Assembly (NCBI GenBank): GCA_005773635.1
Contig: SXHN01000069.1
Location: 1 to 34,010, forward strand
Length of the DNA stretch: 34,010 nt
Source: Actinomycetota bacterium
GTDB taxonomy: Bacteria; Actinomycetota; Acidimicrobiia; IMCC26256; PALSA-610
Direction of reading: 5' to 3'
The notes under the pieces were generated by a model. That model did no database searches. It was not told the origin of the DNA and was given only the letters and a program-made list of their open reading frames with translations. The position numbers were made by a program, and so were the translations under genes. This document shows, piece by piece, positions 1-34,010 of this stretch. Every line of letters starts with the position of its first letter. Position 1 is the stretch's first letter.

Positions 1-629
1 ATTCCGCCGAGGATTTCGTGACGCACGAGGTCTTCAAGCATCTCAGGGTTATCTGGATCCCACCGGCCGGCGCCACCGATGAACGACAGCACCATGCGTG
101 CCATGTAGTCACAGGCCCGCGCAACGTCCAGATCACTGCGCACCCGGCCTGCGGCCTGTTCGCGTTCCAAATACGGGTGCAGAAAATCAGCGATGAACGG
201 CAAGGTCTTGGCCGATTCCGTTGTCAAGAACCCCAAGAGTCGCGCCGGCTCGGTCGTGAGCATCGTTTGCAACAAGGCATGTTCACGCACTGCGTGGTGG
301 GCTTGGCGAGCCCCCAACACCAAGAGTTCAACGAGATCGGCCGCTTCACGAACCTGATCGCTGAGCCGCACAAAAAAATTGGCGACCTCCCAACCAACGG
401 TTTCGCGCAACAACTCGTCGCGCCCACCGGGAAACTGGCGATAGATCGAAGCCCGAGACACGCCCGACTCCTTCACGACATCGTCGATGGTCGTTTTAGC
501 GAGTCCAAAGCGCGCAACGCAACGGTACGTGGCGGCCAGCACAAGATCTCGGGCGGAAAGCGGGTCATCTGCAGCGATTGGAACAGTCACACCACCATTG
601 TCGCCCGTACGATGCCTCAACATGAACAT
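1..629 (-). CDS. TetR-family transcriptional regulator (3' end beyond window)
   Basis: Reading the minus strand from ATG at 629 gives an open frame of about 209 codons that leaves the window at base 1. The N-terminal part is a TetR-type helix-turn-helix: ARDLVLAATYRCVARFG, then KTTIDDVVKESGVSRASIYR and a QFPGGRDELL stretch, followed by a mostly helical ligand/dimer domain (for example ADLVELLVLGARQAHHAVRE). The start is uncertain: ATG at 629, ATG at 623 and GTG at 590 are all in frame, and none has a clear Shine-Dalgarno. GTG at 590 would leave the shorter leader usual in this family. The gene diverges from bioA, and the two upstream starts overlap the bioA start. This placement suggests local control of the biotin genes, like the actinobacterial TetR regulator BioQ, but that is inference from position only. 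Confidence 0.85.
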   Translation of the reverse strand, partial: MFMLRHRTGDNGGVTVPIAADDPLSARDLVLAATYRCVARFGLAKTTIDDVVKESGVSRASIYRQFPGGRDELLRETVGWEVANFFVRLSDQVREAADLVELLVLGARQAHHAVREHALLQTMLTTEPARLLGFLTTESAKTLPFIADFLHPYLEREQAAGRVRSDLDVARACDYMARMVLSFIGGAGRWDPDNPEMLEDLVRHEILGG

Positions 630-1920
630 AGGACACGACGACTGGGTAACCCGAGACGTGAATGTCGTCTGGCACGGGTTCACTCAGATGGACTCCTTTG
701 CCGCGAATCGCCCCATGATTGTTGCGAACGCCGAAGGTCATCACCTCATCGATACTGACGGTCGGCGATACCTCGACGCGGTTTCTTCGTTGTGGGTCAC
801 GACCCTCGGCCACAGAGTCCCTGAACTCGACGACGCGATTGTTCAGCAACTCGCCAAGGGCGCGCACAGCACGATGTTGGGCAATGGCAATCAAGTCGTC
901 ATCGAACTCTCCGAAGCGCTCGCCAAGGTCGTTCCCGTCGATCGACCTCATTTTCTGTACGCGTCAGACGGTGCAAGCGCGGTGGAACAAGCACTCAAGA
1001 TGGCGTTCCAGTATTGGGCCAACGTCGGAGAACCCGCGCACTCAAAGTTTCTTGCTTTTCGAGGTGCGTACCACGGTGACACCATCGGCGCGTTGTCAGT
1101 CGGCGACGACGGATTCGGGGCCGACATCTTCAACGCACTGCGTTTCGATGTACTGCGCGCACCGGCGTTTGATGACCCCGAGTGTTTCGACCGTGCGATT
1201 GCTTTAGTCGAACAACATGCTCACCAACTCGCAGCAGTGATCATCGAACCCTCGGTGCAAGCCGCCGCCGGAATGCAACTCTGTGACCTCGATGGATTGC
1301 GCCGCTTTGGCGCGGCGTGCAAGGCCAATGGCGTGCTGCTTATCTGCGATGAGATCGCCACGGGATTTGGTCGCACTGGTGAGCTGTTTGCGTCGACGAC
1401 GTGCGGACTGGAACCCGATCTGCTCTGCCTCGGCAAAGGGCTCACCGGTGGCTACTTGCCGATGTCTGTGACTGCAGCAAGCGATCGCATCTTCCAAGCA
1501 TTCATTGGCCCCGATCTCGGCACAACGACCTTCTATCACGGGCATTCTTATGGTGGAAACGCGCTCGCGGCTGCAGTCGCGCTTCGTCACCTCGAGCTCA
1601 TCGAAGCGTGGGATGTGCTCGCCAACGTGCGCGAACGGTCACTGGAATTCGAACAATTGTTGCATGATCGCATCGACGCCAACCCGGCGGTCAAAGAGAT
1701 ACGGCTCCGCGGACTCATGGGTGGCATCGAACTCGCGCCTCCGATCCCCGGCTTACGTTGGGGTCGCAAAGTTGCTGCAGCCGCGACAGACCGCGGAGTG
1801 TTCCTGCGTCCGATTGGAGATACCGTCATTCTGATGCCGCCGCTCACCTTGACCTCTGAAGAAGTGCACGAGATCGTGCACGCGCTGAGCGCGGCCATCG
1901 ACGAAGTCGCGAGCGATTGA
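622..1920 (+). CDS. bioA: Adenosylmethionine-8-amino-7-oxononanoate aminotransferase (DAPA synthase)
   Basis: This PLP-dependent class III aminotransferase converts 7-keto-8-aminopelargonate to 7,8-diaminopelargonate in the cytosol, with SAM as amino donor. The 432-residue protein has the BioA N-terminal VWHGFTQM (residues 16-23), YHGDT around residue 150, the PLP aspartate in CDEIATGFGRTG (Asp243) and the Schiff-base lysine in LGKGLTGGYLP (Lys272). The frame is open 45 codons further upstream, but ATG at 622 puts the WH..T motif 16 residues in, close to E. coli BioA, so I chose it. No strong ribosome site is visible, and the start lies within the 5' end of the divergent regulator, so the transcript may be leaderless. 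bioF follows after 7 nt. Confidence 0.95.
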   Translation: MNIGHDDWVTRDVNVVWHGFTQMDSFAANRPMIVANAEGHHLIDTDGRRYLDAVSSLWVTTLGHRVPELDDAIVQQLAKGAHSTMLGNGNQVVIELSEALAKVVPVDRPHFLYASDGASAVEQALKMAFQYWANVGEPAHSKFLAFRGAYHGDTIGALSVGDDGFGADIFNALRFDVLRAPAFDDPECFDRAIALVEQHAHQLAAVIIEPSVQAAAGMQLCDLDGLRRFGAACKANGVLLICDEIATGFGRTGELFASTTCGLEPDLLCLGKGLTGGYLPMSVTAASDRIFQAFIGPDLGTTTFYHGHSYGGNALAAAVALRHLELIEAWDVLANVRERSLEFEQLLHDRIDANPAVKEIRLRGLMGGIELAPPIPGLRWGRKVAAAATDRGVFLRPIGDTVILMPPLTLTSEEVHEIVHALSAAIDEVASD

Positions 1921-1927
1921 TTCCGCG

Positions 1928-3055
1928 ATGACCTGGTTCGATTGGGCCCAACACGAAACCGATGCGATTCATCAGCTCGGACGCTGGCGTTCACCGCGGG
2001 CGTTCGACTCGCGGGGCCCTGTCGGAATGCTCCAAGATGGCCGAGAAGTTGTTTCGTTCGCTTCGAATGACTACCTAGGCCTTTCACAGCATCCAGCGGT
2101 TATTGCCGCGGCGCACGCCGCGCTCGACAACTTCGGTGCGGGCAGCGGCAGCGCCCGTTTGATCGTCGGCGCCCGAACGTTGCATGACCAACTTGAAATG
2201 GAACTCGCCCGTTGGAAGCACTGCGAATCGTCGGTGTTATTCCCTACCGGATTCGCGGCGAACCTAGGCGTGTTCAGCACATTCGCAGATCCGAACACGT
2301 TGATCTGTTCGGATGAGCTCAACCATGCCTCGATCATTGATGGTTGTCGCAACTCAAAGGCCGAAATTCGAATTTATCGGCACCGCGACTTGCAGCATCT
2401 CGATGAACTGCTGAGCGCAGCCGATGGTCGCCGTTGCATCATCGTGAGCGACACCGTTTTTTCGATGGACGGCGATGTCGCCGATACCGAGGGCCTCGTA
2501 CGACTCGCGACTGCCCATCAAGCACTGCTTGTATTGGACGAAGCCCACGCGGTGCTCGGCCCCGACCCTGACCTCAGCCCCGTTGCCCATCTTCGGGTTG
2601 GCACAATGTCGAAGACGCTCGGTGCGCTCGGCGGTTTCGTCGCCGGGCCGCGGATCCTCACCGATTTGCTGGTGAACCGCGCACGTTCCTATATCTTCAC
2701 GACGGCTGCTACTCCCGCCGACACGGCCGCGGCCCTCGCGGCGCTCGAGGTCGTGCGATCCAACGAAGGCACATCGCTCATTGACCGACTCGGGGCCAAC
2801 GTTCGACGAGTGCGCAGCGATCATGCATCGCCAATCATCCCGATACTGCTCGGCGCTGAAGACGCCGCAATCGCCGCCTCCCAGCAACTTCTTGATCGCG
2901 GCTTGCTGGTGCCCGCAATTCGTCCTCCAACCGTCGCGCCCGGCACCTGCAGGTTGCGAATTGCGATCAGCGCGCTCCATACCGATTCGCAACTCGATGA
3001 TTTGTGTAGCGCTCTCGCAGCGATCGAACCCACGCTTGATTGCCGACACACATGA
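1928..3055 (+). CDS. bioF: 8-amino-7-oxononanoate synthase
   Basis: This alpha-oxoamine synthase condenses pimeloyl-ACP/CoA with L-alanine to 7-keto-8-aminopelargonate, the step before BioA. The 375-residue protein has SNDYLGL (47-53), the glycine/serine-rich GSGSARLIVG, SDELNHASIIDG, DEAHAVLG (204-211) and the PLP lysine in GTMSKTLGALGG (Lys229). Length is normal for the family (about 385). It starts 7 nt after bioA, and its TGA overlaps the bioD ATG (ATGA), so bioA-bioF-bioD form one translationally coupled operon. A related oxoamine synthase such as KBL is possible by sequence alone, but the bio neighbours settle the assignment. Confidence 0.95.
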   Translation: MTWFDWAQHETDAIHQLGRWRSPRAFDSRGPVGMLQDGREVVSFASNDYLGLSQHPAVIAAAHAALDNFGAGSGSARLIVGARTLHDQLEMELARWKHCESSVLFPTGFAANLGVFSTFADPNTLICSDELNHASIIDGCRNSKAEIRIYRHRDLQHLDELLSAADGRRCIIVSDTVFSMDGDVADTEGLVRLATAHQALLVLDEAHAVLGPDPDLSPVAHLRVGTMSKTLGALGGFVAGPRILTDLLVNRARSYIFTTAATPADTAAALAALEVVRSNEGTSLIDRLGANVRRVRSDHASPIIPILLGAEDAAIAASQQLLDRGLLVPAIRPPTVAPGTCRLRIAISALHTDSQLDDLCSALAAIEPTLDCRHT

Positions 3056-3717
3056 AGACACTCGTTGTGGTCACCGGGACTGGCACCGAAGTCGGAAAAA
3101 CGTTTGTGGCAGCAGCCACGATCGCACAGCTTCGCAAACAATCAATCACGGTGGCTGCACGCAAGCCAGCGCAAAGCTTCGACCCCGACGACCAGCACCC
3201 CCATGATTCTGCGGTCTTGAGTGCCGCGAGTGGAGAAACCGACACCGAAGTCTGTCCGGCGAATCGCCGCTACCCAATAGCGATGGCGCCCCCGATGGCA
3301 GCGGATGCGTTGCGATTGCCACCCATTTTGCTCCAGGATCTCATGAACGAGATCGCGGCAACCTCAGCTGATGTCATGATGCTCGAAGGTGCCGGCGGCC
3401 TGAGATCACCGCTCGCCCACGATGGTGACGGGTTAGATCTGATGACGCAGTTGCCAACCGCGCTAGCGGTTGTCGTCGCAGACGCGGGCCTCGGCACCAT
3501 CAACGCGGTAACGCTTACCGTCGATGCGATCCGATTGCATTGCAGAGTACCGATCGCCGTCATCTTGAATCGGTACAACCCAGCAGATTCCCTCCACGTT
3601 GCCAATCGCGTCTATCTCCAACATCACAGCCCGGCTCGAATCCTCACCACGATCGCCGAGCTCGCAATCGAAATAATCAACGTTCACCGAGAGTCCTTGC
3701 GCAACGATCAGCGGTGA
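3052..3717 (+). CDS. bioD: Dethiobiotin synthetase
   Basis: BioD carboxylates diaminopelargonate to dethiobiotin using ATP and CO2. The 221-residue protein starts MKTLVVVTGTGTEVGKT, with the P-loop at about residues 9-17. KPAQSFDPDD follows at 38-47 (substrate lysine region), then the acidic LEGAGGLRSPL (111-121) and ILNRYNP (171-177). A TTG 12 nt upstream is in frame, but ATG at 3052 overlaps the bioF stop as ATGA and places the P-loop as in E. coli BioD, so it is preferred. It is the last gene of the biotin operon here; bioB, the final pathway step, is not in the window. Convergent dapB begins 40 bp downstream with no clear terminator between them. Confidence 0.94.
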   Translation: MKTLVVVTGTGTEVGKTFVAAATIAQLRKQSITVAARKPAQSFDPDDQHPHDSAVLSAASGETDTEVCPANRRYPIAMAPPMAADALRLPPILLQDLMNEIAATSADVMMLEGAGGLRSPLAHDGDGLDLMTQLPTALAVVVADAGLGTINAVTLTVDAIRLHCRVPIAVILNRYNPADSLHVANRVYLQHHSPARILTTIAELAIEIINVHRESLRNDQR

Positions 3718-3757
3718 GCAGAACCCGCTTGCTCGATGCGCCGCGAATGAGGGCCCG

Positions 3758-4531
3758 TTATAGACCGAGCAATGCATCCAACCCGACGGTGAGACCGTCA
3801 CGTGATCCGACCTGTCGAACCGCAAGCAACACACCCGGCATATAGGCATCGCGATCAAAACTGTCGTGACGGATGCTCAACGTCTGGCCAGCCGAACCCA
3901 AGATCACCTCTTGATGAGCAAACATGCCGCGCATCCGCACCGAATGCACAGGAATTCCTGCAACAGTTCCCCCGCGAGCACCCGGCGCAACCTCGGTCGT
4001 TGTTGGGTCGGGTGCCCATTCTTGGCTTGCGGCACCCATTCGTTGCGCAGTTCGCACCGCCGTCCCGGACGGCGCGTCGATCTTGCGGTCATGGTGGAGC
4101 TCAATGATCTCGGCAGTTTCAAACCACGGTGCCGCGAGCTCGGCGAATCGCATCATCAGAATCGCGCCAATGGTGAAGTTCGCTGCGATGATGGCGTTCG
4201 CTGCCGAGTCTTTGAACTGCGACTCAAACTGAGCCATCTCCTCGTCGCTGAAACCGGTGGTACCCATAACCACATGCACACCGTTCGCGGCGCACCACGC
4301 GATGGTGTCGCGCGCCGCCGCCAGCACAGTGAAATCGATCACCACTTCGGCTGCGGTCGAGATAAATGCATCGCGATCGGCGGCAATTACCATGGTGCTG
4401 CCAGCAACGGTCTGGCCGGCACCGTACGCATCGACGGCTGCCACAAGTTCTAAGTCGTGGGCCTCAAGAATCGCTCGACACACGGTCGCGCCCATGCGAC
4501 CGGCCGCACCACACACTCCAACACGAATCAT
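3758..4531 (-). CDS. dapB: 4-hydroxy-tetrahydrodipicolinate reductase
   Basis: DapB reduces hydroxy-tetrahydrodipicolinate with NAD(P)H in the lysine/diaminopimelate pathway. The 257-residue protein begins MIRVGVCGAAGRMG, the nucleotide-binding glycine motif. VVMGTTGFS and the substrate signature ELHHDRKIDAPSGTA (catalytic His-His and Lys) follow. The frame extends 14 codons upstream, but the extra residues precede the dinucleotide fold and are unlikely to be translated. dapB usually lies downstream of pnp and the M16 protease in Actinobacteria; here two + strand genes separate it from them. No good Shine-Dalgarno is visible. Confidence 0.95.
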   Translation of the reverse strand: MIRVGVCGAAGRMGATVCRAILEAHDLELVAAVDAYGAGQTVAGSTMVIAADRDAFISTAAEVVIDFTVLAAARDTIAWCAANGVHVVMGTTGFSDEEMAQFESQFKDSAANAIIAANFTIGAILMMRFAELAAPWFETAEIIELHHDRKIDAPSGTAVRTAQRMGAASQEWAPDPTTTEVAPGARGGTVAGIPVHSVRMRGMFAHQEVILGSAGQTLSIRHDSFDRDAYMPGVLLAVRQVGSRDGLTVGLDALLGL

Positions 4532-4706
4532 GCTTCGACAGTATCGGAGCCAACCACAGCGTCGCATCGTCATTGTGGGAACTTTCGTGCGCTAGTCGGC
4601 TGGCACCCTCGACGTGCAGCGAGGCGCACACCGCGTCCCGAACCGTTAGCATGCTCATATCGCAGTCGTCCGGGGGCGAGCCGGGAGATGTAGGGGACGT
4701 TCAGTT

Positions 4707-7010
4707 TTGCTTTCACGAATACGACGAGCGGCCACTGTCGCGGTCTGCGTCGCGACATCCGCAGTCATCGTTTCGTGCACCTCGCCGCCTCCCGCCATGA
4801 CAGTCCGCAACGGTCTGAGCGCCGTCGAGGCTGCTCCATCGTGCTACGCGATCAAACAAAGTTTTCCTGCGAGCGGCGACGGCATGTATTGGCTCGTCAC
4901 GCCGCAACTGATCGCGCCGAGTCAGTTCTATTGCGACATGACCACCGACGGCGGAGGGTGGGTGCTCATTGGGCGTGGCCGCCAAGGTTGGCGATTCAAC
5001 GGCGCGGGCCAAGGCAGCCCCGCCACATTGCGCACGGCGATCTCAGGGCCTAGCGCATTCGCCCCCGCATCGCTCAGTACTTCCACTATCAACGGGCTTC
5101 TCGGGGGCGGGCGCACCGATGCTCTGAACGACGGCATCCGGGTTCGCCGAGCGGCCAACGATACCGGCACAGCATGGCAGGAATTGAGATATCACTTACG
5201 CAGCGAGCACTCGTGGTCGTGGGGTTTTGGCGGCGGCATTCTGCTCAACTCAATCGATATCAACGGCATCAACTATCCCCTTCCCAATTCCAATGCATTC
5301 GCTGCGAGCACCTCCGATGTTGCGATCGACGACGCAACGATGCGAGTGTTTACGTGGCCTTGGTTTGGCCACAATTCTCAAGCTGGTTTCTCGTACGGCT
5401 CAACGGTTGCCGGATCCGCAGCAGGCGGCTCGTACCTTTGGGCGGCGGCGGACGAAAACTATGCAGTTGCATTCGCGCAGGTGTGGATCCGTCCGCAATT
5501 CGGTGACGCCGAAGCCGGATTCACACCTATCGGCAACGGTGGCCTCCCGTCAGACTCCCAACCTGCAATCGTGTCGAACACGCCCTCCACCATGAATTGG
5601 GGCGTGACCGGGGTGCTGAAAGTGGCCGACCCTGATCCTGCCAACGACTCGCCAGTACTTGCGCTTGCACAAGTCGGCAACACTGTTTTTGTCGGCGGCA
5701 AATTTGAACATGTGCAGAACGGGTCGGCCGCAACGCCAATTGCCCAAAACTTTCTCGCCGCGTTCGACGTCACCACTGGCAATTGGCTCAGTGGCTTTCG
5801 CCCGGTGCTTGACGGCCTCGTGTACGACCTCGAAGCCGCACCGAATGGGCAACTTCTCGTTGCGGGAAATTTTACGAGTGTCAATGGTGCCTCGAATACC
5901 GCTGGCCTCGCGATGCTCGATCGGACCACAGGCGTTCCCGCCGCCGGTTGGCAAGCTCCCGTGTCGAACAAGCGCTTCGCGGGCTCTCGCCCGTGGGTGC
6001 GCGCCATTGATGTGCAGGGCAACTACGTGTACGCCGTCGGAAGCTTCAACACCATCAAAGGTGGAACCTCGTTAGCTTCGGTTGCGACCGGCGGCGTTGC
6101 CCGCGTTTCGACTACAGACGGCACACCGGATCCATCGTGGACCGGCGTCGTCAATGCAATACCCACAGACATCGACGCCAGCGCCGACGGCGAGCGAGTC
6201 AGCATTGTCGGACGTTTCACCACATACAACGCAGCGTCGTCGACTGCAGTCGCGGTGGTAGATCAAGCGACCGGCGCGCCGATCCCGGGCCTTGGAGCCT
6301 ACGTACCTAGCGACACGGGCCCCACGACTCATTTCATGCTGGCGGTACTCGACCAAGGCAGCACGTTCACGCTGGGTGGGAGCCAACATTCCTTGCAGCG
6401 ATACCGGCGTAGCGACCTGCAATTTGAGCGCGCCCACGTCACTCGATACGGCGGCGACTTCCAAGCGCTCGCGGCTTCCAATGGCCTCATCTACACGTCG
6501 TGTCACTGCGGCAACTGGACCTACACCGATACCAACACGTATCCCGTAGATCATGACTACTCCCGCGTGATCCCGGTGAGTTGGGCGCTCGCCGTGGATG
6601 CCGCGACCTTCGACGTGGTGGAAGCATTCGAACCACAGATCAGCATGTCGACCCAATATGAAGGGCCGTGGGATCTCCTCGTCGATACCAATAGTTGCTT
6701 ATGGATCGGCGGCGATTTGATCAGCACATGGACGAACCAGTGGCTTGGTGGCTTCGCTCGACACTGTCAACGAGATGCGACGGCGCCGCCTACTCCTGCG
6801 GCCATCAAACATGTGCGGTCCAAAATCGTGTGGCGCGCGGTCACCGACCCTGCTGGCTCGCCGGTCACCTACGAAATTCTTCGCGACGACCGCGTCATTG
6901 CTGTGCAAGCGGAGAAGACCTACCTAGCTCCCAGCCCCGGCCGCTACTTCGTACGTTCGATTGATGCGGCAGGTAACCGGTCAGCAACAACCCCCGTCGT
7001 CGTGATCTGA
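4707..7010 (+). CDS. Secreted lipoprotein: fibrinogen-like domain plus beta-propeller-like repeats
   Basis: The 767-residue protein starts at TTG, with AGGGGAC 8-9 nt upstream. Residues 1-24 form a signal peptide ending in lipobox IVSC (Cys24), so the mature protein is probably lipid-anchored outside the membrane. Residues 43-265 resemble the fibrinogen-like fold: SCYAIK (Cys46) and FYCDMTTDGGGWVLIGRG (Cys76). Residues 315-690 contain recurrent blade-like segments: LAQVGNTVFVGGKFEHVQNG, LEAAPNGQLLVAGNFTSVNG and DVQGNYVYAVGSFNTIKGG. These look like a delta-60/DUF5122-type beta-propeller. Residues 695-767 look like a fibronectin-III-type end (TYEILRDDRV, YFVRSIDAAGN). A ligand- or glycan-binding role is inference. 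It lies 142 bp upstream of the copper oxidase gene on the same strand. Confidence 0.85.
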   Translation: MLSRIRRAATVAVCVATSAVIVSCTSPPPAMTVRNGLSAVEAAPSCYAIKQSFPASGDGMYWLVTPQLIAPSQFYCDMTTDGGGWVLIGRGRQGWRFNGAGQGSPATLRTAISGPSAFAPASLSTSTINGLLGGGRTDALNDGIRVRRAANDTGTAWQELRYHLRSEHSWSWGFGGGILLNSIDINGINYPLPNSNAFAASTSDVAIDDATMRVFTWPWFGHNSQAGFSYGSTVAGSAAGGSYLWAAADENYAVAFAQVWIRPQFGDAEAGFTPIGNGGLPSDSQPAIVSNTPSTMNWGVTGVLKVADPDPANDSPVLALAQVGNTVFVGGKFEHVQNGSAATPIAQNFLAAFDVTTGNWLSGFRPVLDGLVYDLEAAPNGQLLVAGNFTSVNGASNTAGLAMLDRTTGVPAAGWQAPVSNKRFAGSRPWVRAIDVQGNYVYAVGSFNTIKGGTSLASVATGGVARVSTTDGTPDPSWTGVVNAIPTDIDASADGERVSIVGRFTTYNAASSTAVAVVDQATGAPIPGLGAYVPSDTGPTTHFMLAVLDQGSTFTLGGSQHSLQRYRRSDLQFERAHVTRYGGDFQALAASNGLIYTSCHCGNWTYTDTNTYPVDHDYSRVIPVSWALAVDAATFDVVEAFEPQISMSTQYEGPWDLLVDTNSCLWIGGDLISTWTNQWLGGFARHCQRDATAPPTPAAIKHVRSKIVWRAVTDPAGSPVTYEILRDDRVIAVQAEKTYLAPSPGRYFVRSIDAAGNRSATTPVVVI

Positions 7011-7152
7011 CGCGCGCGACCGCTACTGGCGCGGCGGCTACTGGCGGCGTCGATGCATCGTCTGTTCCGGGCTAGCGCCGATTTCCACTTCATTGTCTCA
7101 CCCGGGCTGTAGGTTCCCTACAACAAATTGTGAGCAACGATGGGGAGACCTC

Positions 7153-8841
7153 ATGACCAACCTCTTGGGCGCTCGTGCCTGCGCGATAGCTGCTTTCGCT
7201 GCGATCGTCTCAGCAGGCACGGCGGCAACCACGGCAACCACCGCTGGGCCATCGGCCGCCAGGCCGCGCCAAACGCCAGCAACACCCGCAGTTGCTCAGT
7301 CGAACGGCGACCCACAAGTTGACCACGCCGAGCTGCGAATGTTCGGACAAGACATGGCGCATGAACATGCGCAGGCTCGATCCGAGGGCGCCAACGGAGC
7401 AACATTTGCACCTGCGGTCGCGACCGCGGCTGCCACACCTGACGTCGTCGGGCAATGGTCTGCTCCCAAGCAAAACGGTACCCCTGTCATCGGCGTCCAC
7501 ACCACATTGCTCACAACTGGCAAGGTGTTGATGTTCAGTCAGCTCTCGTACACCCTGCCCGACGGCCGCACAACCGGACGCACGATGGCTGCGGTCTGGG
7601 ATCCCGCGACGCAAACCGCACGGCGGGTTGATCCCTCGTCTACCGATAACTTGTTCTGCGGCGGAGCCACGGTCTTAGCCGACGGCACGGTGCTGGTCGT
7701 CGGCGGGGTCGATATTTTGAACGGCGGATCTTCGGGCATTCCGGTCGTGTATTTGTTCAATCCGCAAACTGAATCGTGGTCGCAGGCCCCGTCCATGAGC
7801 AAAGGCCGCTGGTATCCCACAGTTATCGAAACGATGAATGGTGGCGCGGTCATCGTCGGCGGGCGAGACGTGTTGAAGAAGGCGAATTGGGACGTCGAGA
7901 CGTTCGGTCCCTCGCTCACCGCAGCACCACAACTCGTTGGTACCTATAACCTCGACTATCAACAAGGCTTGTATCCCAACGGATTCCTCTTGCCCGACGG
8001 TTCAATATTTTGGTTCGCCGGCGATCGCAGCGATTTCATGGATACGGTGAATTGGCGCATCGATGCGGGGCCCGTTCCCAACGTTGTGCATATGGACTAC
8101 CCCAATGCAATGCTGCTGCCGCTGAAACCAGGCGGTGATTTCGAAATCGCCGTCTACGGCGGCAAAAACAAGCATCACGGCATCACCACGGCCGTAGCTG
8201 AGCGAATCAACTTGTCGGACCCTCAACCGAGCTTCCGGTTGACCGCACCAATGCCCGCGGCCCGCACGAACATGAACTCTGTGGTGTTGCCAGATGGGAC
8301 TATCGCGGTGATCGGCGGCAACGGTCTTGACAAATTTGGCCAGGCACACCTCCAGACGTTGCTCTACGATCCGACGGCCGACACGTGGACCCCAATGGCG
8401 TCACAAACACTGCGCCGCGCGTATCACTCCACCGCGATCCTGCTCCCCGATGGACGCGTACTTTCCGCCGGCGACAATGGCTCTTCAGTTCCTGGTGGAG
8501 GCGGGACGCAACTCGAAATCTATTCACCGCCATATCTGTTCAAGGGTGCTCGCCCCATCATCGCGTCGGCGCCTGCCAGCGCGGCACGCGGGGCCCGCAT
8601 TGCGGTGTCAACGACCACCAACATCGCGAAACTCGTATTGATCCAGCCCGGTTCCACTACCCATGCCACCGACATGCACCAACGCACCGTTGAGTTGGAA
8701 ACTTCTGCAAGACCAGCAGGAAAGGTCGGGCTCCGCGGCTATCTCCCCGCAGACGGGACAGTTCCGCCCGGTCCCTACATGTTGTTTGCAGTCGATTCGG
8801 CAGGAATCCCGTCGGTCGCAACGTGGATTCAAGTGACGTGA
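7153..8841 (+). CDS. Secreted copper-radical oxidase (galactose/glyoxal oxidase family)
   Basis: The family oxidises primary alcohols or aldehydes with O2, releasing H2O2, using one copper and a Cys-Tyr cofactor. The 562-residue protein starts at ATG 7153, with GGGGAG 6 nt upstream; an in-frame upstream start lacks this site. Residues 1-35 are an Ala/Thr-rich Sec-type signal. Kelch-like blades follow (GGATVLADGTVLVVGG, NSVVLPDGTIAVIGG, STAILLPDGRVLSAG). By motif alignment to galactose oxidase, the cofactor cysteine is Cys169 (NLFCGG) and its cross-link partner Tyr221 (GRWYPT). The remaining ligands are Tyr424-His425 (RRAYHST) and His504 (TTHATDMHQR). The C-terminal 100 residues match the Ig-like DUF1929 domain. 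All active-site residues are present, so it is probably active; the substrate is unknown. Confidence 0.9.
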   Translation: MTNLLGARACAIAAFAAIVSAGTAATTATTAGPSAARPRQTPATPAVAQSNGDPQVDHAELRMFGQDMAHEHAQARSEGANGATFAPAVATAAATPDVVGQWSAPKQNGTPVIGVHTTLLTTGKVLMFSQLSYTLPDGRTTGRTMAAVWDPATQTARRVDPSSTDNLFCGGATVLADGTVLVVGGVDILNGGSSGIPVVYLFNPQTESWSQAPSMSKGRWYPTVIETMNGGAVIVGGRDVLKKANWDVETFGPSLTAAPQLVGTYNLDYQQGLYPNGFLLPDGSIFWFAGDRSDFMDTVNWRIDAGPVPNVVHMDYPNAMLLPLKPGGDFEIAVYGGKNKHHGITTAVAERINLSDPQPSFRLTAPMPAARTNMNSVVLPDGTIAVIGGNGLDKFGQAHLQTLLYDPTADTWTPMASQTLRRAYHSTAILLPDGRVLSAGDNGSSVPGGGGTQLEIYSPPYLFKGARPIIASAPASAARGARIAVSTTTNIAKLVLIQPGSTTHATDMHQRTVELETSARPAGKVGLRGYLPADGTVPPGPYMLFAVDSAGIPSVATWIQVT

Positions 8842-8858
8842 GCCAGCACTGAATCATG

Positions 8859-8875
8859 GCTGAGCCTGGCTCAGC
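8859..8875. terminator. Palindrome between converging genes, possible bidirectional terminator
   Basis: The arms GCTGAGCC and GGCTCAGC around one T lie between the oxidase stop (8841) and the M16 protease stop (8881). A 6-bp stem with a CCTGG loop would form on either strand. There is no U-run, so factor-independent termination would be weak. Confidence 0.4.
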
Positions 8876-8880
8876 AATCG

Positions 8881-10143
8881 CTACGCGTGAGCTGCTGCGA
8901 AATCAGATGCTTCGAACGGGCCAACTACAGCCAACGATCTCGGTTGATCCCGCAACACACGGTCAACCACTCGAGCCACATCATCGAGCGTCACACGATC
9001 AACTCTGGCCGCCAACTCATCAAGGCTAGGGATTTCGCCGTCGACAAGTTCGCCACGTCCAAGGCGGCGCATCCGCGAGGATGAAGTTTCCAGCGACATG
9101 ACGAGCGAACCTTTGAGACTGCTCTTCGCCGCATCAAGCTCCGTTGTCGTTACCGAGCCATCACGAATCAGCCGATCCAGTTGCGCGTGAATCACCTCAA
9201 GGGTCTCGTGCACGCGCTCCACAGCGGTGCCGGCATAGATCCCCAGAAATCCGGCGTCTTCATAGGCGGCTCGAAAGGAGTACACCGAGTACGCCAAACC
9301 CCGCATCTCGCGCACTTCTTGAAACAACCGCGACGACATCCCCCCACCTACAACATGATTGAGCACCGTGAAGGCGTAACGGTCGTCGTCATGCTGAGCG
9401 AAACCCCGTGTGCCCATCACCAGATGGGCTTGTTCAGTGTCGCGCTCAATCAAACCGAGGGGCTTGGTCACGCCAGCATCAGCATTCGTGCGAGCCGGGC
9501 GATGTGCCGATGTCTGCGGAGCATTGTTGCCAACGAGCGTCGCAAACTGATCGTGGTCGAGGTCACCCGCAGCCGCAAATACGACATTGCTCGGCACGTA
9601 GTGGGCTGCGTGATATTCACGAATCGATTCGCGGCTCATCGCCGCAACCGTTTCAGAAAAGCCAATTACTTCACGACCTAGTACGTGCTGCGGAAAGATC
9701 GTCGTGCCGAACAAGTCGTGGACGAGATCATCGGGCGTATCGTCACGCATCCCGATCTCTTCGAGAATCACTTGACGTTCAGTTTCCACTTCGTCGGCGC
9801 GAAACGCAGGGTTCCAGACCACGTCACTCAACACATCAGTTGCGAGCTCAAGGTGCTCACTCGGCACTCGCACGTAAAACACAGTTTGTTCGTGTGAGGT
9901 AAAGGCGTTCATCTCGCCGCCCACATTCTCAATCGTCTCTGCGATTTCGCGTGCCGATCGATCGGCACTGCCTTTGAACAGCAGGTGCTCAAGAAAATGA
10001 CTCGAACCGGCTTGCACGTCGGTCTCGTCACGTGCACCAGTGCCGACCCACGCGCCAATAGTCACCGAACGCAACTGTGCAAGCGTCTCAGTGACTACTC
10101 GCAATCCATTGGGGTGCAGCGAGCGCGCGATCGCGTCAGTCAT
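8881..10143 (-). CDS. M16-family zinc metallopeptidase (PepR-like, pnp-linked)
   Basis: This is a 420-residue single-module M16 (pitrilysin/MPP-like) peptidase. It carries the inverted zinc motif HFLEH (His49, Glu52, His53), with ERQVILEEI following (third zinc ligand near Glu129, about 76 residues on). The C-terminal half has the family substrate-binding stretch RLFQEVREMRGLAYSV. Single-module members work as homodimers or clam-shell pairs on peptides. It lies 82 bp downstream of pnp on the same strand, the position of pepR (Rv2782c) after gpsI in Mycobacterium, so cotranscription is likely. The physiological substrate is unknown. Confidence 0.92.
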   Translation of the reverse strand: MTDAIARSLHPNGLRVVTETLAQLRSVTIGAWVGTGARDETDVQAGSSHFLEHLLFKGSADRSAREIAETIENVGGEMNAFTSHEQTVFYVRVPSEHLELATDVLSDVVWNPAFRADEVETERQVILEEIGMRDDTPDDLVHDLFGTTIFPQHVLGREVIGFSETVAAMSRESIREYHAAHYVPSNVVFAAAGDLDHDQFATLVGNNAPQTSAHRPARTNADAGVTKPLGLIERDTEQAHLVMGTRGFAQHDDDRYAFTVLNHVVGGGMSSRLFQEVREMRGLAYSVYSFRAAYEDAGFLGIYAGTAVERVHETLEVIHAQLDRLIRDGSVTTTELDAAKSSLKGSLVMSLETSSSRMRRLGRGELVDGEIPSLDELAARVDRVTLDDVARVVDRVLRDQPRSLAVVGPFEASDFAAAHA

Positions 10144-10172
10144 ACGAAAGCCTCAATCATTGTGGGCGTATA

Positions 10173-10222
10173 CCAATTGGTTGGGTCGAGCCTCGCGGCC
10201 CGACCCAGTAGACCAAATTGGT
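10173..10222 (-). other. Long imperfect hairpin in the pnp-M16 intercistronic gap
   Basis: The inner arms TGGGTCG and CGACCCA are enclosed by outer arms CCAATTGGT and ACCAAATTGG that pair with one bulge, making an extended stem over about 50 nt. There is no T-run on the minus strand, so it is more likely an mRNA processing or 3'-protecting structure than a terminator. Confidence 0.5.
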
Positions 10223-10225
10223 GAA

Positions 10226-12667
10226 CTAGCGGTTGCGGCCACCGTTGTTACCGCCGCGACGGTTGCGGTCGCCGCCACGACGCGGGCCGCGATCGCCACC
10301 ACCAGCGCCGCGCTCGGCTTCGGGGCCGAGGTCACCGAACTCGCCCGATGCATCGCCTTCCCAAGCCGACTCGAAGCTCACGGTCGCAACCCCACTCGAA
10401 GCCGCAGGGGCTTCCGCGCGGGCAGGGCGGTCGCCGCCGTCGCGGCTCGGGGCTGAGGCTCCGCCGGTGCCAGCGTCGCCACTGTCATCGCCGGTCAGCG
10501 TCAATGAAAGTTTGCCGTTTTGATCGATGTCATCAACGCGAACTTCGATTTCGTCGCCGAGGTTCACCACGTCTTCAACTCGGTCGATGCGCTTGCCGCG
10601 ACCCAACTTTGAGATGTGAATCAATCCGTCACGACCAGGCAAGATGTTGACGAACGCACCGAACTTGGTGATGTTTACAACCTTGCCGAGGTACGTACCG
10701 CCAAGTTCCGCAGTTGGCGGATCGAGGATGAGCATGATCCGACGCTGTGCTTCTTCGACGCGAGCCGACTCTTTCGATCCAATTGACACGATACCCACCA
10801 TGCCGTCGTCACTGACCGCGATGTCGGCACCGGTGTCTTGCTGAATTGTGTTGATGACCTTGCCTTTGGGCCCAATCACCTCACCGATTTTGTCCATCGG
10901 AATTTCGAAGCTGATGATCTTCGGCGCACTGTCACGAACTTCTTCACGCGGTGCGTCGATGGCTTCTGCCATCGTGCTCAAGATCTTTAAACGGGCTTCC
11001 TTGGCCTGCTGGAGCGCAGCGGCCAAAACGTCGGCTGGGATCCCTGAAATCTTCGTATCAAGCTGCAGCGCGGTGACAAACTCACTGGTGCCCGCGACCT
11101 TGAAGGCCATGTCGCCAAACGCGTCTTCGGCACCAAGAATGTCGGTAAGGGTGGTGTATTTGCCCTCGGCGAACACCAAGCCCATCGCGATACCGGCTAC
11201 AGGAGCTTTGATCGGTACACCGGCGTCCATCAGCGACAACGTTGAGCCGCACACTGAGGCCATCGAAGTGGAGCCGTTGGAAGCCAACACGTCGCTCACA
11301 ACCCGCAGTGCGTACGGCCATTCTTCAACCGTTGGAAGCACTGGTACGAGTGCGCGTTCCGCAAGTGCACCGTGGCCAATTTCGCGGCGTTTCGGCGAGC
11401 CGACGCGCCCAGTTTCTCCGGTGGAGAATGGTGCGAAGTTGTAGTGGTGCATGTATCGCTTCTTGTCGTCAAGCGACAAGGTATCGACCATCTGTTCCAT
11501 CCGCATCATGCCCAGCGTCGTCACCGACAACACTTGAGTTTCACCACGTTGGAACAAGCCAGTGCCATGCGCGGTGCTGAGGATGCCAACTTCTGCGCTC
11601 AGCGGACGAAGTTCGGCAACCCCACGGCCGTCGATGCGAGCACCTTCATTAACAATCCGGCTCCGCACAACTTTCTTTTGCACGCTGCGCGACGCTCGCT
11701 TCACTTGCGCTGACCGATCAGCAAACGCGCCAGGAGCATCCGAGGTACCGACCAGCGCAACCAGAAGGTCACTGTCGATTTCGCCGAGCTTTTCGTTTCG
11801 GTCGTGCTTGTCCGCGATTTTCATTGCTTCGGCAATCGGTGCGGATGCATGAGCTTCCACTGCAGCGAAGACGTCGTCGTCGTAGTCGGTGTGCACTTGG
11901 TAATCGATCGTTTCGATCTTGCCGTGCGCGGCTTCGACTTTGGCCTTGAGTTGCAACTGCAATTGCACCGACGCGGCGATCCACTGCTTTGACTCTTCGA
12001 GACCCTGAGCAATGATGGCTTCGTCGACCTTCGGCGCACCGTCTTCGTACAATTCCCATGAGCGCTTGGTGCCACCGGCTTCGACCATCATGATCGCAAC
12101 ATCGCCGTCGTCAAGTTGACGCCCCGCAACCACGATCTCGAACGTCGAGCGCTCGCCCTCTTGGAACGTTGGGTGCGCGACCCACTCTCCATCGAGGTGT
12201 GCCAAACGCACGGCGCCAACCGGGCCGTCGAACGGGATCCCGCTGATCATCAACGCTGCCGAAGCTGCGTTAATCGACGGAACGTCGTGCGGATTCTCAA
12301 GGTCGACACCCAAAATGGTGGCGACAACCTGAACTTCGTTGCGGAAACCTTCGGGAAAGCTCGGGCGCAACGGACGGTCGGTCAGGCGACAGGTCAAGAT
12401 CGCTTGTTCACCAGGACGACCTTCACGACGAAAAAACGAGCCGGGGATCTTTCCGGCCGCGTACATACGTTCTTCGACCTCAACGGTGAGCGGGAAGAAG
12501 TCGATGCCGTCCCGTGGCTTCGAGGTACAGACGGTGCTGAGCAACGTCGTCTCGCCGATTTTGCAGAGCACGGCCCCGTCGGCGAGATTTGCCAGCTTTC
12601 CAGTTTCGAACGACATTTCAAGGCCGTCGGCATTCACCGGGCCAGATACACGAATGGCGTCACCCAT
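10226..12667 (-). CDS. pnp: Polyribonucleotide nucleotidyltransferase (PNPase)
   Basis: PNPase degrades RNA 3'-5' by phosphorolysis as a trimer. The 813-residue protein has two RNase PH cores: FFRREGRPGEQAILTCRLTD at 78-97, and the second core with RGETQ and SNGSTSMASVCGSTLSLMDAG. These are followed by KH (about 585-648, IGEVIGPKGK) and S1 (about 653-725, GKVVNITKFGAFVNILPGRD). A 75-residue Gly/Arg/Asp-rich tail beyond S1 makes it longer than typical (700-750). Oddity: the second-core metal motif reads GDMAFKVAG, with Ala521 where E. coli and mycobacterial enzymes have a catalytic Asp (GDMDFK). GAGAGGAG lies about 10 nt before ATG. It follows rpsO as in most bacteria. Confidence 0.96.
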   Translation of the reverse strand: MGDAIRVSGPVNADGLEMSFETGKLANLADGAVLCKIGETTLLSTVCTSKPRDGIDFFPLTVEVEERMYAAGKIPGSFFRREGRPGEQAILTCRLTDRPLRPSFPEGFRNEVQVVATILGVDLENPHDVPSINAASAALMISGIPFDGPVGAVRLAHLDGEWVAHPTFQEGERSTFEIVVAGRQLDDGDVAIMMVEAGGTKRSWELYEDGAPKVDEAIIAQGLEESKQWIAASVQLQLQLKAKVEAAHGKIETIDYQVHTDYDDDVFAAVEAHASAPIAEAMKIADKHDRNEKLGEIDSDLLVALVGTSDAPGAFADRSAQVKRASRSVQKKVVRSRIVNEGARIDGRGVAELRPLSAEVGILSTAHGTGLFQRGETQVLSVTTLGMMRMEQMVDTLSLDDKKRYMHHYNFAPFSTGETGRVGSPKRREIGHGALAERALVPVLPTVEEWPYALRVVSDVLASNGSTSMASVCGSTLSLMDAGVPIKAPVAGIAMGLVFAEGKYTTLTDILGAEDAFGDMAFKVAGTSEFVTALQLDTKISGIPADVLAAALQQAKEARLKILSTMAEAIDAPREEVRDSAPKIISFEIPMDKIGEVIGPKGKVINTIQQDTGADIAVSDDGMVGIVSIGSKESARVEEAQRRIMLILDPPTAELGGTYLGKVVNITKFGAFVNILPGRDGLIHISKLGRGKRIDRVEDVVNLGDEIEVRVDDIDQNGKLSLTLTGDDSGDAGTGGASAPSRDGGDRPARAEAPAASSGVATVSFESAWEGDASGEFGDLGPEAERGAGGGDRGPRRGGDRNRRGGNNGGRNR

Positions 12668-12690
12668 GGGTGCACGCTCCTCTCATTGAT

Positions 12691-12711
12691 ACCCACACGC
12701 TTCGCGTGGGT
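12691..12711 (-). promoter_or_regulatory. Hairpin in the pnp 5' leader next to the ribosome binding site
   Basis: ACCCAC and GTGGGT pair (6 bp), with a further 2 bp after one mismatch and a 3-nt loop. It ends about 7 nt before the GAGAGGAG ribosome site of pnp (12677-12684). E. coli PNPase controls its own mRNA through a leader stem; a similar role here is only a possibility. Confidence 0.4.
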
Positions 12712-12907
12712 GTTGTGGTGCCTTGGAGAGGAGACGTTCCCAGTGGTCAGCGTCTCGGTGCGGGACTCTGTCAAACGACAGCGGTGCCGAGGCGGTGGCA
12801 ACCGGCAACCTCCACCTCTTCGCAAAGCAGTGGATTGTTGCTTCGATTGCGCCCGGACCTCACTACGGGCTTCTGAATGAGCTCAGAAACAGTCACGACG
12901 CCAGACG

Positions 12908-12938
12908 CAAAACGAGGAGTGCAGTTTTGCACTCCTCG
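12908..12938 (-). terminator. Rho-independent terminator after rpsO
   Basis: On the minus strand a perfect 11-bp stem (CGAGGAGTGCA / TGCACTCCTCG) with a 4-nt loop is followed by TTTTG, starting 5 nt after the rpsO stop. It should end or attenuate transcription between rpsO and pnp, so pnp probably also has its own promoter within 12685-12907. Confidence 0.85.
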
Positions 12939-12943
12939 CGGTG

Positions 12944-13201
12944 TTAGCGGCGGATACCCAGTTTGGCGATCAACGTACGGTACCCCTCGACATCATTGCC
13001 TTTGAGGTAGTCGAGCAATCGCCGACGTCGCCCCACCAGCATCAACAGGCCTCGACGAGAGTGATGGTCCTTTTTATGGGACTTCAGGTGCTCGGTAAGG
13101 TGTTGAATACGTTCGGTGAGCAACGCGATCTGGACCTCCGTCGACCCAGTATCTGAGTCGTGGCGGCGGTGTTCGGAGATCGTGGCGGTCTTGTTCGGCA
13201 T
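12944..13201 (-). CDS. rpsO: 30S ribosomal protein S15
   Basis: The 85-residue protein is a small-subunit protein that binds the central domain of 16S rRNA and bridges to 23S. Recognisable S15 segments are [34 protein letters not shown] and [13 protein letters not shown]. Length matches the family (about 89). It lies between ribF and pnp, as in many bacteria, with 140 bp upstream that could hold a leader or promoter, and it ends at a strong hairpin terminator. Confidence 0.97.
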
Positions 13202-13341
13202 GTGCGAAAAAAGCTTTCCCAGATAAACACTTGGCTAGATCAGCTTCGAGACAGCCCCGAAGCGACCTCTGAAGCTACCACGGCACCACAGCCGACGTCG
13301 GATCACCGAATCTCGCCTCGACACCACCGCGATCAGCCCAC

Positions 13342-14310
13342 CTAGGCCATGAGGCGTCGAGTTGCTGCGACGTCAAGACGCATCTGGGCGATCAACGGGT
13401 CAACGCCGTCAAACTTCATCTGGCCCCGGAGGCGGTGGTGGAACCGCACTTCCACCTGCTGGTCATACAGGTCACCGTCGAAGTCCAATATGAACGGCTC
13501 CAACAGTCGCAAGCCTCGTTCGTCGTAAAACGTGGGCCTGCGGCCTAGAGAAATCGCAGCTGGGCGTTCTACGCCTTGCCCATCGACGAAGGTTCCCGCG
13601 TAAACACCGTCCGATGGCAAACAGGCGTTGGCTGCCACTGCAACGTTGGCCGTGGGGTAGCCAAGCTCTCGACCCCGTCGATCACCGCGCTCAACGAGGC
13701 CGCGAACCGAGTGCGGACGGCCAAGCAGTTCCGCGGCGGCGCGCATCTCGCCGTCGGCGACTAGGGCACGCACGCGGGTCGATGAAAAGGGCTGCGCGCC
13801 CGGTTCAGCAGCCACAAGACCAAGGCCAATTACTTCGAAGCCCAAACGAGCACCCATCGCTTCCAGCAGCGCAACGTTGCCAGCGCGACGATGGCCGAAG
13901 TGGAAATCCGCGCCCACGACTACCAACTTGGTGTTGAGCACGCCAACCAACACACCGTTCACGAATTCTTCGGCGGTCTCAGTAGCTCGAACAGCATCGA
14001 ATTTCACCACGACTGCGTGGTCAACCACACCCGTGGCCGCGAGAAGTTCAAGCTTCTGGTCCAACGTGGTGAGCAACAGCGGTGCCGACTCCGGCCGAAC
14101 AATTTCTGCAGGATGGCGATCAAAGGTCACTACGACCGCTTCGAGACCTCGGGCAGTTGCAAGGTCATGGACCAACCGAAGCAACGCTTGATGCCCCCGG
14201 TGTACCCCGTCGTATGCGCCGATCGTGACCACTGCCCCATCGACAATCGCCCCTTCGACAGCATTGGGGTCATGATGAATCTGCATCATGTGCTCGCGGC
14301 TCGACACCAT
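13342..14310 (-). CDS. ribF: Bifunctional riboflavin kinase / FAD synthetase
   Basis: RibF phosphorylates riboflavin to FMN and adenylates it to FAD. The 322-residue protein has an N-terminal nucleotidyltransferase domain (about 22-190) with IGAYDGVHRGHQ (HxGH-like) and ADFHFGHRRAGN. The C-terminal flavokinase domain (about 195-315) has RGRELGYPTANV and SLGRRPTFY. The open frame runs 44 codons into truB. ATG at 14310, 7 nt after the truB stop, gives a normal length and is chosen; ATG at 14289 or 14286 is also possible. Genes truB, ribF and rpsO are tightly packed on the same strand. Confidence 0.94.
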   Translation of the reverse strand: MVSSREHMMQIHHDPNAVEGAIVDGAVVTIGAYDGVHRGHQALLRLVHDLATARGLEAVVVTFDRHPAEIVRPESAPLLLTTLDQKLELLAATGVVDHAVVVKFDAVRATETAEEFVNGVLVGVLNTKLVVVGADFHFGHRRAGNVALLEAMGARLGFEVIGLGLVAAEPGAQPFSSTRVRALVADGEMRAAAELLGRPHSVRGLVERGDRRGRELGYPTANVAVAANACLPSDGVYAGTFVDGQGVERPAAISLGRRPTFYDERGLRLLEPFILDFDGDLYDQQVEVRFHHRLRGQMKFDGVDPLIAQMRLDVAATRRLMA

Positions 14311-14317
14311 ATGCACA

Positions 14318-15241
14318 TCATTGCGCAACGGCGTGAGCGAGCACGACCGCAGGCTTGACGCCACGCGGATCGTCGCGCCGCTCATAGACCGCAACGAGAT
14401 CGCCGCGGGCATTGCGGACTGCGAATGGGCCCGGATGGTCAAACAGCGTCACGGGCAAGAATTCGGAACTCGAAAACGTTGACCCATTGCATATCTTTGC
14501 CAGCTGCTCAGCAGACGGCTCGAAATGGGGCATCGAACGAACTGCTTCCAAGGGAGACAGCACTGCGGCGATTGTGAGGTCGGCGATCTCATCAAGCGAG
14601 CGGCTTTCGTGTTCGCCAAACGCCCCCACCGAAAGCCTCCGCAACGACTCCAGATGCGCGACGCCACCCAGCGCAACACCAAGGTCTGCGGCGAGCGTGC
14701 GGATATACGTGCCGCTGCTGCATTCAACGAACATCGTTGCGGTCTGCGGTTGGGCAGCACATTGCGTTGCTTCAACCTCGATGCGATAAATCGAGACCGG
14801 CCGGGCTTCGCGTGCAATTTCGATGCCTTCCCGCGCGAGTTCGTGCAATCGCTTACCGCCGATTTTGATTGCTGAAACCATCGGAGGAACCTGAAGAATT
14901 TCGCCCTCAAACTGTTGTGTCGCATGGCGAATTTGGAGATCCGTGACATGCATGTCGACCGTCTCGGTAACAACCCCCGCCGCATCGAGAGTGTCGGTCG
15001 CAGTTCCGAAACACACTGTCGCTCGGTAACTCTTTATCGACTCCGACAGATAACGCAACAACCGCGTGGCGTCGCCCAGCCCCACGAGGAGCACGCCAGT
15101 TGCATCGGGGTCGAGTGTGCCAGCATGGCCGACCTGGCGTTGTCCGAAAATCTTGCGGCACCTACTTACAACGTCGTGGCTGGTAATGCCTGCGGGCTTA
15201 TCGATCACAACCAGACCATGCACATTCGCCGGGCGGACCAT
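14318..15241 (-). CDS. truB: tRNA pseudouridine(55) synthase
   Basis: TruB makes pseudouridine 55 in the T-loop of tRNAs. The 307-residue protein opens MVRPANVHGLVVIDKPAG, and the catalytic Asp44 is in VGHAGTLDPDATGVL. VPPMVSAIKIGGKRLHELAREG and CSSGTYIRTLAADLG follow, all typical of the family. The frame is open 41 codons further upstream into nrnA, but ATG at 15241 is 4 nt after the nrnA stop and gives the family N-terminus, so I use it. It is a member of the rbfA-nrnA-truB-ribF operon. Confidence 0.96.
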   Translation of the reverse strand: MVRPANVHGLVVIDKPAGITSHDVVSRCRKIFGQRQVGHAGTLDPDATGVLLVGLGDATRLLRYLSESIKSYRATVCFGTATDTLDAAGVVTETVDMHVTDLQIRHATQQFEGEILQVPPMVSAIKIGGKRLHELAREGIEIAREARPVSIYRIEVEATQCAAQPQTATMFVECSSGTYIRTLAADLGVALGGVAHLESLRRLSVGAFGEHESRSLDEIADLTIAAVLSPLEAVRSMPHFEPSAEQLAKICNGSTFSSSEFLPVTLFDHPGPFAVRNARGDLVAVYERRDDPRGVKPAVVLAHAVAQ

Positions 15242-15245
15242 CGAT

Positions 15246-16229
15246 CTACACGGCTTGCGCGAGCGCGGCACGAATGCGGCCGACAATCGCTTCAGCCGGG
15301 TCGCGGCTCGAGAATCCTGCCGCGAATCGGTGACCACCTCCAGCGTTGCATTGCGCGATCGCACACACGTCGACAGATCCGAGGCTGCGCAAACTGACTC
15401 GAAACGTGCCGTCGACGTCTTGTTTGAGCACCGCGCTCACTTCAGCTTCACGCGTCCGACGCACCACATCGATCAGGCCTTCGACTTCTTCCATGGTCAC
15501 GCCGAATTCGTCAAGGTCCTTCTGCAACACGACTGTGCAGACAAAGCGTTCGTCGACAAACAGTTCCGCGCGTTGTACGACTGTCGCCATGAGCTGCAAA
15601 TACGCGAACCGATGCTCTTCGAACAATGTGCGTGAAAGATCGGGAATCGGCACATCGAAGCGGGCCAATTCCGCGGCTAGCTCGAACACCTCGGGCGTGG
15701 TACTCGAGTATTGGAAGCGACCAGTGTCGCACACCAAAGCTGCATAAAGGCATACGGCCGCGTCTCGATTAAGCGCAAGGCCTAGTTCGGCGATGAGATC
15801 ACGCACCACGACACCACTCGCCGCGGCGTTCGGGTCGATGACATTGATTGTGCCGTACCGCTCGTTGCTCAGGTGATGGTCCACGACGATGAGTTCGCCT
15901 GCGGCAATCGCGGGCGCGCCGAGGTCGCCGAGTCGGCCGAGCGAGCCACAATCGAACGTGATCATCACTTCCGGTGCTTTCGGGAATTCAGCCGGTGGGA
16001 TGATCAGGTCGAGACCGATGAGCTCCCGATAGTGCGGAGCAATGACAAAAGGTTCAGAAAACGAACAGACCGAGCGAATGCCCGCGGCCTGCAACACATG
16101 GTGGAGCCCCAGCATCGAGCCCAGCGCGTCGCCGTCGGGGGTGACGTGGCACGCCAACGCGACCTCCGTCGCTGCTCGTATTGCGCGCGCCGCGGATTGC
16201 AGTGCGACACGGTAACTAGCTTCGGTCAC
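15246..16229 (-). CDS. nrnA: DHH/DHHA1 phosphoesterase, NrnA-like oligoribonuclease / pAp phosphatase
   Basis: NrnA proteins degrade nanoRNA and dephosphorylate 3'-phosphoadenosine 5'-phosphate (pAp). The 327-residue protein has HVTPDGDALGS (28-38) and FDCGS. The DHH triad is in VVDHHLSNERYG (117-119), and the DHHA1 substrate glycines are in GGGHRFAAGF near residue 300. It starts at GTG, whose GTGA overlaps the rbfA stop, indicating translational coupling. The same neighbour order is known from Mycobacterium (Rv2838c-Rv2837c). The pAp activity would link to the sulfate genes in this window only if CysC/PAPS is used; that is inference. Confidence 0.92.
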   Translation of the reverse strand: MTEASYRVALQSAARAIRAATEVALACHVTPDGDALGSMLGLHHVLQAAGIRSVCSFSEPFVIAPHYRELIGLDLIIPPAEFPKAPEVMITFDCGSLGRLGDLGAPAIAAGELIVVDHHLSNERYGTINVIDPNAAASGVVVRDLIAELGLALNRDAAVCLYAALVCDTGRFQYSSTTPEVFELAAELARFDVPIPDLSRTLFEEHRFAYLQLMATVVQRAELFVDERFVCTVVLQKDLDEFGVTMEEVEGLIDVVRRTREAEVSAVLKQDVDGTFRVSLRSLGSVDVCAIAQCNAGGGHRFAAGFSSRDPAEAIVGRIRAALAQAV

Positions 16230-16585
16230 TCGTCGTCGAGGGTGTCGTGGCGACGCCCGCCCTCGGCAAGAATTTGTTCAATTCGGTTGCCCGCTTCAAT
16301 CGAAGGATCCGCAACGAATACCAGCTTCGGCACCTGGCGCACCCGCATGCCATTACCCAGCACGCTGCGCAGATGAGGAGCCGACGAGTCGAGTGCTCGC
16401 TGGGCGTCGGGAGAATTCATCGATGAATAAAACACCGTCGCCGAAGAAAGGTCGTTCAACACGTTGACCCCAGTAATCGTCACCATTTCAAGGCGAGGGT
16501 CCGACATGCGTTCAAGTTCATTGGCCACGACTTCGTGCACCACCTCGTTGAGGCGAGCAGTGCGTGGATATCGCTTACCGGGCAT
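16226..16585 (-). CDS. rbfA: 30S ribosome-binding factor
   Basis: RbfA assists late 30S maturation by binding near helix 1 of 16S rRNA. The 119-residue protein has RTARLNEVVHEVVANELERM, DPRLEMVTITGVNVLNDLS and LRSVLGNGMRVRQVPKLVFV, all characteristic. Length is normal. It is the first gene of the - strand block that runs to the M16 protease. In most bacteria it directly follows infB; here a 4.4-kb + strand island separates the two, so it must use a promoter in the 221-bp divergent gap (16586-16806). I could not assign -10/-35 elements there with confidence. Confidence 0.95.
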   Translation of the reverse strand: MPGKRYPRTARLNEVVHEVVANELERMSDPRLEMVTITGVNVLNDLSSATVFYSSMNSPDAQRALDSSAPHLRSVLGNGMRVRQVPKLVFVADPSIEAGNRIEQILAEGGRRHDTLDDE

Positions 16586-16806
16586 CGGACCAGACTACCG
16601 GCGGAGGTCGCATCAACCCCGAGCAGTAACCGATGTACAGCTTGCGCGAGGCGACCGGAGGAGCCCAAGGGCAGGAATGAGCGAATTGAGTCCGAAGAGA
16701 GCTCGCAGCGTCGGGCGAACAAAGGCGCAACATACAAGCAATCTGTTGCAAATTGGACGCCTACGGTGTCGTTAGGGGTATGAGCAGACACATGGGAGCT
16801 AACACC

Positions 16807-17289
16807 ATGCAACGAGCGCCACAATGGGACGAACCGTTGCTATCGCAACTTCGTAATTTGTACGAGCCGTTACGGCGCTTCGCAGCCATCGTTGGCCGCG
16901 TCGACGTCGAACCGGACGACCTCGTGCAAGAGGCGTTCACTCGATTCTTGAGCGGTGATCGATCGGCGGTGATCGATATCGGCGCCTACCTGCGTCGATC
17001 CATCGTGAACCTCGCAACGAACGAACGGCGTCGCAACCGTCGGGCCGAGGCCGCGCATATCCGGCTCGGAGCCGTCGACGGCGTCGACGACAACTACCCA
17101 TCAGCACTTTCAGACCTATTGGCGATCGACGCCCGGGACCGAGGCTTGTTGTACATGGTCGACGTCGAGGGATTCCCAACTCAAGACGCCGCACAAGCGT
17201 GCGGCATGTCTGGACCGGCGGCGCGTATGGCGCTGTCACGCGCCCGCAAAGCACTTCGGGGCTCGATTGAAATGGAGCAAGGACGATGA
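16807..17289 (+). CDS. ECF-like RNA polymerase sigma factor
   Basis: This is a small sigma-70-family protein of 160 residues. Region 2 is seen in LRRFAAIVG and DDLVQEAFTRFLSG (37-50) with AYLRRSIVNLATNERRRNRR (60-79). Region 4 HTH is in LLYMVDVEGFPTQDAAQACG and SGPAARMALSRARKALRG (135-152). I chose ATG at 16807 because GGGAG sits 8 nt upstream; in-frame ATGs at 16780 and 16792 and a TTG at 16753 are less well placed. The stop overlaps the next gene's ATG (ATGA), the usual coupling of a sigma factor to its regulator. Region 2 is divergent and I cannot assign an ECF group. Confidence 0.85.
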   Translation: MQRAPQWDEPLLSQLRNLYEPLRRFAAIVGRVDVEPDDLVQEAFTRFLSGDRSAVIDIGAYLRRSIVNLATNERRRNRRAEAAHIRLGAVDGVDDNYPSALSDLLAIDARDRGLLYMVDVEGFPTQDAAQACGMSGPAARMALSRARKALRGSIEMEQGR

Positions 17290-19109
17290 CCGAACCCAAC
17301 GAACTTTGGAACCAACTCGCACAACGCGGCACCACTCGGGGCGCCGATTCGGTAGTACACGCCGCCGCGCTCGCGGCCGCGCAACCCCTCTCTTCACACA
17401 TCGGAGCAACGTTGAACGATCACGAAGTCCCCTTAATCGAAATGACGCCGAACGCAACGACACGCAAGTCCCGTAGTCGGCGCGGCTTCGGTGCAATGGG
17501 CCTTGCCGCGTTGCTCGGGGTTGGCGGGTTCGCAACGCTGTCAGTGCAAGGCAGCGGCGGTGGTGCGGATTCACCGAACGAAGCCGTCGAGCAACTCGCG
17601 AATGCCATCAACAATGAAGACCTGCTGGCGGCCGTCGACATCATGGCCCCCAAGGAAGTGCGCAGTCTGCACAAGTCAGTCGACCAGGCTCAACGACAAG
17701 CTGCAGAAACCGAACTCGTGCAATCTGCGAGCAAACCGTTCGCTGGACTCGATCTCGACGTAAAAAACCTCAGCACAGATGTAGAGACGTTGGCTGACGG
17801 CTATGCGAAGGTGACACTCAGCGGAACGATCAACGCGCAGACCAACTCGGCGGACTTCGGTCGGATGCTGCGCAACGCAACTCGCGCCGACGAGACAACC
17901 GGAGACTTTGATCTTGCCGACCTTTCGGTCAACGAGGCTGACCCGTTCGTGATGGTGGTGCGCGACGGCGATGGCTGGTACATCAGCCCGGCGTACACCG
18001 GCCTCGAATACGCCCGCGTCGCCTACGACCTCCCAGCTGCCGAATTCGGTTCTGCCGACGGCGCGAATCTTGGTGCCAATACACCAGAAGATGCTGCAAA
18101 TGAAATGTTGCGAGCGATCTCGGCGAAGGACTGGACCAAGGTGGCAAGCCTGGTGCCGCCGAGTGAATTCCCGCTCTACGACTACCGCGCCGCATTTACA
18201 CAGTTGATGAACGACAATCTGGGCAAGGATTCCTTCAACATTGCGAAGCTCACGTCCACTGCAAAGACCGACGGCAACGAAGCGACGGTGTCGCTAGATG
18301 CGAGCGGCACCACCGACAGCGGAGCTTCGTGGTCGATCACCAAGAATTGTTTCGACATCTCGGATGATTCAGCTGTTGGTCATATGGAGTGCATTGCTGC
18401 AACTGATCTCGTCCCGTTCATAGGAATGCGGAACTTCGGACTTGCACCCCGCGACACCGACGACATCGCAACGTTGCAAGCTAGCGAACGTGACGGTCGT
18501 TGGTTTGTGAGCCCGATGGGCACAGTGCTCGACGGCGTCGACAGTTTGGTGAACGCATTCGACCGCAACACGCTCGCACAGCTCCTGAACCAACCCCAGG
18601 AAATGACGTCATCGGGCTCAATAACTCTCGGCACGAGCGTCGAGGTTCCTCGCGCTTCGGGCGCTCGTCGATACACGTTGACGCTCACCAATGCCGAGAC
18701 AGTGGTGTCGCGCCTAGCGCCCGGCGTCAACGGTCACGTCAACGGTTACGTCGAGTTCTTTGGACCGAAGGGCGAGCAAATCGAAAGCAGCTACGACTTC
18801 GAATCCGAGTCATACGAAGAGACCTTCGAACTCGACGCAGGCGTCGAATATTCGGTCATCGTCAGAAACTTCTCCGACCAACAGTTGTCTGTGACGATTT
18901 GGCGCAGGGCCAATGCCCCAGCGCAGTCCCAACAACAGGTTGAACAACCCGACGGCTCCAACTGCGTCACAACCGGCGGTCGGGCCGTCTGCAGTGATTC
19001 GAGCGTCGGTGTAGCGGAAGTTGAAAAGACCGAGGCAACCAGCAACCCGTCTACAACCAGCCCGACGATGCTGCTCCCACCAACCACAGTCGTGGCTGCG
19101 AAGCCTTGA
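17286..19109 (+). CDS. Membrane-anchored protein with two NTF2-like repeats, candidate anti-sigma/sensor
   Basis: The 607-residue protein has a cytoplasmic N-terminus (1-66), one membrane segment (about 67-87, GFGAMGLAALLGVGGFATLS) and a large outside part. Two related domains follow. One runs about 95-235 (SPNEAVEQLANAINNEDLLA ... RDGDGWYISP) and the other about 266-412 (TPEDAANEMLRAISAKDWTK ... ERDGRWFVSP). They look like tandem NTF2-like/lumazine-binding-type folds. A beta-rich region (445-540) and a Ser/Thr/Pro tail with two cysteines (560, 569) end it. It overlaps the sigma gene by ATGA, so a role in holding or releasing that sigma factor is likely, but no ZAS zinc motif is present in the N-terminus. 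The function is inference. Confidence 0.8.
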   Translation: MTEPNELWNQLAQRGTTRGADSVVHAAALAAAQPLSSHIGATLNDHEVPLIEMTPNATTRKSRSRRGFGAMGLAALLGVGGFATLSVQGSGGGADSPNEAVEQLANAINNEDLLAAVDIMAPKEVRSLHKSVDQAQRQAAETELVQSASKPFAGLDLDVKNLSTDVETLADGYAKVTLSGTINAQTNSADFGRMLRNATRADETTGDFDLADLSVNEADPFVMVVRDGDGWYISPAYTGLEYARVAYDLPAAEFGSADGANLGANTPEDAANEMLRAISAKDWTKVASLVPPSEFPLYDYRAAFTQLMNDNLGKDSFNIAKLTSTAKTDGNEATVSLDASGTTDSGASWSITKNCFDISDDSAVGHMECIAATDLVPFIGMRNFGLAPRDTDDIATLQASERDGRWFVSPMGTVLDGVDSLVNAFDRNTLAQLLNQPQEMTSSGSITLGTSVEVPRASGARRYTLTLTNAETVVSRLAPGVNGHVNGYVEFFGPKGEQIESSYDFESESYEETFELDAGVEYSVIVRNFSDQQLSVTIWRRANAPAQSQQQVEQPDGSNCVTTGGRAVCSDSSVGVAEVEKTEATSNPSTTSPTMLLPPTTVVAAKP

Positions 19110-19567
19110 CCACCAGGCGTGCTCGGGCATCGGATGCATGCTTTGTCCTCGGGGGTGTGGCGTTACTCAGTGCAGCATTTCTGCACTGGGTGCGCCGCGG
19201 CCCCGGCGCCGCGTTACGCGGCCATGAGCTCATCGATGCTGCAGCCCGCGTAGCGAATCGGGTCGATGGGGGTGGCTGGCAGGTCACTGCGCTCACCATC
19301 GTCTGGTATCTCATCCCTGCGTCGGGAGCCTTGGCGTGGGTCGTTGTTGGCTTTGGCGACCCGAAAGGGCGCAGCGGGAAAGCCGTGGCCGGCATCGCCA
19401 CACTGGCAACATCAATCAGCGTCGCCGGACTCGGGACTCAACTCCAGTGGAGTCGGCTCGGCCCAGGTACCGTCGCAGCGAGCCTCGGCGCGACACTCCT
19501 GATCTTTGGCGCAGCGATACCCCACCCGCGGTCCCACACAAGCCGCGCAAACCGCCAGATCCAGTGA
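19106..19567 (+). CDS. Small polytopic membrane protein of the sigma operon
   Basis: The 153-residue protein starts at TTG, overlapping the previous stop (TTGA), so it is probably coupled to the two genes before it. Four hydrophobic segments are visible (about 12-28, 60-82, 92-110, 121-138). I do not recognise the family. The last 13 residues (PRSHTSRANRQIQ) and the stop codon are supplied by the first unit of the 73-bp repeat array, so the original 3' end was probably replaced when the repeat arrived. A short membrane protein with a sigma/sensor pair could help sensing or stability, but nothing in the sequence shows this directly. Confidence 0.65.
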   Translation: MTTRRARASDACFVLGGVALLSAAFLHWVRRGPGAALRGHELIDAAARVANRVDGGGWQVTALTIVWYLIPASGALAWVVVGFGDPKGRSGKAVAGIATLATSISVAGLGTQLQWSRLGPGTVAASLGATLLIFGAAIPHPRSHTSRANRQIQ

Positions 19568-19645
19568 CCACCCCCGGTCCCGGCGCCCGACTCCCCTGCC
19601 GCGGTCCCACACAAGCCGCGCAAACCGCCAGATCGTGGGACCACC
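19526..19645. repeat. 73-bp-period repeat array A (two units)
   Basis: Units start with CCGCGGTC at 19526 and 19599, exactly 73 bp apart. They share the core CGCGCAAACCGCCAGATC. In unit 2, GGTCCCAC (19603-19610) and GTGGGACC (19635-19642) are perfect inverted arms, so each unit can fold into a hairpin. The core recurs, also at 73-bp spacing, at 20750-20954 beyond the next gene. Confidence 0.85.
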
Positions 19646-19774
19646 CGCGCGCCGAGTCGCGACGCATCTTGCGTACGCCGCGCACCGCCGCGCCGAATGT
19701 CGCAACGACGTGCGAGGATCACAACTGAGACTTCCCCACTCTGACACCCACTGAATCAGATAAGGAAGCTTGCC

Positions 19775-20725
19775 ATGTCTATTCGAGATCGCAACCGCAC
19801 GACCACAGCCAAACCCGACCGCCGACATGTGGCACTGGCGAAACTCGTCGGCCCCGAACGGCGACTGTTTACCTATGCGGAAGCGCTCTGCGCCGGATTC
19901 GATCCCGAAGCAATCCGGCGTCGCCGGGCCCACAACGTATGGCTGGAAATTTCTCCTTACGTGATGTGTGCAGCGCCAATCGGAAGGCTCAGTCCACTTG
20001 AGGAACTGTTGGCCCACACTCTGTCGGGCGATGCGCACGCCTGTCGAGGGAGCACACTTGCGCTGTTCGATCTGTGCAGTTTTCCGTCGTTGCCCAACAT
20101 CGTGGTCACACGATCACGGCGCAACCTCAACCGCAAAAGCCTGCACTCGTCACGGTCATTGCCTCCGATCGATCTCACGACCGAGCGACACGTCTCAACC
20201 ACCACAGTTGCGCGTGCCCTCATCGACGTTGCGACGCCTCTATCGGACCAGAGGGTCCAGCAATTGATCGCCAAAGCAATTGTGCGGCGCAAAGTTCGCG
20301 GCGAAGAGCTGTCCGAGCGGGCCGAAGCGCTGCGGGCCGGTCGAGCGGGAGCCGCACGGGTCGCACGCGTCGTGGCCGCGCTCGACCCCGATTTGAGTAA
20401 CTCCTACAACGAATGGGAGGTGCTCGTCACCGACTTTGCCGCGAAACACGGGCTTCCCACACCGCAACGCAACTACCGAGTCGAGCTGGAACACGGCCCG
20501 CGGTACGTCGACGTCGCATGGCCCGAAGTGAAATGCGGTATCGAATACGATGGCTATTGGGAACATCTCACCAGCATGGACCGTTTTGTGGATGATCGCT
20601 TCCGAGACATCGACTTCAAGAACTCGGGTTGGCGCATCGATCATTGCAACAAACAGATGCTCGACGGCGCTGCAGCTCGGATCTTCGAACCAACGCTGAG
20701 GGCATTCGAGCGACGCGTGGCCTGA
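19775..20725 (+). CDS. DUF559/Vsr-like endonuclease-fold protein with AbiEi-like N-terminus
   Basis: The 316-residue protein has AAGGAAG 7-8 nt before ATG. The N-terminal region (about 15-70, RRLFTYAEALCAGFDPEAI then WLEISPYV) resembles the winged-helix domain of AbiEi-type antitoxin-like proteins. The C-terminal part (about 210-312) matches the DUF559 PD-(D/E)XK pattern: SYNEWEVL, GLPTPQRNYRVE, RYVDVAWPEVKCGIEYDG (Asp246, Glu257) and GWRIDH. Such genes are common and multicopy in Actinobacteria, often annotated as AbiEi antitoxin-domain or DUF559 proteins. No toxin partner lies beside it. It is bracketed by 73-bp repeat arrays on both sides and is probably an accessory gene; nuclease activity is inferred from fold residues only. 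Confidence 0.8.
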   Translation: MSIRDRNRTTTAKPDRRHVALAKLVGPERRLFTYAEALCAGFDPEAIRRRRAHNVWLEISPYVMCAAPIGRLSPLEELLAHTLSGDAHACRGSTLALFDLCSFPSLPNIVVTRSRRNLNRKSLHSSRSLPPIDLTTERHVSTTTVARALIDVATPLSDQRVQQLIAKAIVRRKVRGEELSERAEALRAGRAGAARVARVVAALDPDLSNSYNEWEVLVTDFAAKHGLPTPQRNYRVELEHGPRYVDVAWPEVKCGIEYDGYWEHLTSMDRFVDDRFRDIDFKNSGWRIDHCNKQMLDGAAARIFEPTLRAFERRVA

Positions 20726-20735
20726 AGCTAGGCCG

Positions 20736-20954
20736 CACCGTCAGCCACGCCGCGGTCACACAGACACCGCGCAAACCGCCAGATCGTGGGACCACCCGAG
20801 TCCCGGCGCACCGTCACCCACGCCGCGGTCACACAGACACCGCGCAAACCGCCAGATCGTGGGACCACCCGAGTCCCGGCGCACCGTCACCCACGCCGCG
20901 GTCACACAGAAACCGCGCAAACCGCCAGATCCTGGGACCACGCTCGGTCCCGAG
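20736..20954. repeat. 73-bp-period repeat array B (three units)
   Basis: Three head-to-tail units begin at 20736, 20809 and 20882 with CACCGTCA(G/C)CC. Units 1 and 2 differ at one base; unit 3 differs at a few more. Each has the core CGCGCAAACCGCCAGATC and near-inverted arms GGTCACAC / GTGGGACC. The same family forms array A upstream, in the same orientation. The array fills most of the 255-bp gap between the DUF559 gene and infB and holds no gene. Confidence 0.9.
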
Positions 20955-20980
20955 GCCCTGCGCACCAGGCGCGCCCGGTG

Positions 20981-23761
20981 CTAGGTGCGGACGATCTCGC
21001 GTTCTTCGTAGGTTTCGATCATGTCTCCCGGTTTCAAGTCCTGGTAGTTGTCGAGGCCGACACCGCATTCGAAACCGTCTCGCACTTCGCGGGCATCTTC
21101 TTTGAAACGTTTCAGCGAGGAAATCGAACCGTTCCAGATAACCGTGCCTTCACGCAGGAACCGCACCTTCGAACCGCGAGTGATGACACCGGTTTGCACA
21201 TAGCAACCTGCGATGGCACCAATCCGTGGGACTCGGAACACTTCGCGCACTTCAGCTTCGCCAGTAACAATTTCTTCGAACTCGGGCTTGAGCATCCCAA
21301 CGAGAGCCTTGTTGACGTCTTCAAGCACGCCGTAGATCACCTCGTAGAGACGCATGTCGACGCCTTCACGCTCGGCGGTTTCACGCGCTTTGCGATCCGG
21401 GCGCACATTGAACCCAATGACCGTTGCGTTCGAAACAGCAGCGAGGGTGATATCGCTTTCGGTGATACCGCCCACACCCCGATGCACAAACGAAAGTCGC
21501 ACTTCGTCGTGAGTCTGATCGACCTTGCGCAACGCTTCGGTGACCGCTTCAAGCGAACCTTGCACATCGGCTTTCAAGATCAAGTTCAGCGTCGCAACCT
21601 CACCACGCTGCACCATTGCGAAAATGTCTTCGAGTCGAGCGCCACCACCAAGCACCTCGCGGTGCACAAGCCCAGCCGTACGACGACGATGCTTACGGGC
21701 TTCGGCAACGGTACGAGCAACACGGTCCGAGGGCGCGGCGCGAAGCTCATCGCCAGCAAGCGGAACGTCGTCGAGTCCGAGCACCTCGACGGGCTTCGAC
21801 GGGCCCGCTTCGGTAACCGACTTGCCGTGCTCATCAAACATCGCACGAACCCGACCCCACGCGGGGCCAGCAACAATCGTGTCACCAACGCGCAGCGTTC
21901 CTTCGAATACGAGTGCCGTCGCGACTGGCCCACGGCCGGGATCGAGGTGTGATTCGAGCACTGCAGCCCGCGCAGGTTTGTGAGGGTTGGCGACGAGTTC
22001 CTCGACGAGGTCAGTGAAGTCGGCCACGTTGAGTAGGGCTTCAAGCAACTCATCAATGCCGGCACCCGTCTTGGCCGCAACATTGATCACGGTGACATCG
22101 CCACCGTATTCTTCGGGCACGAGTTCGTACTCAGTGAGTTGGGCGCGCACGCGGGTGGGATCGGCATCTTCGCGGTCGGTTTTGGTAACCGCCACAACAA
22201 TCGGAACCTCAGCCGCCTTGGCGTGATGAATAGCTTCAATCGTTTGCGGCATGATGCCGTCGTCGGCAGCAGCAACCAACACCGCGATATCGGTGACCTG
22301 CGCGCCGCGTCGCCGCATTGCAGTAAACGCCTCGTGACCCGGGGTATCGATAAACGTAATAAGGCGATCGGTGCGATGCACGTGGTACGCACCACTGTGC
22401 TGGGTAAGGCCGCCGGCTTCGCCCGCAGCGACATCGGCTTGGCGGATCGCGTCGAGCAACGTGGTTTTACCGTGGTCGACGTGGCCCATCACTGTGATGA
22501 TTGGTGGGCGAGCCTCAAGCTGCGTTTCGTCATCATCGTCATCATCAGCCGTGAGCATCGCGATGAGCTCAAGTTCTTCTTCGCTACCAGGCTCGACAAC
22601 GAGTACCTGGGCACCGAGCGACTCCGCGATCAGTTCGATCATTTCGTCAGCCAATGACGCCGTCGAAGTGATCATTTCGCCGGCATCGAACAACAACTTC
22701 ACGAGGTCGGCAGGTCGACGGTTCAGTTTGGGCGCGTAGTCCTGGATTGTGATGCCGCGCGGCACAACAATTTCGCCTTCGGGAACTGGAGTGTTCTCCG
22801 GCGTCAGGGACAAGCTCTGTTGGAGCTCGCTCTCATCGAAATCGCGACGCCGCTTCTTGCGACGCGATGGGCGTCGTTGACTCCCACCAGGGCCTCCACG
22901 GCCACCGCCACCAGGACCGCCACCACCGCCAGGACGACCGCCGCCACCTTGGAAACCACCGCCACCAGGACCGCCACCACCGCCAGGACGACCGCCGCCA
23001 CCTTGGAAACCACCGCCACCGCCACCGCCACCAGGACCGCCACCCGTTCGCTGACCGGGCGCGCTACCGGTGCGGGCGCTGCCCGCGCCGCCAGGACCAC
23101 CTGGGCGCTGACCTGGGCCGCGCGGCGGCGGAGGAACTCGGCGACCGCCGAGGCCGGGCGGCGGCGGAATTACTTTGCCGCTTTCGGATCGCAATTGCGC
23201 CGCAGATCGAGACGAAGCCGCAGCGGGCGTCTCGGGAATTGCGGTGCTCGGGGCAGGCGCAGGTGCGCCAGCAGACGTTGCGTCAGCTTCGACGCGTGCG
23301 GCCGGACGCTCGGGCGTTGGCTGCGGTGTCGCAGTCGGCGGGTGCGCGGGCACACCACCAGTCGAACGCACCACGCCCGCTCCTGCGGAACGAACCGATC
23401 GAACCGGTGCGGCTGGTTTCGCCGCGGGTGCGGCTACATCTGTTGTGGCGGGTCGCGACGTGACAGCCGGGGTTTCAGGGGTGGCAGTGTCAGAAGCAGC
23501 AGGCGCAACGGGCGCCGCAGCGGCGGGCGCTGCCACCGGCGCAGGCGTCGGTTCGGCTGCGACCACGGGTTCGGGAACGGGCTCTTTTTTCAGTCCCTTC
23601 GACGTCGCGAGGCGACGTACGCGGTCCGCGGATGGGTCATCGATGCTGGATGATGGACTCTTGACGCCGAGCTTCAGCTCCGCCGAAAGTTCCAATACCA
23701 CCTGGTTTTCCACGCCGAGCTCACGTGCAAGCTCATAGACCCGGATCTTCTTAACTGCCAA
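20981..23761 (-). CDS. infB: Translation initiation factor IF-2
   Basis: IF-2 is the GTPase that brings fMet-tRNA to the 30S subunit and promotes 50S joining. The 926-residue protein has an IF2_N segment ([15 protein letters not shown]), an Ala/Pro region (60-190) and a Gly-rich linker (about 240-293). The GTPase follows with GHVDHGKTT (426-434) and DTPGHEAFT (472-480). The G4 motif is TKTD (526-529), where NKxD is the norm. C-terminal domains follow ([27 protein letters not shown]). The start is TTG at 23761, giving [11 protein letters not shown] as in other actinobacterial IF-2. It ends the rimP-nusA-ylxR-infB block and converges with the DUF559 gene. Confidence 0.96.
22908..23015 (-). repeat. 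Two identical 54-bp tandem units within infB
   Basis: 22908-22961 and 22962-23015 are identical, each encoding 18 residues of the glycine-rich linker ([18 protein letters not shown] type). Being in-frame and identical, it is probably a slippage-prone region that varies in length between strains. Confidence 0.9.
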
Positions 23762-23782
23762 ACCAATCGCTACTTTCGTCGC

Positions 23783-24019
23783 CTACTCAAAGAGTCTCGC
23801 GCGCAACACCGTGAGGTCATCGCTCGAGACCGGGCGGCGTAACGCTCGATCGAACGCACGCCGCTTTTCTGCTATGTCAAAACAATCCACCGAGCAGCAC
23901 CACGCTCCCCGTCCAGGCGCGTGATCACCAGTTTCGATGCCGCCGTCACGCTGCGCTGCAATTCGGCGCCACCCCGTGGTGGGAGTCGCCTGGCTTCTGC
24001 AGCCAATACACGTACGGAT
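23783..24019 (-). CDS. ylxR: YlxR/DUF448 family RNA-binding protein, no standard start codon
   Basis: Between nusA and infB the minus strand encodes a clear YlxR (RnpM) domain. From residue 1 it reads IRTCIGCR (Cys4, Cys7), then PGRGAWCC around 35-42, KRRAFDRALRRPVSSDDL (52-69), ending at TAG 23783-23785. YlxR proteins bind RNase P RNA or act as nucleoid-linked regulators; gene position nusA-ylxR-infB is the family norm. The in-frame stop TGA at 24041-24043 is followed by CCG GCG ACG AAG CGT AAA CCG ATC, so no ATG, GTG or TTG precedes the conserved RTCIGCR. The first table-11 start is ATC at 24019 (used here); ATT at 24007 would lose the first Cys. The upstream codons read TKRKPI, as YlxR N-termini often do, so an ACG start at 24034 or a frameshift from nusA is also possible. 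The domain identity is firm; the start is not. Confidence 0.8.
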   Translation of the reverse strand: MRTCIGCRSQATPTTGWRRIAAQRDGGIETGDHAPGRGAWCCSVDCFDIAEKRRAFDRALRRPVSSDDLTVLRARLFE

Positions 24020-24023
24020 CGGT

Positions 24024-25289
24024 TTACGCTTCGTCGCCGGTCACCACCTGGTCGTCGTTGGCTTCGGGCGCACCATCGTCAACACCAGCGGCGTCGGCTG
24101 TTGGCCCGGAAACGCTGGACTCATCCATCGCGTCGGGCGTCGGTGCTTCGGCCGCGGTTTCTGGTGCGGCGACAGCGGCCGCCGTGGCGGTCGTGGGTTC
24201 AACACCGGCGTATCCAGCTTCAGCGGCCGAAATTGTGTCGCCACCCTCGGCTGGCTGCCAGACCATCTCGCCGTTCGAATCGATCCACTCACCTTCGGCG
24301 TACTCACCAGATTCTTCCTCGGCCAGTTGCGATTCGCTTTTGATGTCGACCCGCCAACCTGTGAGTCGAGCGGCTAACCGCGCGTTCTGGCCCTCTTTAC
24401 CGATCGCCAACGAAAGTTGAAAATCGGGGACGATCACTTCAGCAATACCAGTGTCTTCGTGGATCCGTACTTCTTTGACCTTGGCAGGAGCGAGCGCCTT
24501 CATCACAAAGTCGGCCGCGTTGTCGGTGTAGGGAACGATGTCGACCTTTTCACCGTGCAATTCAGTCACAACCTGACGTACCCGCATGCCGCGGGCGCCA
24601 ACGCACGCGCCGACAGGGTCGACGTTGGGGTCGTGAGAGGCAACCGCAATCTTTGTGCGATGCCCAGGCTCACGTGCACACGCTTTGAGCTCGATGACAC
24701 CATCAACGAGCTCAGGAACCTCAAGTTCGAACAATCCTTTGACGAGCCCGGGATGGGTGCGCGAAACAACGATCTGTGGGCCTTTGGCTGTGCGCCGAAC
24801 CTCAACGATGTAGGCCTTGCAGCGACCGCCGTGGTCGTAGCGTTCGTTTTGAACCTGTTCGGCTTGCGGCAATAGAGCCTCAACTCGCCCGAGATCGAGC
24901 AAGGTGTACCGCGAATCGGTCTGTTGCACAATGCCAGTAACAATCTCGCCTTCACGGCCCGCGAACTCTTCGTATTTGCGGTCGCGCTCGACCTCGCGAA
25001 TGCGCTGCGTGATGACCTGCTTCGCAGTCTGCGCTGCGATGCGGCCGAAGTCTTTTGGCGTATCGTCCCATTCACGGACGATGGTGCCCTCTTCATCAAT
25101 TTCAAGCGCGATCACGCGAATTTCACCCGAGTCGGGGTCGATTTCGACTTCGGCCTCTTCAGCCGACGTGGGCAGGCGCTTGTAGGCAGTCACCAACGCG
25201 TTGGCCAACGCCAACAATAGATCCTCTTCAGAGATCCCTCGCTCCATGGCCAGGGCGCGCAGCGCCTCCATCATGTCGGGGTTCTTCAT
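24024..25289 (-). CDS. nusA: Transcription termination/antitermination protein NusA
   Basis: NusA binds RNA polymerase and nascent RNA, affecting pausing, termination and antitermination. The 421-residue protein has the N-terminal polymerase-binding domain (1-105) and S1 (about 113-178, GEIVTGIVQQTDSRYTLLDL). KH1 follows (GACVGARGMRVRQVVTEL, 227-244, with GARG as the GxxG loop), then KH2 (LSLAIGKEGQNARLAARLTG, 292-311). An acidic Ala/Glu tail of about 100 residues ends it. ATG at 25289 overlaps the rimP stop (ATGA); the frame is open another 51 codons upstream but those lie inside rimP. Confidence 0.96.
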   Translation of the reverse strand: MKNPDMMEALRALAMERGISEEDLLLALANALVTAYKRLPTSAEEAEVEIDPDSGEIRVIALEIDEEGTIVREWDDTPKDFGRIAAQTAKQVITQRIREVERDRKYEEFAGREGEIVTGIVQQTDSRYTLLDLGRVEALLPQAEQVQNERYDHGGRCKAYIVEVRRTAKGPQIVVSRTHPGLVKGLFELEVPELVDGVIELKACAREPGHRTKIAVASHDPNVDPVGACVGARGMRVRQVVTELHGEKVDIVPYTDNAADFVMKALAPAKVKEVRIHEDTGIAEVIVPDFQLSLAIGKEGQNARLAARLTGWRVDIKSESQLAEEESGEYAEGEWIDSNGEMVWQPAEGGDTISAAEAGYAGVEPTTATAAAVAAPETAAEAPTPDAMDESSVSGPTADAAGVDDGAPEANDDQVVTGDEA

Positions 25290-25813
25290 GACCGCGTCGT
25301 CTCCTTCGTGCGCTGTGCAGCAGGCTGTTTGCCTTTGCCGGGGCGCGGCGCAGGGCCCCATTCGAAAACCGTGTGCGCCGCGGTAATCGCGTCGTGGCGA
25401 ATAGTTTGTTCGGTGCCGTTCGCCATGAGCACGAGGACGCATTCGTCGTCGGCGCTCACGAGTTGCACCCGTTCACGCCGTACCGTGGCATTGGCATCAG
25501 TGTCGCGAAATTTGACGCTGATTGCCCGTCCGAGCGCGGTCGCGAAATGCTCCGGACGGCGCAAGGGCCGCTCCAGCCCGGGGCTCGAAACTTCGAGCAT
25601 GCACGGACCATCGATCAACGCGTCGAGTACTGCGTCCAGGGCGTGCGTCGCGTCGGTAATTTGATCAATTCCCAGACCTCCGTCACTTGCAGTCATTGTG
25701 ATGCGAAGTGTCCGAGCGCGTCCGGAACCAGTGATTTCAACGTCGTACAGATCGAGGCCAAGTGTCGCGAGGACGGGCAGCGCCGCGCTACGGATCTTGT
25801 CGATATCAATCAT
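25286..25813 (-). CDS. rimP: Ribosome maturation factor RimP
   Basis: RimP is needed for 30S assembly. The 175-residue protein begins MIDIDKIRSAA. It has LGLDLYDVEITGSGRARTLR (N-domain), ITDATHALDAVLD and PCMLEVSSPGLERPLRRPEHF (the RimP signature), then a C-terminal Sm-like domain and a basic tail. GAGGAGGTGCC before ATG 25813 fixes the start over an open upstream extension of 34 codons. It is coupled to nusA by ATGA. A terminator hairpin 66 bp upstream separates it from the proS-ligC-sulfotransferase unit. Confidence 0.94.
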   Translation of the reverse strand: MIDIDKIRSAALPVLATLGLDLYDVEITGSGRARTLRITMTASDGGLGIDQITDATHALDAVLDALIDGPCMLEVSSPGLERPLRRPEHFATALGRAISVKFRDTDANATVRRERVQLVSADDECVLVLMANGTEQTIRHDAITAAHTVFEWGPAPRPGKGKQPAAQRTKETTRS

Positions 25814-25878
25814 TTGGCACCTCCTCGCTTCGCATCTGGACTCAAACTCGCACGTACAACTGAACCTAAAACGGGCCG

Positions 25879-25911
25879 TAACAACAAAGAACGTGGGCAT
25901 AAAGCCCACGT
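25879..25911 (-). terminator. Terminator or attenuator hairpin upstream of rimP
   Basis: On the minus strand ACGTGGGC and GCCCACGT (25891-25911) form a perfect 8-bp stem with a 5-nt loop, followed by TTCTTTGTTGTT. It probably ends the proS-ligC-sulfotransferase transcript; as an attenuator it could also lie in a rimP leader. Confidence 0.7.
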
Positions 25912-26077
25912 CCATGTGCGGGGTGACCCGATCCTAGGGACTCGAACCTCCGAAAGTTACCAGACTGGAGGCCCAACGAACGGTTTCAGCGGTGAGGTAT
26001 AGACACCACGCGTAGCGGTGCAAACCATCACGAATTATCGGATTGACCGGGGAAAATGCGTAGCGATTCGGGCGCCG

Positions 26078-27106
26078 CTATTTCCCAAGTCGACGGCGCA
26101 CTGCGACGACCGGGTTACCAATCTGTTTGGCGTTCATCGCCGCGGCGACACCCAGCTTGACCGGCAGCATGGCGTACCAACTACCTAATACTGCGGGATT
26201 GACCGATACGTCATCGCGACGATAGCTGTGACGATCCATCGCGTCTCCGGCTACCTTCTCGCACAGCTTGATCTCGGTCGCGGAGAGGCCGCCATGAGCG
26301 CGCCACGCCTCGGCCATTTCGGTTCGAAGACCACGTTCGTTGTGATCATCACTTGCCAACGAGGAACTCACCTGTGGTACGTCAAGCATCGCCTCGGAGT
26401 ACTCCACATTGCAGTGCTGTGCTACTCGGCGCACTGTGGCTTCCGAGTCGCCTAGCAAATCCTCGAATCGCACAATCATCACACGATCATCGCGTTGCGC
26501 GGCCCGTTCTCCTGCTTCTACGGCGCCCTTCCACAGCCGGGCAGTCACCAACGGGTGGTAGTTAGACCATGATCGCACTACTTCACGCCGCGGCAACGCG
26601 GACTCGCCAAGAGATCGTCGTCGCCACTTGTTTTTCTGCGACAACATGACGGCACGCGGATCGCGCACCATCACAATCACCCGCGAGTCTGGAAACGCCG
26701 TCAGGATCTCGTTCAAGAAAAACACGTTGCGAGGGGTCTGGTCGCAGCCAGACTCCCCTTTTTGCCTGGCAGCTTGCTCACCGAGAAATGCGCCGTACAC
26801 CCCGAGCGGAGTCCGCTGCTCACCAAGCGCCGCGACGATTTCACGGGCCTCGGCATCGTGGTCATGCGAATCGCCCTGTTTGTAGAACAATCCTCGGTGC
26901 TGGGTGTGGATCAATCGCGCGGCAAGCGTGGTTGCAGCCTCAACTGTCATTACGCCGTTACCTTGCGATGGATTCCAGAGGCGCTCAAAAAAATGTACTT
27001 CCGAGAGACTGCGAAAGCGGCTTGTGCGCGCAACAACACGACTCATCAAGGTTGTGCCACTACGACTCGGCCCCACTACAAATACAGGTCCTGCTGGACT
27101 ACTCAT
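26078..27106 (-). CDS. Sulfotransferase-family protein
   Basis: The 342-residue protein resembles PAPS-dependent sulfotransferases (PF13469 type). It has the 5'-phosphosulfate loop GPSRSGTTLM (12-21), a middle CDQTPRNVFFLNEI and the 3'-phosphate motif VIVMVRDPRAVMLS. These enzymes move a sulfuryl group from PAPS to carbohydrates, lipids or other acceptors. The acceptor cannot be told from sequence. Its ATG directly follows the ligC stop with no gap, so it is coupled to proS-ligC. The sulfate-activation genes at the right end are nearby, but the APS-type CysH does not prove that PAPS is made. Confidence 0.85.
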   Translation of the reverse strand: MSSPAGPVFVVGPSRSGTTLMSRVVARTSRFRSLSEVHFFERLWNPSQGNGVMTVEAATTLAARLIHTQHRGLFYKQGDSHDHDAEAREIVAALGEQRTPLGVYGAFLGEQAARQKGESGCDQTPRNVFFLNEILTAFPDSRVIVMVRDPRAVMLSQKNKWRRRSLGESALPRREVVRSWSNYHPLVTARLWKGAVEAGERAAQRDDRVMIVRFEDLLGDSEATVRRVAQHCNVEYSEAMLDVPQVSSSLASDDHNERGLRTEMAEAWRAHGGLSATEIKLCEKVAGDAMDRHSYRRDDVSVNPAVLGSWYAMLPVKLGVAAAMNAKQIGNPVVAVRRRLGK

Positions 27107-28192
27107 CTAGCTCAGCTTCTCCGAAAAGAGGTGACGTAATTCGGCGGGCGCGACCGCCTCAAGCTGATCAAAACGACAAGTCACGGGATCTCGATCGGTT
27201 CGCACTCGCCGAAACCGAGCGTTGTGTCGAAATCGGCCATTGAGGAGCTCTTCGTAGGCAACCTCAACGACCAATTCAACTCGCACTGGCTCCCACGAGA
27301 GATCCTTCGTCGCGTTCCAACGACTCGGACCCCCTGGCAGCCTCGTGCCATCCGCGCGAGCGTGCGCGACGGCTTGTGCCCACTCGGACCAAGGATGCCC
27401 GTCAAGTGCGTTGGCTCGATACGGCTCGAGTATCAACAGCAGTTCGCTGCGCGTCGCGGCATTGATACCTGCAGCCACGCCAACATGGTGCAGTCGACCG
27501 TCGTTATCGTGAAGCCCGACGAGCAGTGATCCGACGCCATTGCCATCTTTGTGAACTCGAAATCCACCGATTGCGCAATCGCAAGTGCGTTCATGCTTGA
27601 CCTTCAAGAGGGTGCGCTGCCCGGGCGTATACACGTCGTCGAGCGGCTTGGCCACGACACCATCAAACCCCGCGCCCTCAAATCGGGCGAACCAGTCGCG
27701 TGCGAGTTCTGCGCTCAACGTCGCGGGCGTCAGCACAATGGAAGGTTCCGAAACAGCAAGGATTGCTTCGAGTCGCTGGCGACGTTGCCGAAAGGGTGTT
27801 GTGAGCAAGGAGTCCTCACCTTCGGCCAGCAGGTCGAACGCCACGAAGGTGGCAGGTATCTCCGCGCTGAGTTTGCGCACTCGCGACTCGGCCGGATGTT
27901 GGCGCAGTTGCAATGCGTCGAAATCCAGACCTCGATCACTGACGATCACGATCTCGCCGTCAACCACACACCGTTCGGGCAGCACCCTCAGCAGAGGGTC
28001 TCGCAGCTCCGGAAAATACCTTAGTAACGGCTTGGAGTTTCGGCTCTGCAAGTCGAGATCGTCGCCGTCGCGAAACACAATGCAGCGAAAGCCATCCCAC
28101 TTCGGCTCGAACAAGCAGTCGTCGCGCTCGGGTACTTCGCGCGACAGCTTGGCCAGCATCGGAGCGAACGGTCGATCGATCGGGAGGCTCAT
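27107..28192 (-). CDS. ligC: ATP-dependent DNA ligase, LigC type
   Basis: The 361-residue protein is a compact ATP-dependent ligase. The nucleotidyl lysine is Lys31 in FEPKWDGFRCIVFRDGD. Motif III-like residues VAFDLLAEGEDSL and motif IV FDGVVAKPLDDVYTPGQR follow, with LLKVKHERTCDCAIGGFR (motif V) starting the OB domain. Length and layout match mycobacterial LigC (about 358) rather than LigD, as no polymerase or nuclease domain is fused. LigC family members act in minor repair, not replication. ATG overlaps the proS stop (ATGA) and its stop abuts the sulfotransferase ATG, so it is the middle gene of an operon. Confidence 0.93.
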   Translation of the reverse strand: MSLPIDRPFAPMLAKLSREVPERDDCLFEPKWDGFRCIVFRDGDDLDLQSRNSKPLLRYFPELRDPLLRVLPERCVVDGEIVIVSDRGLDFDALQLRQHPAESRVRKLSAEIPATFVAFDLLAEGEDSLLTTPFRQRRQRLEAILAVSEPSIVLTPATLSAELARDWFARFEGAGFDGVVAKPLDDVYTPGQRTLLKVKHERTCDCAIGGFRVHKDGNGVGSLLVGLHDNDGRLHHVGVAAGINAATRSELLLILEPYRANALDGHPWSEWAQAVAHARADGTRLPGGPSRWNATKDLSWEPVRVELVVEVAYEELLNGRFRHNARFRRVRTDRDPVTCRFDQLEAVAPAELRHLFSEKLS

Positions 28193-29892
28193 CGAATCGC
28201 TGCCACTACCCCATCAGCTGCGATGTCATCGCGTTCCCCGCTCGCTCGTAGCTTTCGTTCAACCACGCCGCGAGCGAGTCCCTTGGCTCCAACGGTAAGT
28301 TGCACTGGAATACCAATGAGGTCGGCATCTGCAAACTTGACGCCTGGGCTTGCATCGCGATCGTCGTAGAGCACATCGATGCCGTGAGCTCGCAAATCGC
28401 GGTACAGCGCATCGGCCGCAGTGCGAACCTCTTCGGCCGCTGCGCCTTTGCCGGCGAGCGCGACGAGATGTACGTCAAAGGGCGCAACGCTGGCGGGCCA
28501 TGCGATGCCCTTGTCATCGTGGTGTTCTTCGGTGATTGCTGCGACAGTGCGAGAAATTCCCACGCCATAACAACCCATCACCATCGGATGCGATACGCCG
28601 TCAGCATCAACAAACGTCGCACCCAACGCGGTTGAATACTTGGTGCCGATCTCGAACACTTGCCCAACCTCGATGCCCCGATCTACCGACAACGCCTTTC
28701 CGCACTGGGGGCATTCGTCGCCCGACTGAATCGAGGCGATGTCGGCCCAAATACCGACCGTGAAATCTCGATCGCACCACATGTCGGTGATGTGATGATC
28801 GACCTCATTGGCGCCGGTAACCCACGGATGATCGGCCCGAATCGACGGATCGGCAACCACGACGGCGACGCTGGGATGGTGCGGGCCGATGTAGCCCTTG
28901 GGTAGTTCGGGGTGCGCGGCAAAATCGTTGTCGTCGAAAACCCGCAATTTTTTCGGCGCGATCGCGCGTGCCAACGCAAACTCATTGACTTCGCGATCTC
29001 CAGGCACAAGGGCCAAACCCATCTCACCATCAGCGTCGAACGCGAAGCTCTTCAGCAATACATCTTCACTTTCGCCGAGATGCTGGGCAACCGCAGCAAT
29101 CCCCGGCATATCGGGCGTATGGACCCGAGTCGGTTGTTGTTGGCTCTCGTTCTCACTGGGCATCGCTTGCGCAGGCTGGCGCTTCGCAACCTCGACATTC
29201 GCCGCATAGTCACACGATTTACACCAGACAAAATCGTCTTCACCGACCGCGGCGACTGCCATGAACTCATGGTTGATGTCGCCGCCAATTTCGCCGGCCT
29301 CGCCTTCAACTGGCCGGAACGTTAAACCGCACCGCGTAAAGATCTTGTGGTATGCGTCGTACATTTCCTTGTACGTCACCCGGAGATCTTCAACGTCAGT
29401 GTGAAAGCTGTAGGCGTCTTTCATGAGGAATTCCCGGGCCCGTAACAATCCGAATCGGGGCCGGAGTTCGTCGCGGTATTTCCAGTTGATTTGATAGAGG
29501 TTCATGGGCAGGTCGCGGTAGCTGCTGAGCTCATTCGCGACGGTCGACGTGATGACCTCCTCAGCCGTCGGAGCAAGGCAAAAACCGGTCTCTTTGCGAT
29601 CTTCTAGGCGGAACATGAGCGGGCCGTATGTCTTGTCCCGGCCCGATTTTTCCCAGAGCTCGAGTGGTTGCGCAATCGGCAGCGTCAATTCCTGGGCTCC
29701 GGTGGCGTCCATTTCGTCGCGCACAATTTGTTCGACCTTGCGCAGCACACGTTGGCCCAGCGGCAACCACGAATAGACACCCGCTGCAACCTTGCGGATG
29801 TAGCCAGCCCGTACCAGTAATCGATGGCTATCGACATCGGCGTCGGCCGGATCGTCACGTAACGTCCGCACCAGGAACTTCGTCATCCTCAT
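28189..29892 (-). CDS. proS: Prolyl-tRNA synthetase, bacterial type
   Basis: ProRS charges tRNA-Pro. The 567-residue protein has class II motif 1 near LPLGQRVLRKVEQIV, motif 2 YRDELRPRFGLLRAREFLMKD (with a bacterial-type editing insertion around 230-390) and motif 3 MGCYGVGISRTVAA. An anticodon-binding domain ends it (VDVLYDDRDASPGVKFADAD). Two starts are possible, ATG 29892 and ATG 29886; neither has a good Shine-Dalgarno. In Mycobacterium proS lies just upstream of rimP-nusA, as here. A long inverted repeat sits 45 bp before the start. Confidence 0.96.
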   Translation of the reverse strand: MRMTKFLVRTLRDDPADADVDSHRLLVRAGYIRKVAAGVYSWLPLGQRVLRKVEQIVRDEMDATGAQELTLPIAQPLELWEKSGRDKTYGPLMFRLEDRKETGFCLAPTAEEVITSTVANELSSYRDLPMNLYQINWKYRDELRPRFGLLRAREFLMKDAYSFHTDVEDLRVTYKEMYDAYHKIFTRCGLTFRPVEGEAGEIGGDINHEFMAVAAVGEDDFVWCKSCDYAANVEVAKRQPAQAMPSENESQQQPTRVHTPDMPGIAAVAQHLGESEDVLLKSFAFDADGEMGLALVPGDREVNEFALARAIAPKKLRVFDDNDFAAHPELPKGYIGPHHPSVAVVVADPSIRADHPWVTGANEVDHHITDMWCDRDFTVGIWADIASIQSGDECPQCGKALSVDRGIEVGQVFEIGTKYSTALGATFVDADGVSHPMVMGCYGVGISRTVAAITEEHHDDKGIAWPASVAPFDVHLVALAGKGAAAEEVRTAADALYRDLRAHGIDVLYDDRDASPGVKFADADLIGIPVQLTVGAKGLARGVVERKLRASGERDDIAADGVVAAIR

Positions 29893-29936
29893 ATGGCGGC
29901 GAGACTACCGGGGAGAATTTCGCACACCGCTGTAGT

Positions 29937-29984
29937 TTCTGATCGCGTGGGAGCGCCCGTTTGGGCACTCCCACGCGATCAGAA
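29937..29984. repeat. 22-bp-arm inverted repeat upstream of proS and sir
   Basis: The arms 29937-29958 and 29963-29984 (TTCTGATCGCGTGGGAGCGCCC and its partner) are complementary except one position, with a 4-nt loop GTTT. On the minus strand the odd position is a G-U wobble, so the RNA stem is stronger there. It lies in the 344-bp gap between divergent proS and sir. No U-run follows on either strand. Confidence 0.8.
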
Positions 29985-29998
29985 CCCGCAACGTGAAT

Positions 29999-30031
29999 CC
30001 CGACCTTGAAGGTCGGGAAAAATTCCCGACC
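29999..30031. promoter_or_regulatory. Three alternating CCCGACC/GGTCGGG half-sites
   Basis: CCCGACC (29999-30005), GGTCGGG (30011-30017) and CCCGACC (30025-30031) alternate in orientation. Left plus middle form one palindrome, and middle plus right form another (9-bp arms with AAA between), so only one hairpin can form at a time. This could be an operator for a dimeric regulator or a mutually exclusive RNA structure ahead of the sulfate genes. The rest of the gap, to the sir ribosome site at 30225-30231, holds no recognised gene besides the short frame noted at 30074. Confidence 0.5.
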
Positions 30032-30073
30032 AAAATGCTGGCAATTAGCTTCTGAGTGGTTTAGCCTCGCCCC

Positions 30074-30166
30074 ATGTTGATCCGCAATGACGGGGCCCCG
30101 TCGATCGCCATGGGTCGCACTCCTCACGAAGTGCGCGACGAACACTGTCGCGCCACGTTGGGTTGA
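30074..30166 (+). other. Short upstream ORF, 30 codons, possible leader peptide
   Basis: ATG at 30074 opens a 30-residue frame with DEHCRATLG at its end, 70 bp before sir. Cys-containing leader peptides precede many actinobacterial sulfur genes, but this one lacks a visible ribosome site and has just one Cys, so translation is uncertain. Confidence 0.2.
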
Positions 30167-30236
30167 ATCGCCCGCCCCATCGGCCTGCGATCACCCACCT
30201 CGCTCTTGCTCACCCCCGCCTACCAAGGAGGCTCGC

Positions 30237-32024
30237 ATGGCTCTTGACGTGCGTGAACTGCGTTCCCAGCCCCTACCCACAGATCTCGAAGCCGAACTTT
30301 CCCGCTACGAAGCCACGGTGGCCGATTACCTTGCGGGCACCCTCGATGAGGACGTATTTCGCGTCTACCGCTTGAACAATGGCGTGTACGGCCAACGCCA
30401 AGGCGGCCACAACCAGATGGTGCGGGTCAAAATCCCCTATGGCAAAGTCACTCCCGAGCAGCTTGAGGTCCTCGCGCACATCAGCGAGACCTACAGCCGC
30501 GGATGGGGCCATCTCACGACCCGCCAAAATGTGCAATTTCACTTTGTGCAGCTTGAGGACTCAGCTGAAGTGCTCCGGCTGCTCGCGGCCTGCGGGCTCA
30601 CCAGTCGCGAGGCATGCGGCGACACGGTACGCAACGTCATGGGATGCCATCTCGCTGGCGCCTGCCCATATGAGGTAGTCGACATCTCCGCCTGGGCCGA
30701 TGCTACGGCGCAATACCTCTTGCGTCACCCGTACGCTCAACGACTGCCGCGCAAGTTCAAGATCAATTTCAGTGGTTGTGCAACCGATTGCGGCCAAGCG
30801 ATGTTCAACGATGTTGGCGTGGTCGCCGTCAATCGCACTCGCGACGACGGCACGCTTGAGCCTGGATTCAAAGTCGTGTTTGCAGGCGGCCTCGGAGCAA
30901 CGCCGCACCCAGCACAAGCGCTTGAGGAATTCACCGCGCGTGAAGATCTTTTGCCCACGATCGAGGCGTTGCTGCGGACCTTCGACCATTACGGCAACCG
31001 CGATAACAAACTGCGTGCGCGCATGAAATGGCTTGTCGACACGATGGGCATCGACGAATTGCGCGAACGCATTCTCAAAGAGCGCAAGTTTCTGCGCGGC
31101 TCAGTCAGCTGGCCCGGAGGTATTCCCGGGCTGGTCACCGAACGCGGCGACGCACCCGCGGGCACCGGCACCGGGCCAATTGTCGGAGCTCCCGGCGCGA
31201 CCCCGATCAAGTTGCTCAAGACCGATCCGTTCGAACGCTGGGAAGAAGCCAACGTTGTACGCGGAGTCGCCAATGGCACCGTGAGTGCATACGCCTATTG
31301 CGATCTCGGCGACATCACGACGTCTCAGTTCCTCGCGCTTGCGGCAATTCAACGCGACTTCAATCTCGACATTCGCATTACTCCTCGCCAGAACTTGGCG
31401 ATGCGTGGACTCGCCAACGGCGATCTGCGGGCACTCTTCGATCGCCTGTCTGAAATCGGCATGGCGAAGCCGGGTGCAGAACTGGCACGCGACGTTGTGA
31501 GCTGCCCAGGGGCCGATACCTGCAACCTCGCGGTCACGCAATCACGCGGCCTCGCAACTGCAATCGGATCAGCCCTCGACGACGCCGGTCTCGCCGAAGT
31601 TGGAGGCGTCCGGGTGAACATCAGCGGATGCACAAACAGTTGCGGTCAACACCACATCTCCGACATCGGATTCTTTGGGCTTGAACGCCGCGCGCACGGC
31701 CAAGCTGCTCCGGGTTACCAAATGCTGCTTGGCGGTCATCTTGGAAACATCGAGGTGGAATTCGGCGACAAGGCCACGAAGCTTCCGGCGAGAAACGCAC
31801 CCGAAGCTGTCGTGCGAGTCGTGCAGCAATTCGCCAACGAGCGTAACGCTGGCGAGAATTTCAGCGGTTGGCTCGAACGAGCCGGCGGCGCCCAGAAGGT
31901 AGGCACTGCACTCAAAGAACTTGACGTGTTCCCTGATCCTTCAGAACGACCCGAATTTTACGTCGATTTCGGCGAAACAGGTCCGTACGTGAGTGAAGTT
32001 GGCGACAGCGAGTGTGCAACGTGA
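30237..32024 (+). CDS. sir: Ferredoxin-type sulfite reductase (NirA/SirA family)
   Basis: This enzyme reduces sulfite to sulfide with six electrons, using siroheme and [4Fe-4S]. The 595-residue protein has two ferredoxin-like repeats. NGVYGQRQGGHNQMVRVKIP (48-67) is a siroheme-face segment. The metal cysteines are Cys423 and Cys429 (VVSCPGADTCNLAVTQS) and Cys465 and Cys469 (ISGCTNSCGQHH). Tyr51 and Cys143 have the same 92-residue spacing as the Tyr69-Cys161 pair of M. tuberculosis SirA, which is suggestive only. AAGGAGG lies 6 nt before ATG 30237, so the longer upstream frame is rejected. A nitrite reductase role is possible by family; the cysH and cysD neighbours favour sulfite. Confidence 0.94.
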   Translation: MALDVRELRSQPLPTDLEAELSRYEATVADYLAGTLDEDVFRVYRLNNGVYGQRQGGHNQMVRVKIPYGKVTPEQLEVLAHISETYSRGWGHLTTRQNVQFHFVQLEDSAEVLRLLAACGLTSREACGDTVRNVMGCHLAGACPYEVVDISAWADATAQYLLRHPYAQRLPRKFKINFSGCATDCGQAMFNDVGVVAVNRTRDDGTLEPGFKVVFAGGLGATPHPAQALEEFTAREDLLPTIEALLRTFDHYGNRDNKLRARMKWLVDTMGIDELRERILKERKFLRGSVSWPGGIPGLVTERGDAPAGTGTGPIVGAPGATPIKLLKTDPFERWEEANVVRGVANGTVSAYAYCDLGDITTSQFLALAAIQRDFNLDIRITPRQNLAMRGLANGDLRALFDRLSEIGMAKPGAELARDVVSCPGADTCNLAVTQSRGLATAIGSALDDAGLAEVGGVRVNISGCTNSCGQHHISDIGFFGLERRAHGQAAPGYQMLLGGHLGNIEVEFGDKATKLPARNAPEAVVRVVQQFANERNAGENFSGWLERAGGAQKVGTALKELDVFPDPSERPEFYVDFGETGPYVSEVGDSECAT

Positions 32025-32118
32025 TCGCTTTGCGCCCGCGACACAGTGCGAGTCGGCGCGAGCGCCACATCGACTTCGTGCCAACTCAGTCCTACCCAAC
32101 GGCGTTTTACCGGTCCCA

Positions 32119-32838
32119 ATGATGCTCGCGCCCGAATCGACCGCACGCGCCAACTCCGGCGGTTTCGACCTCGAAGAGTTCGCGCGCGTCTCGGCAGAAT
32201 TAGAACGCAAACCTGCAGGCGCGGCAGTGAAGTGGGCATGGGAACGCTTTGGGACTGGCGTGTTGGTAGCCGCGAGTTTTCAAGACACCGTGCTGATCGA
32301 TGTTGCAGTCAAAGCCGTGCCCGACATTGAGTTCGTATTCCTGGATACGCAGTACCACTTCGCCGAAACAACGTGGTTTGTCGAAGCCGTCCGAAAGCGG
32401 TACGACCTCAACCTCACAATCATGAAACCCATGGTCGAACCCGACGACCTGTGGCAAATCGATCAAAACGAATGCTGCGCCATTCGTAAAGTCGAACCGT
32501 TGGCCAGGGCACTCGCGGGCAAGCAAGCTTGGATCACCGGGTTGCGGCGGACTGAAGCCGCGACGCGAGCCAATGCCGCGATCGTCCACCTCGACCTCGG
32601 TCGCGGCGTCGCCAAAATCAACCCTCTTGCAGCATGGACCGATCTCGACGTCGAGGGCTATGCCCACGACAACGAACTTTTGATACACCCGCTCAAGACT
32701 CGGGGCTATCCGTCCATCGGGTGCTGGCCCTGCACACGGCCAGTTCGCGAGGGCGAAGACCCGCGCGCCGGCCGTTGGGCGGGGTCGGGAAAGACCGAAT
32801 GCGGATTACACGGCTGGCCTGAGCCACAATCGGCGTAA
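32119..32838 (+). CDS. cysH: Phosphoadenylyl/adenylyl-sulfate reductase, APS type
   Basis: CysH reduces APS (or PAPS) to sulfite. The 239-residue protein has the nucleotide-binding segment VAASFQDTVLIDVA and LDTQYHFAETTWFVEAV. Cys119-Cys120 (NECCAIRK) and Cys202/Cys205 (IGCWPCTRPV) are the [4Fe-4S] ligands that mark APS reductases. The catalytic Cys228 is in GKTECGLHG. The frame is open back to GTG 31993 inside sir; I chose ATG 32119 for a normal length, with ATG 32122 equally possible and no clear ribosome site at either. With sir it forms the reductive half of assimilatory sulfate metabolism. Confidence 0.93.
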   Translation: MMLAPESTARANSGGFDLEEFARVSAELERKPAGAAVKWAWERFGTGVLVAASFQDTVLIDVAVKAVPDIEFVFLDTQYHFAETTWFVEAVRKRYDLNLTIMKPMVEPDDLWQIDQNECCAIRKVEPLARALAGKQAWITGLRRTEAATRANAAIVHLDLGRGVAKINPLAAWTDLDVEGYAHDNELLIHPLKTRGYPSIGCWPCTRPVREGEDPRAGRWAGSGKTECGLHGWPEPQSA

Positions 32839-32993
32839 ATCTTCGCCTACTCGAGAAACCACTGATGTCACACCCCGTACCTCCCGATAGCTAGACCACC
32901 ATTCCCGCAATAACATCTCAGCCTGGTCCGCATGGCAGCCCTCATTCGGGTATCGGGCTGTCGTGTTCTCAACTTCAATCAAAGGATTCCCAC

Positions 32994-33899
32994 GTGCAGA
33001 TGCAGCTCTCGCACCTCGATGCGCTCGAGGCCGAGTCCGTGCACATCATTCGAGAAGTCGCTGCCGAATTTGAACGGCCGGGTTTGCTGTTTTCGGCAGG
33101 CAAAGACTCTGCGGTGATGCTTCACCTCGCTTCCAAGGCCTTCGCCCCCGCGCGGATTCCATTTCCCCTCATGCATGTCGATACCGGGCACAACTTCCCT
33201 GAGGTCATGGAGTACCGCGATCGAATGCTCGACGTGTACAACGTGCGACTCCTCGTTGCCTCGGTACAAGACTCGATCGACAAGGGTCGAGTCACCGAGG
33301 AAACCGGACCGCGTGCGAGTCGCAACCGCCTACAAACAACCGCGCTGCTCGACGGCATCGTCGAACACGGATTTGATGCGGTGTTCGGCGGCGGCCGGCG
33401 CGACGAGGAGAAAGCCCGCGCGAAAGAGCGGGTCTTCAGTTTCCGCGACGAATTTGGTCAGTGGGACCCGAAGAACCAACGCCCCGAATTGTGGAATCTC
33501 TACAACGGACGTCACCGCAAGGGCGAACACATTCGCGTCTTTCCAATCTCCAACTGGACCGAAATGGATATCTGGCAGTACATCGCCAGAGAACCAGTTC
33601 CGATCCCTTCGATCTATTACTCGCACACCCGTAAGGTGTTTCAACGCGACGGCATGTGGCTCTCCGAATCTCCGTTTATCGAGATGATTCCCGGCGAAGA
33701 ACTCGTCGAGAAGGTCGTGCGATACCGCACCGTTGGCGACGCAACATGCACCGGCGCGGTCGAATCGACAGCCGCGACCAACGAGGAGATCATCGTAGAA
33801 GTCGCCGCAAGCACGATTACAGAACGGGGCGCTACCCGCGCTGACGACAAGTTCACAGAAGCAGCCATGGAAGACCGCAAGAAAGAGGGCTACTTCTAA
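32994..33899 (+). CDS. cysD: Sulfate adenylyltransferase subunit 2
   Basis: CysD is the adenylyl-transferring subunit of ATP sulfurylase, making APS with GTPase subunit CysN. The 301-residue protein has the PP-loop LLFSAGKDSAVML (31-43), HVDTGHNFPEV and GGGRRDEEKARAKER. It also has PISNWTEMDIWQYIAREPVP and the usual C-terminus EDRKKEGYF. GTG at 32994 has AAAGGA 7 nt upstream; ATG at 33000 is an alternative. 155 bp separate it from cysH, enough for its own promoter. Just after its stop the sequence is duplicated and the window ends. Confidence 0.95.
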   Translation: MQMQLSHLDALEAESVHIIREVAAEFERPGLLFSAGKDSAVMLHLASKAFAPARIPFPLMHVDTGHNFPEVMEYRDRMLDVYNVRLLVASVQDSIDKGRVTEETGPRASRNRLQTTALLDGIVEHGFDAVFGGGRRDEEKARAKERVFSFRDEFGQWDPKNQRPELWNLYNGRHRKGEHIRVFPISNWTEMDIWQYIAREPVPIPSIYYSHTRKVFQRDGMWLSESPFIEMIPGEELVEKVVRYRTVGDATCTGAVESTAATNEEIIVEVAASTITERGATRADDKFTEAAMEDRKKEGYF

Positions 33900-34010
33900 T
33901 GCGCCAGCATTACCCGATCCCTCTTTCGAGGACTGACCATATTGAAGAAGACCGCAAGAAAGAGGGCTACTTCTAATGCGCCAGCATTACCCGATCCCTC
34001 TTTCGAGGAC
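33870..34010 (+). repeat. 77-bp-period direct repeat over the cysD stop
   Basis: 33870-33933 is repeated exactly at 33947-34010 (64 bp seen, offset 77, cut by the window end). The copied segment holds the codons for EDRKKEGYF, the TAA and the bases after it. It could be a real tandem duplication or an assembly overlap artefact. Confidence 0.9.
33976..34010 (+). CDS. Possible start of cysN (partial, 11 codons)
   Basis: ATG overlaps TAA (TAATG) at the end of the second repeat copy and opens MRQHYPIPLSR to the window edge. In the first copy the same ATG (33899) gives a 25-codon frame that ends at 33976. CysN normally follows CysD, so an ATG here is expected, but too few codons are visible to recognise it. 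Confidence 0.3.
   Translation, partial: MRQHYPIPLSR

Follow-up and report, generated by a model that had tools for sequence, protein, structure and literature searches.

The three-gene module at 16745-19567 of the window (the whole stretch of 34,010 nucleotides that was analysed) is very probably an autoregulated signalling unit of the stress-response type, in which an ECF sigma factor would be sequestered by the N-terminus of a membrane-bound anti-sigma factor. Within this reading, we infer the physical binding, its inhibitory (rather than activating) effect, the signal and the release. A preliminary description of this DNA had suggested that it may encode an ECF control system not described before, whose NTF2-like sensor is duplicated. 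This idea gains support from comparisons across genomes, as the N-terminus of the membrane protein tracks the sigma factor and its ectodomain does not.

Gene layout and conservation

The module consists of three ORFs on the + strand, ending at 17289, 19109 and 19567. The 4-nt overlaps that had been described between them are both present: ATGA (17286-17289) joins ORF1 to ORF2 and TTGA (19106-19109) joins ORF2 to ORF3. The trio is flanked on the minus strand by rbfA (16226-16585) on one side and infB (20981-23761) on the other. This setting, on the opposite strand inside the infB-rbfA region, had also been highlighted; it is real in the window, but only one other member of the genus has the module between these genes. 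We have dropped it as meaningful, as orthologous modules sit in other surroundings.

Other features were observed around the trio. A dispersed repeat of ~73 nt (core GCGCAAACCGCCAGATC), tandem in places and with 25 matches genome-wide, occurs at 19522-19647 and 20734-20966. Its copies encode the last residues of the four-span protein and flank a + strand gene (19775-20725) whose N-terminus weakly resembles AbiEi_4 (E 0.05). In the other genus member, infB directly follows the four-span gene, without a counterpart of the 19775-20725 gene, which thus looks either inserted in the window or lost in that relative. Additionally, a DHH phosphoesterase-like ORF (15246-16229) lies between truB and rbfA in the window; the other genus member has almost no gap between truB and rbfA (L021 4412-4431), and no match to the ORF was found there.

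The 607-aa product of ORF2 was matched in 15 of 61 genomes searched, its own included; a single-protein query of the genome contigs returned no match, while an alignment query did. Eight other genomes, with dual-NTF2 proteins ~35-51% identical to that of the window, keep the order sigma, dual-NTF2, four-span, which argues that the gene order is not due to chance. Within the same family, the order is maintained where the contig allows, usually with overlapping starts. A profile of the sigma factor separates three tiers: nine orthologs at E<1e-70, eight well-assessable second-tier members at E 1e-47 to 1e-31, and general ECFs at ~1e-14 and worse. All nine orthologs adjoin a dual-NTF2 gene, and the eight assessable ones also have a four-span gene. 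The concern that the sigma gene might occur without the other two in most relatives is thus not borne out. The trio holds as a linked unit, but the more general unit is the sigma factor plus an N-terminal motif (see below), for which the dual-NTF2 sensor is one of many. Similarly, the four-span gene is conserved in the module, but it belongs with the dual-NTF2 ectodomain and not with the sigma factor.

The sigma factor and its predicted promoter

ORF1 matches Sigma70_r2 and Sigma70_r4_2 above the Pfam gathering cut-offs. By the features tested, its product is an ECF (group IV) sigma-70 factor: regions 2 and 4 are present, regions 1 and 3 are missing, and the protein is short (169-178 aa). Identity to the orthologs is 48-69%. 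The best NCBIfam match, the SigE-family model TIGR02983, scored 42.1 bits, below its curated cut-off of 141.55. The sigma group may already carry a published ECF group number.

A predicted autoregulated ECF promoter, GTTGCA-N17-GTCGTT, occupies 16745-16773 on the + strand (-35 at 16745-16750 and -10 at 16768-16773). The longest ORF begins at TTG 16753, the start implied by the preliminary range, and this codon falls between the -35 and -10 of the conserved promoter. For this reason the start has been moved to ATG 16780, located six bases past the -10, an arrangement that is the same in the other genus member. Judging from the sequence, the sigma factor most likely starts at this leaderless ATG (16780-17289, 169 aa) and not at TTG 16753.

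All nine orthologous modules carry the pattern GTYRCA-N17-GTC before the sigma start, each with 17-nt spacing, as do 25 of 55 members of the sigma group, where 0.5 would be expected. Although spacings of 16-18 nt were allowed in the search, all group matches have 17. As the element is shared by the nine modules, the natural reading is that the sigma factor autoregulates its own operon through it. A search for a wider regulon with this pattern in the same genome produced 7 matches, against 3 for the control, and no convincing additional target.

The N-terminal motif of the membrane protein

ORF2 (17286-19109, + strand) encodes a single-span membrane protein of 607 aa, a putative anti-sigma factor with a duplicated NTF2-like ectodomain. 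Its transmembrane span, placed by hydropathy at residues 67-89 (17484-17552; helix 64-83 in the model), is preceded by the basic flank RKSRSRR. Residues 1-66 contain no Cys and therefore no HxxxCxxC, and no zinc anti-sigma family was matched in Pfam, in agreement with the earlier remark that no zinc motif is visible. Searches of Pfam and NCBIfam with the whole protein matched no known anti-sigma family, and RsgI_N was not matched in Pfam at E<=1. Residues 1-35 (17286-17390, including LWNQLAQRGTTRGADSVVHAA) carry a cytoplasmic motif that we propose as a sigma-binding domain. Its consensus, LxxLAxRGxPxGAxxVLxxA, was not found described in the literature searched. The AlphaFold2 model of the single chain predicts helices at residues 4-13 and 21-31, with pLDDT of ~30-50.

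With a profile built from the sigma factor only, 56 group members were recovered, spread over 45 of the 395 class genomes searched; among 396 genomes sampled across the phylum, only one besides that of the window yielded the group, and it belongs to the same class. Two members at contig ends and one broken gene were left out, leaving 53 that could be assessed. Every one of these overlaps or abuts a gene for a single-span membrane protein with an N-terminal version of the motif, in which the arginine is conserved in 49/53 partners and the two glycines in 46/53 and 47/53, respectively. In none of the loci examined are the sigma and partner genes in phase. The motif is weak in a minority of members (e.g., L172 and L178). 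In all eight second-tier members, the product of the overlapping next gene opens with a motif similar to the one in the window protein and continues into an unrelated ectodomain. A broken group sigma, its frame lost in region 4, was also seen without a recognisable partner (L103 993-1400, G001:C37).

The association holds when the search is made from the motif. A first profile, trained on 17 proteins and not retrained, detected 30 of the 36 other partners at E<=1e-5, as against 0 of 1800 shuffled N-termini, and a 43-column profile gave six matches outside its training set, five of them with a group sigma directly upstream. In a reverse search of 375 genomes, 49 of 53 motif matches lay directly downstream of a group sigma, among them all of those with E under 1e-6. 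Of the four exceptions, the strongest (G162/L121) was rejected, as the gene reads as FtsH. With the motif profile, the N-terminus of the L042 protein and those of four proteins partnered with other ECFs scored E>=0.03, and the motif is absent from nine loci with dual-NTF2 proteins unpaired with this sigma group. Across the class, motif and sigma factor are associated one to one; the motif thus follows the sigma factor and not the ectodomain, and sigma binding would be the simplest reason for it. The 607-aa protein also presents the tested features of the membrane-anchored anti-sigma class: it is encoded in tandem with an ECF gene and has one transmembrane span, a basic cytoplasmic flank and a sigma-specific N-terminus. 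In the best reading of these comparisons, the motif would be an undescribed anti-sigma domain and the ectodomain a plug-in sensor.

The ectodomain and the four-span protein

As described earlier, the ORF2 product has one hydrophobic span (residues 67-89) and two related extracytoplasmic domains with similar ends, DGDGWYISP and DGRWFVSP. An hhalign comparison of the two domains (99.0%, E 7.7e-18) identifies them as duplicates. Their NTF2-like nature is agreed by the fold of the predicted model, but not by sequence searches, as Pfam, NCBIfam and PDB named no known NTF2 family and the PDB search scored only a designed binding protein (E 0.24). The AlphaFold2 model (mean pLDDT 67) contains two short N-terminal helices of low confidence, a transmembrane helix, two alpha/beta domains and a beta-sandwich. 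Its best Foldseek match is TcpC (3ub1, E 7.8e-5), which spans both NTF2-like domains. Domain 1 comprises residues ~95-246 (17568-18023) and domain 2 residues ~265-424 (18078-18557); with VIA, residues 94-239 matched scytalone dehydratase (Z 8.4) and residues 259-416 matched YchJ (Z 9.2) and the NTF2 domain of RsgI9 (Z 8.9). On this model, both domains would be placed in the NTF2-like superfamily, by fold-level matches of moderate Z. The pair is followed by a third ectodomain, absent from the preliminary description, which is a PPC/collagen-binding-like beta-sandwich (residues ~436-540, 18591-18905; VIA Z 10.7 to 5sv5, Foldseek prob 1.00). The matches of this sandwich to clostridial toxin domains reflect a shared fold only, and we give them no functional meaning.

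ORF3 (19106-19567) starts at a TTG that overlaps the ORF2 stop. This start is supported by the alignment with an ortholog that has the same first residue, there encoded by ATG, and the four spans initially attributed to the product are confirmed as four hydrophobic spans. In several other dual-NTF2 loci (L029, L030, L032, L042, L044, L045 and L046), a four-span gene lies upstream, mostly adjacent. A profile of the four-span genes found beside dual-NTF2 genes without a group sigma matches that of the window (hhalign 97.8%, E 8.9e-13), so the four-span/dual-NTF2 pair is more widespread than its link with this sigma group. On the best reading of these comparisons, the four-span protein had been paired with the dual-NTF2 ectodomain earlier, and the family of the window appears to have joined this pair to the sigma-plus-motif unit.

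Other arrangements of the ectodomain were also observed. In L042 (4922-7839), a different ECF overlaps a dual-NTF2 gene without the RGxPxG motif, with the four-span gene upstream, apparently an independent sigma/dual-NTF2 pairing. In other actinobacteria (L045 5716-7185 and L044 5077-8295), dual-NTF2 proteins beside four-span genes have zinc-ribbon N-termini replacing the motif.

Sensor swapping across the sigma group

The ectodomains of the 53 partners form 27 sequence clusters, which are sequence families and not folds, so that several may share a fold. Among them there are matches to Kelch, Reg_prop and BNR beta-propellers, to BD-FAE (esterase-like) and to META, while others have no family. 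A tree of the sigma factors places the nine dual-NTF2 modules together (support 94, not starred), inside a starred set of 11 that includes two Kelch-type members. In this tree, the member with the esterase-like ectodomain (L196) falls among relatives with propellers, within a starred set, which indicates an ectodomain swap. We lean towards a broader view of these data, in which an ECF group restricted to the acidimicrobial class would use an undescribed anti-sigma domain of ~30 residues as a universal socket for unrelated sensors (27 clusters so far), the sensor of the window's family being a pre-existing two-gene device made of the four-span protein and the double NTF2-like pocket.

Proposed mechanism and alternatives

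In our model, when the system is at rest, the 607-aa protein would bind the sigma factor through its short cytoplasmic N-terminus, predicted to form two helices around the RGxPRGA turn, and hold it at the membrane. Outside, the duplicated NTF2-like pair and the PPC-like sandwich, probably acting with the four-span protein, would bind a ligand or a cell-wall component. This binding, or its loss, would then lead to a change in, or proteolysis of, the membrane protein, freeing the sigma factor to transcribe its own operon from the GTYRCA-N17-GTC promoter. Regulated proteolysis is possible given the two M50 (RseP-type) protease loci of the genome, although proteases of this kind are nearly universal.

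The same observations may be explained in other ways. The membrane protein could be a positive partner whose N-terminus holds or recruits the sigma factor at the envelope and is needed for its activity, since the comparative data give a sigma-specific cytoplasmic motif and not the sign of its effect. We consider this unlikely, given that most single-span proteins whose translation is coupled to that of an ECF sigma act as anti-sigma factors. Membrane-anchored anti-sigma factors have been described as the most widespread ECF regulators (PMC8103513). It is quite improbable that the dual-NTF2 and four-span proteins are outputs of a sigma-controlled envelope operon (e.g., parts of an assembly for the cell wall or for transport, comparable to the NTF2 scaffolds TcpC/VirB8) and not regulators. 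The closest fold match of the NTF2 pair is indeed TcpC, from a conjugation machine, and elsewhere the four-span/dual-NTF2 pair is present at loci that lack a group sigma; however, an output function would leave unexplained why the motif is restricted to this sigma group and persists when the ectodomain changes.

Finally, the sigma factor could be regulated elsewhere, the motif being conserved through shared ancestry or through the constraint that translational coupling imposes on the overlap. All partner genes overlap or abut the sigma gene, which would constrain coding near the junction. Nevertheless, overlap lengths and frames differ between loci (-4, -8, -14, +1 and others) and the motif lies beyond the overlap, yet R, G and G persist. 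This last explanation is hardly credible to us, and sequestration by the N-terminus is the reading that we retain.

Relation to known systems

The proposed anti-sigma unit resembles CnrH-CnrY (ASDII) and BldN-RsbN (ASDIII) in its overlapping gene pair, its short zinc-free cytoplasmic N-terminus before one transmembrane span and its apparently autoregulated promoter. CnrY and RsbN act through short helices that wrap around sigma2 and sigma4. By contrast with them, the motif of the window protein is different, without a Pfam match, and its ectodomain is freely swapped. A precedent is the anti-sigma factor RsgI9, whose ectodomain is NTF2-like (PMC12203970), from the RsgI9/SigI system of Clostridium thermocellum, in which an anti-sigma family also carries variable sensing ectodomains. 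However, SigI lies outside this ECF group, the window protein has neither an RsgI_N match nor a visible RsgI autocleavage domain, and RsgI9 has a single NTF2 domain beside an S1C domain instead of two.

The promoter elements are similar to those of ECF41 (-35 TGTCACA, -10 CGTC, spacer 16 +/- 1; PMC3426412), which also has an NTF2-like (SnoaL) regulatory domain. In ECF41, however, this domain is cytoplasmic and fused to the sigma C-terminus, whereas the sigma factor of the window lacks any extension and a separate protein carries the NTF2-like domains, on the extracytoplasmic side. Bitopic proteins such as TcpC (pCW3 conjugation) and those like VirB8 share one transmembrane span followed by two NTF2-like domains; unlike TcpC, the window protein adds a sigma-linked N-terminus and a PPC-like domain, and no conjugation genes were recognised near the trio. 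There is also a weak NCBIfam match (residues 67-120, E 0.0044, below the family cut-off) to the Rv0361-family membrane proteins (NF051431), for which we know of no sigma link.

Significance

If this reading is correct, the motif would serve as a sequence tag, through which the anti-sigma partner, the promoter and the sensor could be located together for an entire ECF group that is uncharacterised, in bacteria for which genetic tools are scarce or lacking. A peptide of ~30 residues could then suffice for sigma control, and the swapping of unrelated ectodomains behind one short sigma-binding motif would represent a natural modular transmembrane switch, useful for biosensor design. Additionally, these results provide a concrete hypothesis for the widespread, unannotated four-span/dual-NTF2 gene pair of actinobacteria.
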